A DNA stretch of 64,000 nt, taken from Rhodobacterales bacterium 32-67-9. Lineage in GTDB: Bacteria; Pseudomonadota; Alphaproteobacteria; Rhodobacterales; Rhodobacteraceae. The position numbers and the translations under genes are program-made. This document shows, in pieces, positions 1 through 64,000 of this stretch (positions are counted from its first letter, which is position 1; every line of letters begins with the position of its first letter). The stretch spans positions 70,610-134,609 of the forward strand of contig NCEA01000007.1 in assembly GCA_002280515.1 (NCBI GenBank), read 5' to 3'. Under the pieces are notes generated by a model. That model saw only the letters and a list, made by a program, of their open reading frames with translations. It was not told the DNA's origin and ran no database searches.

Positions 1-211
1 TCTGCGCTTCGACGGCAACGGCCCGATCGCCGACATTCTCGTCGGGATGCAGTCCGAACGGCTGCCCGCGTCCTACGTCAACGACCGCAATTCCTATATC
101 GAGGCGGTGACGCTCGACGACATTCGGCGCGTGGCGGCACGGCTGATGAAACCCGAGGATCTGCGCTTCGTGGTGGTCGGCCAGCCGGCGGGATTGATGC
201 CGCAAAACTGA
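1..211 (+). CDS. M16-family (insulinase-like) peptidase, C-terminal fragment
   Basis: The reading frame enters from the left edge (codons in phase from base 2) and stops at TGA 209-211, leaving about 69 residues. The tail contains YIEAVTLDDIRRVAARLM followed by LRFVVVGQP. This is the usual C-terminal pattern of M16 zinc-protease subunits in proteobacteria: a helix ending in 'v..ar.l', then the strand 'l..vvvG.p'. The HxxEH catalytic motif would lie upstream and is not in the window, so I cannot say whether this is the active or the inactive member of the usual tandem M16 pair. Confidence 0.7.
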   Translation, partial: LRFDGNGPIADILVGMQSERLPASYVNDRNSYIEAVTLDDIRRVAARLMKPEDLRFVVVGQPAGLMPQN

Positions 212-307
212 TCCGGCGGGTCGCGGTGCTGGTTCATCAACGGCGCGGGAACCCCGATCCCGGAAATCGGCACCTGAGACAAACGGTGAACTGGCCGAAT
301 CGCGGCG

Positions 308-2167
308 ATGCGTGCTAATTCTGGTAGGATGAACGCCGAAAGCCCCAATATCCTGCCCGAACGCCCGCGGATTCGTCAGCTTGATGAAGCCGCCGTCAAC
401 CGCATCGCGGCGGGCGAGGTGGTCGAACGCCCGGCCTCGGCGGTCAAGGAACTGGTGGAAAATGCGCTCGATGCCGGCGCCCGGCGCGTCGACGTCACCT
501 ATGCCGATGGCGGCAAGACGCTGATCCGCGTCACCGATGACGGTTGCGGCATGGCGGCGGAGGATCTGCCGCTCGCGCTCGCCCGCCACGCGACCTCGAA
601 GATTGACGGCAGCGATCTTCTCAATATCCGGTCATTCGGTTTCCGGGGCGAGGCGCTGCCCTCGCTCGGCGCCGTCGGGCGGCTCAGGATCACCTCCCGC
701 GCCACGGGCGCGGAGGCCGCCGAAATCGCGGTCTCGGGCGGCAGGACGGAACCTGTCCGCCCCGCCGCGCTGAACTGGGGCACCGTGGTCGAGCTGCGCG
801 ACCTCTTCTTCGCGACACCCGCGCGGCTGAAGTTCCTGCGTTCCGACCGGGCCGAGGCGCAGGCGATCCGCGACGTGGTGCAGCGCCTTGCCATGGCCGA
901 GCCTTTCGTCGGCTTCACCTTACGCGACGCGACCGGCGGCGGCGAGGGCCGGGTGATCCTGCGCGCCGATGCCGAGCAGGGCGAGCTGTTCGAAGCGCTC
1001 GGGCAGCGCCTCCGCCGCCTTCTCGGCAACGATTTCGCCGACAACGCCCTGGCCATCGACGCCGAGCGCGAAGGCATCCGCCTGACCGGCTTCGCCGCGC
1101 TGCCGACCTATTCGCGCGGCGCGGCGGTCGAGCAGTTCCTGTTCGTCAACGGCCGCCCGGTGCGCGACAAGCTTCTGATCGGCGCGCTCAGGGCCGGCTA
1201 CATGGACGTCCTGTCGCGCGACCGGCACCCGGCGGCGGTGCTGAACCTGACGTGCGATCCAGAACGGGTCGACGTGAACGTCCACCCCGCAAAGGCCGAG
1301 GTGCGGTTCCGCGAGCCGGGGCTGGCGCGCGGCCTCATCGTCTCGGCGCTGCGCCACACGCTGGCCGAAGCCGGCCACCGTGCCTCCTCCACCGTCGCAG
1401 GTGCTACGCTTGGCGCGATGCGGCCCGAACCCCTGGGCGGCCCCCGCATCTACCAGATGGACCGCCCGTCCCAGATGGCGCTCCGCACCGCCTATGCGGC
1501 GCAGGCGCCGCTCGCCCCGGCCTTCGCCGAGGCCAGCGCCCGTTACGACGCGACCGTCGAAACGACCCCGGCCGAGCCGGCCGAGCATCACCCCCTCGGC
1601 GCCGCCCGCGCTCAGGTTCACGAGAATTACATCCTCGCCCAGACCGCCGACGGCCTTGTCATCGTCGACGGCCATGCCGCGCACGAGCGGCTCGTCTACG
1701 AACGTCTGAAGCGGCAGCGCGACGAACATGGCGTCGCCGCACAAGCGCTGTTGATCCCCGAGATCGTCGAACTTTCCGAGGCCGACGCGGCGCTCCTCCT
1801 CGATCACGCCGAGACGCTTGCGGGGCTCGGCCTCAGCGTCGAGCCCTTCGGCGGCGGCGCCATCGCCGTCCGCGAAACCCCGGCCGTCCTTGGCGAGGTG
1901 AACGCCGCCGCGCTGATCCGGGATATCCTCGACGAATTGCACGACATGGGCGACAGCCAGCGCCTGCAATCGAGAATCGACGCGGTGCTGAGCCGCATGG
2001 CCTGCCACGGCTCGATCCGCACTGGCCGCCGGATGCGCCCCGACGAGATGAACGCGCTTCTGCGCGAGATGGAGCGCACGCCGCTTTCCGGCCAGTGCAA
2101 TCATGGCCGGCCGACCTATGTCGAACTGAAACTCTCCGATATCGAGCGGCTTTTCGGGCGCACATGA
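308..2167 (+). CDS. mutL: DNA mismatch repair protein MutL
   Basis: MutL couples mismatch recognition by MutS to strand incision. The N-terminal GHKL ATPase domain is clear: [10 protein letters not shown] (residues 48-57), DDGCGM (77-82) and GFRGEAL (111-117). The C-terminal domain has the endonuclease-type set: a DxHAxxE(x4)E element (454-465, here DGHAAHE), an ACHGSIR stretch, QCNHGRPT and a final FGR. The length of 619 aa is normal. Two ATGs are possible, 308 and 329, and neither has a strong ribosome-binding site. I give the longer form, but conservation begins at IRQLDE, so 329 is equally plausible. The stop overlaps the start of rmuC (ATGA). The second residue of the nuclease motif is Gly rather than the common Gln. 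Confidence 0.95.
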
Positions 2168-3333
2168 TCACGCTGTACGGCCAGACCTATTCCTTCGACG
2201 ATCCGCTCGTCCTCGCCGCAATCGGCGGCGCGGCGCTTCTCATCCTCTTTTTCGTCCTGCTGATCGTCACGCTCCGCGCGGCCACCCGCTCCGCCCGCAT
2301 GAGCGAACCGATGATCCATCATCTCGGCCAACTCGGCCTGACGGTGCAGTCGCTCTCCGACGGGCAGCAGCAGCTTTCCGGCGGCCTCAGCCACGTCTCC
2401 GAGGCGCAGGCCGCCTCGCAGGCGCGGATGCTCCACCTGATGGAGCAGCGCTTGGCCGAGGTGTCGCGCGGGATGAGCGAAAGCCTGCACGGCACCGCGA
2501 CCCGGACGGCGCGGTCGCTCGGCGAGTTGCAGCAGCGGCTCGAGACGATCGACAAGGCGCAGTCGAATATCGAGAAGCTGTCGGGCGACGTCCTCAGCCT
2601 GCAGGACATCCTCTCCAACAAGCAGACGCGCGGCGCCTTTGGCGAGATCCAGCTCAACGACCTCGTCAGGAAGGCGATGCCGCCCGATGCTTTCACCATG
2701 CAGGCGACGCTCTCCAACGGTCGCCGCGCCGACTGCCTCATTCACCTGCCGAACCCACCGGGCCCCATCGTCATCGACTCGAAATTCCCGCTTGAGGCTT
2801 ACGAGGCGCTGCGCCGGGCCGAGAACCAGTCGCAGCTGATCGAGGCGCAGCGGAGCCTCCGCATCGCCGTCCGCAGCCACATCAAGGCCATCGCCGAACG
2901 CTACATTCTTGATGGAGAGACGGCAGACGGCGCGCTGATGTTCCTGCCCTCCGAGGCGGTCTATGCCGAACTGCACGCCAACTTCCCCGAACTTGTGCGC
3001 GAAGGCTTCGCGGTCAAGGTCTGGATCGTCTCGCCCACCACCTGCATGGCGACGCTGAACACGATGCGCGCCATCCTCAAGGATGCGCGGATGCGCGAGC
3101 AGGCCGGCGCGATCCGCACCACGCTTCGCCAGTTGCACCGCGACGTGGAACTGGTGGTGGAGCGGGTGGACAAGCTCTCCACTCATTTCCACCAGGCCCG
3201 GAGCGATCTCGACGGCATATCGACCGCGGCCGAGCGGGCCGGCAAACGCGCCGCGAAGCTCGACAATTTCGATTTCGAGGAACTCGCGCCGGAGGCGGAG
3301 GCACCAAAGGTCGTGCCCTTGACGGCGCCCTGA
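2164..3333 (+). CDS. rmuC: DNA recombination protein RmuC
   Basis: A 389-aa RmuC-family protein, thought to limit inversions at short inverted repeats and carrying a PD-(D/E)XK-like nuclease fold. An N-terminal membrane segment (about residues 14-38) is followed by a long coiled-coil-like region (about 45-140). The RmuC core follows, including [24 protein letters not shown] and [15 protein letters not shown]. The start ATG at 2164 overlaps the mutL stop by four bases, so the two repair genes are probably translationally coupled. The C-terminus is short and charged. Confidence 0.95.
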
Positions 3334-3440
3334 TACCGGCGACGACGGGTGCGATATCCGGTGAGTGTGCGGGGATCGGGGCTTTCCACGCATCGGAGGG
3401 AAAGGCATAGTCCGCGGAAACATGCGATGGAGGCAGTGCG

Positions 3441-4334
3441 ATGGATTTCGGGCAGGTGATCGGTGACCTGATTGGCGGGAACGGGGTGCTTCTCGCGCTT
3501 GCGATCTTCATCATCCTGTGCGTCATGCTCGGCGTGCGGATCGTTCCGCAGTCGGAAAAGCATGTCGTGGAGCGGTTCGGCCGGCTGCGCGCGGTGCTGG
3601 GGCCGGGGATCAACTTCATCGTGCCGTTCCTCGACCGGGTGGCGCACAAGATTTCGATCCTCGAGCGGCAGCTGCCGAACGCGCTGCAAGACGCGATCAC
3701 CGCCGACAACGTGCTGGTGAAAGTCGAGACGAGCGTCTTCTACCGCATCACCGAGCCGGAAAAGACCGTCTACCGGATCCGCGATGTGGACGGGGCGATT
3801 GCCACGACGGTGGCGGGGATCGTGCGCTCCGAGATCGGCAAGATGGAGCTTGATCAGGTGCAGTCGAACCGGTCCGAACTGATCGGCAAGGTGCGTGAAC
3901 TGGTGGCGGCGATGGTCGACGACTGGGGCATCGAGGTGACGCGGGCCGAGGTGCTGGACGTGAACCTCGACGAGGCGACGCGGGCGGCGATGCTGCAACA
4001 GCTGAACGCCGAGCGCGCGCGCCGCGCACAGGTGACCGAGGCCGAGGGCAAGAAGCGGGCGGTGGAGCTGAACGCGGATGCGGAGCTTTACGCCGCCGAA
4101 CAGGAGGCGAAGGCGCGCCGGGTGCTGGCGGACGCCGAGGCCTACGCGACCGGGGTGATCGCCGAGGCGATCAAGCAGAACGGGCTTGAGGCGGCGCAGT
4201 ACCAGGTCGCGCTGAAGCAGGTGGAGGCGCTGACCGCGGTGGGGCAGGGTGCCGGAAAGCAGACGGTGATCGTGCCGGCGCAGGCACTTGATGCCTTTGG
4301 CGATGCGTTCAAGATGCTGAAGGGGCGAGTATGA
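3441..4334 (+). CDS. SPFH/Band 7 (stomatin-like, QmcA-type) membrane protein
   Basis: A 297-aa protein with one N-terminal membrane helix (about residues 13-35), then a Band 7/SPFH domain that includes VPQSEKHVVERFGR and LGPGINFIVPFLDRV. An Ala/Glu-rich coiled coil (about 190-250) is typical of oligomerising stomatins. GGAGG lies 7 bases before the ATG. The following gene encodes an NfeD protein and overlaps by four bases. This SPFH-NfeD pairing is a known conserved partnership in membrane microdomain and quality-control systems. The specific client is unknown. Confidence 0.93.
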   Translation: MDFGQVIGDLIGGNGVLLALAIFIILCVMLGVRIVPQSEKHVVERFGRLRAVLGPGINFIVPFLDRVAHKISILERQLPNALQDAITADNVLVKVETSVFYRITEPEKTVYRIRDVDGAIATTVAGIVRSEIGKMELDQVQSNRSELIGKVRELVAAMVDDWGIEVTRAEVLDVNLDEATRAAMLQQLNAERARRAQVTEAEGKKRAVELNADAELYAAEQEAKARRVLADAEAYATGVIAEAIKQNGLEAAQYQVALKQVEALTAVGQGAGKQTVIVPAQALDAFGDAFKMLKGRV

Positions 4335-4606
4335 TGCTTTGGGCCGAGTGGTGGGTGTGGATGATCGCCGGCGCGGTGCTGGCGATCCTCGAGATCATGA
4401 TCCCCGGCTTCATCCTTCTCGGCTTCGCGGTGGGCGCGGCGCTGACCGGGCTCTTGCTGTGGCTCGGGGTTCTCGGCGGATCGCTCGCGGCGCTGGCTCT
4501 CGTCTTCGCGGTGGCCTCGCTGATCGCCTGGCTGGTGCTGCGCAAGGTGGTTGGCGTGCGGCACGGGCAGGTCAAGGTCTGGGACCGCGACATCAATGAC
4601 AGCTGA
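4331..4606 (+). CDS. NfeD-family short membrane protein
   Basis: A 91-aa protein with three closely spaced hydrophobic segments across residues 8-70 and a polar tail ending VWDRDINDS. It is a truncated NfeD: the membrane part is present but the usual soluble OB-fold C-terminal domain is very short or missing. The start overlaps the SPFH stop (ATGATG, with the SPFH TGA inside), indicating translational coupling. It probably forms a membrane complex with the stomatin-like protein. I see no peptidase domain. Confidence 0.85.
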   Translation: MMLWAEWWVWMIAGAVLAILEIMIPGFILLGFAVGAALTGLLLWLGVLGGSLAALALVFAVASLIAWLVLRKVVGVRHGQVKVWDRDINDS

Positions 4607-5036
4607 GCCAGGCTTCGTCGGCGCCAAGATCGCGCTGATCCGGGGCGGACGGGTTCTGACACATTTGCGCGACGACCTGCCGGGGCTGCCGTTTCCCGGC
4701 TATTGGGATTTTCCCGGCGGCGGGCGCGAGGGTGACGAGACCGAGGCGGAATGTGCGCTGCGCGAACTTCATGAGGAATACGGGCTGATCTTGCCGGAAG
4801 ACCGGCTGATCTGGCGGCGCGATTACCCGTCCCACCATGAACCGGGCGCGCGGGCGGCGTTTTTCGGCGGCCATATCGAGGCGGCAGAGATCGAGCGGAT
4901 CGTCTTTGGCGACGAGGGGCAGGGCTGGGAGATGATGGCGATCCCAGCGTTTCTTGGCCACGACCGGGCGGTGCCGTTCCTTCAGACCCGGCTCAGGGAT
5001 TTCCTTTCCGGCGCGGGACACCTGGCCCGGCCCTGA
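4596..5036 (+). CDS. NUDIX hydrolase
   Basis: A 146-aa protein with a complete Nudix box (G-x5-E-x7-RE-L-x-EE-x-G), seen as GGREGDE, then RELHEEYG. It would hydrolyse a nucleoside diphosphate linked to another moiety; the substrate cannot be read from sequence. An in-frame ATG exists upstream at 4551 inside the NfeD gene, but the 4596 start (MTAEPGF) fits the family's N-terminus and leaves an 11-base overlap with NfeD. It is the third gene of the SPFH-NfeD cluster. Confidence 0.88.
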   Translation: MTAEPGFVGAKIALIRGGRVLTHLRDDLPGLPFPGYWDFPGGGREGDETEAECALRELHEEYGLILPEDRLIWRRDYPSHHEPGARAAFFGGHIEAAEIERIVFGDEGQGWEMMAIPAFLGHDRAVPFLQTRLRDFLSGAGHLARP

Positions 5037-5180
5037 CGACGCGGTCGGCCGCCGTGTCTCCCGATTGATAGAATCGCCCTCCGCGTGTAGGATACCGCCA
5101 TTGAACTGACGTTATTTTGACGCCGTGCCCTGCCGGGGCCGCTGATTTCAGACGATCCCGACGTGGTGGGAGACATTGAC

Positions 5181-5711
5181 ATGACAACCTTCGCCATCAC
5201 CACCCTGTCCGGCATGTTCATCGCGCTCGTCCTTTGCGCCGGCGGTATCTGGGCGCTGCTCAAGCAAAAGACGGTCGTGGACGAGGCCGGCAATGTGACC
5301 GAGATCGAGATTCCGGTGCTCGGCAAACTCAAGACCAACTACCCCTCGCTCGGTGCGATCCTGATTGGGGCGGGGTTGGCGGTCTTCGTGATCGAACGCA
5401 CGCCGGCCGAGCAGGACAAGCGATCACTCACCGCGCGGCTGCTGATCGACAAGACCCAGCCGAATGCGGCGGTCATCGTCGGTGCGATCCCGCGCCGGTA
5501 TTTTGAGCCGCTCAACGCCGTCACGCTCGGGCAGCAGAACAGTGTCAGCTTCGATGTCGATGCCTCCGACACCTATTCGGTCGTCGCCTTCATGCCCAAC
5601 CCGGTACGCCCCGACGCGAGCTTCACCTATGCCGTCGTGCACGGGCCGGCGATGCTGGATGAGGCATCGAACGGGTTCGTGTTCGAGAACAAGCTGATCG
5701 GCGGCGACTGA
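5181..5711 (+). CDS. Hypothetical membrane protein
   Basis: A 176-aa protein that I do not recognise. It has two hydrophobic segments (about residues 8-28 and 55-73) separated by a short hydrophilic stretch, then a soluble domain of about 100 residues that would be extracytoplasmic if the topology is N-in. GGGAG at 5168-5172 sits 8 bases before ATG 5181, which makes this start better than the in-frame ATG at 5163. It lies just upstream of the broken secreted-protein gene, with 25 bases between them, and the two probably formed one transcription unit. Confidence 0.75.
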   Translation: MTTFAITTLSGMFIALVLCAGGIWALLKQKTVVDEAGNVTEIEIPVLGKLKTNYPSLGAILIGAGLAVFVIERTPAEQDKRSLTARLLIDKTQPNAAVIVGAIPRRYFEPLNAVTLGQQNSVSFDVDASDTYSVVAFMPNPVRPDASFTYAVVHGPAMLDEASNGFVFENKLIGGD

Positions 5712-5736
5712 CCGCTGACGAGAGAGGAGAATGGCC

Positions 5737-6113
5737 ATGTCCACACCGACACGCCTGACCTGCCTTCTGATCCTCACCCTGGCGCCTTCTGCCGGTCTTG
5801 CCGAAAGCGTGGTGGTCAGCGGCCGGCTGATCACCGACACAGGGCGGCCGGTCGCGGGCTATCCCGTCATCGTCGAGGGGGACGCCGGCCAGTTCGTCGC
5901 GGTCACCGATGCCGAGGGCGGCTACCAGCTTGGCGATCTGCCGGGGGGGCCTACACCGTCGCCCCCGCTGGCGACCTTACCGCGAAGGAGGCGTTCACCG
6001 TCGAGCAGACGGGCGCGAAGGGCATTTGGGACATGCTGCTTCCGGGCCGCGACGATGCTGCCGCCGTCGCTCCGACGCTGGTGCCGACGATCCGGCTTCA
6101 GACCCAGCCGTAG
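5737..6113 (+). pseudogene. Secreted carboxypeptidase-regulatory-like domain protein, frameshifted in a G tract
   Basis: ATG 5737 follows AGAGGAG at good spacing. The N-terminus is a signal peptide ending near AGLAES, then a beta-sandwich repeat with the pattern V..G.vtd..G.Pv.gy.V...g....vtda.G.y.l.dlp.G, typical of carboxypeptidase-regulatory-like domains. After LGDLPGG the frame runs into a Pro/Arg-rich nonsense tail. The correct continuation (AYTVAPAGDLTAKEAF..., ending in TIRLQTQP and TAG 6111-6113) is one frame away. The break lies in a run of seven G (5943-5949); eight G would restore a protein of about 125 aa. This could be a real inactivation, slippage at the tract, or a sequencing error. 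Confidence 0.75.
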
Positions 6114-6149
6114 GGCTGACGATAACGCGCGATCTTTTGCGCGGCCGCC

Positions 6150-6635
6150 TCAAGCCAGATGCCCGCGAAAGGCCGTGACGACGGCTTCATAGACCGCACG
6201 CTTGAAGGGCACGATGGCGGCAAGCATTTCGTCCGCCGTCACCCATTTCCATTCGGAGAACTCCGGGTGTTCGGTCGCGATGTCGATTTGGTCGTCGCGG
6301 CCGGTGAAGCGGAAGAGGAACCACTTCTGCTTCTGTCCGCGATATCTGCCGCCCCAGACCTCTCCCAGAAGCTCCGGCGGCAGGTCGTAGAGCACCCAGT
6401 CCGGCGTCTTGGCGATGAACTCGACAAGGTCCGCCGTGATCCCGGTTTCCTCCCAAAGCTCGCGCAAGGCGGCCGCCCTGGGCTTTTCGTCGGCGTCGAT
6501 CCCGCCTTGTGGCATCTGCCAGGCGGGATACGGATTATCCTTGCGCTGGCCGGCGAAGATCAGGCCGGCGTCATTGATGAGCATGACGCCGGCACAGGGC
6601 CGGTAGGGCAGGCGGGCTGCGACCTCCGGCGTCAT
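6150..6635 (-). CDS. rppH: RNA pyrophosphohydrolase RppH
   Basis: A 161-aa Nudix enzyme that removes pyrophosphate from the 5' end of triphosphorylated mRNA and so starts decay. It has [19 protein letters not shown] and the Nudix box ending RELWEETG, all diagnostic of RppH/Ap4A hydrolases, plus the tail pattern EWKWV...IVPFKR. The start ATG (6635) overlaps the stop of ctpA (ATGA). It is the last gene of the long minus-strand operon running from rsfS. Confidence 0.93.
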
Positions 6636-7978
6636 TCGGCCGCGGCGATGGCCGAAAGGCCCTTCAGGATGTCGATCGCATAGGCGAGCTGATAATCCTC
6701 GCCCCGCAGCTTCGCGGCCTCTTCGGCCTTCTGCTGCTCGTCCTGAAGCATGCGCTTTTCGTCTTCGGTCATCGAGTCGTTGGTGATGGCACCGCGCAGG
6801 TCCGCCTCGGACCGCGACCGGGACGCGGCCGAGCCTTCTTCCTCGGTCGGGGTCTCGGAGACGGGTTCGGGCTTCGGCTGTTCGACGACGATGTCGGGCG
6901 AGATGCCAAGCGCCTGGATCGAACGACCCGACGGCGTGTAGTAGCGCGCCGTGGTCAACCGCATCGCCCCTTCGCCGCGAAGCGGGATCACCGTCTGGAC
7001 CGAGCCCTTGCCGAACGACTTGGTGCCGACGACGATGGCGCGGCGGTGATCCTGAAGCGCGCCGGTGACGATTTCCGAAGCCGAGGCCGAGCCGCCGTTG
7101 ATCAGCACGACGATCGGCTTGCCCTCGGTCAGATCGCCCGGCTCGGCGTTGAAACGCTCGCTGTCCTGGGGATTGCGGCCACGGGTCGAGACGATTTCCC
7201 CCTTGTCGAGGAAGGCATCCGATACCGCGATAGCCTGGGTCAGGAGACCGCCGGGGTTGTTGCGCAGGTCAAGGACGAAGCCGTTGATCTTGTTGATGCC
7301 GCCGGCGTCGGCGACGGCCTTCTTCAGCCCGTCGGCCATGTTGTCATAGGTCTGGTCGTTGAAGGTGGTGACACGCAGCACAACCGTATTGCCTTCGGTG
7401 CGCACCTTCGCGGCTGTGAGCTTGATCGTGTCGCGGATTATCGAGACGTCGAACGGCTCATCCGTGCCTTTCCGGGCCACCGTGATGACGATCTCGGAGC
7501 CGACCGGCCCGCGCATCTTGTCGACCGCTTCGTCGAGTGTCAGGCCAAGGACGCTCTCCCCGTCGACATGGGTGATGAAATCGCCGGCCTGGATGCCCGC
7601 CTCGGCGGCCGGGGTTCCGTCGATGGGCGACACCACCTTGATGAAGCCTTCCTCCTGCGTCACCTCGATGCCAAGCCCGCCGAACTCGCCCCGCGTCTGC
7701 ACCCGCATGTCGTCGAAGGCATCGGGGGCGAGGTAGCTCGAATGCGGGTCGAGCGAGGTCAGCATCCCGTTTATCGCGGCCTCGATCAGCTTGCCTTCGT
7801 CCACCGGCTCCACATATTGCGAGCGGATGCGTTCGAAGATGTCGCCGAAGAGGTCAAGCTGTTCGTAGACGGTGGAGGACTTGTCCGCCTCCTGCGCGAC
7901 GAGGGGCCCCGCCACCTGCGTCGTCAGCACTACGCCGGCGACTGTGCCGCCGAGGGCAGCCATCAAGAATTTCCGCAT
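6632..7978 (-). CDS. ctpA: Carboxyl-terminal processing protease, S41 family
   Basis: A 448-aa periplasmic serine protease. An N-terminal signal peptide or anchor (about residues 1-28) is followed by a PDZ domain (about 95-175, [16 protein letters not shown]...) and the S41 catalytic domain. The nucleophile Ser lies in GGSASASEI and the general-base Lys in [12 protein letters not shown]. The C-terminal region is acidic and Gln/Glu-rich, probably flexible. Its position between the envC-like gene and rppH is the common alphaproteobacterial arrangement and suggests a link to peptidoglycan and envelope turnover. Confidence 0.94.
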
Positions 7979-7981
7979 CGC

Positions 7982-9115
7982 TCAGTCTTCCCTTGTCTCG
8001 GTGAACCACGGGGCCGGGTCCACGGGTTCCTTGCCCTGTCTCAACTCTATATAAAGCGTTTCCGTTCGGTCTGCGCCACCGCCTTCTTGGCCATCGGCGG
8101 GAAATGCGAGCATTTCCGTCGCCGCGCCGCCCATCAATCCCATCGGCGCCCCGGCCTCGACCACGTCGCCGGTCTCGCCGTAGACAGTGCCCAAACCGGC
8201 AAGGATCAGAAGATAACCGGAAGCCGGCTCCACGATCATCACATTTCCGTAGTCGAGCAGCGGCCCCCTGTAGCGGATTGTCGCGGGCCAGGGCAGCGTC
8301 ACCAGCGCGGCCGGCCGGGTCGCGATCAGGATGCCGGGGCGGCGGATGCCGGCGGCGTCAGCCTCGCCCGCGCGGCGGAGAAGCGTGCCGCGGACCGGCA
8401 GTGGCAGCGTGCCCTTGGCGCCTTCGAAATCCTCCATTGGCGCGCCGATGTCGGTTTCCATCGACGCAAGGCCCACGGCGAAGGCGTCGAGGCTGTCGGC
8501 GCTGTTCACAAGCCCCGTCAGCTCTTCCGGGTCTTCGAGGAAGCGGTCGGGCAGGTCGGTGCGGTCCTGCACCGCCTGGCTGAGCGCGGTGCGCGCCGAT
8601 TGTGCGGCCTCGAGCCCCTTTTGCAACGTTTCGGTCACGTTCGATTGCAGCGCGCGCAGGCGCTTCAATTCTTCGAGTTGCGCCTTCAACACTTCGGCTT
8701 CCGATTGCAGCGCGGGCGTGACGGAGGCGAGGATCATGCCGGACCGCGCCGTGCCGAGGGGGCCGTCGGGATGAAACAGCAGCAGGGGTGCCGGGTCACG
8801 CTCCATTGCCGCCATGACGCCCAGAAGCTGGCCGATCCGGTCGCGCCGCGCCTCGAACGAGGCGTTGATCTCGGCCTCGCGCACCGAGGCGCGGCGGAGC
8901 GCGTCGCGCAAGGAGCCGAGGCCGGCCTCATAGGCCTGGATCGTGCGGGTCAGTGCTGCGACCCGGTTGCGCGCACCGTCGGCCGAACTCAGCGCCGCGA
9001 TTGCCGCGCGCAGATCCTCGGCCGCCGCTTCGGCGGCGGGGACGGCCGGATCGGCCGCCCGCGCCGGTGCGCCAAGGCCAAGAGCCAGGAGAAGGAGGAA
9101 GGCCGCGCGTCTCAT
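7982..9115 (-). CDS. EnvC-like murein hydrolase activator (M23-like domain, probably inactive)
   Basis: 377 aa. A signal peptide (MRRAAFLLLLALGLGAPARA) is followed by a coiled-coil region (about residues 25-220) and a C-terminal LytM/M23-like domain. The zinc-ligand histidines are not seen where expected: the usual 'Y.H' strand reads LLILAGLG, and the last motif reads YIELRQG. That matches EnvC-type activators, which regulate amidases rather than cut peptidoglycan. The frame extends upstream to 9316, but the start at 9115 carries the signal peptide and overlaps the gpmI stop (ATGA). Confidence 0.85.
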   Translation of the reverse strand: MRRAAFLLLLALGLGAPARAADPAVPAAEAAAEDLRAAIAALSSADGARNRVAALTRTIQAYEAGLGSLRDALRRASVREAEINASFEARRDRIGQLLGVMAAMERDPAPLLLFHPDGPLGTARSGMILASVTPALQSEAEVLKAQLEELKRLRALQSNVTETLQKGLEAAQSARTALSQAVQDRTDLPDRFLEDPEELTGLVNSADSLDAFAVGLASMETDIGAPMEDFEGAKGTLPLPVRGTLLRRAGEADAAGIRRPGILIATRPAALVTLPWPATIRYRGPLLDYGNVMIVEPASGYLLILAGLGTVYGETGDVVEAGAPMGLMGGAATEMLAFPADGQEGGGADRTETLYIELRQGKEPVDPAPWFTETRED

Positions 9116-10635
9116 CCCCGGACGATCAGGCTCCGGCCGGTCATCTCGGGCGGGAGCGGCAGGCCCATGAGGTCCAGAAGCGTCGGCGCGAGGTCGGCGA
9201 GGCGGCCGTTGCGAAGCGTCGCGCCGGTGGGCCCTCCGACAAGGATCACCGGCACCGGGTTGGTCGTATGGGCGGTATGGGGGCCGCCCGTCTCCGGGTC
9301 GATCATCGTTTCGCAATTGCCGTGGTCGGCGGTGACGATCATCGCGCCGCCGACCTTTTCCAGCGCGGCGACGACGCGGGCTAGGCCGCGGTCCACCTCT
9401 TCCACCGCCGCGATGCCGGCGGCGAGGATGCCGGTATGGCCGACCATGTCGGGGTTGGCGTAGTTGGTGACGATAAGGTCGTAGCCCTTCCCGATTGCCG
9501 CGACGAATTGGTCGGTGACCTCGCCCGCCGACATCTCGGGCTGAAGGTCATAGGTCGCAACCTTGGGCGAGGGGGCCATGTAGCGGTCCTCGCCCGTCTC
9601 GGGCACTTCCCTGCCGCCGTTGAGGAAGAACGTGACGTGCGGGTATTTCTCGGTCTCTGCCAGCCGGAACTGGGTCAGCCCCTGCGCCGCTACCCAAGCG
9701 CCGAGCGTGTTGACGACGGGGCGCTTGGGGTAGGCGGCGGCCATGAAGGCGTCGTGGGTCTTGGAATAGTCGACCATGCCGAGGAGCGCGGCCCAATGCG
9801 GACGGGGGCCTCTGTCGAAGCCGGTGAAGCTGTCCTCGCCGACGGCGAGCAGGATCTCGCGCGCCCGGTCGGCGCGGAAGTTGAGGCAGAAGAAGCCGTC
9901 GCCGTCCTTCGCGCCTTCGTAGTCGCCAATGACGGTTGGCTGAATGAATTCGTCGGTCTCGCCGCGCGCATAAGCCTCGGCCACGGCGTCGGTTGCACTG
10001 GCCGCACGCAGACCCGTGCCCTGCACCATCGCGGCATAGGCGCGTTCCACACGTTCCCAGCGATTGTCGCGGTCCATGGCGAAGTAGCGCCCCGTCAGGG
10101 TTGCGACGCGAGCGCCCTCGGGCAGGCGCCGCACCAGGTCGGCGGCAAAACTGTCGGCGGATTTCGGCGGCACGTCGCGGCCGTCGGTGACGGCATGAAG
10201 CGCCACGGGAACGCCGGCCTTCGCGATCATCTCGCAGGCAGCGATGACGTGGTCGATATGGCCATGCACGCCGCCGTCCGAGATCACGCCCATCAGATGC
10301 GCGGTGCCGCCATCGGCCTTCAGCGTCTGGATGAACGCCGAAATGGCGGTGTTGGAGAAAAAGCTCCGGTCCTCGATCGCGAGGTCGATCTGGCCGAGGT
10401 CCATCGCGACGATCCGGCCGGCGCCGATATTGGTGTGGCCGACCTCGGAATTGCCCATCTGCCCGGTAGGCAGGCCCACATCCGGCCCGTGGGTGACAAG
10501 CTCTGCATGCGGGCAGGTCGCCATGATCCGGTCGAAGGCGGGCTTTTTCGCCAGCGCCACCGCGTTGCCCGTCGTCTCGGCCCGCAGCCCCCAGCCGTCG
10601 AGGATGCAGAGGACAACGGGGCGGGGGCGGGACAT
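9112..10635 (-). CDS. gpmI: 2,3-bisphosphoglycerate-independent phosphoglycerate mutase
   Basis: A 507-aa manganese-dependent enzyme interconverting 3- and 2-phosphoglycerate in glycolysis. It shows LCILDGWG with metal-ligand Asp13, the phospho-serine motif GNSEVGH (Ser63), VTDGRDVPPKS, and late metal motifs NPDMVGHTG and VTADHGNCE. The length is standard. It is translationally coupled to the downstream envC-like gene and separated from rlmH by about 120 bases. Confidence 0.97.
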   Translation of the reverse strand: MSRPRPVVLCILDGWGLRAETTGNAVALAKKPAFDRIMATCPHAELVTHGPDVGLPTGQMGNSEVGHTNIGAGRIVAMDLGQIDLAIEDRSFFSNTAISAFIQTLKADGGTAHLMGVISDGGVHGHIDHVIAACEMIAKAGVPVALHAVTDGRDVPPKSADSFAADLVRRLPEGARVATLTGRYFAMDRDNRWERVERAYAAMVQGTGLRAASATDAVAEAYARGETDEFIQPTVIGDYEGAKDGDGFFCLNFRADRAREILLAVGEDSFTGFDRGPRPHWAALLGMVDYSKTHDAFMAAAYPKRPVVNTLGAWVAAQGLTQFRLAETEKYPHVTFFLNGGREVPETGEDRYMAPSPKVATYDLQPEMSAGEVTDQFVAAIGKGYDLIVTNYANPDMVGHTGILAAGIAAVEEVDRGLARVVAALEKVGGAMIVTADHGNCETMIDPETGGPHTAHTTNPVPVILVGGPTGATLRNGRLADLAPTLLDLMGLPLPPEMTGRSLIVRG

Positions 10636-10754
10636 GGTCGGTTCCTTCGCGCTTGGGCTTTGCCTGATCTAAACCGGCTCAGGCGGGCGGGCAACCGGGC
10701 ATGGCCGATCGGTCCCGTGTTTTGGCGGGGATCGGCGCGCAGGGTGCTTCGCCC

Positions 10755-11225
10755 TTACACCCGGTGATAGGGCGCACCGGCAAGGATCGAGGCGGCGCGG
10801 TAAAGCTGTTCGGCAAGCATCACCCGCACCAGCATGTGCGGCCAGACCATCGGCCCGAAGGACAAGAGCGTATCGGCGCGGTCGCGAAAGCCGGGGGCGA
10901 GGCCGTCGGCCCCGCCGATCACGAATGCCATGTCCTGCCGCCCGCCGTCGCGGGTCCGGGCGATGAGGCTGGCGAAATCGGGCGAGGACATCTGCCGGCC
11001 GCGTTCGTCGAGGGCGACGAGGAATGCGCCGGAGGGCACGGCTCGGCCGAGAAGATCGGCCTCCGCCTCCGTCCCGCCGCCCTTCCGGTCCTCGACCTCG
11101 TGAACGGAAACCGGGCCGAGGCTGAGCGCCCGGCCCGTCCGGTCGAACCGTTTCAGGTAATCGTCGATCAGCGCCAGTTCGGGGCCCGCGCGCAGGCGCC
11201 CGACCGCGCAGATGTGCAGCCGCAT
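10755..11225 (-). CDS. rlmH: 23S rRNA (pseudouridine-1915-N3)-methyltransferase RlmH
   Basis: A 156-aa SPOUT-family enzyme that methylates pseudouridine 1915 in helix 69. It starts MRLHICAVGRL and shows LDERGRQMSS and the SAM-binding knot signature FVIGGADGL, followed by LLSFGPMVWPHMLVRVMLAEQLYRA. The ATG at 11225 shares its first base with the rsfS stop codon (TGATG). Genes rsfS and rlmH are adjacent in most bacteria. Confidence 0.96.
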   Translation of the reverse strand: MRLHICAVGRLRAGPELALIDDYLKRFDRTGRALSLGPVSVHEVEDRKGGGTEAEADLLGRAVPSGAFLVALDERGRQMSSPDFASLIARTRDGGRQDMAFVIGGADGLAPGFRDRADTLLSFGPMVWPHMLVRVMLAEQLYRAASILAGAPYHRV

Positions 11226-11596
11226 CAGTTCTGCCGGGCGCTCAGTCCGGCCCCGGTGGGCATCCACATCTTTTCGAGCTGGTAGAACTCCCGCACCTCG
11301 GGGCGGAAGACATGAACCACCACGTCGGAGGCGTCGATCAGGACCCAGTCGCCCTGCTCCTTGCCTTCGATCCGGCAGGTGCGGCCGAATTCCTGCTTCA
11401 GACGCTCCATCAGCTTTTCGGCGATGGCGCCGACCTGACGCGACGAGCGGCCCGAGCAGATGACCATGTAATCGGCGACAGAAGACCGGCCGCGGAGATC
11501 AATCGTCACCACGTCTTCGGCCTTGTCATCCTCGAGGGAGGCGAGAATCCGGGCGAGCAGAACGTCGCTTTGGACCTCAGCGGGCGTCGCCGTCAT
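11225..11596 (-). CDS. rsfS: Ribosomal silencing factor RsfS
   Basis: A 123-aa RsfS/Iojap protein that binds L14 and blocks subunit joining. The core reads DDKAEDVVTIDLRGRSSVADYMVICSGRSSRQV, then WVLIDASDVVVHVFRPEVREFYQLEKMW, diagnostic for the family. The frame is open for 59 more codons upstream, but residues before MTATPAE do not look like RsfS. The chosen ATG has no clear ribosome-binding site; instead it overlaps the stop of a possible 19-codon leader ORF. It is the first recognised gene of the minus-strand operon. Confidence 0.93.
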   Translation of the reverse strand: MTATPAEVQSDVLLARILASLEDDKAEDVVTIDLRGRSSVADYMVICSGRSSRQVGAIAEKLMERLKQEFGRTCRIEGKEQGDWVLIDASDVVVHVFRPEVREFYQLEKMWMPTGAGLSARQN

Positions 11597-11652
11597 CGGC
11601 ACCGGCCCTGCGGCCGGAGATCCGGCCGCCTTTGCAGTATGAAACAGGACAT
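11593..11652 (-). CDS. Possible 19-aa leader ORF ahead of rsfS
   Basis: ATG at 11652 lies three bases after a perfect GGAGG (complement of 11656-11660). It opens a short frame MSCFILQRRPDLRPQGRCR whose TGA overlaps the rsfS ATG as ATGA. rsfS itself lacks a good ribosome-binding site, so translation of this leader could deliver ribosomes to it. The spacing is tighter than ideal and the peptide is short, so this is tentative. Confidence 0.3.
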   Translation of the reverse strand: MSCFILQRRPDLRPQGRCR

Positions 11653-11791
11653 CGTCCTCCAGGGTTGCGCGCCGCCCCCGCCCCGGCGCTGGGCATGTCT
11701 TCAAGGTAACATCGCGATTGTAAAATCTCAATGTGGCCCGAATGGGGAGGATTGCGGCGATTGGCAAGGCCACAACGGGAGGGGCGCCGCT

Positions 11792-13117
11792 TTACTCGGG
11801 CTGTGTTGTTTCCAGCACGGACCCCGGCAGCACCCTGACCTCGCGCTGCGGGAACGGGATCGAGATGCCGTGTTCCTTGAACGCGTCCCAGAGCGCGAGG
11901 TAGACGTTGCCCTTGACGTTGGTAAGCCCCTGCGCCGGGTCGGTGATCCAGAACCGCAGGATGTAGTCGACCGAACTGTCGCCGAAGCCGGTGATGTGGC
12001 AGACCGCCTGATGCGAGCGCAGAACCCGGTCCACCGAATAGGCCGCGTCCACCGCGACCTTGCGCACCAGGTGCGGATCGTCGCCGTAGGCAGTGCCGAA
12101 GAAAAGGTCGATGCGCACGAATTCGTTGGAATGCGACCAGTTCACCACCTGTCCGGTGATCAGATCCTCGTTCGGGATCAGGTATTCCTTGCCGTCGCGG
12201 GTGACGACCGAGACGTAGCGCGCGCCGAGGCTCTCGATCCAGCCGAACGTGTCGCCGAGCGAGATCACGTCGCCGGGCTTGATCGACTTGTCGAGAAGGA
12301 TGATCACGCCGGAGACGAGGTTCGATACCACCTTCTGCAGGCCGAAGCCGAGGCCGACGCCGATAGCACCCGAGAGGACCGCAAGTCCGGTGAGGTCGAA
12401 GCCCACCGCCTTCAGCCCGATGAAGAAGGCGGCCGAGTAAAGTGCGACCTGGAGGAACTTTACCGTCAGCACCCGCATCGAGGGGCTGATATCTTCGTTC
12501 CGGCTGATCCGGCGGGCGGCCGCGCCCGCCACCGTCCGGGCGCCGAAGAAGAGAAGGCCGGTGACCAGAACCGCCTTCAGGATCGCCAGCAGGGTCAGGC
12601 GGAAATCGCCGAACTGGATCGCGACACCGTCGAGAAAGCGGGTAACCTGATCGAGAAGTCCGGCATAGTAGAGCGTTGCATAGACGGTCAGCCCCCAGAT
12701 CACGAGGCTCCTGAGGAACCGGTTCTTCACGACCTGCGCCGCGACGCGGATGAAGAACCAGGCGGTGGCGACCGTGGCTGCCAGAACCAGCAGATAGCGG
12801 CGCGACGGAAAGCTGTAGACCGCGGCAAAACCTGATGCGGCGAGCCAGGCGAGGATGGCGAAGAAGCCGAGCTGCATCCTGTTGCGCAACACGATTAGCC
12901 AGCGAAGCTGCCATTTCTGAAGACCGGACAGGCTGCGCAACACCGCTTCGAATTTCGGGCCGAGCCAGCGCGCCAAGAGCCATGCGACCAGTACGCACAG
13001 CAGGATCGTGGCAAGCTGGCCAAGCTGGTTCGGCAACGACAGAAGTCGCAGTTGAAGCCGCAGGGTCGACCAAAGCTCGTTCAGCCCGGTCAGGATCGCG
13101 TCGAATTCACCTTCCAT
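11792..13117 (-). CDS. Mechanosensitive ion channel protein, MscS family
   Basis: 441 aa, with about five to six hydrophobic segments between residues 20 and 270. The MscS pore/TM3 and beta domain follow, including GLGFGLQKVVSNLVSG and ILLDKSIKPGDVI, then a C-terminal domain. It would act as an inner-membrane channel releasing solutes on hypo-osmotic shock. An open frame continues upstream to 13360, but ATG 13117 (MEGEFDA) begins the protein-like sequence and has GGGCG upstream. It lies on the same strand as the rsfS operon but is separated from it by about 195 bases. Confidence 0.9.
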   Translation of the reverse strand: MEGEFDAILTGLNELWSTLRLQLRLLSLPNQLGQLATILLCVLVAWLLARWLGPKFEAVLRSLSGLQKWQLRWLIVLRNRMQLGFFAILAWLAASGFAAVYSFPSRRYLLVLAATVATAWFFIRVAAQVVKNRFLRSLVIWGLTVYATLYYAGLLDQVTRFLDGVAIQFGDFRLTLLAILKAVLVTGLLFFGARTVAGAAARRISRNEDISPSMRVLTVKFLQVALYSAAFFIGLKAVGFDLTGLAVLSGAIGVGLGFGLQKVVSNLVSGVIILLDKSIKPGDVISLGDTFGWIESLGARYVSVVTRDGKEYLIPNEDLITGQVVNWSHSNEFVRIDLFFGTAYGDDPHLVRKVAVDAAYSVDRVLRSHQAVCHITGFGDSSVDYILRFWITDPAQGLTNVKGNVYLALWDAFKEHGISIPFPQREVRVLPGSVLETTQPE

Positions 13118-13233
13118 CGCCCTATCTGGCCCCGCCGCCGCGTTCGAGGCAAGTGCGCAATGCTCCTTGATCTGTCCGCGATCCGCGCGGAACGCCTTGC
13201 GGGACGCGGGGGCAGGGTGTATCTGGCAAGGCC

Positions 13234-13320
13234 ATGAAGCGCTTTTTCGACATGGACGATCGCGCGCGGCTGCCCTGGCGGTTTTTCGGCGCGACGATGA
13301 CGGTGCTGGCCCGACTTTGA
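13234..13320 (+). CDS. Possible 28-aa small ORF upstream of leuC
   Basis: ATG 13234 to TGA 13318-13320 encodes a basic, aromatic-rich peptide (MKRFFDMDDRARLPWRFFG...). It sits between the divergent mechanosensitive-channel gene and leuC, with only a weak purine stretch upstream. I do not recognise it. It could be a leader peptide for leuCD, but it has no Leu-codon run that would suggest classical attenuation. Support is limited to its position and readable composition. Confidence 0.2.
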   Translation: MKRFFDMDDRARLPWRFFGATMTVLARL

Positions 13321-13374
13321 TCGGCGCCGCCTTCCTGTCGCGTTTATCAGATTTCACCAATGCGGAGAGGACCG

Positions 13375-14790
<1,416 letters not shown>

Positions 14791-14802
14791 GGGAGAACGA
14801 CC

Positions 14803-15408
14803 ATGGACAAATTCAATACCCTCACCGGGATCGCGGCGCCGATGCCACTTGTGAACATCGACACCGACATGATCATCCCCAAGCAGTTCCTGAAGACGAT
14901 CAAGCGCTCGGGGCTGGGCAAGAACCTTTTTGACGAGATGCGCTTTACCCAGGACGGCAAGGAAATTCCCGGTTTCGTGCTGAATCAGCCGGCCTACCGG
15001 AATGCCGAGATCCTCGTCGCCGGCGACAACTTCGGCTGCGGGTCGAGCCGCGAGCACGCGCCTTGGGCGCTTCTCGACTTCGGCATCCGCTGCGTGATCT
15101 CGACGTCCTTCGCCGACATCTTCTATAACAACTGCTTCAAGAACGGCATCCTGCCGATCGTGCTGCCGCAGGAGCAGGTCGACGCCCTCATGGAGGATGC
15201 GCGGAAAGGCGCCAATGCGCGGATGACCGTGGATCTCGAGGCGCAGACGGTCACGACCTCTGACGGACAGAGTTTCCCGTTCGAGGTGGATCCGTTCCGC
15301 AAGCATTGTTTGTTGAATGGGTTGGACGATATCGGCCTGACGCTAGAGAAAGTTTCCGCCATCGATACATTCGAGAAGACGGCGGCGCAGGCTCGACCTT
15401 GGGTTTGA
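14803..15408 (+). CDS. leuD: 3-isopropylmalate dehydratase, small subunit
   Basis: A 201-aa swivel-domain subunit that pairs with LeuC. It shows [13 protein letters not shown] and [15 protein letters not shown], diagnostic for LeuD, then [32 protein letters not shown] precedes the ATG. It is followed by a strong terminator hairpin at 15433, so leuC-leuD appears to be a complete bicistronic unit. Confidence 0.97.
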
Positions 15409-15432
15409 TTTCCCAGTAACCACAATATCTTG

Positions 15433-15460
15433 GGCCGCCCTTCGGGGCGGCCTTATTGTT
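15433..15460 (+). terminator. Rho-independent terminator of leuCD
   Basis: GGCCGCCC (15433-15440), loop TTCG, GGGCGGCC (15445-15452), then TTATTGTT. This is a perfect 8-bp GC stem with a UUCG tetraloop and a T-rich tail, 25 bases after the leuD stop. Confidence 0.85.
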
Positions 15461-15685
15461 GCGCTATTGTCGGCGGAATCTTGCTCATGAAATGATGCAA
15501 TGCCGCACCAGTTCGACCACGAAAAGGCCCCAATGCCCGGGTTTAACTTAACGAAACGTTGATGGGGACATGGAATTGGGCAAAAGTTGGGCAACAAAGA
15601 GGCAGTTCGCCACAATTGGCGAGCTCAAGTTGGTCCGAGGTGCCCGGCAAAGTACCGGTCCCGACCAGGTTGAGGGTGTAGGGCA

Positions 15686-16522
15686 GTGATTTCTCAGCTC
15701 ACAGGCGCACTGGTGCGCGCAGTGCTCGTGATTGTGTTGATAGCAACACCGTCGCTGATGCTGCCTCATGTCTCCAGCGACACGACGCAGATCGTCGCCT
15801 TGGTGGCGCTCTTTGCCGCGGCGCTGACCTTCTTCGAATATGCCTCGACCTATCCCGGCCTTGTCGAGTTCCGCGATGCGCCGCCCTTCAACCGCCTGCG
15901 CTTCCTGTCGCTCTTCATCACGGTGATCCTGCTTTCCACCATCGTGCGCGGCCAGACCGAGCCGACGACGCTGACCGAATTCATTGCGGCCCTCGGCGAC
16001 AAGCTTGGCGAGGTCATCGACGTGCCCTACAGCCCGGTGCGGCTGGTGGTGCTGATGCTGCCGGAAGACATGGCCACGCGCCATCTCATCATGGTGCGGA
16101 CCTCGGCGGGGATCGCCTACATGATCTCGATGATGACGCTGATCTTCTTCGTCGTGACGATGCGGATGATCGGCTGGCCAAGCCGGATCGGGACGTTCAA
16201 CGTCTGGATCAACCTGCCGACCTTCGACCCGACCACCGGGGGCGACGTGGTCGACCGGTTGCAGCGCGATGCGCGGTTCAACATTGCACTCGGCTTCCTT
16301 CTGCCGTTCCTTATCCCAGCCGCGGTCAAACTCGCCTCGCTCGCCTTTTCGCCGGTGACGCTGGAAAGCCCGCAAACCCTGATCTGGACGATGACAGCAT
16401 GGGCCTTCCTTCCCGCCTCTCTTTTCATGCGCGGCATCGCGATGGGCCGCATTGCCGGAATGATCGAGGCCAAGCGGCGCCAGAACAACGTGGCATCCGG
16501 GGCGGACCTCTTGCCGGCCTGA
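15686..16522 (+). CDS. Hypothetical multi-spanning membrane protein
   Basis: A 278-aa protein starting at GTG 15686 with a GGGC-type purine stretch upstream. There are about six hydrophobic segments (near residues 8-25, 35-52, 72-90, 140-162, 205-228 and 235-258), with a loop around 95-125. I do not recognise a family with a defined function. The downstream EEP-fold gene overlaps its 3' end in another frame, so the two may be co-expressed. Confidence 0.75.
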   Translation: MISQLTGALVRAVLVIVLIATPSLMLPHVSSDTTQIVALVALFAAALTFFEYASTYPGLVEFRDAPPFNRLRFLSLFITVILLSTIVRGQTEPTTLTEFIAALGDKLGEVIDVPYSPVRLVVLMLPEDMATRHLIMVRTSAGIAYMISMMTLIFFVVTMRMIGWPSRIGTFNVWINLPTFDPTTGGDVVDRLQRDARFNIALGFLLPFLIPAAVKLASLAFSPVTLESPQTLIWTMTAWAFLPASLFMRGIAMGRIAGMIEAKRRQNNVASGADLLPA

Positions 16523-17580
16523 TCCTTGCCGCCTGCTGTGCCGACCCGGTTTCGGCCGAGACACTGCGTGTCGCCACCTTCAATGTCGAACTGACCCGCA
16601 AGGGGCCCGGCCTTCTTCTGCGCGACATTCTGACCGGCACCGATGCCCAGGTCGAGGCGGCGGCGGGTGTGATTGCGGCGGCCGCGCCGGATGTTCTGCT
16701 TCTGACCGGGTTCGACTACGACCTCGACCTAGTGGCGCTGAACGCCTTCGCCGGGCGGATCGCCGAGGCGGGCGGACGCTACCCCCATCTTTTCGCGCTG
16801 CGGCCGAATACCGGCTGGGCGACCGGCATTGACCTCGATGGCGACGGCCGGACGGGCGGGCCGGGTGACGCGCAGGGGTTCGGTGGGTTCGCGGGCGAGG
16901 GCGGCATGGCGGTGCTGTCGCGGCTGCCGCTTGGGCCGGCGCAGGATTATTCGGGCTTTCTCTGGCGCGACCTTCCGGACGGGTTGATCGACGGCGCGGG
17001 ACTGTCGGCCGAGGCCGCTTCGGTGCAACGTCTGTCCTCGACCGGACACTGGGCGGTGCCGGTGGACCTGCCGGGCGGCGGCACGCTGACGCTTCTGGCC
17101 TGGCACGGCTCGCCACCGGTCTTCGACGGGCCGGAGGACCGGAACGGCCGGCGCAACCATGACGAGGCGGCCTTCTGGTCTCGCCTTCTCGACGGGGCGC
17201 TGCCTTTTGCCCCGCCCGTGGGGCCGCTGGTTCTGCTTGGCGATGCCAACCTCGATCCCGTCGACGGCGACGGCCGGCCCGAGGCGCTGGAGGCACTTCT
17301 GGCAGGGCCGCGCTTTCAGGATCCGCATCCCGCGAGCGAAGGCGCCGTCGCCTCGGACGGGGCGAATGCCGCGCAAAAAGGCGATGCGGCGCTCGACACG
17401 GCCGATTGGCCGGACGATCCGGGGCCGGGAAACCTGCGGGTGGACTACGTGCTGCCCTCGGCGGGGCTGCGGGTGACGGCGGCGGGCGTCTGGTGGCCGG
17501 AACCGGGCAGCGAGGCGGCGGCGCTGGCCGGGACAGCGTCGCGCCACCGGCTCGTCTGGGTCGATCTCGACCTGCCGTGA
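16399..17580 (+). CDS. Exported endonuclease/exonuclease/phosphatase-fold protein (start uncertain)
   Basis: The protein-like sequence begins at LAGLILAACCADPVSAETLRV, a signal peptide or lipoprotein-like leader, and continues with LRVATFNVEL, a metal-ligand-like DANLDPVDGDGRP motif and a final ASRHRLVWVDL. This is the EEP-fold pattern (ATFN...GD.N...D...H). Substrate is unknown. No ATG, GTG or TTG lies in frame near the leader. The only in-frame ATG is 16399, inside the upstream gene, and the intervening 40 residues look like noise. The true start may be a non-canonical codon such as CTG 16519, or an indel may be present. Confidence 0.72.
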   Translation: MGLPSRLSFHARHRDGPHCRNDRGQAAPEQRGIRGGPLAGLILAACCADPVSAETLRVATFNVELTRKGPGLLLRDILTGTDAQVEAAAGVIAAAAPDVLLLTGFDYDLDLVALNAFAGRIAEAGGRYPHLFALRPNTGWATGIDLDGDGRTGGPGDAQGFGGFAGEGGMAVLSRLPLGPAQDYSGFLWRDLPDGLIDGAGLSAEAASVQRLSSTGHWAVPVDLPGGGTLTLLAWHGSPPVFDGPEDRNGRRNHDEAAFWSRLLDGALPFAPPVGPLVLLGDANLDPVDGDGRPEALEALLAGPRFQDPHPASEGAVASDGANAAQKGDAALDTADWPDDPGPGNLRVDYVLPSAGLRVTAAGVWWPEPGSEAAALAGTASRHRLVWVDLDLP

Positions 17581-17586
17581 GGGGCC

Positions 17587-18564
17587 TCAGGCCGTGGCGT
17601 ACCGCTCCAGCGCCTTGCGATAGATCTCGGCATCGACATTGCCGCCCGAGGTGACGACGATCACCGCGTCGCCGGCGATCTCGCCCGGATGATAGAGCGC
17701 CGCGGCCAGGGCCACGGCGCCGCCGGGTTCGACGACGATGTGCAGCCGCGCGAAGGCCGCCGCCATCGCGGCAAGCGCCTGATCCTCGGTCACCGCGAGT
17801 CCGGGGCCACAGAGGCGCGCGAGAATCGGGAAGGTGATCTCGCCCGGCGCCGGCGTGACGATCGCATCGCAGAGCGAACCGGAGGTGCGGGTGTTGCGCT
17901 CGATCCGGCCCGAGGCGAGCGAGCGCTTCACATCGTCGAAGCCCTCCGGCTCCACCGGCCGCGCCCTCAGCCCCGGCGCCTTCGCCTCAAGCGCCAGCGC
18001 AATGCCGGAGGTGAGCCCGCCGCCGCCACAGGGGACGAGCACGTCTGCCGTCGTCACCCCGGCCTCGGCCGCCTGTTCGGCGATCTCGAGGCCAGTGGTG
18101 CCCTGTCCGGCGATCACCTGCGGCTCGTCGAAGGGCTTGATCAGCGTCAGCCCGCGATCCTCGGCCAGTGCCGCGCCGATCGCGTCGCGGTCGCCAGTGG
18201 AGCGGTCGTAAAGTACGACCTCGGCACCCAGCGCGCGGGTATTGGCGATCTTCACCCGGGGTGCGTCGGCCGGCATCAGGATCACGCAGGGCGCGCCATG
18301 TTCGCGCGCCGCCAGCGCCACGCCCTGCGCGTGATTGCCGGAGGAATAGGCGATGACCCCCTTGGCCCGCGCCGCCGGCGCCAGGGCCGAGACCGCCGAC
18401 CAGCCGCCGCGGAACTTGAACGACCCGGTATGTTGCAGGCATTCCGGCTTCACCAACACCCGGCGCCCGGCAATCTCGTCGAGAAACGGCGAGGTGAGTA
18501 GAGGGGTCCGAAGCGCGTGGCCCTTCAGCCGTCCGGCCGCCGCCTCGATCATCCCGATATTCAT
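17587..18564 (-). CDS. PLP-dependent threonine/serine dehydratase-like enzyme
   Basis: A 325-aa fold-type II PLP enzyme. The cofactor lysine lies in HTGSFKFRGG, the substrate loop in YSSGNHAQGVALAA and the phosphate-binding loop in CGGGGLTSGIA. There is no C-terminal ACT domain, so it is not the feedback-regulated biosynthetic threonine deaminase. It resembles catabolic threonine/serine dehydratases and the hydroxyaspartate dehydratase/racemase group. Its ATG overlaps the stop of the alpha/beta hydrolase gene, so it is the third gene of a coupled operon. Confidence 0.88.
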   Translation of the reverse strand: MNIGMIEAAAGRLKGHALRTPLLTSPFLDEIAGRRVLVKPECLQHTGSFKFRGGWSAVSALAPAARAKGVIAYSSGNHAQGVALAAREHGAPCVILMPADAPRVKIANTRALGAEVVLYDRSTGDRDAIGAALAEDRGLTLIKPFDEPQVIAGQGTTGLEIAEQAAEAGVTTADVLVPCGGGGLTSGIALALEAKAPGLRARPVEPEGFDDVKRSLASGRIERNTRTSGSLCDAIVTPAPGEITFPILARLCGPGLAVTEDQALAAMAAAFARLHIVVEPGGAVALAAALYHPGEIAGDAVIVVTSGGNVDAEIYRKALERYATA

Positions 18565-19388
18565 CGCATCTTCTCCAGCCAGGCGGTGAGGGCGGCGAGA
18601 CTTTCGGCCTCGTCGAGGAAGGGCACATGGGCGCGGTCGGGGACGGCCGCGAAAATCATGTCCGGCCGTCGGCGCCGCATCTCGGCCGCCGTCGCCTCCG
18701 GCAGGAGGTCGGAATTCGCGCCCCGGATCAGGCCCAGCGGCAGCCCGGCGCAGGCATCGAAAAGGGGCCAGAGATCGACCGGCGGCCCGTCGAAGGCGGC
18801 GAGGAAGCTCGTGCGCAGCTCCGGGTCGTAGCGGATATGCAGGCCATCCGGGACCTCGACATAAAGCCGTTCGGCAAAGGCGCGCCAGCGTTCCTCGGGG
18901 ACATTCGCGAAGCCGGCCATCGTCTTCGGCATCCGGGCGACAAGGTCGTCCATCGCCTTCGCCGCCGGGTTGCGCCCGACATAGTCGAAGATCTTTTCCA
19001 GCCCCGCCCGTTCGATCACCGGGCCGACATCGTTGAGGCAGAGGCCGAGGAGCCGGTGATGCGCCGTCGCTGCCAGCATCATGCCGATGAGCCCGCCGCG
19101 CGAGGTGCCGAGCACGGCGGCCTGTTCAAGCCCGAGATGGTCGAGCAGTTCCAGCGCATCCTGCGCCTCGCGCGGGACGGTGTAACTCGCCGCGCCGGTC
19201 CATTCCGACCCGCCGCGTCCCCGGTAGTCGGCACGGATCAGCCGGACACGGGGAAGATGCGGCGCGACGAAATCGAAATCGGTCGAGGCGCGGGTCAGGC
19301 CGGCGAGGCAGAGGATCGGCAGCCCCTCGCCCTCGTCGCGATAGGCGAGGCGGGCGCCGTCGGAGGCGGTGAAATGGAGAAGTGTCAT
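18561..19388 (-). CDS. Alpha/beta-fold hydrolase
   Basis: A 275-aa hydrolase. It shows the oxyanion region LCLAGLTRAS, the Asp-containing IRADYRGRGGSE, the nucleophile elbow LGTSRGG (Ser), and a late histidine in PDRAHVPFLDE. Substrate cannot be assigned. The start codon overlaps the upstream dehalogenase stop and its own stop overlaps the dehydratase start (both ATGA), so all three are expected to be made together. Confidence 0.9.
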   Translation of the reverse strand: MTLLHFTASDGARLAYRDEGEGLPILCLAGLTRASTDFDFVAPHLPRVRLIRADYRGRGGSEWTGAASYTVPREAQDALELLDHLGLEQAAVLGTSRGGLIGMMLAATAHHRLLGLCLNDVGPVIERAGLEKIFDYVGRNPAAKAMDDLVARMPKTMAGFANVPEERWRAFAERLYVEVPDGLHIRYDPELRTSFLAAFDGPPVDLWPLFDACAGLPLGLIRGANSDLLPEATAAEMRRRRPDMIFAAVPDRAHVPFLDEAESLAALTAWLEKMR

Positions 19389-20068
19389 TTGCGGGCGATG
19401 TCCGGGATCGTGGTCAGGTCGGGCAAAACGTGATGCGGTCGCGCCGGCAGCCGGTCCATCGGCTGGCCGGACCGGTTGACCCAGGCGGTGCGGAACCCGA
19501 AGCCCGAGGCCGCCGCCGCGTCCCAGCCGTTCGAGGAGACGAAGAGCACCTCTTCGGCTGTGCGGCCGAACCGCGCCGCCACCAGCCGGTAGACGCGGGC
19601 ATCGGGCTTGAAAACGCCGACGCTTTCGACCGAGAGCGTGTCGTCGAGGAACGCGCCGATCCCGGCCGAGGCGACCGCACCGGCCAGCATCTCGGGCGAC
19701 CCGTTCGAGAGGATCGCGGTGGCCAGACCCTTCGACTTCAGCGCGGCGAGCATGGCGGGCACTTCCGGATAGGCCGGCAGCTCCCAGTAAAGCGCCAGAA
19801 GCCGCTCGCGCAGCTCCGGATCCGCGAGTCCCGCCGCCTCCAGCGCCCAGTCGAGGCCGTCCTGCGTGACCGTCCAGAAATCGGTGTGCCGGTCCATGAC
19901 CGCCCGAAGCCAGGTGTATTCGAGCTGTTTTCTTCGCCAGTCCTCGGCCAGCTTCGGCCAACTCGCGGCCATTTCCTCGCGCCCCGGTTCGGCCGCGGCC
20001 AGCCGGGCGGCGGCCGCGACGTCGAACAGCGTGCCGTAGGCGTCGAAGACACAGGTCGTGATGGTCAT
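19385..20068 (-). CDS. Haloacid dehalogenase, type II (L-2-haloacid dehalogenase-like)
   Basis: A 227-aa HAD-superfamily protein. Nucleophile Asp lies in VFDAYGTLFD; other motifs are ILSNGSPEML, the Lys in FKPDARVY, and FVSSNGWDAAAASGFG. The SSNGWDA motif is typical of true L-2-haloacid dehalogenases, which convert 2-halocarboxylates to D-2-hydroxy acids. ATG 20068 follows GGGAGGG at good spacing. It is the first gene of a three-gene coupled operon with a hydrolase and a PLP dehydratase. Confidence 0.9.
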   Translation of the reverse strand: MTITTCVFDAYGTLFDVAAAARLAAAEPGREEMAASWPKLAEDWRRKQLEYTWLRAVMDRHTDFWTVTQDGLDWALEAAGLADPELRERLLALYWELPAYPEVPAMLAALKSKGLATAILSNGSPEMLAGAVASAGIGAFLDDTLSVESVGVFKPDARVYRLVAARFGRTAEEVLFVSSNGWDAAAASGFGFRTAWVNRSGQPMDRLPARPHHVLPDLTTIPDIARK

Positions 20069-20220
20069 GGGCCCTCCCGTCGATGCCAGACTGGCGCGGG
20101 TCGGGGCAGGGGGCAAGGGCGGAAATGTCGCCGGTACAATTGCAAGGCAGCCGGACGGAAATCACGTGCGCCGCCGTCCGGCACCGCGCTAATGTGAACT
20201 ACATCAGGGAGGAACGTGCC

Positions 20221-20805
20221 ATGACATCGCCGGTCGAGAGGCTAAAGGAGACGTTGGCCGCCCTCGAGGCGGAACTGGACGCCGAACTGGCCGAACGTCG
20301 GAAGGCCTGGCACTACCGGGTCGAGCGCGGACGGGTGATCTTCGACCGCGAGGTCCTGAGCCGCCACAGGGCCGCGCGCATCCGGCTCGCCGCATTCCTC
20401 GCGGGCGCCCGGCCGATGGTGATCCTCACCGCGCCGGTGATCTACGCGCTGATCTTTCCCTTCGTTCTTCTCGATCTCTGCGTCAGCCTCTATCAGGCAA
20501 TCTGCTTTCCGGTCTACCGGATCGCCAAGGTGCGCCGCGCCGACCATATCGCCTTCGACCATCAGCACCTCGCCTATCTGAACGGGTTGCAGAAGCTCAA
20601 CTGCCTCTATTGCAGCTACTGCAACGGGCTCATCTCCTACGTCCGGGAGATCGCCGGCCGGACGGAGCTGTACTGGTGCCCGATCAAGCATGCCCGCCGG
20701 CTTGCCGGCCCGCACGACCACTACCCGGACTTCGTGGATTACGGCGACGCGGATGCCTATCACGCCAAGTCTAAACCCTTGCGCGACCGGCTGGGCGGGC
20801 GCTGA
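20221..20805 (+). CDS. Conserved hypothetical membrane protein with a Cys-x2-Cys-x2-Cys cluster
   Basis: A 194-aa protein with GGAGG upstream of ATG 20221. The N-terminus (residues 2-50) is a charged, coiled-coil-like helix, followed by one long or two short membrane segments (about 60-105). The conserved-looking part is YLNGLQKLNCLYCSYCNGL (three Cys in CxxCxxC), then GRTELYWCPIKHARR and H/Y-rich HDHYPDFVDYGD. The Cys/His content suggests a metal site at the membrane surface. I cannot assign a function. Confidence 0.8.
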   Translation: MTSPVERLKETLAALEAELDAELAERRKAWHYRVERGRVIFDREVLSRHRAARIRLAAFLAGARPMVILTAPVIYALIFPFVLLDLCVSLYQAICFPVYRIAKVRRADHIAFDHQHLAYLNGLQKLNCLYCSYCNGLISYVREIAGRTELYWCPIKHARRLAGPHDHYPDFVDYGDADAYHAKSKPLRDRLGGR

Positions 20806-20886
20806 TCGGTCGGACCTCGCGGATCCGAACCGTGTCCGCCTTGGACGGAGGGAGCTTTCCGCAGTGAATCGGGACGCGTCCCGCCT

Positions 20887-20932
20887 TAATCTTGCCGGAA
20901 ATATCCCGGGGGTCCGGGGGCAGCGCCCCCGG
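20887..20932. repeat. Intergenic repeat (ATCTTGCCGGAAATAT type) with GC hairpin
   Basis: The motif AATCTTGCCGGAAATATCCC is followed by the hairpin CCGGGGG (20914-20920), loop CAGCG, CCCCCGG (20926-20932). It lies just past the fabI 3' end. Related motifs occur at 35347, 51907 and 63374. In the fabI direction the order is hairpin, then TATTTCCGGCAAGAT, so it may act as the fabI terminator. Confidence 0.6.
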
Positions 20933-20939
20933 CCTCGCC

Positions 20940-21728
20940 TCAAAGGTTTTCCGGCTGAGGCATGCCGAGGACGTGGAAGCCGCCGTCGACGCGGATGATC
21001 TCCCCCGTCGTGCAGGCGCCATAGTCCGAGCAGAGATAGACCGCCGTGCCGCCGATCGTCTCGAGCGTCGCGTTGGCGCGCATCGGCGCGTTGGCCTCGG
21101 TATGGCGGAAGGTGGCGCGGGCGCCACCGATGGCGGCACCGGCGAGGGTCTTCATCGGACCGGGAGAGATCGCGTTGACGCGGACTTTCTGCGGGCCGAG
21201 ATCGTTGGCAAGATAGCGCGTGGCGCTTTCGAGCGCGGCCTTCGCTACCCCCATCACGTTGTAGTTCGGCGTCACCCGATTCGACCCGGCATAGGTCAGG
21301 GTGATGAGGCTTCCACCATCCGGCATCAACTCGGAGGCGCGCCGCGCCACGTCGATGAAGGAAAAGCAGGAGATCGAGAGCGAGGTCTTGAAGTTCTCGC
21401 GGCTGGTATTGATGAACCGACCGGTGAGTTCGGTCTTGTCGGAATACGCGATGGCGTGGATCAGGAAGTCGAGGCTGCCCCAGCGATCCTTCAGCGTGGC
21501 GAAACAGGCGTCGAGGCTGGTGTCATCGGTGACATCGACATCGACGAGCAGGGTCGATCCGACCGAGGCCGCGAGTGGCTCGACCCGCTTTCCAAACGCC
21601 TCGCCCTGGTAGGAAAAGGCAAGTTCGGCGCCTTCGGCCGCAAGTGCTGCCGCAATGCCCCAGGCGATGGAACGTTCGTTCGCGACGCCCATGACGAGCC
21701 CGCGCTTTCCTCGCATCAGTTCGGCCAT
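20940..21728 (-). CDS. fabI: Enoyl-[acyl-carrier-protein] reductase (NADH) FabI
   Basis: A 262-aa SDR-fold enzyme performing the last reduction of fatty-acid elongation. It has the FabI-type N-terminus GLVMGVANERSIAWGIA, and the catalytic pair Y-x6-K is in YNVMGVAKAALE. The context with fabB and fabA makes it part of the unsaturated fatty-acid cluster. It follows fabB by six bases. FabI is the target of triclosan and isoniazid-type inhibitors. Confidence 0.96.
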   Translation of the reverse strand: MAELMRGKRGLVMGVANERSIAWGIAAALAAEGAELAFSYQGEAFGKRVEPLAASVGSTLLVDVDVTDDTSLDACFATLKDRWGSLDFLIHAIAYSDKTELTGRFINTSRENFKTSLSISCFSFIDVARRASELMPDGGSLITLTYAGSNRVTPNYNVMGVAKAALESATRYLANDLGPQKVRVNAISPGPMKTLAGAAIGGARATFRHTEANAPMRANATLETIGGTAVYLCSDYGACTTGEIIRVDGGFHVLGMPQPENL

Positions 21729-21734
21729 GTGAGC

Positions 21735-22964
21735 TTACCCCAGGTATTTGCTCATCAGGAGCGTGGCATTGGTCCCGCCGAAGCCGAAGCTGTTGGAGAG
21801 GACGGAATCGAGGTCCACCCCCTCGCGGTAGGTGGTCGCGATCTCTTCCGGCTTCAGTTCGGGGTCGAGTTCGGTCACGTTCGCCGAGGCGGTGATGAAC
21901 CTGCCGTTCAGCATCAGGAGCGAATAGATCGCCTCGTGCACGCCGGTGGCGCCGAGCGAGTGGCCGGTCAGCGACTTGGTCGACGAGATCGGCGGCACCT
22001 TGCCCTCGCCGAAGACCCGGCGGATCGCCTTCACTTCGGTCACGTCTCCGGCCGGCGTCGATGTGCCGTGTGCGTTGATGTAGTCGACCTTGCGGCCTTC
22101 GGGCAGCGTCGCCATAGCCAGCCGCATCGAGCGTTCGCCGCCCTCGCCGGAGGGCGCCACCATGTCGTGGCCGTCCGAGGTCGCGCCGTAGCCCGTCACC
22201 TCGGCATAGATCTTGGCACCGCGCGCCTTGGCGTGCTCCAGTTCCTCCAGCACGACCACCCCGCCGCCCCCGGCGATGACGAAACCGTCGCGGGTCGCGT
22301 CAAAGGCGCGCGATGCCTTGTCCGGCGTGTCGTTGTATTTCGACGACATCGCGCCCATCGCGTCGAAGAGGCACGACAGGGTCCAGTCCAGTTCCTCGCC
22401 GCCGCCGGCGAAGACGATGTCCTGCTTGCCCATCTGGATCAGTTCGGTGCCATTGCCGATGCAATGGGCGCTGGTCGAGCAGGCCGAGGTGATCGAGTAG
22501 TTCACGCCCTTGATCTTGAACGGTGTCGCGAGGCAGGCGGAGTTCGTGGACGACATGCAGCGTGTCACCATGAACGGCCCCATCCGCTTCGGGGCGCCCT
22601 TGTTGATGACCGTGTCGAAGGCCAGGAAGAAGTTCGAGGTGGAAGGTCCGCCCGAGCCCATGATCAGGCCGGAGCGTTCGTTCGAGACGTCGCTTTCCTC
22701 AAGCCCGCTGTCGGCGACCGCCTGCTCCATGGCGAGGAAGTTGTACGCGGCACCCGGCCCCATGAAGCGCAGGTTTCGCTTGTCGATATGATCCTCGAGC
22801 ACGATGTTGGGCTGGCCCTTCACCTGGCTGCGAAAGCCGTGCTCGGCGTAGTCCGGGGCGAAGACGATGCCGGATTTCCCGGCGCGCAGGCTTGCTTCGA
22901 CCTCGGCCGCGGTGTTGCCGATGGGCGAGATGATCCCGATCCCGGTGATGACGACGCGGCGCAT
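21735..22964 (-). CDS. fabB: 3-oxoacyl-[acyl-carrier-protein] synthase I FabB
   Basis: A 409-aa condensing enzyme. Catalytic Cys is in [12 protein letters not shown] and the two active-site His in [11 protein letters not shown] and [11 protein letters not shown]. The pairing with fabA identifies it as the FabB type, which elongates the cis-3-decenoyl intermediate for unsaturated fatty acids. A glycine-rich [11 protein letters not shown] is near the C-terminus. It lies 22 bases after fabA in the same operon. Confidence 0.95.
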
Positions 22965-22986
22965 GGGCGCTCTCCTTCCTTCAGGG

Positions 22987-23496
22987 TCAGCTCGCCGAGA
23001 GCGCGACCTTCATGTCCTTGACCAGATAGATGGTCTCGCCGTCCGCTTCAACGCGTCCGTCAGCAACACCCATGGTCAGGCGGCGGGTCTGCACGGCCTT
23101 GGTGAAGTCGACGTGATAGGTCAGCATCCTGCGATCGGGCCGCACCATGCCCGTCAGCTTGACCTCGCCCACACCGAGCGCGTAGCCGCGCCCTTCCCAG
23201 CCGCGCCAGCCGAGGTTGAACCCGGTCAACTGCCAGAGCCCGTCGAGCCCGAGGCAGCCGGGCATGATCGGGTTGCCGGGAAAATGGCACGCGAAGAACC
23301 ACAGGTCCGGTCGAATGTCGAACTCGGCAACCACATGGCCCTTGCCATGCGCGCCGCCATCGCCGGAAATGTCGGTGATCCGGTCCATCATCAGCATCGG
23401 TGGCTCAGGCAACTGTGCATTGCCGGGGCCGAAGAGCTCGCCCCGCGCACATTTCAGGAGATCATCCCTGTCAAAACTTGTCGGAAAACTCGTCAT
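22987..23496 (-). CDS. fabA: 3-hydroxydecanoyl-ACP dehydratase/isomerase FabA
   Basis: A 169-aa hot-dog-fold enzyme that dehydrates and isomerises the C10 intermediate to start unsaturated fatty-acid synthesis. Motifs: [35 protein letters not shown] (active-site His and Asp). ATG 23496 ([10 protein letters not shown]) is preceded by AAGGGGACGGG, while the upstream in-frame ATG at 23517 gives residues atypical for FabA. It is divergent from irr across a 161-base shared control region. Confidence 0.96.
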
Positions 23497-23657
23497 ACCG
23501 CCCGTCCCCTTCGGCATTCTTGTCTACTTTCCCTCTATCACCCGGCTCCATATCAGGGCAAGGGCGCAGCCCCGGGGCATTCCTTGGGATAACGGATTGA
23601 AATCTGCCCATTTCGGGGGCTATATATCCTACCGCAAAGGCAAAAGGGGCCGAGGGC

Positions 23658-24089
23658 GTGACGGACACGGATACCGGGATCGTGGCGGACGGACGCGCGA
23701 CGCGCTGGCTGGCGCAGGCCGGGCTGCGGCCGACGCGCCAGCGGGTCGTGCTGGCGGACCTTCTGGTCGGCGACGGACAGGACCGCCATGTGACGGCCGA
23801 AAGCCTTCATGCGGCCGCGAGCGCTTGCGGAGAGCCGGTGTCGCTGGCGACCGTCTACAATACCTTGCGCGCCTTCTGCGAGGCCGGCCTGATCAACGAA
23901 ATCTCCGTCGACGGGTCGCGGAGCTACTTCGACACCCGGCTCGACGACCACCCGCATTTCTTCTGGGAGGCGGAGGGGCGGCTTGTCGACGCGCCGGCGG
24001 AAGACCTTAAGATCGCGCGCCTGCCGGCCCTGCCCGACGGGGCGGAACTGGCCCGGGTGGATGTGGTGATCCGGCTCAGGAAATCCTGA
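23658..24089 (+). CDS. irr: Iron response regulator Irr (Fur family)
   Basis: A 143-aa Fur-family repressor starting at GTG 23658 after GAGGG. It has the winged-helix motif LRPTRQRVVLADLL and VSLATVYNTLRAFCEAGL, then a dimerisation domain with the His-rich DDHPHFFWE. Alphaproteobacterial Irr senses heme status instead of binding Fe(II) directly. The fabA-divergent location is the usual place for irr in Rhodobacter-type genomes, which separates it from Fur, Zur and PerR. Confidence 0.9.
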   Translation: MTDTDTGIVADGRATRWLAQAGLRPTRQRVVLADLLVGDGQDRHVTAESLHAAASACGEPVSLATVYNTLRAFCEAGLINEISVDGSRSYFDTRLDDHPHFFWEAEGRLVDAPAEDLKIARLPALPDGAELARVDVVIRLRKS

Positions 24090-24402
24090 CACAGCACGAT
24101 CTTGCCGGCCTGGACGCCGGCAATCAGCAGCATCTTGCGCCCTCGCGGGCCGCGACAGGACCGCCGTCGCGCAATGCCGGCGGGATGCGGCCGACTTTTT
24201 CGCAATGTATACAGTGTGTTGCCTCGCTATTGCAACAACGTGACGCCGATTCCAGCAGACGATCGCCCAATTGGCTCGGGTCTCGGCGGCGCTGTCGCAC
24301 CATCCCCATGCGGCACATATATTCTGACTTGTGAGAGGCCCGGCTTGCGTGGCCGGATCATCGGCGCCACCGGGTCCGGATGGAAACCTTGGAGGTGAGA
24401 AA
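24090..24402. other. Intergenic region between irr and the SH3-domain gene
   Basis: 313 bases without a supported gene. After irr there is an 8-bp perfect hairpin, TTGCCGGC (24102-24109) and GCCGGCAA (24116-24123), without a T-tract. A lower-GC stretch around 24190-24240 and a CACATATATTCTG stretch near 24314-24326 could hold the promoter of the following gene. I cannot define -35 and -10 boxes confidently. Confidence 0.5.
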
Positions 24403-25056
24403 ATGTTCAGATCGTTAGTGTTGGCGACGGGCCTGTTTGGCGCGCTGAGCGCGGGTCAGGCATTGGCCCACAATGAGGCAATGGCGACGTCCGATCTCTT
24501 CCTGCGCGCTGGGCCGGGGCCGGCCTATGCCGCGTTGGGCGTGATACCGATGAACGAAACCGTCTCGATCGATCACTGCGATGCGGTCGGCAACTGGTGC
24601 CAGGTCGTGTTCGACGGACAGATCGGCTGGGCCTATGGCGGCTATCTGGCAAACATTGCCGATGACCATGTCGTCATGGTGGCGCCGCAACTGCCGCGAC
24701 AACGGGTGACGACGGTGGTCACGGAAGATACGCGGACTCGCTCGGCCGTTGTGGTTGGCGGGATGGGGGCGCTTGCCGGCGCGCTCGCCGGCGGTCCGGC
24801 CGGCGCGGCGATCGGGCTGATCGGGGGCGCCGCCACGGGTGGGATCGCCGACCCCGGCCCGAAGGTGACGACCTATGTCGTCGAGAATCCGGTCGAGCCT
24901 GTCTACCTGGAAGGCGAGATCGTTCCGGGCGCCCGGGTTCCTGACGCGGTCAGGCTCTATCCGGTGCCGCAAAGCCCGTATCAATACGCCTATATCAACG
25001 GCGCGCCGGTGCTGGTGGTTCCGAACGATCGGCAGGTCGTGCAGGTGTTGCCGTAA
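24403..25056 (+). CDS. Exported SH3b-domain protein with glycine-zipper and DUF1236-like tail
   Basis: 217 aa, ATG 24403 after GGAGG (24391-24395). A signal peptide (about residues 1-22, ending QALAHN) is followed by a bacterial SH3 domain (25-85: LFLRAGPGPAYAALGVIP...NWCQVVFDGQIGWAYGGYL). A glycine-zipper-like segment follows (about 120-150: GGMGALAGALAGGPAGAAIG). The C-terminal module VYLEGEIVPGARVPDAVRLYPVP... resembles DUF1236. It is probably a periplasmic or envelope protein; SH3b domains often bind peptidoglycan. Confidence 0.85.
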   Translation: MFRSLVLATGLFGALSAGQALAHNEAMATSDLFLRAGPGPAYAALGVIPMNETVSIDHCDAVGNWCQVVFDGQIGWAYGGYLANIADDHVVMVAPQLPRQRVTTVVTEDTRTRSAVVVGGMGALAGALAGGPAGAAIGLIGGAATGGIADPGPKVTTYVVENPVEPVYLEGEIVPGARVPDAVRLYPVPQSPYQYAYINGAPVLVVPNDRQVVQVLP

Positions 25057-25079
25057 CTCCCACAGGTGGGACGAATGAC

Positions 25080-25106
25080 GCGGCGGCCCCGTTCAGGGGC
25101 CGCCGC
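25080..25106. terminator. Strong hairpin between convergent genes
   Basis: GCGGCGGCCCC (25080-25090), loop GTTCA, GGGGCCGCCGC (25096-25106): an 11-bp perfect GC stem between the convergent ends of the SH3 gene and the next minus-strand gene. There is no clear T-tract on either side, so termination is likely but not certain. Confidence 0.5.
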
Positions 25107-25122
25107 ACAGATGTTGGCGGCC

Positions 25123-25995
25123 TCAGAACCACTGCCCCGGTTCCATCAGCCCGAGGTCCATCAGCTGCTGCGAGTGCCAGTCGAACTTCGCCGAATTGTG
25201 CCAGGTGAAGCCGCGAATATCGAACTTCGATCCGGGATTGGTCGTCAGCGCCTTCGCCGTGCGGAATGACGCGATCGTCGCCGTCAGGTTGTGGTGCCAA
25301 GGGCAGGCGTAAGTGTTGTACTCCTCGATGTTGAAGCCGTGATCGGCGCCGAGCTTCAGCCCCGACTGGGCGCGGAAAAGGGCGATCCGGTCGATCTTGC
25401 GCCGCGCCTTCGGGACGTGCTCCTCGAACCGCCAGCGCAGGCCGCCGAAAAAGTCGAGCTGACGCTCCTTCGGGTGGTTGTGGTTCGCGGGATCAGGCCG
25501 CGCCAGCGCGTAATAGCCGGACCGGTCGAGCATCGCCGCGTCGAGGCTGACGGCGTTCGGCGCGCACCCGAGGTCGGCCGCGTAGAGGTCGACCACGTAG
25601 GTCAGCATCGCGTCGCGGCGTTCCTCGGTGTGGAAGGTCAGCATCTCGCCGATGCTGCGCGTCTCGCAGAACGGGAAGAAGAGGTATTCGGCGTTGTAGC
25701 AGTAGTAGAACCAGGTGGTCGGCGGCGCGGCCGCGATCAGCGCGTTGACGGCCGTCTCCAGCGCCTTCGCCCCGTGCGTGTCGTAGCGCACCCAGTGTGC
25801 CGCAGCCTCGGCTTCGGTCGGGACGTCGATCGCCTCGGGCAGAAAGACCACCACCTCGTGGAAGCCTGCCGCCGCGTGATGGGTCACGGTCGAGGCGATC
25901 TCCACCGGGTCCTCGGCGAAGATGAGCGCGACCGGTCCCTTGGCCAGCAACCCCTTGGCGCTGGCGAGGAGGTCGTCGAGCGAGGCGAAGATCAT
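25123..25995 (-). CDS. Hypothetical protein (290 aa)
   Basis: ATG 25995 (MIFASLDDLLASAKGLL) opens a 290-aa frame; the longer open frame to 26235 reads as noise before this Met. Features include a central aromatic stretch TTWFYYCYNAEYLFFPFCETRSIGEM, several His/Trp pairs (CPWHHNLTA, FTWHNSAKFDWHSQQLMDLGLMEPGQW) and no signal peptide. The alternation of predicted strands and helices suggests a soluble enzyme. It is divergent from miaB. I do not recognise the family and do not assign a function. Confidence 0.75.
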   Translation of the reverse strand: MIFASLDDLLASAKGLLAKGPVALIFAEDPVEIASTVTHHAAAGFHEVVVFLPEAIDVPTEAEAAAHWVRYDTHGAKALETAVNALIAAAPPTTWFYYCYNAEYLFFPFCETRSIGEMLTFHTEERRDAMLTYVVDLYAADLGCAPNAVSLDAAMLDRSGYYALARPDPANHNHPKERQLDFFGGLRWRFEEHVPKARRKIDRIALFRAQSGLKLGADHGFNIEEYNTYACPWHHNLTATIASFRTAKALTTNPGSKFDIRGFTWHNSAKFDWHSQQLMDLGLMEPGQWF

Positions 25996-26228
25996 GCGGC
26001 GGAACCCTGACTCTCGTACCGTGGTGACGGCGCCAGACTCGGATATGCCGGCACGGAATGCAATCCTTCCTGGCAGCAGCAGCCGGCGGTCCGGATGTCC
26101 GCCGAGTTCGAAGAGCGGCCCTGTGCAGCCCCCGCGATCCCCCCCGACCCGCCGCGTGCCGCCTGGGCGGTTGTCGGCGGGGCGCGAATGGGTGTAGGAA
26201 ACCCCGCGCAACCTCTGGAACGTCCCTC

Positions 26229-27557
26229 GTGCCAAAGAAGCTCTACATCAAGACCTATGGCTGTCAGATGAACGTCTATGACAGCGAGCGCATGGCCGAG
26301 GCCATGGGCGCCGAGGGCTATGTCGCGACCGACACGGTCGAGGATGCGGACATGGTGCTTCTGAACACCTGCCACATCCGCGAGAAGGCGAGCGAGAAGC
26401 TCTATTCCGACCTTGGCCGGCTCCGGCCGCTGAAGGCCGGCAAGCCCGATCTGAAGATCGGCGTCGCGGGCTGCGTCGCGCAGGCCGAGGGGGCGGAGAT
26501 CCTGCGCCGCATGCCGCTCGTCGATCTCGTCGTCGGCCCGCAAAGCTATCACCGCCTGCCGGCGATGGCGAAGGCCGCCGAGGCCGGGGAAAAGACCGTC
26601 GATACCGACTTCCCCGAAGAGGACAAGTTCGATCATCTGCCCGACCGCCCGACCGCGTCGGCGCGCCCGACCGCCTTCCTGACGGTGCAGGAAGGCTGCG
26701 ACAAGTTCTGCGCCTTCTGCGTCGTGCCCTACACGCGCGGCGCCGAGGTCAGCCGCCCAGCGGATCGGATCATGGCCGAGGCGCGGGGACTGGTGGAGAA
26801 GGGCGTGCGGGAAATCACGCTGCTGGGCCAGAACGTCAACGCCTATCACGGTGCGGGCCCCGGTTCGGACGGCGGCGGCGACTGGACGCTCGCCCGCCTC
26901 GTCCGGGCGCTGGCGAAGGTCGATGGGCTGGAGCGCATCCGTTACACGACCTCGCACCCGAACGACATGGGCGACGACCTGATCGCCGCGCATGGTGAGG
27001 AGCCGAAGCTGATGCCCTATCTGCATCTGCCGGTGCAGTCGGGGTCGGACCGCATCCTGAAGGCGATGGCGCGCAAGCACACCGCCGACACCTACCTGCG
27101 GCTGATCGAGAAGATCCGTGCCGCCCGGCCCGACATGATGATGTCCGGCGATTTCATCGTCGGCTTCCCAGGCGAGACGGATGCCGATTTCGACGCGACA
27201 ATGGAGCTGATCCGCGCGGTCGATTACGGCATGGCCTATTCGTTCAAGTATTCCGCCCGTCCCGGCACTCCGGCGGCGGAAAAGACCCCGGTCCCGGCCG
27301 AGGTCGCCGATGCGCGGCTTCAAGCGCTTCAGGCGCTGATCACCGAACAGCAGCGCGCGGCGCAAAGGGCGATGGTCGGGCGCGAGGTCTCGGTCCTGTT
27401 CGAAAAGCCGGGGCGCCTGCCGGGCCAGATGGTCGGCAAGTCGGACTATCTCCACGCGGTCCATGTCAGGACCGACGCCCGGCCCGGAGACATCGCGAAG
27501 GTGAGAATCACCGGCTCCGCCCCGAACTCTCTCGCCGGCGAAATCGCGACGAAGTAG
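26229..27557 (+). CDS. miaB: tRNA-2-methylthio-N6-dimethylallyladenosine synthase MiaB
   Basis: A 442-aa radical-SAM methylthiotransferase modifying A37 of tRNAs reading UNN codons. The auxiliary-cluster cysteines are in [15 protein letters not shown] and AGCVAQ. The radical-SAM motif CxxxCxxC is CDKFCAFC, and a C-terminal TRAM-like region ends LAGEI. Likely start is GTG 26229 ([11 protein letters not shown]); the frame upstream to 26058 does not resemble MiaB. phoH and ybeY, frequent neighbours of miaB, follow after two envelope genes. Confidence 0.95.
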
Positions 27558-27763
27558 GGCGCGCCACCGCGACTCGCGCGGGTGACTGTTGCGGGTTTAG
27601 GTCCAGGTTCGGGGGAGGCGGCATTTATGTTGCCGCACTGGCCACAATCTCTTCGTATTGTCCGGTTCGGTCTTTCCCAATTCCCTGCTAGACTTGGCAC
27701 CGGGTGTTTGCCGGTGCCGCGACATGGGACTCGCGGCTCAGATGACTGGGTTTGGGGGACGGT

Positions 27764-28336
27764 GTGACAGCAGCGAAATCACGAAGTGCGCGCATTGCCG
27801 CGCTCGCGGCGGCATGGGCCATGACGGCTCTTCCGGCCTTGGCGGAAACGCGGGTGATCAAGGGGGACCGGTACAAGCCGGCCCTGGCCCAGACGCCGGA
27901 CGGCTGCCAGGTTTGGATGATCGACGACGGCTGGGAAGGCTATGCCTGGAACCGCACCGACAGGAACGGCAAACCGATCTGCATGAAGGTGGAAAGCTGC
28001 CTCGTCGAGAACGCGGACCAGCTTTTCGCCACCGACAGCGCGACGGTGCGACCGTCCGAGGTGGCCCGGTTGCAGAAGTTCTTCCGGCAGGAAGGCGTCT
28101 TCTCCTACGCGGTGCACGGCCATACCGATGCCCGCGCCTCGGACGAATACAACATGCGCCTGTCGCAGCGCCGCGCCAATGCGGTGGCGCTGATCGCCCA
28201 GTCGGTCGGCGCGCGGCTGGCCGCCGTCAACGGCTACGGCGAGCGGATGCCCATCGCCTCAAACGCCACCGCCGCAGGGATGCAGCAGAACCGGCGGGTG
28301 GAAATCGTCTGCTACCGCGAAATCGGAAGGTATTGA
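27764..28336 (+). CDS. Exported OmpA-domain protein with DGCxVWMxDDG motif
   Basis: 190 aa, GTG 27764 preceded by GGGGGAC; the in-frame TTG at 27752 overlaps that site. A signal peptide (about residues 1-28, ending LPALAET) is followed by a short module with PDGCQVWMIDDGWEGY and two further Cys. An OmpA/Pal-type peptidoglycan-binding domain follows (about 95-185: VHGHTDARASDEYNMRLSQRRA...GYGERMP...NRRVEI). It should sit in the periplasm bound to peptidoglycan. The next gene, one base on, encodes a lipoprotein with the same DGC-VWM module. Confidence 0.88.
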   Translation: MTAAKSRSARIAALAAAWAMTALPALAETRVIKGDRYKPALAQTPDGCQVWMIDDGWEGYAWNRTDRNGKPICMKVESCLVENADQLFATDSATVRPSEVARLQKFFRQEGVFSYAVHGHTDARASDEYNMRLSQRRANAVALIAQSVGARLAAVNGYGERMPIASNATAAGMQQNRRVEIVCYREIGRY

Positions 28337-28337
28337 G

Positions 28338-28631
28338 ATGACCGTGCGTCTGGTTTTCCTCGGCATCGCCGCCGCCACCCTTGCCGCCTGCACCAAGACC
28401 GATCACAGCGTCGATCGCTTCGTCGACAGCGGCCAGTTGGCCGAAAAGGTCAAATGGGGCGTCTATGTCGACCCGGACGGCTGCGACGTCTGGATGGCCG
28501 ATGACGGGATCGAAGGCTATTCGGTCCTCCGCCTCGATCCCAAGACGGGCGAGCGGGTCTGCTCGGGCGTGCTGCCTCCGGGCTATGCGGCCGGTCACAA
28601 GAGCGGCTCGACGATCCCCGACCCGATCTGA
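28338..28631 (+). CDS. Small lipoprotein sharing the DGCxVWMxDDG motif with its neighbour
   Basis: 97 aa. The N-terminus MTVRLVFLGIAAATLAACTK has a lipobox (LAAC), so it is probably a lipidated envelope protein. The mature part carries PDGCDVWMADDGIEGYSVLR, nearly identical in pattern to the segment in the preceding OmpA-domain protein, plus a second Cys (ERVCSG) and a Pro/Gly-rich tail. The ATG follows the upstream stop by one base (TGAGATG), so the two are coupled. Function is unknown; partnership with the OmpA protein is likely. Confidence 0.8.
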   Translation: MTVRLVFLGIAAATLAACTKTDHSVDRFVDSGQLAEKVKWGVYVDPDGCDVWMADDGIEGYSVLRLDPKTGERVCSGVLPPGYAAGHKSGSTIPDPI

Positions 28632-28776
28632 GCCTGCAATTGATGCGAAACCGCCACGACCGGCCGGCGGGTTAGCGGAAATCGTCATATAAGTGCGAAT
28701 ATCCAGACGCTACGCTTGCGTTGTGGCCCTGACGGGCGCACCATTTCACCATGACCGCCTGTCAAAGGAGATTTGC

Positions 28777-29796
28777 TTGGGCATCAGCGCCTTGACCCCG
28801 CCGCCGCATCCCGAAGACCTGCATGAGACTCTTCTGGAATTTTCCGACAATCGGCTGCTCATCGACCTTTGCGGTGAATTCGACCGCAACCTGGCGCAGA
28901 TCGAGCATCAACTCGGGGTTCATATCCTGCGCCGCGGCAACCAGATCGCGGTGGTCGGATCGGCCGAAGCGCGCGGCCAGTCGGCGGCAGTTCTGCAGAT
29001 GCTCTACGGACGGCTCGAGACCGGGCGCCCGATCGACGCCGGCGAGATCGACGCGGCGATCCGCATGGGCGAAAGCGGTCCGGCAGCCCCGCCGAGCCTT
29101 GACGAACAGCTCGAGATGTTCGCCGGCGGCCGGTTCGAGATTCGCACCCGCAAGAAGCAGGTCGAGCCGCGCACCGAGGCGCAGAAGACCTATGTGAAAC
29201 ATCTTTTCCAGAACGAACTGGCCTTCGGCATCGGCCCGGCGGGCACCGGCAAGACCTACCTTGCCGTCGCGGTCGGCGTCACCATGCTGATCGGCGGCCA
29301 TGTCGACCGGATCATCCTGTCGCGTCCGGCGGTGGAGGCGGGCGAACGGCTTGGCTTCCTGCCCGGCGACATGAAGGAGAAGGTCGATCCCTACATGCAG
29401 CCGCTCTACGACGCGCTGAACGATTTCCTGCCAGCCAAGCAGGTTCTGAAGTTGATCGAGGAGAAGCGGATCGAGATCGCGCCGCTGGCCTTCATGCGGG
29501 GGCGCACGCTCTCCAACGCCTTCGTGGTGCTCGACGAGGCGCAGAACGCCACGACCATGCAGATGAAGATGTTCCTGACCCGCCTCGGCGAAGGCAGCCG
29601 CATGGTGATCACCGGCGACCGCACCCAGATCGACCTGCCGAAGGGCGTCTTCTCCGGCCTCTCGGATGCCGAACGCATCCTCGACGGCGTCAAGGGCGTC
29701 AGCTTCAACTATTTCACCGCGAAGGACGTTGTGCGCCACCCGCTTGTGGCCCGCATCATCGAGGCCTATGACCGCGACGATGGAGCCACTGGTTGA
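28777..29796 (+). CDS. phoH: PhoH-family ATPase
   Basis: A 339-aa PhoH-like P-loop NTPase with GIGPAGTGKTYLA (Walker A) and FVVLDEAQNAT (Walker B). It is linked to RNA metabolism because its partner YbeY is encoded downstream. TTG 28777 is the best start: AAGGAG (28765-28770) lies six bases before it, and the preceding in-frame codons do not look like protein. The 3' end overlaps ybeY by 17 bases. Confidence 0.93.
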   Translation: MGISALTPPPHPEDLHETLLEFSDNRLLIDLCGEFDRNLAQIEHQLGVHILRRGNQIAVVGSAEARGQSAAVLQMLYGRLETGRPIDAGEIDAAIRMGESGPAAPPSLDEQLEMFAGGRFEIRTRKKQVEPRTEAQKTYVKHLFQNELAFGIGPAGTGKTYLAVAVGVTMLIGGHVDRIILSRPAVEAGERLGFLPGDMKEKVDPYMQPLYDALNDFLPAKQVLKLIEEKRIEIAPLAFMRGRTLSNAFVVLDEAQNATTMQMKMFLTRLGEGSRMVITGDRTQIDLPKGVFSGLSDAERILDGVKGVSFNYFTAKDVVRHPLVARIIEAYDRDDGATG

Positions 29797-30286
29797 GACA
29801 TTGATCGAGGACGCGCGCTGGCAGTCCGTGGGTCTCGGCGGTCTGGCCGAACGCGCGGCGCGTGCGGTGATGGCGGACCAGGTCCTGCCGGAAGAGGGCT
29901 TCGCGATCAGCCTGCTCGGCTGCACCGATGCCCGTATCGCCGATCTCAACGCCGATTTCCGCGGCAAGCCGCAGCCGACGAACGTGCTGTCCTGGCCGTC
30001 CGAGGAGCGCGGAGCCGACGCCGACGGCGGCACGCCGGCGCGCCCGCGCCCCGGCCCGGCCGAGATGCCGGAGGAGTTGGGCGACGTCGCGATCGCCTGG
30101 GAAACCTGCACCCGCGAATCCGAGGAGCAGGGCAAGCCGGTGGATGAACATGTCACGCATCTTCTGGTTCACGGCGTATTGCACCTGCTCGGCTACGATC
30201 ATGTCCGTGACGGCGATGCCGCGCTGATGGAGGCCACGGAAATTCGCATACTTGCCAAACTGGGTTTCAAGAACCCATATGAGTGA
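29780..30286 (+). CDS. ybeY: Endoribonuclease YbeY, rRNA maturation factor
   Basis: 168 aa with the metal-binding signature HGVLHLLGYDH, diagnostic for YbeY, which takes part in 16S rRNA 3' maturation and ribosome quality control. It also shows NADFRGKPQPTNVLSWPSEE and LGDVAIAWETCTRE. ATG 29780 lies inside the phoH 3' end, so the two are probably coupled. Length is normal for alphaproteobacteria. Confidence 0.95.
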   Translation: MEPLVETLIEDARWQSVGLGGLAERAARAVMADQVLPEEGFAISLLGCTDARIADLNADFRGKPQPTNVLSWPSEERGADADGGTPARPRPGPAEMPEELGDVAIAWETCTRESEEQGKPVDEHVTHLLVHGVLHLLGYDHVRDGDAALMEATEIRILAKLGFKNPYE

Positions 30287-30325
30287 ACCGGCGGCGGTGC
30301 CGCGCGGGATATCTGGAAAGGACCA

Positions 30326-31213
30326 ATGGGCGACAGTTTAGACGGGTCTACGGTGGCGCAGGACGCGCCCGACCCCTCCGACAGTACCGGACAGCGCGGC
30401 TTTTTCGGCCGCATCATCGACGCCTTCAGCCCCTCTGAGACCGACGTCGGAGAGACGGCGGAGACGCAGGTGGACATCCAGCGCGCGACGACGAGTCCGC
30501 CCTTGCCGGGCATCGGCAACCTGCGCCGAATGCGGGTCGAGGACGTGGCCATCCCCAAGGCGGAGATCGTCGCGGTGCCTGTCACCGCCACGCTCGATGA
30601 ACTGGTGACCCAGTTCCGCGACAGCGGCTTTTCGCGGCTGCCGGTCTTCAAGGGCACGCTCGACAGCCCGCTTGGCCTCATCCACCTCAAGGACCTGGCG
30701 CTGCAACAGGCGTTCACCGACCCGAAGCCGCGCTTCAACCTCAGGAAGATGCTACGGCCGCTGCTCTATGCGCCGCCTTCGATGCCGATTGGCATCCTGT
30801 TGCAGAAGATGCAGTCCGAACGCACCCACATGGCGCTTGTGATCGACGAATACGGCGGGGTCGACGGGCTTCTGACCATCGAGGACCTGATCGAGACCGT
30901 GATCGGCGAGATCGAGGACGAACACGACACCTCCGAGGACGGCCTCTGGCAGGAGGAGAAGCCGGGGCAATACATCGTCCAGTCCCGTGCGCCGTTGGCC
31001 GAGTTCGAGGCCGAGATCGGCCTGAAGCTCGCCGGCGAGGAAGAGGACGAGGAGGTCGACACGCTCGGCGGTCTCGTCTTCATGCTGGTCGGCCGGGTTC
31101 CGGCGCGCGGCGAGGTGATCCCGCATGAAAGCGGCGCCGAGTTCGAGGTGGTCGACGCCGATCCGCGCCGGATCAAGCGGCTGAGGGTGCGCCTGCCCCA
31201 GGCGAAATCCTGA
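30326..31213 (+). CDS. CBS-domain protein of the CorC/HlyC hemolysin family
   Basis: A 295-aa soluble protein. Two CBS domains (about residues 70-200; MVTATLDEL-like strands, FSRLPVFKGTLDSPLGLIHLKDL and MALVIDEYGGVDGLLTIEDLIE) are followed by the CorC C-terminal transporter-associated domain. It has no membrane segments, unlike integral CNNM proteins. Commonly named a magnesium/cobalt efflux accessory protein. The gene sits between ybeY and lnt, the conserved ybeY-corC-lnt order. Confidence 0.92.
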   Translation: MGDSLDGSTVAQDAPDPSDSTGQRGFFGRIIDAFSPSETDVGETAETQVDIQRATTSPPLPGIGNLRRMRVEDVAIPKAEIVAVPVTATLDELVTQFRDSGFSRLPVFKGTLDSPLGLIHLKDLALQQAFTDPKPRFNLRKMLRPLLYAPPSMPIGILLQKMQSERTHMALVIDEYGGVDGLLTIEDLIETVIGEIEDEHDTSEDGLWQEEKPGQYIVQSRAPLAEFEAEIGLKLAGEEEDEEVDTLGGLVFMLVGRVPARGEVIPHESGAEFEVVDADPRRIKRLRVRLPQAKS

Positions 31214-31214
31214 C

Positions 31215-32747
31215 ATGCGCGCCTGGTTGTGCGGCGCCTTCGGGCAAAAGGCCCGGCCCGCCGCATGGAGGCTGGCGCTGGCGATGCTCTTTGGCGCTGG
31301 CGTTGCGGCGGGGCAGGCGCCCTGGGCGCTCTGGTTCGTCGCCCTGCCGGCGCTCGGCCTCCTGACCGCTCTCGTCGCCGGAGAACTTCGCGCTGTTCAA
31401 CGGATCTGGCTCGGCTGGGCGGGCGGGGCGGGCTACGGCGCCGCAGCGCTTTTCTGGATCGTCGAGCCCTTTCTGATCGATGTCGCCCGGCACGGCTGGA
31501 TGGCACCCTTCGCGCTTTTCCTGATGGCGGCGGGCATGGGCGTCTTCTGGGCTCCGGCGGCCGGGATCGCGGGGCTTGGTCGCGGTGGCGGCGGGCGCGC
31601 GCTGGGTTTCGCGCTGGGACTCGCGATGACCGACCTCGCGCGTGGCTATCTCTTCACGGGCTTCCCCTGGGCGCTCGTCGGCCATGTCTGGATTGCGACG
31701 CCCGTGATGCAGGCGGCTGCCTGGATCGGGCCGGTGGGGCTCTCGGCGCTGACGACGCTTGCTGTGGCGCTCCCTTTCCTCGGCGTCGGCTTCGCCATGC
31801 GCGCGACACTCGCCGCGCTGTCCGCGGCGGTCCTGGGTGGGATCTGGGCGGCAGGCGAGGTGCGGCTTGCGCAGGAGGAGCGTCCGCGAGAGCCGGCGAT
31901 CCGCGTGCGGCTCGTGCAGCCCGATGCCGACCAGCGGCTGAAGTGGGAAGGCGACTGGTGGCAGGTCTTTCTCGACCGGCTTCTGGTGGCGAGCGGAGAG
32001 CCCGCGGAAAAGCCGCTCGACCTCATCGTCTGGCCCGAAACGGCCGTGCCGTACCTGCTCGACCAGTCGGGCGCCTTCTTCACCGACGAGCTCGCGCCGG
32101 CTGCGCGCGGTGTGCCCGTGGCCACCGGAATCCAGCGGTCCGAGGGCGTGCGCTACTTCAACAGCCTCGTCGTTACCGACCGCGACGGCCAAGTCGCGGG
32201 GCTCTACGACAAGTGGCACCTCGTGCCCTTTGGCGAGTATATTCCCCTGGCCGACGTGGCGGCGAGGTTCGGCATCGCCGCCTTCGCCGCGCAGCAGGGA
32301 TACGGCTATACCGCCGGGCCGGGTGCGCGGGTCCTGGACCTCGGGGCGGCCGGCAAGGTGCTGCCTCTCATCTGCTACGAGGCGGTGTTTCCGCAGGACC
32401 TGAACGCCGCGCCCGAACGCGCGGACTGGATCCTCCAGATCACGAACGACGGCTGGTTCGGCAAGATCGCCGGCCCCTACCAGCATCTTGCGCAGGCGCG
32501 GCTGCGCGCGGTCGAGCAGGGATTGCCGTTTTTGCGCGCCGCCAATACCGGGGTGACGGCGGTGATCGACGCGAAAGGCCGGGTGCTGACGTCCGTGCCG
32601 CTCAACACAGAGGGCTGGATCGACGCGGACGTGCCGCCGGCGCTGGCGCCGACGCTTTATGCGCGCACCGGCGACTTGCCGGCAACAATCCTTCTCGCCT
32701 TGTCGCTATTGACGCTCGCGGCGGTGCGGGCGCGACAATCACGTTGA
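31215..32747 (+). CDS. lnt: Apolipoprotein N-acyltransferase Lnt
   Basis: A 510-aa inner-membrane enzyme adding the third acyl chain to lipoproteins. The N-terminal half has about six hydrophobic segments. The C-terminal nitrilase-type domain shows the catalytic Glu in VWPETAVPYLL, Lys in YDKWHLVPFGEYIP and Cys in LICYEAVFP. It starts one base after the corC-like stop. Length is standard. Confidence 0.95.
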   Translation: MRAWLCGAFGQKARPAAWRLALAMLFGAGVAAGQAPWALWFVALPALGLLTALVAGELRAVQRIWLGWAGGAGYGAAALFWIVEPFLIDVARHGWMAPFALFLMAAGMGVFWAPAAGIAGLGRGGGGRALGFALGLAMTDLARGYLFTGFPWALVGHVWIATPVMQAAAWIGPVGLSALTTLAVALPFLGVGFAMRATLAALSAAVLGGIWAAGEVRLAQEERPREPAIRVRLVQPDADQRLKWEGDWWQVFLDRLLVASGEPAEKPLDLIVWPETAVPYLLDQSGAFFTDELAPAARGVPVATGIQRSEGVRYFNSLVVTDRDGQVAGLYDKWHLVPFGEYIPLADVAARFGIAAFAAQQGYGYTAGPGARVLDLGAAGKVLPLICYEAVFPQDLNAAPERADWILQITNDGWFGKIAGPYQHLAQARLRAVEQGLPFLRAANTGVTAVIDAKGRVLTSVPLNTEGWIDADVPPALAPTLYARTGDLPATILLALSLLTLAAVRARQSR

Positions 32748-32772
32748 CCCTGCCCCCGCGCGGGGTTAGGTC
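32744..32772 (+). promoter_or_regulatory. Candidate metK promoter
   Basis: TTGACC (32744-32749), 17-base spacer, TAGGTC (32767-32772). Transcription would begin near 32779, a few bases before the riboswitch aptamer, which is the expected spacing. The -10 box is weak, and the -35 overlaps the end of lnt. Confidence 0.4.
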
Positions 32773-32784
32773 AGATCTGACGAA

Positions 32785-32831
32785 CCGCCACAACGGCTTC
32801 CTGGCGTGGCGGGGGTAACCCCAATGGAGCA
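32785..32831 (+). promoter_or_regulatory. SAM/SAH riboswitch controlling metK translation
   Basis: The stem CGCCAC (32786-32791) / GTGGCG (32806-32811) encloses ACGGCTTCCTGG, followed after a short linker by AATGGAGC (32823-32830), which contains the metK ribosome-binding site GGAG (32826-32829). The order (CACAACGGCUUCCUG, CGUG, then AAUGGAGCA) fits my recollection of the SAM/SAH riboswitch class found upstream of metK in Rhodobacterales. In that class ligand binding forms a pseudoknot that hides the Shine-Dalgarno. A small internal hairpin GGGG-TAA-CCCC lies between the elements. Confidence 0.88.
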
Positions 32832-32836
32832 TTTTC

Positions 32837-34003
32837 ATGTCCCGCCAGAATTACATTTTCACTTCCGAAAGCGTTTCGGAAGGCCACCCGGACAAGGTCT
32901 GCGACCGCATTTCCGACGCCATCCTCGATGCCTTCCTCACCGAGGAACCGAATGCCCGCGTCGCCTGCGAGACCTTCGCCACCTCCGGCATGGTCGTGGT
33001 CGGCGGCGAGGTCGGCCTTTCTGATGAGGAGCGGCTGAAGAACTACATGGGCCGGATCGGCCAGATCGCCCGCGACTGCATCAGGGATATCGGCTACGAG
33101 CAGGAAAAGTTCCACTGGAACACCTGCCACGTGCTGAACTTCCTGCACGAACAGTCGGCGCATATCGCCCAAGGTGTCGACCGTGACGGCGCCGGCGACC
33201 AGGGCATCATGTTCGGCTACGCGGTGGACGAGACGCCGGAACTGATGCCGGCGCCGATCCAGTATGCGCATGCGATCCTGCGGCGTCTCGCCGAAGCCCG
33301 GAAATCCGGCGCCGAGCCGACGCTGCGCCCCGACGCCAAGTCGCAGCTTTCGCTGCGCTACGAGAATGGCAAGCCGGTCGAGGTGACCTCGCTCGTGCTC
33401 TCGACCCAGCACGCGAGCGAGGACCAGACCTCGGACGACATCCGCGCGATTGTCGAGCCCTATATCCGCGAGGTTCTGCCCGAGGGCTGGCTGACCGAGA
33501 AGACCGAATGGTGGGTGAACCCGACCGGTACCTTCGTGATCGGCGGGCCGGACGGTGACGCGGGCCTCACGGGGCGCAAGATCATCGTCGACACCTATGG
33601 CGGGGCTGCCCCGCACGGCGGCGGCGCATTTTCGGGAAAGGATCCGACCAAGGTCGACCGCTCGGCCGCCTATGCCGCGCGTTATCTCGCCAAGAACGTG
33701 GTCGCGGCGGGCATGGCCAAACGCTGCACACTTCAACTCTCCTACGCGATCGGGGTGGCGAAGCCGCTGTCGATCTATGTCGACACCCATGGCACCGGCA
33801 TCGTGACCGAGGCCGAGATCGAGCGGGCGGTGGCGAAGGTCATGGACCTCACACCGCGCGGCATCCGGACCCATCTCGATCTCAACAAGCCGATCTATTC
33901 CCGCACCTCGGCGTATGGCCATTTCGGCCGCGCGCCGGAAGCCGATGGCGGCTTCAGCTGGGAAAAGACCGATCTGGTCGAGGCGCTGAAGAAAGCGGTA
34001 TAA
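32837..34003 (+). CDS. metK: S-adenosylmethionine synthetase
   Basis: A 388-aa enzyme making SAM from methionine and ATP. N-terminus [20 protein letters not shown], then [35 protein letters not shown] and the KN/MAK region [11 protein letters not shown]. The start ATG lies 8 bases after GGAG. The upstream riboswitch-like leader indicates feedback repression of translation by SAM/SAH. A strong terminator follows. Confidence 0.97.
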
Positions 34004-34053
34004 GACGGGGGCCTGCCCGCGAACGCGGGGCGCCCTTCAGGGTTCTGCGGCAT

Positions 34054-34082
34054 GGCGGGCCACTGGCCCGCCTTGTCTTTTC
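34054..34082 (+). terminator. Rho-independent terminator of metK
   Basis: GGCGGGCC (34054-34061), loop ACT, GGCCCGCC (34065-34072), then TTGTCTTTTC. Perfect 8-bp stem with a T-rich tail, just upstream of queF. Confidence 0.85.
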
Positions 34083-34097
34083 GGGATGGAGACGCCG

Positions 34098-34568
34098 ATG
34101 CCCAAGACCGATGTTACAGGCCTCACGCAGCTTGGAGCCGAGGTGACGCAGCCGGCCTCACCCGAGGAGGCGGTGCTGGAAAAGGTACCGGCGGGGCATT
34201 CCGGAACGAAATATAAATATATCGTGCGCTTCACCGCGCCCGAGTTCACCTCGCTCTGCCCGATGACCGGCCAGCCGGATTTCGCGCATATCGTGATCGA
34301 CTACATCCCGCGCGACTGGCTGGTGGAGAGCAAGAGCCTCAAGCTCTACCTCGTCTCGTTTCGCAATCACGGCGCCTTCCACGAGGATTGCACGATCGAC
34401 ATCGGCAAGCGTCTGGTGGACCTTCTCGACCCCGAATGGCTGAGGATCGGCGCCTACTGGTATCCGCGCGGCGGCATCCCGATCGACGTCTTCTGGCAGA
34501 CCGGCACCCCGCCCGAGGGCGTCTGGGTCCCCGATCAGGGTGTCGCGCCCTATCGCGGCCGGGGTTGA
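34098..34568 (+). CDS. queF: NADPH-dependent 7-cyano-7-deazaguanine reductase QueF
   Basis: A 156-aa tunnelling-fold enzyme reducing preQ0 to preQ1 in queuosine synthesis. Catalytic Cys lies in [14 protein letters not shown], the substrate Glu/His region is [11 protein letters not shown], and the C-terminal [14 protein letters not shown] is diagnostic. It is the short, single-domain type. ATG 34098 is favoured over 34086 because GGAG (34088-34091) lies six bases upstream of it. Confidence 0.96.
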
Positions 34569-34622
34569 CCCGGACCGGCCCTGCCCGCTAGACGCCGCCG
34601 ATCACTTCCGGGCCCCGAGACG

Positions 34623-35324
34623 ATGACCGACGAGCACAGACCCCAGCCGGAATGGCGCAACTTCTACGGCCGCATCCACGGTAAGACCATGCGCGCGAGC
34701 CAGAAGACCTATCTGTCGGAGGATCTCGACACGCTGCGCCCCAATGGGGTCACGCGCGAGGAGAACCCTGAGCGCGCGCGGGTCGATCCGACGGGGATCT
34801 TCGGCGATGCCCGGCCGGTCTGGCTTGAAGTCGGCTTCGGCGGAGGCGAGCATCTGGTGCACATGGCGGCGCGGTATCCCGAGGTCGGGATCCTTGGCTG
34901 CGAGCCTTACATCAACGGCGTCGCCATGCTCCTCGGCAAGATACGCGCGGCGGGGGTGACCAACCTTGCGGTCCACCCCGGCGATGCGCGCGACCTGATG
35001 GAGGTGCTGCCCGACGCGTCGGTCGCCAAGGCGTTCCTCAACTATCCCGATCCCTGGCCGAAGCGCCGCCATCACCGCCGCCGCTTCGTGACCGAGGAGC
35101 ATCTCGTACCGCTGGCGCGGGTCATGGCGGCGGGCGCGGAGTTCCGCGTGGCGACGGACATCCCCGATTACGTTCGTCAGACCCGGATCGGGGTGCCGAA
35201 GGCCGGATTCGCGCTGGTGGTCGAGGGCGGCGATCCGTGGGAGGACTGGCTCTCCACCCGCTACGAGCAGAAGGCGCTCCGTGAGGGCCGGGTGCCGCAT
35301 TACCTGACGTTCCGCCGGCTCTGA
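34623..35324 (+). CDS. trmB: tRNA (guanine-N7-)-methyltransferase TrmB
   Basis: A 233-aa Rossmann methyltransferase making m7G46 in tRNA. Motifs: [13 protein letters not shown] (SAM binding), [14 protein letters not shown], and the family signature [17 protein letters not shown], then ATDIPDYV. The preceding Pro/Arg-rich start [21 protein letters not shown] is usual for alphaproteobacteria. It is followed by a hairpin/T-tract repeat. Confidence 0.96.
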
Positions 35325-35333
35325 GGGTGGATG

Positions 35334-35366
35334 CCTCCGGCGGAGGTATTTTTTGGCAAGATGAAA
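35334..35366 (+). terminator. Terminator formed by an intergenic repeat after trmB
   Basis: CCTCC (35334-35338), loop GGC, GGAGG (35342-35346), then TATTTTTT and GGCAAGATGAAA. The short stem with a T-run ten bases after the trmB stop should act as a terminator. The TTTTTTGGCAAGATGAA part matches, in reverse orientation, the repeat motifs at 20889 and 63374. Confidence 0.65.
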
Positions 35367-35434
35367 GGGCGAGGCATGGACCGCCTCGGGGGGTTGCGCT
35401 ATCAGCAGCGCGATCTTGCGCGAGGGAGAGCGAC

Positions 35435-36784
35435 ATGTCCGGCCACGGTGACCCGATTCCGATGATCGCCCGAAAGTCCGGGCCGCTGAAGGGCGTGGCC
35501 GAGGTACCGGGCGACAAGTCGATCTCGCACCGGGCGCTGATCCTCGGCGCGATGGCGGTCGGCGAGACCAAGGTCACCGGGCTTCTGGAAGGGCAGGACG
35601 TGCTCGACACCGCGAAGGCGATGCGCGCCTTCGGGGCGGAGGTGACGCGGACCGGCGAGGGTGCCTGGTCGGTGCACGGCGTCGGGGTCGGCGGTTTCGG
35701 CGAGCCGGCGGACGTGATCGACTGCGGCAATTCCGGCACCGGGGTGCGGCTGATCATGGGCGCGATGGCGACGAGCGCCGTCACCGCGACCTTCACCGGC
35801 GATGCCTCCTTGCGCAAGCGGCCGATGGGGCGGGTCACCGATCCGCTGGCACTCTTCGGGGCGCGCGCCTACGGGCGGCAGGGCGGGCGGCTGCCGATGA
35901 CGGTGGTGGGGGCGGCTGATCCGGTGCCGGTGCATTACGTCGTGCCGGTGCCCTCGGCGCAGGTGAAATCGGCGGTGCTTCTGGCGGGGCTGAACGCGCC
36001 CGGCCAGACCGTGGTGATCGAGAGGGAACCGACGCGCGACCATTCGGAGCGGATGCTGAGGGGGTTCGGGGCGGAGTTGACTGTCGAGGACAGTGCCGAG
36101 GGCCGGGTCATCACCCTGACCGGCCAGCCGGAATTGCGCCCGCAAACGGTGGCGGTGCCGCGCGATCCGTCGTCGGCCGCCTTTCCGGTCTGTGCGGCGC
36201 TGGTCGTCGAAGGGTCTGACATCCTCGTGCCCGGGGTCAGCCAGAACCCGACGCGGAACGGGCTTTACACCACGCTCGTCGAGATGGGCGCCGATATCGC
36301 GTTCCAGAACCCGCGCGAGGAAGGCGGCGAGCCGGTCGCCGATCTGCGGGTCCGGTTCTCGGCGCTGAAGGGCATCGAGGTTCCCGAGGCACGAGCGGCG
36401 AGCATGATCGACGAATACCCGATCCTCTCGGTGGTCGCGGCCTTTGCCGAGGGCACCACGGTAATGCGCGGGGTCAAGGAGCTCAGGGTCAAGGAAAGCG
36501 ACCGGATCGATGCGATGGCGCGCGGGCTTGAGGCCTGCGGCGTTCGGGTCGAGGAAGAGGAGGACGTGCTCATCGTCCACGGGCTGGGGCCGCGCGGCGT
36601 GCCGGGGGGCGCGACCTGTGCGACTCATATCGACCACCGGATCGCGATGTCCTTCCTCGTCCTCGGCCTTGCCGCGAAGGAACCCGTCAGCGTCGATGAC
36701 GGATCGCCCATCGCGACCTCGTTTCCGGTGTTCGAGAGCCTGATGGCCGGGCTCGGGGCGGTCATCGCGCGGGTCGCCGGGTGA
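35435..36784 (+). CDS. aroA: 3-phosphoshikimate 1-carboxyvinyltransferase (class II-like EPSP synthase)
   Basis: A 449-aa enzyme joining PEP and shikimate-3-phosphate. Motifs: [73 protein letters not shown]. The sequence aligns by eye along its length with class II (CP4-like) enzymes rather than the E. coli type. At the position where CP4 has an Ala said to keep glyphosate out, this protein has Gly (GNSGTG, residues 98-103). ATG 35435 follows GAGGGAGAG. Its stop overlaps the next gene's GTG. Confidence 0.96.
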
Positions 36785-37272
36785 ATGACGCTACCTTCCG
36801 GGCGATGGCCGGCGCGGCCCTCGCCGCTTTCGCCCTGATGGCGCTGGCGGGTCCGATGTCCTGCGGCGGTGTCTGGTGGTCCTGCAGTTTCGATGCCCGG
36901 ATCCTGCCCTATGGCGCAGACGCGGCGCGGGACTATCTTGCGGCGGCCCGGCCGGCGCTCTGGCGCTATCTCTGGATTGTCCAGCCGCTCGACCTCGTCT
37001 TCCCGGCGGTGCTCTGCCTTTGGCTGCGCGAGGCATTCGCGCGGCTTGCGTCCGAACGCCAGGCCCGGCGGCTCGGCCGTCTCGCGGCGTTCGAGGTCGG
37101 GGTGGACTATCTGGAAAATGCCCTCGTCCGGGCGATGCTGAAGCGACCCGACGGCGACTTTCCCGACATTCTGGCCAATGCAGCAAGTGCGTTGACCACG
37201 CTCAAATGGCTGCTGATCGCGGTGTTGTTCGGCGCCCTTCTGGGCCTTTGGCGCAAACGGAGGCGGGTATGA
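36781..37272 (+). CDS. Hypothetical small membrane protein between aroA and cmk
   Basis: 163 aa, GTG 36781 overlapping the aroA TGA (GTGA). Hydrophobic segments occur near residues 9-28, 60-82 and 138-156, with a central Cys pair ([11 protein letters not shown]) and a basic C-terminus KRRRV. An alternative ATG exists at 36805. It ends inside the cmk start region (4-base overlap), so it is co-translated in the aroA-cmk operon. I do not recognise the family. Confidence 0.75.
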
Positions 37273-37862
37273 TCTTCACCGTGGCGATCGACGGGCCGGC
37301 GGCGGCGGGGAAGGGGACAATCAGCCGCGCCGTGGCGGCGCATTTCGGCTTCGCCCATCTCGACACCGGGCTTCTCTACCGCGCGGTGGGCGCCAAGGGC
37401 GGCGATCCGGTGGCGGCGGCGCGGGCGCTGACGGCGGAGGATCTGGAGCGGGGCGACCTCCGGACGCTCGAAGCCGGGCAGGCGGCCAGCCGGGTCGCCG
37501 TGATCCCGGAGGTGCGGGCTGCGCTTCTGGCGTTCCAGCGCCGGTTTGCGCGGCGCGACGGCGGCGCCGTCCTCGACGGGCGCGACATCGGCACGGTGAT
37601 CTGCCCCGAGGCGGAGGTGAAGCTTTACGTCACCGCGAGCGCCGAGGTCCGCGCCCATCGCCGCTGGCTGGAAGTGGGCGGAGACGAGGCCCGCGTGCTG
37701 GCCGAGGTGATCGAGCGTGACCTGCGGGATTCCGAGCGGGCCGAAGCGCCGATGAAGCCGGCGGCGGATGCGGTCGTGATCGACACGAGCGCGTTGACGG
37801 CGGAAGAGGCTATGGCGCGGTCGGTTAGAGTTGTGGTGGGCAAGCTGGGGAGACAACCGTGA
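37269..37862 (+). CDS. cmk: Cytidylate kinase
   Basis: A 197-aa P-loop kinase phosphorylating CMP/dCMP. N-terminus [21 protein letters not shown], then [46 protein letters not shown], and [26 protein letters not shown]. The protein is slightly short but has all motifs. The order aroA-cmk-rpsA is widely conserved, although a SUKH-like gene is interposed here. Confidence 0.95.
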
Positions 37863-38578
37863 ACTCATCGAACGTCACCCAAGCGACAAAAGCCGCAATT
37901 GCTGAAATCCGGAGGCGACTTGAACCGCTTGGCGTTGTCAATGGCGCTTTCGAGGCCTTTCGCGCCGGTCACATGCCTGAGAAAGGCCCCGGGTGGTACT
38001 CTGCAACTGTTTTCAATGGATTGAGCGAGGTCGAGTTGGACAAGCTCGAAAGCCGTTTGCCGTTCCCCGTGCCTGAACAAACCGAGGCTATCATACCCGC
38101 ACCCCTGCGGCAGTTGCTGTCGGTAACGAACGGTATGCATTGCCACAATTTGTCGATTTATGGTGAGCAGGGGCGCATAGACCATGGGGCTGGAATGCCG
38201 TTCGATCTTGGCAATCCACAATTGGTGAGACCGCCCGGAATACCAAAGCTCTGGTTCTGCTTCGGTTCGATGAATGGCCCGTGGGCGTCACAGGGCACAC
38301 TCTACCTGACCGAACGCGACGAGGTGGCTCTTGTCCATCGCGACACCGGCGACATAGGTGCGCGGTGGCCGGGGCTGGCCGAGTTTCTGTCATCGGAGGT
38401 TCCCCGGCTACTGTCCTCGTACGACGAAAAGGGCGATCTTCTTCCGGATGCGTCGGAAATGCCGGGCGACACAGCCAATTGGGAGGCAAAGGCCGAGCGC
38501 GCCAAATATGGCCCATTCCTGTGGAAGAAGCCGTTTCGTGCTCTCTCGATCTGGATCACCAGTCTGTGGCGCCGCTAG
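37859..38578 (+). CDS. SMI1/KNR4 (SUKH)-like protein inserted between cmk and rpsA
   Basis: 239 aa, GTG 37859 overlapping the cmk stop (GTGA). The middle, [41 protein letters not shown]..., has the SUKH pattern (amphipathic helix, P.P..l..ll...NG, then a Trp/Gly-rich strand region ending [18 protein letters not shown]). SUKH proteins often serve as immunity proteins against polymorphic toxins, but no toxin gene is nearby. The DNA is visibly less GC-rich than cmk and rpsA, suggesting acquisition. Family assignment is from pattern only. Confidence 0.65.
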
Positions 38579-38588
38579 CCCGTCGTCC

Positions 38589-38617
38589 TTGCCACTTGGC
38601 CGAGTTGCCGCTATAGC
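38589..38617 (+). promoter_or_regulatory. Candidate rpsA promoter
   Basis: TTGCCA (38589-38594), exactly 17 bases, TATAGC (38612-38617). It lies just after the SUKH-like gene and would give rpsA its own transcript with a leader of about 130 bases. Confidence 0.5.
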
Positions 38618-38754
38618 GCGCCCATCCTGACGCAGGAGTCGCTGAGCACCGGGCGGGTTTCCGGAGCAACGCGACTTTTCGTCGGAGGCAGATGAAAGAC
38701 CGGCGGAGCCAACCGCATGGCCAGACAATCATGTTGAAAAGGAAAACTGAACGC

Positions 38755-40440
38755 ATGTGCGCTAAAGCGACGATGGAGGAATTCGAAGCCCTCCTCAAGG
38801 AAAGCTTCGAGATCGACACCCCCGAAGAGGGAACGGTTGTCAAAGGCAAGGTCATCGCGATCGAAGCGGGCCAGGCCATCATCGATGTCGGCTACAAGAT
38901 GGAAGGCCGGATCGATCTCAAGGAATTCGCAAACCCCGGCGAGAGCGCCGAAATCGCCATCGGCGATGAGGTCGAGGTCTATCTCGACCGGGTCGAGAAC
39001 ATCCGCGGCGAAGCCGTCATCAGCCGCGAGAAGGCGCGCCGCGAAGAGGCGTGGGACCGGCTGGAGCAGGCCTATGCCAAGGAAGAGCGCGTCGATGGCG
39101 CCATCTTCGGCCGCGTCAAGGGTGGCTTCACGGTCGACCTCGGCGGTGCCGTGGCCTTCCTGCCCGGCTCTCAGGTCGACGTGCGTCCGGTGCGCGACGC
39201 GGGCCCGCTCATGGGTCTCAAGCAGCCGTTCCAGATCCTCAAGATGGACCGTCGCCGCGGCAACATCGTCGTGTCGCGCCGCGCGATCCTCGAAGAGAGC
39301 CGCGCCGAGCAGCGCGCCGAGGTGATCGGCAACCTGACCGAAGGCCAGACCGTGGACGGCGTCGTCAAGAACATCACCGAATATGGTGCGTTCGTCGATC
39401 TCGGCGGCGTTGACGGCCTTCTCCATGTCACCGACATGGCCTGGCGTCGGGTCAACCACCCGTCGGAGATCCTGTCGATCGGCGAGACCGTGAAGGTTCA
39501 GGTCATCAAGATCAACAAGGAAACCCACCGCATCTCGCTGGGCATGAAGCAGCTTCTGTCCGATCCGTGGGATTCGGTCGAAGAGAAATTCCCGCTCGGC
39601 TCGGTCCACAAGGGCCGCGTCACGAACATCACCGACTACGGCGCCTTCGTGGAGCTGGAAGCCGGGGTCGAGGGGCTTGTCCACGTCTCGGAAATGTCCT
39701 GGACAAAGAAGAACGTCCATCCGGGCAAGATCGTCTCGACCAGCCAGGAAGTCGACGTCATGGTCCTCGAGATCGACACCGCGAAGCGTCGCGTGTCGCT
39801 CGGCCTCAAGCAGACGATGCGCAACCCGTGGGAAGTCTTTGCCGAAACCCACCCGGTGGGCACGGTCATCGAAGGCGAAGTCAAGAACATCACCGAATTC
39901 GGTCTGTTCGTCGGCCTCGACAACGATATCGACGGCATGGTGCACCTCTCCGACCTCAGCTGGGAACAGCGCGGCGAGGATGCGATCCAGAACTACCGCA
40001 AGGGCGACATGGTCAAGGCCGCGGTCACCGAAGTGGACGTGGAGAAGGAGCGTATCTCGCTCTCGATCAAGGGGCTTGACGCCGACACGTTCTCGGACGC
40101 GGTCGACGGCGTGAAGCGCGGCTCGGTCATCACCACCACGGTCACCGCGATCGAGGAAGGCGGGATCGAGGTCGAGTACAACGGCATGAAGAGCTTCATC
40201 CGCCGGTCCGACCTTGCCCGTGACCGCGCCGATCAGCGCCCCGAACGGTTCCAGGTCGGCGACCATGTCGATGCCCGCGTGACCAACGTGGACAGCAAGA
40301 CCCGCCGCCTTAGCCTCTCGATCAAGGCGCGCGAGATCGCCGAAGAGAAGGAAGCCGTGGAACAGTACGGCTCGTCCGACTCGGGCGCCTCGCTGGGCGA
40401 CATCCTGGGCGCGGCCCTCAAGGGCTCGGGCGACAAGTAA
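38755..40440 (+). CDS. rpsA: 30S ribosomal protein S1
   Basis: A 561-aa protein with six S1 OB-fold repeats (for example [78 protein letters not shown]). It recruits mRNA to the 30S subunit. ATG 38755 ([10 protein letters not shown]) follows AAGGAAAA; the upstream in-frame ATGs give non-S1 sequence. A perfect terminator follows at 40465. Confidence 0.97.
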
Positions 40441-40464
40441 GATCGCCCCTGCGGCGAGTATCGA

Positions 40465-40491
40465 CGGCCCCGCCTCTGGCGGGGCCGTTTT
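40465..40491 (+). terminator. Rho-independent terminator of rpsA
   Basis: CGGCCCCGCC (40465-40474), loop TCT, GGCGGGGCCG (40478-40487), then TTTTCGTTT. A 10-bp perfect stem with a T-run. Confidence 0.92.
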
Positions 40492-40651
40492 CGTTTGGGC
40501 GAATCGCCTGGCGGCGCGCGCGGCCCGGCCGATTGCCGGGATGGTTCGAAGCGTGCAAATGCTGCGGTGCAGTGTCACCCGACCCCTCAAAATCGGGCCG
40601 CCAAAGCCCGCAATCACACGGAATTCCCCGCTTTTCCAATGGCTTTCCTGT

Positions 40652-40679
40652 TTGTGGACGCGCAGATTGCGCCTATAGT
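40652..40679 (+). promoter_or_regulatory. Candidate ihfB promoter
   Basis: TTGTGG (40652-40657), 16-base spacer, TATAGT (40674-40679), about 58 bases ahead of the ihfB ATG and after the rpsA terminator. Confidence 0.5.
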
Positions 40680-40736
40680 CGGCATGCAAAAAAACTGCGG
40701 CCGCCGGTCTGGACGGCTCGCTTAGGGGGGTTCCGA

Positions 40737-41018
40737 ATGATCCGGTCCGAATTGATCCAGAAGATTGCCGAGGAAAATCCGCACCTCTTCCAGCGCGACG
40801 TCGAAAGGATCGTGAACACGATCTTCGAGGAGATCATCGAAGCGCTGTCGCGGGGTGACCGGGTCGAACTGAGGGGGTTCGGCGCGTTTTCCGTGAAACA
40901 GCGCGATGCGCGCACCGGCCGCAACCCGCGCACCGGCGAATCCGTCGAAGTCGAGGAAAAGCACGTTCCCTTCTTCAAGACCGGAAAGCTCTTGCGGGAC
41001 CGGCTGAACGGGGGGTAA
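40737..41018 (+). CDS. ihfB: Integration host factor, beta subunit
   Basis: A 93-aa HU/IHF-family DNA-bending protein: [44 protein letters not shown], then [15 protein letters not shown]. The location after rpsA is the conserved position of the beta subunit. GGGGGG precedes the ATG. A gene for a LapA-domain membrane protein follows. Confidence 0.95.
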
Positions 41019-41027
41019 TGAACCCGC

Positions 41028-41390
41028 ATGCTGCGAATTCTGCGTCTGGTATTCCTCGCGGTCCTGGCGATCGCCCTTGTCGCGGTGGCGTCGGCCAATC
41101 GCGATCCGGTCACCCTGCGACTCCTGCCTGAAGAGCTTGATGCCTACCTCGGGATCAACTGGTCGCTGGACCTGCCGCTCTTCCTGGTGATCTTCGCCGG
41201 CATCGTCGCCGGGCTGGCGATCGGTTTCGTCTGGGAATGGTTCCGCGAGGCCAAGCATCGCAGCGCCCTCAGCCAGCACAAGCGCGAAGCCGGCCGGCTG
41301 GAGCGCGAGGTGAGCCGGCTGAAGGCCACGAAGGCCGAACCGGAGGACGAGGTGCTGGCGTTGCTTGAGGGCAAGGGCGCGGCGCGCTAA
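41028..41390 (+). CDS. LapA-domain (lipopolysaccharide assembly protein A-like) membrane protein
   Basis: 120 aa with two membrane segments (about residues 4-22 and 48-70) and a basic coiled-coil tail (75-105). This matches the LapA/DUF1049 layout: LRLVFLAVLAIALVAVASANRDPVTL, then a second segment LFLVIFAGIVAGLAIGFV. Genes of this family often follow ihfB. In enterobacteria relatives act in LPS assembly control; the role here is inferred. Confidence 0.85.
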   Translation: MLRILRLVFLAVLAIALVAVASANRDPVTLRLLPEELDAYLGINWSLDLPLFLVIFAGIVAGLAIGFVWEWFREAKHRSALSQHKREAGRLEREVSRLKATKAEPEDEVLALLEGKGAAR

Positions 41391-41399
41391 GGCTGTGAC

Positions 41400-42050
41400 A
41401 TGAATGTCCGGGTCAAGATCTGCGGGCTGAGAGAGCCGGCCCATGTCGCGGCGGCGGTGGAGGCCGGCGCGGCCTATATCGGTTTTGTCTTCTTCCCGAA
41501 ATCGCCACGCCATCTCGACATTTCCGCCGCCGTGCGACTCGCCGCCGCCGTGCCGCCGGGCGTCGCCAAGGTGGCGCTGACGGTGAACGCGACGGATGCC
41601 GAACTGGATGCGATCACCGATGCGGTACCGCTCGACATGCTCCAGCTTCACGGGCAGGAAAGCGCCGCGCGGGTAAGCGCGGTCCGTGCCCGCTATGGCC
41701 TACCGGTGATGAAGGCCGTCGGCATCGCCGAGGAGGGTGACCTGCCCGCGCTTCAGACCTATGGCCGTGTTGCCGATCAGCTTCTGGTCGATGCCAAGCC
41801 GCCGAAAGGGGCCACGCTGCCCGGCGGCAACGGGCTGGCCTTCGACTGGCGGCTGGTGGCGCGGAAATACTGGCCCTGCCCGTGGATGCTCGCCGGCGGG
41901 CTGACGCCCGGCAACGTGGCCGAGGCGATCCGCCTCACCGGCGCGCGGCAGGTCGATGTTTCCTCCGGCGTCGAAAGCGCGCCGGGCGTGAAGGACGCGG
42001 GCCTGATCCGCGCCTTCATCGCCGCCGCGAAAGGCGCGGTCCCGGCATGA
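41400..42050 (+). CDS. trpF: Phosphoribosylanthranilate isomerase
   Basis: A 216-aa TIM-barrel enzyme of tryptophan synthesis. N-terminus [33 protein letters not shown], then [15 protein letters not shown] and the C-terminal phosphate-binding [14 protein letters not shown], followed by [15 protein letters not shown]. Its stop overlaps the start of an acetyltransferase gene (ATGA), and trpB follows that gene. Confidence 0.96.
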
Positions 42051-42493
42051 TCCGTTTCCGCGATGCCACGCGCGCCGATGTCCCGGCGGTGGTCGCGCTT
42101 CTCACCGACGACGCGCTTGGTGCGGCGCGCGAGAGCGACGACATGGCGCCCTATCTCGCCGCCTTCGACGCGATGCGGGCGGAAGGCGGCAATACGCTGA
42201 TCGTCGGCGAGGAGGATGGCCGCATCGTCGCCACCTACCAGCTCACCTTCATCTCGGGCCTATCGCTGCGCGCCAGCCGACGGGCGCAGGTGGAATCGGT
42301 GCGCGTCGCGTTCGATCTGCGCGGGCGTGGGATCGGTGCGGCGATGTTCGCCGATGCCGAGGCGCGGGCGCGTGCCGCCGGCTGCCGGTTGATGCAGCTG
42401 ACGATGAATGCCACCCGCCACGACGCGCGTCGGTTTTACGAAAGCCTCGGCTTTACGCCGTCGCATATTGGCTTTAAACGCGATCTGTCTTGA
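42047..42493 (+). CDS. GNAT-family N-acetyltransferase
   Basis: 148 aa. The acetyl-CoA-binding motif is [28 protein letters not shown] (R-G-x-G-x-G/A), and the family C-terminus is [28 protein letters not shown]. Substrate unknown. The ATG overlaps the trpF stop and the gene lies directly before trpB, so it is embedded in the trp unit. Confidence 0.93.
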
Positions 42494-42508
42494 TAGAGGG
42501 GCGCTCAG

Positions 42509-43741
42509 ATGGCCGACGACCTGTTCAACAGCTTCATGAACGGCCCCGACGAAAACGGCCGGTTCGGCGATTTCGGCGGGCGGTTCGTCAGCGAAACCTT
42601 GATGCCGCTCATCCTCGACCTTGAGGCCGAGTACGAGAAGGCCAAGACCGACGACAGTTTCTGGGCCGAGATGAACTGGCTCTGGAAGCACTATGTCGGA
42701 CGGCCGTCGCCCTTGTACTTCGCCGAGCGGCTGACCGATCACCTCGGCGGCGCCAAGATCTACATGAAGCGGGACGAGCTGAACCATACCGGCGCGCACA
42801 AGATCAACAACGTGCTGGGCCAGATCATCCTCGCCCGCCGCATGGGCAAGACCCGGATCATCGCCGAAACCGGCGCCGGCCAGCACGGCGTGGCGACCGC
42901 GACCGTCTGCGCCAAATTCGGGCTGAAATGCATCGTCTACATGGGCGCCCATGACGTGGAACGCCAGGCGCCGAACGTCTTCCGGATGCGGCTTCTGGGC
43001 GCCGAGGTCGTGCCGGTGACCTCTGGCCGCGGCACGCTGAAGGACGCGATGAACGACGCGCTGCGCGACTGGGTGACGAATGTGCGCGATACGTTCTACT
43101 GCATCGGCACCGTGGCGGGCCCGCACCCCTATCCGGCGATGGTCCGCGATTTCCAGTCGATCATTGGCAAGGAAGTGCGCTGGCAACTCGCCGAGCAGGA
43201 AGGCGAGGGCCGCCTGCCCGACACTGTCATCGCGGCGATCGGCGGCGGGTCGAACGCCATGGGGCTCTTCTTCCCGTTCCTCGACGATCCCTCGGTCCGC
43301 ATCATCGGAGTGGAGGCTGGCGGCAAGGGTGTCGACGAACGAATGGAGCATTGCGCCTCGCTGACCGGCGGACGGCCTGGTGTGCTGCATGGCAACCGGA
43401 CGTATCTTTTGCAGGATGACGACGGCCAGATTCTCGAAGGCTTCTCGATCTCGGCCGGTCTCGACTATCCCGGCATCGGGCCGGAGCACTCATGGCTGCA
43501 TGAGACCGGGCGCGCCCAGTATGTCGCAATCACCGACAAGGAGGCGCTGGTGGCGTTCCAGCTCTCTTGCGCGCTCGAAGGGATCATCCCGGCGCTGGAG
43601 CCGAGCCATGCGCTCGCGCACGTGATGAAGATCGCGCCGGAGCTTCCACGCGACCATATCATCGTGATGAACATGTGCGGCCGGGGCGACAAGGACATCT
43701 TCGCTGTCGCGAAGCATCTGGGCTTCGACATCAAGACCTGA
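42509..43741 (+). CDS. trpB: Tryptophan synthase beta chain
   Basis: A 410-aa PLP enzyme condensing indole and serine. PLP lysine is in [13 protein letters not shown], followed by [15 protein letters not shown], the phosphate loop [12 protein letters not shown] and [16 protein letters not shown]. It is the TrpB1 type. trpA is not adjacent; it lies about 8 kb away on the other strand. Confidence 0.97.
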
Positions 43742-44125
43742 CCGGGCCAGCCGGGGCGATCCGGGCAACCCCGATTGACCCTCTGATCGACTGCAGCCAG
43801 AGCCAACTGTGCCAAAAATAGACTGATTCGGCGGTCGTCCGCACCGGCATCAGGCGGGTGCCACCTTGGCCAATCGCCCGCTGCGGCGCCGCGCCCCGGT
43901 TTCCGGCCGGGCAGATCGTCGCCTGTCCGGACGCAAACCCTGCCCACATCCGGCATTGGTGACGCATCGTAACGCTTCTGGGCCGCCATAAACTTCGGTT
44001 TAGCCGCATGTGGCGGGGGTTTATGGCGTTTGCCGCCGGTTGCCCGCCAACTCGGAACAGGGCGAGGCCGCGTGTTGGGGCAAGGCGCCGCGCCGTCAGT
44101 GGAACTCTACGACCAGGGGAACAGA
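43742..44125. other. Intergenic region after trpB
   Basis: 384 bases with no supported gene. The first 80 bases contain a weak GC inverted repeat (GGGG near 43754, CCCC near 43769) without a T-tract. A lower-GC stretch around 43970-44015 (CATAAACTTCGGTTTAGCC) probably contains the promoter for the accessory group that follows. Nothing else recognised. Confidence 0.5.
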
Positions 44126-44452
44126 ATGCTACACCTTACCGGACTTTCCGCGCCGCCGAACGAACGGATCTACCTCATGCAGCCGTCGGTCAACATGAGC
44201 GATCTGGTGCAACGCCAGCTTCGGGACCTCGTTGCCGACGGCTATGAGGATATCGACGTCCTGTGGAACAGCATAGCGCTCTCGATCGAGGCGCGATGCG
44301 ACGAAGGCGCGCTCCGGCGGGTCTTCAACTGCGCCGGCGCCTGCGTGATGGAGAAGATCGACCGGAATGGCGCCGGGGTGGAGCGGGTCTATGACGCCGA
44401 TGGAATTACCCTGCTTTCCGAAGAGATCTTCGACGAAATCGGAGATCGTTGA
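44126..44452 (+). CDS. Hypothetical protein (108 aa)
   Basis: ATG 44126 with CAGGGGAAC upstream (MLHLTGLSAPPNERIYLMQP). Soluble, acidic, no signal peptide; two Cys close together (FNCAGACVM). The frame is open upstream but reads as noise there. It overlaps the in-frame upstream extension of the next gene by a few bases. I do not recognise it. Confidence 0.6.
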   Translation: MLHLTGLSAPPNERIYLMQPSVNMSDLVQRQLRDLVADGYEDIDVLWNSIALSIEARCDEGALRRVFNCAGACVMEKIDRNGAGVERVYDADGITLLSEEIFDEIGDR

Positions 44453-44550
44453 CGGAAGCGAAACCGGGGCGGTGTCATAACGGGGATTCCTTGCCGCAAC
44501 CCGGCGCCGCGCGCATGATCGTTAACGGTTTGGGTTGTTCAAGTGTGGTC

Positions 44551-45006
44551 ATGACACGTCGCGGGTTACTGCTCTCTGCGTCCGGTTTGTTGCTTTGCTC
44601 CGTCGTCCCGGCGGTGGCCGCGACCTATCAGGACGATGTCGAACGGAAGTTGCGCCGCGAAGGCTTCCGGATCACCTATCAAAAGCGCACCTGGCTGGGC
44701 CGGATCCGGTTCCAGGCCACGAAGGGCCGGATGCGCCGCGAGGTCGTACTCGACCCGTCATCGGGTGAAATCCTGCGCGACTATACCGAAGATCCGGGCC
44801 GCGATGCCGCCGACGGTGCGTCGAACGCGGGGGCGGGGACCGGATCGAGCAGTGGATCGACGGGGGAGCCCGCCAGCGGCGGGGGCAGCAGCCCGTCCGG
44901 GGAGCCGTCGAAGGAACCTTCGAAGGAACCGTCCAAGGAACCCTCGAAGGAGGCTTCCGGGGAAACCGGCGGCGCAACCGAGGAGGGCGGCAATGTCCTC
45001 AGGTGA
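44551..45006 (+). CDS. Exported PepSY-like protein with Ser/Glu/Lys/Pro repeat tail
   Basis: 151 aa. MTRRGLLLSASGLLLCSVVPAVA is a signal peptide (cleavage near AVA-AT). The next 60 residues, YQDDVERKLRREGFRITYQ... with MRREVVLDPSSGEILRDY, have the PepSY-domain pattern. The C-terminal 60 residues are low complexity: a Gly/Ser-rich linker, then PSKE repeated four times. I prefer ATG 44551 over the longer frame from 44449. It is followed after 50 bases by a gene for a membrane-anchored HTH protein. Confidence 0.7.
   Translation: MTRRGLLLSASGLLLCSVVPAVAATYQDDVERKLRREGFRITYQKRTWLGRIRFQATKGRMRREVVLDPSSGEILRDYTEDPGRDAADGASNAGAGTGSSSGSTGEPASGGGSSPSGEPSKEPSKEPSKEPSKEASGETGGATEEGGNVLR
44905..44952 (+). 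repeat. 12-bp tandem repeat coding for PSKE
   Basis: Four consecutive 12-base units of the form CCNTCNAAGGAA/G, in frame with the PepSY-like gene. A partial fifth unit (GCTTCC) follows. Repeat number could vary without changing frame. Confidence 0.85.
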
Positions 45007-45056
45007 CCGTGTCTCCTGGGCCGGAGTGTCCGCACGTGATGCCGGGAGGGGCGATC

Positions 45057-45608
45057 ATGCGTGACGTCGTGGCCCTCGCCCTCGTCCTGGCGGTCCAGAT
45101 CGTCTGCGCGTCGTTCCTGATCGGCGGCACGGTCCTGACGCTGCTCGGCATTCAGCACCGGCCGATCAGCTGGGAGATGAAGGAACTGCTGGAGATCGGC
45201 GCCGTGCTCGGCCTCGTCGCCGGCGCCTTCGTCGGCATCGTCGTACTCAAGCGCAGCATGCGGCGCCAGCAGCGTGCCGAGGAGCAGTTGCGCCAGGTCT
45301 CGGGCGCTTTCATGGAACTGATGCAGACCCGGTTCCGCGACTGGGGCCTGACCTCGGCCGAACGCGACGTCGCGCTCTTCGCGATCAAGGGGCTCAGCAC
45401 CCATGAAATCGCCGCACTGCGCGGCACAGCCGAGGGCACGGTGAAGGCTCAGACCAACGCGATCTATCGCAAGTCCGGCGTCACCGGGCGGCCGCAGCTT
45501 CTCAGCCTCTTCATCGACGACCTTATGGATGATGCGATGATGGCGCCGTCCGTCACCGCCGAGTCCGCCGGGCCAGAAGGCGCCCTCGTCCTGCGCGCCG
45601 CCGGCTGA
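45057..45608 (+). CDS. Membrane-anchored LuxR-type HTH protein
   Basis: 183 aa, ATG 45057 after GGGAGGGG. Two membrane segments (about residues 3-27 and 45-65), a short coiled coil (70-95), then a LuxR/GerE helix-turn-helix: WGLTSAERDVALFAIKGLSTHEIAALRGTAEGTVKAQTNAIYRKSGVTGRPQLLSLFID. A DNA-binding domain fused to membrane segments suggests a one-component regulator sensing at the membrane. The gene before it encodes an exported PepSY-like protein, a possible partner. Confidence 0.85.
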   Translation: MRDVVALALVLAVQIVCASFLIGGTVLTLLGIQHRPISWEMKELLEIGAVLGLVAGAFVGIVVLKRSMRRQQRAEEQLRQVSGAFMELMQTRFRDWGLTSAERDVALFAIKGLSTHEIAALRGTAEGTVKAQTNAIYRKSGVTGRPQLLSLFIDDLMDDAMMAPSVTAESAGPEGALVLRAAG

Positions 45609-45611
45609 TCG

Positions 45612-45980
45612 TCACTCGGCGTAAAGCTTCAGGACGTCGAGCGGAACGATGTCCGTCGCCCTGAGATGCGTCGCCTCGAGCCGGAGTTTCGGCGCGCAGC
45701 CCTCGTCATGGGCCTGGAGGAACCGCCCGGCGCAGAGGCACCAGCTTTCGCCGGGCCGGACCCCGGCAAAGCCGAATTCCGGCCGCGGCGTCGAAAGGTC
45801 GTTGCCGACATATTTCGAATAGGCGAGGAATTCGGCCGTCATCACCGCGCAGACCGTGTGGCTGCCCCGGTCGGAGGCGCAGGTGTTGCAGTGCCCGTCG
45901 CGGAAGAAGCCGGTGAGGGGCACGGTCGAGCAAGGCTCCAGCATGCCGCCGAGGACGTTGATGGCCGGGTCCTTGTCCAT
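45612..45980 (-). CDS. DUF2237 family protein
   Basis: A 122-aa protein with the family's clear pattern: NVLGGMLEPCS...PLTGFFRDGHCNT, SHTVCAVMTAEFLAYSK, GNDLSTPRPEFGFAGVRPGESWCLCAGR, and LEATHLRATDIVPLDVLK. It has several conserved Cys and no signal peptide. Function unknown for the family. It converges on the membrane HTH gene with only three bases between the stops. Confidence 0.9.
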   Translation of the reverse strand: MDKDPAINVLGGMLEPCSTVPLTGFFRDGHCNTCASDRGSHTVCAVMTAEFLAYSKYVGNDLSTPRPEFGFAGVRPGESWCLCAGRFLQAHDEGCAPKLRLEATHLRATDIVPLDVLKLYAE

Positions 45981-46078
45981 GCTCTTCTCCTGTAACGCCG
46001 TGTCGCCTTGCGATCATACGCCGCGTCCGGGCTCTCTGCCACGGCGGCTGTCCTGACCGTCGCGGCGTCTCTCGCCGT

Positions 46079-46219
46079 TCAGCCTGCCGCCGGTGCCTGC
46101 CACTCGATCCAGAGTCCGTGAAAATCGACGCGGCCGAGGGCGATGCGTTTCCCGCCAGGCCGGAGGTCGAGCCACATGGCCGCCCCCGGTTCGTCGCTGT
46201 GGGGCGTGGTCCGGATCAC
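46079..46219 (-). CDS. 46-aa small protein coupled to pth
   Basis: GTG at 46219 overlaps the pth stop as GTGA and opens a frame of 46 residues: [20 protein letters not shown], then [20 protein letters not shown]. The composition (alternating hydrophobic and charged residues, two Trp in the last strand) looks like a genuine small beta-rich protein rather than antisense noise. I know of no family for it. Translational coupling is the main support. Confidence 0.5.
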
Positions 46220-46893
46220 GAGAACCGGTCGAGCAGGCGCTGAAACGCCGATTTCGGGGGTTCCGGTTCCGTCGGCTCTTCGGGCGCGCTTTTCGGGGCT
46301 TGCGTGGCCGTCGCCGACGATCGTGGCGGTGCGGTGCGGAGTGCCACGGCGTTCATGAACCGCGCCGCGTCGCCTTCGGCCAGCGCGGCCGCGCCGTCCG
46401 ATACGCCGCGCAGCAGATCGTCGAGCCAGTCCTGGTCCGCCTTCGCGAAGTCGGACAGGACGTATGCCGCGACCCGGTCCTTGTGGCCCGGGTGGCCGAT
46501 GCCGATGCGCACCCGCCGGTAGGCTTCGCCGATATGCTGGTGGAGCGAGCGCAGCCCGTTGTGCCCGGCATGGCCGCCCGCCTCCTTGACCCGGCATTTG
46601 CCGGGGGCGAGGTCAAGTTCGTCGTGAAAGACCGTCACCTCGGAAGGGTCGAGCTTGTAGAACCGCATCGCCTCACCGACCGATTGGCCGGAAAGGTTCA
46701 TGAAGGTCATCGGCTTCAGAAGCACCACCCGCTCGGACCCGAGCCGGCCTTCGCTGACCGCGCCCTGGAACTTCGCCCGCCACGGCGGAAAACCGTGATC
46801 CGCGGCGATCCGGTCGACGGCCATGAAGCCGACATTATGCCGGTTCATCGCATATTTCGCCCCGGGATTGCCGAGGCCGACGAAGAGTTTCAA
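46216..46893 (-). CDS. pth: Peptidyl-tRNA hydrolase
   Basis: A 225-aa enzyme recycling peptidyl-tRNA. Motifs: [24 protein letters not shown] (catalytic His in NRHN), [29 protein letters not shown] and [11 protein letters not shown]. The C-terminal 35 residues are Pro/Glu-rich, an extension common in Rhodobacteraceae. Normally rplY lies directly upstream; here a transposon separates them. Confidence 0.96.
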
Positions 46894-47025
46894 GACGGCT
46901 CTCCCGCGTTGGCGCCGGTTGGGCGGGGTCTTGCGCGCCCGCCACTACGCTTGTCGTCCCAGTTGTAGTCATGCGGTTTCGGCGTTGCAACCGGACCCCG
47001 CGCCCGGGGTCGTGCCGCCCGCCCA

Positions 47026-47056
47026 AAGAAAAAGGCGATATTATATTTGACAAACC
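47026..47056. repeat. Left end of the IS1595-type transposon: target duplication plus 23-bp inverted repeat
   Basis: Bases 47026-47033 read AAGAAAAA, the 8-bp target duplication. Bases 47034-47056 are the terminal inverted repeat, starting GGCGATATTATATTTGACA. It is a perfect 23/23 match to the reverse complement of 49711-49733. Confidence 0.95.
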
Positions 47057-47097
47057 CAACTAGGCAGGCTATCTATCGGACATAGGGAGTTTCCGCC

Positions 47098-48045
47098 ATG
47101 TCCGTCCTCAGCAAAGCCTACATGTATGATGAAGCCGCTGCGTTCGTGCACGTCGAGGCGATGCTCTGGCCGCAAGGTCCGATCTGCCCGCACTGCGGCA
47201 ATAGCGAGCGCATCTATGTGCTTACCGGCGTCCGCTCCAAGGCCAGCCAGAAGCACCCGGACGGCATCGAGCGCCACGGCCTCAAGAAGTGCGGCGTCTG
47301 CCGCAAACAGTTCACCGTGCGCATCGGCACGATCTTCGAGGAAAGCCACGTCGCCCTCCATCTGTGGCTGCAAGCGATCCATCTGATGTGTTCCTCCAAG
47401 AAGGGCATCAGCAGCAATCAGCTTCACCGCACCCTGGGCGTGACGCTCAAGACGGCATGGTTCATGTCTCACCGCATCCGCGAGGCGATGCGCGACGACA
47501 CGCTCGGCACCTTCGGCAACGGCGGCGGTGTGGTCGAGATTGACGAGACGTTCATCGGTCGCGAACCGGGCAAGGAAGTGAAGCGCGGCGTCGGTCACAA
47601 GATGAAAGTTCTGACCCTAGTTGACCGCACGACCGGCAAGGCCAAGTCCGTTGTCGTGGATGATCTCAGGATCAAGACGCTCCTGCCGATCCTCAAGGAT
47701 AACATCGCCGCAGAGGCCACCGTCTATACCGACGAGGCGATGCAGTACGACAACCTCGGCAAGCACTTCGCGCTGCACGACAAGGTCAACCACGGCATCG
47801 AGGAATACGCGCGCGGCGACGTGTCCACCAACACGGTCGAAGGCTACTTCTCCATATTCAAGCGCGGCATGAAGGGCGTGTACCAGCACTGCGGCAAGAA
47901 ACACCTGCATCGCTATGCCGCTGAATTTGCGTTCCGCTACAGCAATCGTGTCGCGAACGGGATAGACGACACGGCCCGCGCAAACATCACTCTTCACGGG
48001 ATCGTAGGGAAGAGAGTGCTTTACCGGGACTCGTTCGGCGCGTAG
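47098..48045 (+). CDS. IS1595-family (ISXO2-like) transposase
   Basis: 315 aa. An N-terminal zinc ribbon has Cys30-x2-Cys33 (CPHCGN) and Cys65-x2-Cys68 (CGVCRKQF). The ISXO2-like DDE catalytic domain shows Asp149 in EIDETFIGR, Asp212 in YTDEAMQY and Glu248 in TNTVEGYFSIFKRG. The frame is intact with no truncation, so the element may be active. It starts 42 bases after the left inverted repeat. Confidence 0.93.
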   Translation: MSVLSKAYMYDEAAAFVHVEAMLWPQGPICPHCGNSERIYVLTGVRSKASQKHPDGIERHGLKKCGVCRKQFTVRIGTIFEESHVALHLWLQAIHLMCSSKKGISSNQLHRTLGVTLKTAWFMSHRIREAMRDDTLGTFGNGGGVVEIDETFIGREPGKEVKRGVGHKMKVLTLVDRTTGKAKSVVVDDLRIKTLLPILKDNIAAEATVYTDEAMQYDNLGKHFALHDKVNHGIEEYARGDVSTNTVEGYFSIFKRGMKGVYQHCGKKHLHRYAAEFAFRYSNRVANGIDDTARANITLHGIVGKRVLYRDSFGA

Positions 48046-48071
48046 AATCCGCGCCAAAGGCGCGGAACGAA

Positions 48072-48815
48072 ATGGCAACACCAGAACAAATCCCAACTGA
48101 CCTGACCGTGGACGTGGGGGACGACATGTCCCCAGAAGAATTCATGTCCGCAGTTCGGCACTTCATGGGCTATGTGACCGAGATTACTGCGGCGCAGAGC
48201 GGTGACGGGGCAGATGTTGGCTGGACCGTTCGAGTGCGCGAAGGCAGTTATCTGATTGGTGTAGAGCCTGGCAGGGATGCACCCAGCTCTCGACTTTCCA
48301 TGATATACCACAAGGCCGAACATGCGGCCGTCGCGCTTGCAGCGGGTGACATTAGCAGTGCAGAACTGTCCGACCGGGCGATAGGGCACCTCAAGGCGCT
48401 TTCCGATCTATCCAGCAAGAGCCAAAACGGAAAAGGCATAAGGCTTTGGGTTCAAAAGCGGCCTATCGCAATTAGTCCTGGCATCGCAAAGACGGTCCGC
48501 GAGGACTGGGAAGCTGACTACAACGACTATGGCTCCCTTGAAGGACGATTGGAGGCGATCCGAGACGCTTCCGGGTCCGTGAAGATTGCGGTCAAAGACT
48601 TCTTGTTCCCTAGATCAATTGTTTGCAGCGTTCCGGAACGCCTATTGGAGACGGCGCTTGGCAGTTTCAGGAAGCGTGTCGAGATCGAAGGGACCATTCA
48701 CTACAGGCGCGATGGAACGCCCGTTAGCATCGAAGCGCACTCCATAGAGATACTGCCGGAAGATGACGAACTGCCTAGCGCGGATGATGTCCGTGGAATA
48801 ATGGCGGTAGTATGA
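48072..48815 (+). CDS. Transposon passenger: unknown 247-aa protein
   Basis: ATG 48072 follows GGAACGAA. Soluble and acidic, no signal or membrane segment. N-terminal EEFMSAVRHFMGYVTEI looks helical; the middle has a strand-helix pattern, and the C-terminus (HYRRDGTPVSIEAHSIEILP) looks like beta strands. Its ATGA overlap with the PIN nuclease gene means the two are co-translated. By position it could be the partner or antitoxin of the PIN protein, but it is much larger than a VapB-type antitoxin and shows no DNA-binding motif. Family not recognised. Confidence 0.8.
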   Translation: MATPEQIPTDLTVDVGDDMSPEEFMSAVRHFMGYVTEITAAQSGDGADVGWTVRVREGSYLIGVEPGRDAPSSRLSMIYHKAEHAAVALAAGDISSAELSDRAIGHLKALSDLSSKSQNGKGIRLWVQKRPIAISPGIAKTVREDWEADYNDYGSLEGRLEAIRDASGSVKIAVKDFLFPRSIVCSVPERLLETALGSFRKRVEIEGTIHYRRDGTPVSIEAHSIEILPEDDELPSADDVRGIMAVV

Positions 48816-49276
48816 GCGTCGAGAAGATTTACTGGGACAGTGATTGCTTTCTGGGGCACTTGCAGGCCGAGGTTGGAAAGGTTGCTAAGTGCGCGGGCGT
48901 CTTGCAGCGTGCAGATCGTGGAGATGTGCTGATCGTTACATCGGCGCTTACCTTGGCTGAGGTTCTGTGGATGCGGAACGCACCGCGTTTGACGGAAGAC
49001 AAGGCGTTACTGGTGCGGCGCTTTTTCAGACGCTCAACCATCCGGATCTATAATGTCTCAAGGAAAATATCCGAAGCCGCACAGGACTTGGTTTGGAAAC
49101 AAGGGATTAAGCCGAAGGACGCCATTCATGTCGCTACAGCGCTCCACTTGGGAGCGGATGCGCTCGAAACATTTGATTTGGACCTCATCAACAAGAGCGG
49201 CACCGTAGGGACACCCCTTCTACTAATTCGGGAACCACAGGCAGCCGCTCAGGGGAGTTTGTTCGATGGCAAATAA
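48812..49276 (+). CDS. Transposon passenger: PIN-domain nuclease
   Basis: 154 aa with a full set of PIN acidic residues: YWDSDCF (Asp9/Asp11), TLAEVLW (Glu50), KPKDAIHVATAL (Asp103) and ETFDLDL (Asp122/124). PIN proteins are Mg-dependent RNases, often VapC-type toxins. ATG 48812 overlaps the upstream stop (ATGA). The C-terminus continues about 25 residues past the fold. Toxin function is inferred, and the unusual partner protein makes a classical VapBC pair unlikely. Confidence 0.85.
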   Translation: MSVEKIYWDSDCFLGHLQAEVGKVAKCAGVLQRADRGDVLIVTSALTLAEVLWMRNAPRLTEDKALLVRRFFRRSTIRIYNVSRKISEAAQDLVWKQGIKPKDAIHVATALHLGADALETFDLDLINKSGTVGTPLLLIREPQAAAQGSLFDGK

Positions 49277-49412
49277 AACTCAACCGGACCGCTTCCGCGA
49301 AGCCGCCCGCGCCCTAGAGTGCGATGACGACGAAGCGCATTTCGACGCCAGGCTGAAGAAGGTCGCCAAGGCTCAGAAGCCGAAGGACGAGAAGCCCGAT
49401 GACAAGGAGTGA
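49266..49412 (+). CDS. Transposon passenger: 48-aa charged protein
   Basis: ATG 49266 lies inside the end of the PIN gene (11-base overlap) and follows AGGGGAGT at good spacing. The product begins MANKTQPDRFREAARALECD, then has an acidic stretch (DDDEAHFDARLKK) and a Lys/Pro/Asp-rich tail. It has no Trp or Tyr and only one Cys. This type of small charged ORF is typical cargo beside transposases in alphaproteobacteria. Function unknown. Confidence 0.6.
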   Translation: MANKTQPDRFREAARALECDDDEAHFDARLKKVAKAQKPKDEKPDDKE

Positions 49413-49704
49413 CGATGTTCCTGAGCGCGATCTGATTTCGCGCCGACTTCGGGAACTCACCTCGGAATCACTTCGGTTGTCCGAGCGCATGAAGAAACTC
49501 GCGCAGGAGGACTACGGCCTTGTGTCTGGCGTTACTCGCGTTCGAAAGGGTGACATGGTGGGGACATTCGCTTGGGTCCTGAACTACGAAACACCCGGAC
49601 CGCCCTCAATAAGAGTGAATTTGGACGCCGATCGAGAGGGCGGTCGCCAGCGAGGCATGAACTTCTATGACGAGTGGGAAGAGATACCGCCTAGCCAAGA
49701 CTGA
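49399..49704 (+). CDS. Transposon passenger: unknown 101-aa protein
   Basis: ATG 49399 overlaps the 48-aa ORF by 14 bases and is preceded by its GAG/AAG-rich codons. N-terminal half is a charged helix (ISRRLRELTSESLRLSERMKKLAQEDYG), C-terminal half looks like beta strands (GDMVGTFAWVLNYETPGPPSIRVNL). The stop lies seven bases before the right inverted repeat. No family recognised. Confidence 0.65.
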   Translation: MTRSDDVPERDLISRRLRELTSESLRLSERMKKLAQEDYGLVSGVTRVRKGDMVGTFAWVLNYETPGPPSIRVNLDADREGGRQRGMNFYDEWEEIPPSQD

Positions 49705-49710
49705 AGCGGT

Positions 49711-49741
49711 GGTTTGTCAAATATAATATCGCCAAGAAAAA
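49711..49741. repeat. Right end of the IS1595-type transposon: 23-bp inverted repeat plus target duplication
   Basis: 49711-49733 is the perfect reverse complement of 47034-47056; 49734-49741 (AAGAAAAA) repeats the left-hand target duplication. The pairing stops at the inner edge (49710 T against 47057 C). Confidence 0.95.
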
Positions 49742-49759
49742 CGGGGCCCGAAGGCCCCG
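49734..49759 (-). terminator. rplY terminator whose T-tract is the transposon target
   Basis: On the minus strand: CGGGGCC (49759-49753), UUCG loop, GGCCCCG (49748-49742), then TTTTTCTT (49741-49734). A perfect 7-bp stem and T-run 28 bases after the rplY stop. The T-run is exactly the duplicated 8-bp target, so this copy keeps the terminator intact. Confidence 0.9.
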
Positions 49760-49786
49760 CATTCCCTATCCGCGACGGGACGAGGA

Positions 49787-50410
49787 TTACTCCTCGGCCC
49801 CGTCCTCGCTTTCGCCCTCGTCGCCATCGGCCGAACGCAGGCCCGACGGGGCCGCGAGGTTGGCGATGACGAAGTTCCGCTTGATCGTCGGCGTCGCGCC
49901 CTTCGGCAGGTCGATATCGCCGATATGGATGACGTCGCCGATCTCGCGCCCAGACAGGTCGACGGTGATGTGATCGGGAATGTCGCCCGCGGTCACTTCC
50001 AGCTCGACTTCCGGACGCACGATCACGAGCGTGCCGCCCTTCTTCAAGCCCGGCGCCTTGTCGTGGTTCTCGAAGGTGACGTGGATGAAGAGGTTGATCC
50101 GCGAGGTCCGCTTCAGCCGCATCAGGTCGAGATGGGTCGGAAGATCCTTCACGATGTCTCGCTGGACACCGCGGCAGATCACGCGCACATCCTCTTGCCC
50201 TTCGACCTTGAGGTTGAAGAGCGTCGACAGGAAGCGGCCCGCCTTCAGCTTTTTCAGAAGCGCGTAGTATTTGACGTTGATGGCAACGGGGTCTTGCCCT
50301 CCGCCATAAACGATGCCGGGTACGTAGCCCTCACGACGAGCTTGACGAGCGGCCCCCTTGCCTGTCCCCGTCCGTACCTCGGCGACAAGATCAGGGATCT
50401 CACCAGCCAT
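49787..50410 (-). CDS. rplY: 50S ribosomal protein L25 (Ctc/TL5 type)
   Basis: A 207-aa 5S-rRNA-binding protein with the longer two-domain Ctc/TL5 layout: [27 protein letters not shown], a beta-rich middle ([23 protein letters not shown]) and the C-terminal TL5 domain, ending in an acidic tail [15 protein letters not shown] 50410 ([13 protein letters not shown]) gives the family N-terminus; the frame extends upstream as noise. Its usual neighbour pth is now behind a transposon. Confidence 0.95.
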
Positions 50411-50566
50411 AGGTTTTCTCCATAGGTTAACCGGGCATCCTCCAAGGGTGCATGCCCATAAAGCGCGCCGTATAGAGGGGAATTGCCGGGAAGGGAAGCG
50501 GATTCTTGGCGCCGCCGGACCCTTCGTGCGGTGGCGGCATTCAGGGGCCGCCAACCCCTCCCAACG

Positions 50567-51730
50567 TCACTGGTAGCGATCGAGGAAGTCTTTCGGGATC
50601 AGCACATTGTGCCGCCCGACATCGGCAAGCCCGGTTTCGCCGCAGAGCGCCATCGAGGTGTCGAGCTCCTTGTGGATCACCTCGAGTGCCTTCGTCACCC
50701 CGGCCTCGCCCATCGCCCCCAGCCCGTAGACGAAGGCCCGGCCGATCATCACGCCCTTGGCGCCAAGGGCCACCGCCTTCAAGACGTCCTGGCCGGTCCG
50801 TACCCCGCCATCCATCCAGACCTCGGTCTTGTTGCCCACCGCCGCCGCGATCTCGGGCAGCATGCGGATCGACGACAACGCCCCGTCAAGCTGGCGTCCG
50901 CCGTGGTTGGAGACGACGATGGCGCCGGCGCCGAGGCTTGCGGCCTTCTCGGCATCCGCGACATCGAGGATGCCCTTCAGGATCACCTTGCCGCCCCACA
51001 TGTCCATGAGCTTCCGGATCTTGTCCCAGTTGAGCGCCGGGTCGAACTTTTCCGCCGTCCAGGCCGAGAGCGAGGAGGGGTCGGAGACGCCTTCGACATG
51101 GCCGACGATATTGCCGAAGAAGCGCCGCTTGGTTTGCAGCATCTCGATACCCCAGCCCCATTTCGTGGCGAGGTTCAGCATCGTCGGAATGGTGAACTTC
51201 GGCGGCGCCGAAAGCCCGTTCTTCAGGTCCTTGTGCCGCTGGCCGAGGATCTGCAGGTCCACCGTGATGACCAGCGCCGAACAGCCGGCGTTCTTTGCCC
51301 GACCGATGATCGCCGCGTTGAACGCATCGTCGTTGAGCGCATAGATCTGGAACCAGAACGGCTTCGAGACATGCGCGGCCACGTCCTCGATCGAACAGAT
51401 CGACATGGTCGAGAGCGTGAAGGGCACGCCGAACTTCTCGGCCGCCCGCGCCGCCTTGATCTCGCCGTCGGCGTTCTGCATCCCCGTCAGCCCGACCGGG
51501 GCGAGGGCGACCGGCATCGCCACGTCCTGTCCGATCATCGTGGTGGCGGTGGAGCGGCCGGTCATGTCGACGGCGATCTTCTGCCTGAGCCGGATTTCGG
51601 CGAAATCGCTGACGTTGTCGCGGAAGGTCTGCTCGGTCCAGCTGCCCGACTCAGCGTAGTCGTAGAACATGCGCGGCACCCGGCGGCGATAGAGGCGCTT
51701 GAGATCGTCGACGCAGGTGATCACGGGCAT
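50567..51730 (-). CDS. FMN-dependent alpha-hydroxy-acid oxidase (L-lactate dehydrogenase-like)
   Basis: A 387-aa TIM-barrel flavoprotein. Motifs: the substrate Tyr region MFYDYAESGSWTEQTFRDN, MPVALAPVGLTGMQNADGE, LVITVDLQILGQRHKDLKNG, and the catalytic His with Arg in VSNHGGRQLDGALSS. It oxidises L-lactate or a related 2-hydroxy acid, passing electrons to the respiratory chain if of the LldD type. Substrate preference cannot be read. It may be expressed alone; several hairpins lie between it and trpA. Confidence 0.92.
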   Translation of the reverse strand: MPVITCVDDLKRLYRRRVPRMFYDYAESGSWTEQTFRDNVSDFAEIRLRQKIAVDMTGRSTATTMIGQDVAMPVALAPVGLTGMQNADGEIKAARAAEKFGVPFTLSTMSICSIEDVAAHVSKPFWFQIYALNDDAFNAAIIGRAKNAGCSALVITVDLQILGQRHKDLKNGLSAPPKFTIPTMLNLATKWGWGIEMLQTKRRFFGNIVGHVEGVSDPSSLSAWTAEKFDPALNWDKIRKLMDMWGGKVILKGILDVADAEKAASLGAGAIVVSNHGGRQLDGALSSIRMLPEIAAAVGNKTEVWMDGGVRTGQDVLKAVALGAKGVMIGRAFVYGLGAMGEAGVTKALEVIHKELDTSMALCGETGLADVGRHNVLIPKDFLDRYQ

Positions 51731-51827
51731 GGGCTATCCCTCGATTTGGTAATGTCGCCTTACCAATCTATCGGCCTTCTGGCAATGCGCTTTGGCCCTT
51801 GCAGATTGCCGCAGGCAACGAAGCGGA

Positions 51828-51918
51828 GCGCCCGTTCCGGGCGCAGGTTTGAGTCTCGCGGTTTCCGGTTGCCCGGAAACCGCTCGGCCCTGCCTCCGGC
51901 GGGAGGTATTTTTGAACA
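51828..51918. repeat. Cluster of three inverted repeats between trpA and the hydroxyacid oxidase gene
   Basis: First, GCGCCCG (51828-51834) / CGGGCGC (51838-51844), loop TTC. Second, GCGGTTTCCGG (51858-51868) / CCGGAAACCGC (51873-51883), an 11-bp perfect stem. Third, CCTCC (51893-51897) / GGAGG (51902-51906), then TATTTTTGAACAGAAG. The last resembles the repeat after trmB. In plus orientation it is terminator-like, although both flanking genes are on the minus strand. Confidence 0.7.
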
Positions 51919-51932
51919 GAAGACTCGGGTCG

Positions 51933-52724
51933 TCAGGCCGAATGGGCGCCGTCGGCGAGGCCTTTGACGAAGGTGAGGATCTCGGCGACGGTGCGCTTTT
52001 CCTCGACCATCTTGACGATGGCGGAACCGACGACCGCACCATCGGCGACCGAGGCGATGGCGCGGGCGGTTTCGGGCGAGCGGATGCCGAAGCCGACGAT
52101 GACCGGCAGGTCGGTCTTCGCCTTGATCCGGGCGACCTCGGGGCCGACGTCGGTTGCCTCGGCCGCCGCAGCGCCGGTGATGCCGGTGATCGAGACGTAG
52201 TAGACGAAGCCGGAGGTGTTCTGCAGCACCTTCGGCAGGCGCCTGTCGTCGGTCGTCGGCGTGGCGAGTCGGATGAAGTTCAGCCCGGCATCCCGGGCCG
52301 GGATGCAGAGTTCCGCGTCCTCTTCCGGCGGCAGGTCGACGACGATCAGACCGTCGACGCCGGCGGCCTTCGCGTCCTTGAGGAACCGCTCGACCCCGCG
52401 CGAATAGATCGGGTTGTAGTAGCCCATCATCACGATCGGTGTCGCATTGTCGCCCTTGCGGAACTCGGCCACCATGTCGAGGGTCTTCTGCAGGGTCTGC
52501 CCGCCTTCGAGGGCGCGCTGCCCGGCAAGCTGGATCGTCGGGCCGTCGGCCATCGGATCGGTGAAGGGCATGCCAAGCTCGATCACGTCGACGCCGGCAG
52601 AGGGCAGCCCCTTCATCAGCGCGAGCGAGGTGGCGAGATCGGGGTCGCCCGCCATGATATAGGAGACGAAGGCCTTGCGCCCCTTCGCTTTGAGGGCGGC
52701 GAATGTCGTCTCGATCCGGGTCAT
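51933..52724 (-). CDS. trpA: Tryptophan synthase alpha chain
   Basis: A 263-aa TIM-barrel lyase releasing indole. Catalytic Glu in [19 protein letters not shown], Asp in [11 protein letters not shown]; then [26 protein letters not shown] and the phosphate site GFGIRSPE. It works with trpB, which lies about 8 kb away on the plus strand, so the two subunits are made from separate transcripts. Confidence 0.96.
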
Positions 52725-53017
52725 GCTCTCTCTCCTCGTCCGTCCGGCCGGTCTTGCAGAAAAGCGCCGGCAAAATCAATGGGGCTTCGCGGGGAGGGCG
52801 AGGGGGCGTATCACGATGTCGCCGTCAGCAAGCAGTCGACGCCGAGATTTGGCTCCTCCGCCGATATCGTGCGACGCACGTTTCTTCACGCCTCGATCAG
52901 AATTGTTTCAGGCGGCCACGACCGGCATTTTCGACCTTGTCCCGCCGCCCCGGCCGATGCTTGCGCCGCCCGGCGCGACGCACTACAAGCGCCGCGATCG
53001 GCGAAAGGAAGTGGCAG

Positions 53018-54115
53018 ATGGGTTTCAGGATGGGCATCGTCGGACTGCCGAACGTCGGCAAGTCCACGCTCTTCAACGCGCTGACCCGCACCGCCGCGGC
53101 GCAGGCCGCCAACTTTCCCTTCTGTACCATCGAGCCCAATGTCGGCGACGTTGCGGTACCCGATCCGCGGCTGGAACGGCTTGCCGCCATCGCAGGGTCG
53201 AAGGCGATCATCCCGACGCGGATCACCTTCGTCGATATCGCCGGCCTTGTTCGTGGCGCGTCGAAGGGCGAGGGGCTTGGCAACCAGTTCCTCGCCAATA
53301 TCCGCGAGGTCGATGCCATCGCCCATGTGCTGCGCTGCTTCGAGGATGGCGACGTGACCCATGTCGAGGGCAAGATCGACCCCATTGCCGATGCCGAGAC
53401 GATCGAGACCGAATTGATGATCGCCGACATGGAGTCGATCGAGCGGCGGCTTGCCAACATCGCCCGCAAGATCAAGGGCGGCGACAAGGAGGCGGTGGCG
53501 CAGGAACGGTTGATGAAAGAGGCGCTCGCCGCGCTTGAGGCCGGCAAGCCCGCGCGCACCGTCAAGGTCTCCGATGAGGACGAGAAGGCCTGGCGCATGC
53601 TTCAGCTCCTGACCGCCAAGCCGGTCCTCTTCGTCTGCAATGTCGAGGAAGCGTCCGCCGCCAAGGGCAATTCCCTTTCCGCGAAGGTCGCCGGGATGGC
53701 CGCCGCGCAAGGCGCCGGTTCGGTCGTGATCTCGGCCAAGATCGAGGAAGAGCTGGCCCAGATGCCCGCCGAGGACGCCGCGATGTTCCTTGAGGAGATG
53801 GGGCTGGACGAAGCCGGGCTCGACCGTCTGATCCGCGCCGGCTACGACTTGTTGGGCCTTCAGACCTACTTCACCGTCGGCCCCAAGGAGGCCCGCGCCT
53901 GGACGATCGAGAAGGGCACGCTGGCGCCGCAGGCCGCCGGCGTCATCCACGGCGATTTCGAACGAGGCTTCATCCGCGCCGAGACCATCGCCTTTGACGA
54001 CTACATCGCGGGCAACGGCGAAGCCGGCGCCCGCGAGGCCGGAAAGTTCCGCGTCGAGGGCAAGACCTACGAGGTCAAGGACGGCGACGTGCTGCATTTC
54101 CTTTTCAACGCCTGA
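53018..54115 (+). CDS. ychF: Redox-regulated ATPase YchF (Obg-like)
   Basis: 365 aa. N-terminal G domain: [18 protein letters not shown] (P-loop), [11 protein letters not shown] (switch), [21 protein letters not shown]. The helical insertion and the C-terminal TGS domain follow ([17 protein letters not shown]...[10 protein letters not shown]). YchF prefers ATP to GTP and binds ribosomes. ATG 53018 follows AAAGGAAG. Its proximity to pth/rplY is common across bacteria. Confidence 0.96.
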
Positions 54116-54274
54116 CCGGGTATCGCCGCCCGGGTCTGAGCCTGCCGCTGCGTCGCCGGACCGGAACGGTTCCGCCCCCGAAAGCTAGACTAATGGTTAG
54201 GTCGCTTTTTTTGCCGACTTGGCGTCGAATCCTCCGGCGTGCCCGAAACGGCGCGGCTTCTGGAGGAGGAAAGC

Positions 54275-54715
54275 ATGTCCAGCCCGTATGTGGGCGGCTG
54301 CGAGCATCATCATGTGCGCGCGTCCGCCGAGCCGATCGACAACCACGAGTGCCATTGCAACGTCTGCAAGAAGGTTACCGGCCAGCACACCACCCACGTT
54401 GCCTTTTTCAACCACGGTGACGTGACGACCGAGAACGAGGCCGCAATGAAGCGCGTCCCCTTTAATGCGGACAACCCGAACGGGCCGCTCGAAATCTGCT
54501 TGTGTGAGAAGTGCAATGCGGTGCTGATGCTCGACGACAAGCAGAAGCGCATTCGCGTCGCGGTGCCGAATGTCATGGGCTACGACGACGGCAAGTTCCC
54601 CAAGGCGAGCTATCACGCGTTCTGGGACACCTCGAAAGGCTATCCGAAGCCGACCGACGGCCGGCCCGTCTACGAAGCCCTGCGCCCGGAATTCGTCTGG
54701 CCGAAAGGCGCCTGA
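54275..54715 (+). CDS. GFA-fold (CENP-V/GFA family) zinc protein
   Basis: 146 aa, ATG 54275 after GGAGGAGG. Zinc motifs of the family are visible: NHECHCNVCKKVTGQHT (CxCxxC) and ICLCEKCNAVLM (CxxC). The first site, normally CxC (GGCxCG), reads GGCEHHHVRA, so a His may replace the second Cys. Some family members act on S-hydroxymethylglutathione; others have unknown substrates. No clear partner genes adjoin. Confidence 0.88.
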   Translation: MSSPYVGGCEHHHVRASAEPIDNHECHCNVCKKVTGQHTTHVAFFNHGDVTTENEAAMKRVPFNADNPNGPLEICLCEKCNAVLMLDDKQKRIRVAVPNVMGYDDGKFPKASYHAFWDTSKGYPKPTDGRPVYEALRPEFVWPKGA

Positions 54716-54847
54716 GTACAAGCCTTGCGTCCGGCGCGGGTCTATCCATGCGCCGGGCGCAACGCGGGGCTGTCAAATCGGCGGTGGTGACTTTGGTGCG
54801 AGAGACCTATGTCCTCAGGCAACAGAAATCTTGCTTGAGGAAAGAAA

Positions 54848-54997
54848 ATGCTTGCAGCACCAAGCCTTAACGGCCTGCCCGGTGGCATCGTTCGCGCCGT
54901 TTCCGGCATTGGACGTCTTATTGCGTCGGCCTTTTCTGCTGAACCGGCCCCGTACTGGACCGACTATCTGCGTGAGACGGATCGCCCGGGACACTGA
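54848..54997 (+). CDS. Small 49-aa protein with its own terminator
   Basis: ATG 54848 preceded by GAGGAAAG at good spacing, stop TGA 54995-54997. The product has an amphipathic N-terminal part (MLAAPSLNGLPGGIVRAVSG) and a more polar tail with PYWTDYLRE and a C-terminal His. A perfect terminator begins 22 bases after the stop, which supports a discrete transcribed gene. No similarity recognised; it could also be a short mRNA-like sRNA. Confidence 0.5.
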   Translation: MLAAPSLNGLPGGIVRAVSGIGRLIASAFSAEPAPYWTDYLRETDRPGH

Positions 54998-55018
54998 TTT
55001 CGGACAGATCGAGACAGG

Positions 55019-55050
55019 AGCCCCGTTCGTCGCAACGGGGCTTTTCCTTT
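55019..55050 (+). terminator. Rho-independent terminator upstream of rplO
   Basis: AGCCCCGTT (55019-55027), loop CGTCGC, AACGGGGCT (55034-55042), then TTTCCTTTTC. A 9-bp perfect stem with a T-rich tail; it isolates the small gene at 54848 from rplO. Confidence 0.9.
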
Positions 55051-55210
55051 TCGGGGGCATCGGGCCGGCTGCGCCATCGCCCTTGATCCGCGTCATCAAC
55101 CCGTCTATACGCCCCCGGTGGCCCCAGCCGGGGCCTGATTCAACAACCAAGAAATGCCGCGTTTGGCCCAATCCGTCGCTGGGGGTCAATTCCGGCCAAG
55201 GAGAAGCGAC

Positions 55211-55684
55211 ATGAAACTGAATGAACTCCGGGACAATCCCGGCGCCGCCAAGAAATCCAAGCGCGTCGCGCGCGGCCCCGGTTCGGGCAAGGGCAAGACG
55301 GCCGGCCGTGGTATCAAGGGCCAGAAATCCCGTTCGGGCGTGACCATCGGCGGTTATGAAGGCGGCCAGATGCCGCTCTTCCGGCGCCTGCCTAAGCGTG
55401 GCTTCAACAAGCCGAACCAGAAGAAATTCGCCGTCGTGAACCTCGGCCTGATCCAGAAGTTCGTCGATGCCGGCAAGCTCGACGCGAAGACCGAGATCAC
55501 CGAAGACGTGCTGGTCGCGGCCGGCATCGTCCGCCGCAAGCTCGACGGTATCCGCGTTCTCGCGAAGGGCGAGGTTTCGACCAAGCTGAAGCTCGCCGTG
55601 ACCGGCGCCTCCAGGGCCGCGATCGACGCGGTCGAGAAGGCCGGTGGCTCGCTTTCGGTCACGACTGCGACGGCGGCTGAATAA
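55211..55684 (+). CDS. rplO: 50S ribosomal protein L15
   Basis: 157 aa: [58 protein letters not shown] and the C-terminal domain [22 protein letters not shown] 55211 follows AAGGAGAAG. It starts the ribosomal cluster in this window; rpmD and rpsE, which usually precede it, are absent, so the spc operon is split here. Confidence 0.97.
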
Positions 55685-55785
55685 GGTGTTGTGGGCGGCC
55701 CCCGCGCCGCTTACATAAACACGAGTTTTCCTAGCGCCGCCGACCGGGAAACGGTTCGGCGGCGCTGTCCATGAAAGAGACTGGT

Positions 55786-57147
55786 ATGGCATCTGCTGCA
55801 GAGCAAATGGCGGCGAACCTGAGCTGGGGGGCCCTCGGCAAGGCCACCGATCTTCGCCAACGCATCTTCTTCACCCTCGGTCTGCTGATCGTCTACCGGC
55901 TCGGCACCTATATCCCGGTGCCGGGGATCGACGCCGAGGCGCTCAGGAAGTTCATGGAGAGCGCCACGCAGGGCATCGGCGGCATGCTCCAGATGTTCAC
56001 CGGCGGCGCGCTTGGCCGGATGGGGATCTTCGCCCTCGGCATCATGCCCTATATCTCCGCCTCGATCATCGTCCAGCTTCTGACGGCGATGGTGCCCGCG
56101 CTCGACCAGCTGAAGAAGGAAGGCGAACAGGGGCGCAAGAAAATCAACCAGTATACGCGCTACGGCACGGTGCTGCTGGCCACTTTCCAGGCCTACGGCC
56201 TTGCCCGCAGCCTCGAGGCGGGCGATCTGGCGCATGATCCCGGCCTCTTCTTCCAGGCGGCGACTGTGATCACCCTTGTCGGCGGCACGATGTTCCTGAT
56301 GTGGATTGGCGAGCAGATCACCGCGCGCGGCATCGGCAACGGCACCTCGCTGATCATCTTCGTCGGCATCATTGCGAACATCCCGTCGGCGCTGGCGCAG
56401 TTCCTCGAACAGGGCCGGATCGGCGCAATTTCTGCCCCGGTGATCATCGGCGTCATGGTCATGATCATCGCTGTGATCGCCTTCGTCGTCTTCATGGAAA
56501 GGGCGCTGCGGAAGATCCACATCCAGTATCCGCGGCGCCAGGTCGGCATGAAGGTCTATGACGGCTCGTCCTCGCACCTGCCAATCAAGGTCAACCCGGC
56601 CGGCGTCATCCCGGCGATCTTCGCCTCGTCGCTTCTGCTGCTGCCGACGACGATCTCGACCTTCTCCGGTTCCCAGACCGGGCCGGTCATGTCGACGATC
56701 CTCGCCTATTTCGGCCCCGGCCAGCCACTCTACCTCCTGTTCTTCACGGCGATGATCGTCTTTTTCGCCTATTTCTACACCGCCAACGTTGCGTTCAAAT
56801 CCGACGACGTGGCGGACAACTTGAAGAACCAGGGCGGTTTCATCCCCGGCATCCGGCCCGGCGCGAAGACAGTCGATTACCTCGATTACGTTGTGGCGCG
56901 GGTTCTGGTGGTGGGCTCGGCCTATCTGGCCGCCGTGAGCCTCCTTCCGGAAATCCTGCGTTCGCAGCTGTCGATCCCGTTCTACTTCGGCGGCACCTCG
57001 GTCCTGATCGTCGTCAGCGTGACGATGGACACGATCAACCAGATCCAGTCGCATCTCTTGGCGCATCAGTACGAAGGGCTTATTGAAAAGTCCCAGTTGC
57101 GCGGGAAAAAGCGGAGCGGGGCGAGGAAGGCACCCGCCCGCCGGTAA
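55786..57147 (+). CDS. secY: Protein translocase subunit SecY
   Basis: 453 aa with ten membrane segments. Motifs: [26 protein letters not shown], the plug region [55 protein letters not shown] and [17 protein letters not shown] 55786 ([14 protein letters not shown]) fits the family; another in-frame ATG lies at 55771. A short basic cytosolic tail precedes adk by 11 bases. Confidence 0.97.
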
Positions 57148-57158
57148 GGGGACAGTCC

Positions 57159-57713
57159 ATGACCAACATCATTCTCCTCGGGCCTCCGGGCGCGGGCAAG
57201 GGAACCCAGGCTCTGGACCGTGGCGGCCTCGTCACCGACGAGATCGTCATCGGGCTGATCGAGGAGAAACTGAAGGGCGAAACCGCCGGCGGGGTCATCT
57301 TCGACGGCTTTCCCCGGACGCTCGGTCAGGCCGACGCGCTCGGTGCGCTCCTGAAGCGGTCAGGTAACCGGCTTGACGCGGTAATCGAGATGCAGGTCGA
57401 CGACGAGGCGCTCGTCGACCGGATTTCGGGCCGCTACACCTGCGGCAAATGCGGCGAGGTCTATCACGACAGGACCAAGCCGACGAAGATCGACGGCGTC
57501 TGCGACGAATGCGGCGCGACCGACCTCCGGCGCCGCGCCGACGACAATGCCGAAAGCCTCAAGACCCGGCTGATGGAGTATTACAAGAAGACCTCGCCGC
57601 TGATTGGCTACTATTATCACGCAGGCGATCTTTTCAGCGTCGACGGGCTGGCGGAAATCGACCAGGTGGCGAAAGCCATCGCCAATGTGCTGGATCAGGC
57701 CAAGTCGTCTTGA
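57159..57713 (+). CDS. adk: Adenylate kinase with an internal in-frame deletion of the AMP-binding core
   Basis: 184 aa instead of about 217. The P-loop [11 protein letters not shown] (residues 8-18) runs directly into [20 protein letters not shown]. In every adk I know, about 35 residues lie between them, including the STGDMLR stretch whose Thr and Arg contact AMP (E. coli numbering about 18-52). The rest is intact: FDGFPRT, the zinc LID ([14 protein letters not shown]...CDECGATD), RRADDN and [15 protein letters not shown]. The junction is near 57212/57213. As written, the enzyme should not bind AMP. A sequence or assembly deletion, a second adk elsewhere, or a real change are all possible. 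Confidence 0.9.
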
Positions 57714-57891
57714 CGCGCCGGTCGAAACCCACTAGGTCACAGCGTCTCGATTGAGAATCGTCTTGATTTGCTGAGGTTTTGCCGCAGCCGAATCAATCCG
57801 GAAGAAGCCGGCCCGGAGGCCTCGTGCCCTCGGGCCAGTGTTGTGAAAAAAGGTTCCGGCATTACGGAACCGCAACGAAAGGAAGATACGC

Positions 57892-58260
57892 GTGGCACGT
57901 ATTGCTGGCGTCAACATCCCGACGGGGAAACGCGTCCCCATCGCCCTCACCTATATCCACGGCATCGGCAACGACATCGCCAGGAAAATCTGCGAAGCGG
58001 TCAACGTCGACATGGCGCGCCGCGTCAACGAACTCAGCGATGCCGAAGTTCTGGCGATCCGCGAGCATATCGACGCGAACTACACCGTCGAAGGTGACCT
58101 GCGTCGCGAAGTTCAGATGAACATCAAGCGTCTGATGGACCTCGGCTGCTATCGCGGCCTGCGTCATCGCCGCAACCTGCCGGTCCGCGGTCAGCGGACC
58201 CACACCAACGCTCGTACCCGCAAAGGCCCCGCAAAGGCCATTGCCGGCAAGAAGAAATAA
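57892..58260 (+). CDS. rpsM: 30S ribosomal protein S13
   Basis: 122 aa: [37 protein letters not shown], then the tail [27 protein letters not shown], all typical of S13. It starts at GTG 57892 with AAAGGAAG upstream. The 178-base gap after adk is larger than elsewhere in the operon and may contain a promoter. rpsK follows after 14 bases. Confidence 0.97.
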
Positions 58261-58274
58261 GGGGGCGTTGAGAA

Positions 58275-58664
58275 ATGGCACGCGATAAGACCCGTATGAA
58301 GAAAAAGGAACGCAAGAACATCGCCGCCGGCGTTGCTCATGTGAACTCCTCCTTCAACAACACCAAGATCCTGATCTCCGACGTTCAGGGCAACGCGATC
58401 GCCTGGTCCTCGGCCGGCACGATGGGCTTCAAGGGGTCGCGCAAGTCGACGCCCTACGCCGCCCAGATGGCCGCCGAAGACGCCGGCAAGAAGGCGCAGG
58501 ACCACGGCGTGAAAACGCTCGAGGTCGAGGTTCAAGGCCCTGGTTCGGGCCGTGAATCGGCGCTGCGCGCGCTGGCCGCCGTCGGGTTCAACATCACCTC
58601 GATCCGCGATGTGACGCCGATCGCGCACAACGGCTGCCGTCCGCCGAAGCGCCGTCGCGTCTGA
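58275..58664 (+). CDS. rpsK: 30S ribosomal protein S11
   Basis: 129 aa: [49 protein letters not shown], and the C-terminal [17 protein letters not shown], all diagnostic. GGGGGCG precedes the ATG. A strong hairpin follows within 17 bases of the stop. Confidence 0.97.
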
Positions 58665-58680
58665 CAAGGTTATCAGCGCC

Positions 58681-58720
58681 CCGGGCCGTGCAATTGCGCG
58701 GCCCGGGCCGCTTTCGTTTA
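58681..58720 (+). terminator. Terminator-like hairpin between rpsK and rpoA
   Basis: CCGGGCCGTGC (58681-58691), loop AATT, GCGCGGCCCGG (58696-58706): 11 pairs with one G-T. It is followed by GCCGCTTTCGTTTAT. The tail starts eight bases on and is only moderately T-rich, so this may be an attenuator or processing site rather than a full stop. Confidence 0.55.
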
Positions 58721-58781
58721 TATTCCTCGGGCGTTCCCGAACTTCGGACATGGGCCGGGAACAGGTATGGAGGCAGAACGC

Positions 58782-59798
58782 ATGATCCACAAGAATTGGG
58801 CCGAACTGATCAAGCCGCAGCAGCTTGATGTGAAGCCGGGCAACGACCCGCAGCGCCAGGCGACGCTGGTGGCCGAACCGCTGGAGCGGGGCTTCGGCCT
58901 CACCCTCGGCAACGCGCTGCGCCGGGTGCTGATGTCGTCGCTTCAGGGCGCGGCCATCACCTCCGTCCAGATCGACAACGTCCTGCACGAATTCTCGTCG
59001 GTCGCGGGCGTACGCGAGGATGTCACCGACATCGTCCTGAACCTCAAGGGCGTGTCGCTGAAGATGGAAGTGGACGGACCGAAGCGCCTGTCGATCTCGG
59101 CCAAGGGGCCGGGCGTCGTCACCGCAGGCGACATCTCGGAATCCAACGGTATCGAGGTCCTGAACAAGCACCACGTGATCTGCCACCTCGACGAGGGCGC
59201 GGATCTCTTCATGGAACTGACGGTCGATACCGGCAAGGGCTATGTCGCGGCCGACAAGAACCGGCCCGAAGACGCGCCGATCGGCCTCATCCCGATCGAC
59301 GCGATCTACTCGCCGGTCAAGAAGGTCTCGTACGAGGTGCAGCCGACCCGCGAGGGCCAGGTGCTGGACTACGACAAGCTGACGATGAAGATCGAGACCG
59401 ACGGCTCGCTGACGCCGGATGACGCGGTGGCCTATGCCGCGCGCATTCTCCAGGATCAGCTCGGCATCTTCGTCAACTTCGAGGAACCGGAATCGGCCTC
59501 GAAGGGCGCTGAGGAAGATGGGCTGGAGTTCAACCCGCTCCTGCTCAAGAAGGTGGACGAGCTGGAGCTTTCGGTGCGTTCGGCCAACTGCCTCAAGAAC
59601 GACAACATCGTCTATATCGGCGACCTGATCCAGAAGACCGAAGCCGAGATGCTGCGCACCCCGAACTTCGGCCGCAAGTCGCTGAACGAGATCAAGGAAG
59701 TGCTTTCGGGCATGGGCCTGCACCTCGGCATGGACGTCGAGGACTGGCCGCCGGAGAACATCGAGGATCTCGCCAAGCGGTTCGAAGACCAGTTCTGA
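58782..59798 (+). CDS. rpoA: DNA-directed RNA polymerase subunit alpha
   Basis: 338 aa. N-terminal dimerisation domain: [33 protein letters not shown]. The linker follows, then the C-terminal domain with [46 protein letters not shown], the UP-element and activator contact surface. ATG 58782 ([10 protein letters not shown]) follows GGAGGCAG; the ATG at 58767 lies within that site. Confidence 0.97.
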
Positions 59799-59808
59799 TT
59801 GACAATAA

Positions 59809-59835
59809 CGGGGGCTGTCGGCTAGACGGCCCCCG
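59809..59835 (+). other. Hairpin between rpoA and rplQ
   Basis: CGGGGGCTGTC (59809-59819), loop GGCTA, GACGGCCCCCG (59825-59835): 11 pairs with one G-T, no T-tract. It lies 11 bases after the rpoA stop and 103 bases before rplQ. Possibly an mRNA-stability or processing element. Confidence 0.6.
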
Positions 59836-59937
59836 AAATGCCCGCGCTGGCGGGGAAAACATGGGCAGGATGCCCCAAAGTGAGCGCGCCGAGGACCACG
59901 GCCGCCGGACAAAGCAAAACGCACGTAGGAGATTGAA

Positions 59938-60357
59938 ATGCGTCACGCCCGCGGCTATCGCCGCCTGAACCGCACTCATGAGCACCGCAAGGCGCTTTTC
60001 GCCAACATGGCCGGGTCGCTCATCGAACACGAACAGATCAAGACCACCCTTCCGAAGGCGAAGGAACTGCGTCCGATCATCGAAAAGCTCATCACGCTCG
60101 CCAAGCGCGGCGACCTGCATGCGCGCCGCCAGGCCGCGTCGCAGCTCAAGCAGGACATGCATGTCGCACGCCTGTTCGAGATTCTCGGCCCGCGCTACAA
60201 GGAGCGTCAGGGCGGCTACGTCCGGATTCTGAAGGCCGGCTTCCGCTACGGCGACATGGCGCCGATGGCGATCATCGAATTCGTCGACCGCGATCCGGCG
60301 GCCAAGGGCGCCGCCGACAAGGCGCGTGTCGAGGCCGAAGAAGCGGCCGATTCGTAA
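59938..60357 (+). CDS. rplQ: 50S ribosomal protein L17
   Basis: 139 aa: [46 protein letters not shown], diagnostic for L17. It then has the arm [18 protein letters not shown] and a C-terminal Ala/Glu-rich extension. A leader with GTAGGAG precedes the ATG. It closes the alpha operon; a terminator follows. Confidence 0.97.
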
Positions 60358-60383
60358 TTCTGCTGGCCGGTATGTCGCAAGAT

Positions 60384-60414
60384 AAAACCCCGTCAGTTCA
60401 CTGGCGGGGTTTTT
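60384..60414. terminator. Bidirectional terminator after rplQ
   Basis: AAAACCCCGTCAG (60384-60396), loop TTCA, CTGGCGGGGTTTTT (60401-60414). Nine GC-rich pairs flanked by A and T runs, so it can work on both strands: for rplQ and for the small minus-strand ORF at 60458. Confidence 0.92.
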
Positions 60415-60457
60415 CATGCCTGGCGGAAATGATCGGCCTGGCGGCCGTGGCGAACCC

Positions 60458-60640
60458 TCAGTTCGCTTCTAGGCGAACGCTGCGGCGGTCCACGCTCAAT
60501 TTTTCCGCGAGGGCATCGATCATGCCGGAAAGCTGCGCGTCCGCGACCGGCGTCGCGCCGACGAATTCCAGCAGGTCGGCCCGGGCGGAGTCCGGCAGGC
60601 GCATGAGTCTCGCAAAAAGACCGGGATTGATCGTACGCAA
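60458..60640 (-). CDS. Possible 60-aa protein divergent from the luxR gene
   Basis: TTG 60640 preceded by GAGAGG at six bases opens a frame beginning (M)RTINPGLFARLMRLPDSAR, with ATG 60604 as an alternative start. The product has two predicted amphipathic helices and ends in SVDRRSVRLEAN. The bidirectional terminator at 60384 would serve it. No family recognised. Its 5' end faces the luxR gene, so the two share a control region. Confidence 0.4.
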   Translation of the reverse strand: MRTINPGLFARLMRLPDSARADLLEFVGATPVADAQLSGMIDALAEKLSVDRRSVRLEAN

Positions 60641-60718
60641 AATGCTACCTCTCAAAGATGCAGTCGATGCTGCACAATTTACGGTTGACCAGAACTAAAG
60701 CAACTTGTCTAAAAGGAC

Positions 60719-61330
60719 ATGTCCGGAATGCCTACGCTTGATCCAATCCTGCACACGCTGTCGCTCATGGCGCCGGCCGGATACTTCATTGGCCTGCACA
60801 TCCGTTACGCGTCCCCTCTCATGCAGTTCTCGAACTACAATCAGGACTGGCTTGATCACTACACCGAGAAGGCGTACGCGCTGCGCGATCCGACGATTGC
60901 ATGGGGGTTCAGCACCGAAGGGGCAAGCCGTTGGGCGGACATAAACATTCCGGATCCGTTCGGATTGTTCCAGGAGGCCAAGTCCTTTGGCTTGACCTAT
61001 GGGATGACTGTCTCCTGTGGCCCCGTCAGATCACGGACGATATCGAGTTTCGCGCGGTCCGACCGCGATTTCCTTGACGAGGAGGTCGAAAAGATCGCGC
61101 ATCTGGTCCGGCGCCTCCATGACATCACGGAGCCGCCCGACAGTCTGACAACGGCTCAAATCGAGGCCCTGCGTCTGATAGCGGCGGGGGATCGACACGC
61201 GGCGGCGGCAGCCAAACTGAACATATCCGAGAGTGCGCTAAAGGCTCGTCTGATGTCGGCGCGGCAGAAATTGCTCGCCCGGACAACGGCAGAGGCGATC
61301 CAGCGCGCCAAAGATTACAGGCTGATGTAA
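60719..61330 (+). CDS. LuxR-family autoinducer-binding transcriptional regulator
   Basis: 203 aa. The N-terminal part has the autoinducer-domain pattern (DWLDHYTEKAYALRDPTIAWGFSTEGASRWADI, with the conserved Tyr, Asp-Pro and Trp pair). The C-terminal LuxR/GerE HTH reads LTTAQIEALRLIAAGDRHAAAAAKLNISESALKARLMSARQKL. AAAAGGAC is only one base before ATG 60719 and about ten before in-frame ATG 60728, so the start could be either. The luxI-type synthase gene follows after 63 bases, making a cognate pair. Confidence 0.93.
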   Translation: MSGMPTLDPILHTLSLMAPAGYFIGLHIRYASPLMQFSNYNQDWLDHYTEKAYALRDPTIAWGFSTEGASRWADINIPDPFGLFQEAKSFGLTYGMTVSCGPVRSRTISSFARSDRDFLDEEVEKIAHLVRRLHDITEPPDSLTTAQIEALRLIAAGDRHAAAAAKLNISESALKARLMSARQKLLARTTAEAIQRAKDYRLM

Positions 61331-61340
61331 ACCCGATGTC

Positions 61341-61389
61341 GGTCTCCCATTTGCATGCAGGGCTTGAGGAATCAACCAAGCGGGAGACC
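61341..61389 (+). promoter_or_regulatory. Leader hairpin that could hide the luxI ribosome-binding site
   Basis: GGTCTCCC (61341-61348) is a perfect 8-bp inverse of GGGAGACC (61382-61389). The second arm contains the whole Shine-Dalgarno GGGAGA of the synthase gene (ATG 61394). The 33-base loop contains a smaller hairpin TTGA-GGAA-TCAA (61364-61375). It also has a TGCATGCA palindrome near 61352-61359. Confidence 0.55.
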
Positions 61390-61393
61390 ACGC

Positions 61394-61984
61394 ATGCAAA
61401 CCACCGTTCTGTCCTTCGAGAATCTCCATAACCACGGGGAATTGTTCGCGAACCTGTTTCGGGCACGAAAACAGTCCTTCATCGTCGAGAAGCAGTGGAA
61501 CCTGCCCGAGGCGCTCGACATGGAGTACGACCAGTACGACACGCCGGCAAGCCGCTGGATCGCCATCCACGACGAGGTGGGCCAGGTCTATGCCGGCATT
61601 CGGCTGACGCCGACGACGGCGAAATGCGGTATCTACAGCTACATGATCCGCGATGCGCAGCGGGGGCTGCTGTCGTCGCTCTCGTCGGACCTTCTTTACG
61701 ACGAGGCGCCGGTCGATCCCTATATCTGGGAATGCACCCGGGTCTTCGTTCTCCACTCGACGCCGCAGATGATCCGGCGCCGTGTGCATGGCTACATGGT
61801 CGCCGCGATGGTGAAGTCGGCGCGCGAACTTGGCGCCACCCAGCTCATCGCGATCACCCCGGCGAACTGGCCGCGATGGTATGGCCGCTGCGGCCTGACG
61901 GCTACCGCGATGGGGCCGGTGATGTTCATCGACGACGGCGACTACCAGTGCGTCCAGATCGACCTGTCGACCAAGCTGCACTGA
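61394..61984 (+). CDS. Acyl-homoserine-lactone synthase (LuxI family)
   Basis: 196 aa with all conserved LuxI residues by position: Arg25, Phe29, Trp35, Asp46, Asp49, Arg70, then Glu113 and Arg116 in WECTRVFV. It makes an acyl-HSL from SAM and an acyl-ACP; chain length cannot be read. ATG 61394 follows GGGAGA. It forms a pair with the upstream LuxR-type gene in the same direction. Confidence 0.94.
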   Translation: MQTTVLSFENLHNHGELFANLFRARKQSFIVEKQWNLPEALDMEYDQYDTPASRWIAIHDEVGQVYAGIRLTPTTAKCGIYSYMIRDAQRGLLSSLSSDLLYDEAPVDPYIWECTRVFVLHSTPQMIRRRVHGYMVAAMVKSARELGATQLIAITPANWPRWYGRCGLTATAMGPVMFIDDGDYQCVQIDLSTKLH

Positions 61985-62056
61985 CACGGGCCTTGCAGGA
62001 CCGTCGGGCATGTTCGCGTCTTCCGCCGTCCCGCTGCGGAGAGTATGGTCGCCTTC

Positions 62057-63367
62057 ATGTCCGACCTGTTCGATATCGCCGCAGACCCGTCCGCGCCAAC
62101 GGCCTCCCGCCCGCTGGCGGATCGGTTGCGGCCGGCGGCGATCGCCGATGTGATCGGGCAGGGCAGGGTCCTGTCGCCCGACGGCCCGCTTGGCGCGATG
62201 CTCGCAGCCGGCAGCCTTTCTTCGCTGATCCTCTGGGGGCCGCCCGGCGTCGGCAAGACCACCATCGCGCGGCTTCTGGCGGATGCGACCGACCTCGCCT
62301 TCGTCCAGATCAGCGCAATCTTCACCGGCGTCCCTGAACTCCGAAAAGTCTTCGAAGCGGCGAAGCTGCGGCGCCGGCAGGGGCGCGGCACGCTCCTTTT
62401 CGTCGACGAGATCCACCGTTTCAACAAGGCGCAACAGGACGGGTTCCTGCCGCATATGGAGGATGGCACCATCCTCCTCGTCGGCGCCACGACCGAGAAC
62501 CCGTCGTTCGAGCTTAACGCGGCCCTTCTCAGCCGCGCCCAGGTGATCGTCCTCGAACGGCTGTCGCCGGCCGATCTCGAACACCTCGCCCAACGCGCGG
62601 AAAAGGACCTCGGTCGCGCCCTGCCGCTCAAGGCCGAGGCGCGCGCCGCGCTGATCGAGATGGCCGATGGCGACGGGCGGGCGCTGCTGAACCTGATCGA
62701 ACAGGTGACCGCGTGGAAGCTCGCCGAACCGCTCACCACCGAAGCATTGTCGCAAAGGCTGATGCGGCGGGCCGCGAAATACGACAAGTCGGGAGAGGAG
62801 CATTACAACCTCATCTCGGCCTTGCACAAATCCGTGCGCGGCTCCGACCCGGACGCCGCCCTCTACTGGTTCGCCCGGATGCTCGAAGGCGGCGAGGATC
62901 CGCGCTTTCTCGCCCGCCGCATCACAAGGATGGCGGTCGAGGATATCGGCCTGGCCGATCCGCAGGCGCAGACGATCTGCCTTCATGCCTGGGAGGTTTA
63001 CGAACGGCTCGGCAGCCCGGAAGGCGAGCTGGCGCTGGCTCAGGCGGTGACCTATCTGGCGCTCGCCCCGAAGTCGAACGCGACCTATGTCGCCTACAAG
63101 GCAGCCCGCGACAGCGCCCGCAAGACCGGGTCGGAGCCGCCGCCGAAACACATCCTGAACGCGCCCACGAAGATGATGAAGGATCAGGGCTACGGCGCCG
63201 GCTACGCCTACGATCACGACGCCGAGGACGGCTTTTCCGGGCAGAACTACTTCCCCGACACGATGAAACGCGCAGTCTTCTACCAGCCGGTCGAACGCGG
63301 CTATGAACGCGAGCTGAAAAAGCGCCTCGACTGGTTCGCCAAACTGCGCGACAAGCGCGGCCCCTGA
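62057..63367 (+). CDS. rarA: Replication-associated recombination protein A (RarA/MgsA)
   Basis: A 436-aa AAA+ ATPase working at stalled forks. Walker A LWGPPGVGKTTIARLLA, Walker B LLFVDEIHRFNKAQQD, sensor 1 VGATTENPSFELNAALLSR, and the C-terminal tetramerisation region ARRITRMAVEDIGLADPQA...SNATYVAYKAA. MSDLFD at 62057 matches the usual N-terminus; ATG 62045 lies four codons upstream, with GGAGAG almost touching it. Confidence 0.95.
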   Translation: MSDLFDIAADPSAPTASRPLADRLRPAAIADVIGQGRVLSPDGPLGAMLAAGSLSSLILWGPPGVGKTTIARLLADATDLAFVQISAIFTGVPELRKVFEAAKLRRRQGRGTLLFVDEIHRFNKAQQDGFLPHMEDGTILLVGATTENPSFELNAALLSRAQVIVLERLSPADLEHLAQRAEKDLGRALPLKAEARAALIEMADGDGRALLNLIEQVTAWKLAEPLTTEALSQRLMRRAAKYDKSGEEHYNLISALHKSVRGSDPDAALYWFARMLEGGEDPRFLARRITRMAVEDIGLADPQAQTICLHAWEVYERLGSPEGELALAQAVTYLALAPKSNATYVAYKAARDSARKTGSEPPPKHILNAPTKMMKDQGYGAGYAYDHDAEDGFSGQNYFPDTMKRAVFYQPVERGYERELKKRLDWFAKLRDKRGP

Positions 63368-63373
63368 TCTTCA

Positions 63374-63440
63374 TCTTGCCGGAAGTATCCTTGGGGGTGA
63401 ATGCGCCCGCAAGGGCGCAGAGGGGGCCGACGGCCCCCTT
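63374..63440. repeat. Intergenic repeat plus two hairpins between rarA and crcB
   Basis: CATCTTGCCGGAAGTATCC (63373-63390) repeats the motif at 20889. It is followed by GCGCCC-GCAA-GGGCGC (63403-63418) and GGGGGCC-GAC-GGCCCCC (63422-63438), both perfect. The second is a plausible rarA terminator with a short TT tail. Confidence 0.65.
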
Positions 63441-63481
63441 GCCCGGTTGACTTTGGCCGCGGCGCGGACGAGGAAGGCGCC

Positions 63482-63859
63482 ATGATCCAGACGCTCGTTC
63501 AGGTGGCCGTCGGCGGCGCGCTCGGTGCTTCGGCCCGTTACATGACCAATGTCGCGGCGATGCGGCTTATCGGCCCTGGCTTTCCCTGGGGCACGGTCGC
63601 AGTGAACATCGCCGGCTCCTTCCTGATGGGGGCGATCGTCGTCATCCTTGCCCACAAGGATGCGACACGGATGGCGCCCTTCCTGATGACCGGTGTCCTT
63701 GGCGGCTTCACCACCTTCTCGGCCTTCTCGCTCGACGCGCTCACGCTCTGGGAGCGGGGTCAGACCGGGGTCGCGGCCGCCTATGTGGCGGGGTCGGTGA
63801 TCCTGTCGCTTGCGGCGATCGTCGCCGGCATGGCGGCAGCACGGGGGTTTTTTGCATGA
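63482..63859 (+). CDS. crcB: Fluoride exporter CrcB/Fluc
   Basis: 125 aa with four membrane segments. Motifs: VAVGGALGASARYMTN, FPWGTVAVNIAGSFLMG (pore Asn), and GVLGGFTTFSAFSLDAL (the Phe/Thr/Ser ion track). It works as a dual-topology dimer exporting fluoride. GAGGAAGG precedes the ATG. Its stop overlaps the start of an RluA-type gene. Confidence 0.95.
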   Translation: MIQTLVQVAVGGALGASARYMTNVAAMRLIGPGFPWGTVAVNIAGSFLMGAIVVILAHKDATRMAPFLMTGVLGGFTTFSAFSLDALTLWERGQTGVAAAYVAGSVILSLAAIVAGMAAARGFFA

Positions 63860-64000
63860 GCGGCGTGATCACCCTCACCGTCTCCGCCGACGAAGGCGAA
63901 AGCCGGCTCGACCGCTGGCTGAAGCGGCGCATGAATTACCGCGCTATCAAAGACATGAACGACTATCTCGACCATCGCCCCGAACAGCGCGTGGGCGAGC
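63856..64000 (+). CDS. RluA-family pseudouridine synthase, N-terminal fragment
   Basis: ATG 63856 overlaps the crcB stop (ATGA) and the frame stays open to the window edge. MSGVITLTVSADEGESRLDRWLKRR matches the start of an S4 domain in RluC/RluD-type enzymes. The next residues (MNYRAIKDMNDYLDHRPEQR) do not follow the usual S4 pattern (a helix ending in a basic 'G.i.vdG' turn), so either the protein is unusual or the sequence near the edge changes. The catalytic domain is outside the window. Confidence 0.6.
   Translation, partial: MSGVITLTVSADEGESRLDRWLKRRMNYRAIKDMNDYLDHRPEQRVGE

Follow-up and report, generated by a model that had tools for sequence, protein, structure and literature searches.

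The adenylate kinase gene (adk) that lies in its usual place between secY and rpsM in the window, the 64,000-nucleotide stretch of DNA analysed here, encodes a protein of just 184 amino acids which lacks an internal, in-frame segment of 35 codons, while a second and complete adk is present on another contig of the same genome next to an acetyl-CoA synthetase gene (acs). The secY-rpsM adk is probably dead or mis-assembled. We lean towards a recent, real loss of function of a redundant gene copy, tolerated thanks to the acs-linked paralogue. The features on which this account is based are collected in Table 1.

Table 1. Coordinates of the shortened adk, its retained motifs and its neighbours in the window
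Feature	Position	Strand	Remarks
secY	55771..57147	+	Upstream of adk, intact; TIGR00967 421.5 bits; no large gap against relatives
Canonical adk	57159..57713	+	Encodes 184 aa; shortened by in-frame 105-bp deletion
P-loop motif	57180..57209	+	Kept in the 184-aa Adk
Deletion junction	57213..57214	+	35 codons absent between these bases; ungapped fit to L035
LID region with four Cys (residues 95, 98, 115, 118)	57441..57512	+	Kept; Pfam PF05191 46.1 bits
adk-rpsM spacer	57714..57891	+	Well conserved between this stretch and seven congeners; untouched by the deletion
rpsM	57892..58260	+	Downstream of adk, intact; TIGR03631 181 bits

The nearest relative found, locus L035 (WOZM01000200.1), the protein of which is the same as that of the congener G019, has an Adk of 219 aa, and alignment of the short protein to it shows a single gap of 35 residues and no other indel, with 91% identity over the shared residues. 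The original prediction that about 35 internal codons are missing in frame, and with them the STGDMLR segment after the P-loop, proved accurate: exactly 35 codons (105 bp) are absent, the lost stretch being residues 19 to 53 of the L035 protein, STGD included. Of the lengths it gave, the 184 aa of the short form stands and the full length of about 217 aa becomes 219 in close relatives. The best ungapped fit, in which 103 of 120 bases match L035, places the deletion after base 55 of adk and makes the junction codon CTG a hybrid, with the C from the left side and the TG from the right, at a position where the 108 other best-scoring Adk rows (see below) all have Met. Neither microhomology nor a direct repeat is found at this best breakpoint, as judged from the sequence of the relative.

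Outside the gap the gene looks ordinary. Frame, start and the purine-rich stretch upstream are all kept, and so are the P-loop columns, the DGFPRT motif with the following Q (D49, G50, F51, P52, R53, T54 and Q57), the four LID cysteines and RRADD...R, all invariant in a 33-row alignment; the AMP-binding segment with STGDML is absent. The short protein keeps 78 of the 93 columns conserved at 98% or more in canonical rows, all 15 misses fall in the gap or at the junction codon, and this comparison shows no decay elsewhere in the gene. The cut-offs of TIGR01351 (NCBIfam; 180 bits, cut-off 168) and PF00406 (113.1, cut-off 26.8) are reached and that of NF001380 (NCBIfam; 195 bits, cut-off 251) is not; in the three models the best profile stretches begin at positions 51, 48 and 53, past the gap.

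That the loss covers the AMP-binding core, as originally proposed, holds true; its extent is larger still. Among the 35 lost positions are 14 with more than 97% conservation in the 108 other Adk rows; they include STGDML, the motif with the AMP-contacting Thr and Arg. In the full-length model residues 19 to 53 comprise seven of the 12 residues of the P-loop helix (14-25), a strand (28-31), a helix (32-40) and most of a further helix (45-55), so that the protein has lost strand beta-2, more than half of the P-loop helix and the greater part of the AMP-domain helices. The AF2 model of the 184-aa protein has a mean pLDDT of 77.7, falls below 50 at residues 13-25 and shows no helix after the P-loop, whereas the full-length control has a mean of 87.1 and no residue below 50; the two models were built from 33 and 32 sequences, respectively, and are only suggestive. 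When the short model was searched against the PDB, adenylate kinases filled the best 50 rows throughout, as the sequence predicts, and this result is not informative about activity. From the loss of strand beta-2, the AMP-domain helices and the end of the P-loop helix, with the conserved residues they carry, we infer that the 184-aa protein would be an inactive enzyme.

The short form appears to be private to the source genome. Adk is full length in all 21 congeners examined (loci L006-L032), and a shorter form is thus not the normal one in this genus, the outcome that the original prediction had set against itself. All nine congeneric regions compared contain the missing segment, with 35 gap positions in eight (G019 included) and 36 in one. 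The 108 other best-scoring Adk rows are all 213-225 aa long; together with the 184-aa row they represent 99 distinct proteins, duplicates being present, and the count leaves out L092, which was missed by the pattern, and L001 to L004, which comprise copies of the window, the acs-linked paralogue and another gene that matched weakly. A 39-aa probe spanning the junction matched one of 394 family genomes at E <= 1e-11, namely the source genome, and none of the 393 others, in a sample which held only one other congener and with a probe that very different deletions would escape. The junction is known from this one genome, no second genome of the species having been seen.

A second adk elsewhere in the genome, one of the outcomes originally envisaged, was found by genome search on contig C22. 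The PF00406 match is full length (G000:C22, 34770-35324, minus strand; E 1.9e-50, model positions 1-148 of 151) and falls in an ORF of 227 aa flanked by acs (TIGR02188, 762.7 bits, cut-off 724.95) and by a sodium/solute symporter gene of the VC_2705 family (548.7 bits, cut-off 320.75); assignment of the latter as actP was rejected, since the ActP models score well below their cut-offs. The encoded protein carries the conserved adenylate kinase motifs, keeps 69 of the 93 conserved columns, is 43% identical to the 184-aa protein and reaches both TIGR01351 (235.6 bits, cut-off 168) and, only just, NF001380 (252.9 bits, cut-off 251). The C22 segment is colinear with contig C17 of G019 (87% identical over 8.2 kb) and therefore belongs to the source lineage, so that contamination was rejected as the origin of this adk. 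A second adk match at 43-48% identity occurs in 18 of the 21 congeners, and the three without one (G004, G007 and G017) are 77, 89 and 91% complete; linkage of these second matches to acs was checked by colinearity in two congeners, G012 and G019, the contig of the latter beginning inside acs. Across the family, adk genes of the acs-linked type (L001 1411-2094 (-)) look common, many hits at 60-82% identity being among the matches listed. The acetyl-CoA synthetase reaction produces AMP, as stated in an excerpt of PMC7746861, and linkage of adk to acs makes sense for this reason.

Six family genomes were picked, among the matches listed, as possible cases in which the paralogue stands alone. Five were rejected as precedents, their adk adjoining secY and rpsM (L140, L141, L143, L144 and L145). 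In the sixth, G073 (97% complete), the single PF00406 match adjoins acs and the symporter gene, its product reaches NF001380 (279.3 bits), and no adk match is found between secY and rpsM in a spacer of about 200 bp that lies inside a 44-kb contig (L151, G073:C45:34000-42000). Since an acs-linked Adk is the only one detected in G073, this enzyme seems sufficient by itself, although about 3% of the G073 genome is missing, and G073 is a partial precedent for loss of the secY-rpsM adk. The original argument that adenylate kinase is essential, and that the short gene must hence be an error, be backed by a second adk or be a new kind of enzyme, need not bind the secY-rpsM copy, because 18 of 21 congeners have a second adk match and G073 does without the secY-rpsM gene.

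Between the short adk and that of G019 the dN/dS ratio over the 184 shared codons is 0.129, inside the range of 0.095-0.244 given by the 15 pairs among six congeners, and the raised ratio that a pseudogene under relaxed selection would show in the remainder of adk is not seen. When the amino-acid changes were polarised, eight fell to the short adk (one of them the junction codon), five to G019 and four were not polarisable. With an ordinary dN/dS, a loss would have to be very recent or the deletion an assembly error; as far as codon substitutions tell, adk would have been under normal selection until very recently or, if the contig is wrong, would still be so in the cells.

When the ORFs at 25-64 kb of the window were aligned with G019, G010 and G018, adk alone had a gap of this kind against all three. 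The comparison used only the longest alignment for each ORF and genome, which would hide a gap that splits an alignment, and it does not list weak matches; 46.9-49.8 kb gave no listed match. Besides adk, the largest gap against all three is a deletion of 6-8 aa in a minus-strand ORF at 46216-46893. Gaps of 9-22 aa and insertions of 9 and 16 were each seen against a single relative, several of them in antisense shadow frames. Between 46893 and 49787 no ORF has a listed match to the G019, G010 and G018 stretches compared; G+C dips to 0.603 at 48-52 kb, and 46893-49787 is possibly lineage-specific DNA. On the other side of adk, the spacer before rpsM holds a conserved block, TAGGTCAC..CGTCTC..GAGAATCGTCTTGATTTG, which is perhaps an rpsM promoter, and a leader resembling Alpha_RBS at 57847-57924 stays below threshold (28 bits, gathering 38).

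The most serious competitor to a real loss, which we hold to be a substantial if lesser possibility, is an assembly, chimera or consensus error, in which 105 bases were dropped in contig building or polishing and the cells carry a normal 219-aa adk. The source genome is a draft of 60 contigs, 93.64% complete and 2.02% contaminated; the short form occurs in one of 394 family genomes and in none of 21 congeners; and the deletion falls in a gene that is normally essential. A normal dN/dS and the lack of decay outside the gap are what a gene intact in the cells would show, and they count against a real loss, the dN/dS fitting an assembly error equally well. Set against such an error are the absence of any other comparable gap in the 25-64 kb coding alignments, the exactly in-frame length (expected by chance in one case in three) and a search with protein and DNA in which, outside the window, the missing piece was answered on no other contig except inside the acs-linked paralogue. 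The breakpoint is likewise free of direct repeats and microhomology, and simple repeat collapse does not therefore explain the deletion. Repeat-mediated deletion was rejected too: an imperfect 16-bp direct repeat in the gene of the relative (81% alike, spacing 93 bp) would account for a loss of 93 bp where 105 are missing, and it does not coincide with the junction of best fit; a two-step origin from repeat deletion followed by further codon loss was considered and is not needed. A mixed population, in which the deletion is confined to some of the cells and the assembler settled on their version, fits the sequence results, and the repeat-free junction suggests that some true molecules may exist; nothing sets it apart from a fixed deletion, and we give it very little weight.

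The unprecedented compact enzyme that the original prediction allowed for found no support, and a working adenylate kinase that needs no AMP domain is highly improbable. In its favour are the retained frame, start, upstream purine-rich stretch, P-loop and LID cysteines, together with the rudimentary adenylate-kinase-like activity described for P-loop polypeptides of about 50 residues in an excerpt of PMC10119929. This is opposed by the missing P-loop helix end, strand beta-2 and most AMP-domain helices, by a model in which residues 13-25 stay under pLDDT 50 when no residue of the control does, by the lack of any faster change that would suggest adaptation and by the lack of the short form in every other genome probed. 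It would be just as surprising if the 184-aa protein were a compact phosphotransferase made of P-loop and LID with no AMP domain, able to bind ATP and either weakly active or directed at a different phosphate acceptor, with the acs-linked enzyme doing the adenylate kinase duty.

According to the favoured reading, loss of a redundant copy, the 105-bp deletion would be real, recent and present in the cells, and would have inactivated the secY-rpsM adenylate kinase by leaving a presumably inactive short protein. The intact paralogue beside acs and the symporter gene would supply AMP + ATP <-> 2 ADP and would be expressed enough to compensate; as a second complete adk is present, the loss need not kill the cell. 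Because the deletion is in frame, translation would reach the normal stop and the ribosomal operon would be undisturbed. If real, the deletion is a knock-out made by nature and observed at an early stage, in a gene commonly regarded as essential, and it suggests that the acs-linked paralogue can carry the adenylate balance in these bacteria, with which G073 agrees. If it is an assembly error, it is a warning that a lone internal deletion in a draft genome should not be taken for biology.

The titles and abstract openings listed in searches of the open-licence literature included no adenylate kinase without an AMP domain, and no acs-adk operon or acs-linked adk in Rhodobacteraceae; in the main-text portion of PMC5513736 'adk' occurs 0 times. 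The P-loop prototype polypeptides (PMC10119929, in excerpt) resemble the 184-aa protein, read as an enzyme, in joining a P-loop without an AMP domain to adenylate-kinase-like chemistry, and differ in being ancestrally inferred and of about 50 residues, where the 184-aa Adk is a modern fold minus a piece. With the long-LID Adk of Rhodobacteraceae encoded at the secY-adk-rpsM locus (TIGR01351 / PF00406 + PF05191) the short protein shares locus, start, P-loop, four-Cys LID and C-terminal half, and departs from it in the 35 missing codons with their 14 highly conserved positions. The C22 paralogue is of the same family (TIGR01351, NF001380) and differs in being full length, 43% identical and located elsewhere in the genome. 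What is described here is either an artefact or an ordinary event in which one copy of a redundant pair was lost, and lineages with an acs-linked copy may be able to do without the secY-rpsM adk. The closest parallel to such a loss is G073, in which the acs-linked copy is likewise kept and the secY-rpsM copy absent or not functional, with the difference that in G073 the gene is absent and not internally deleted.
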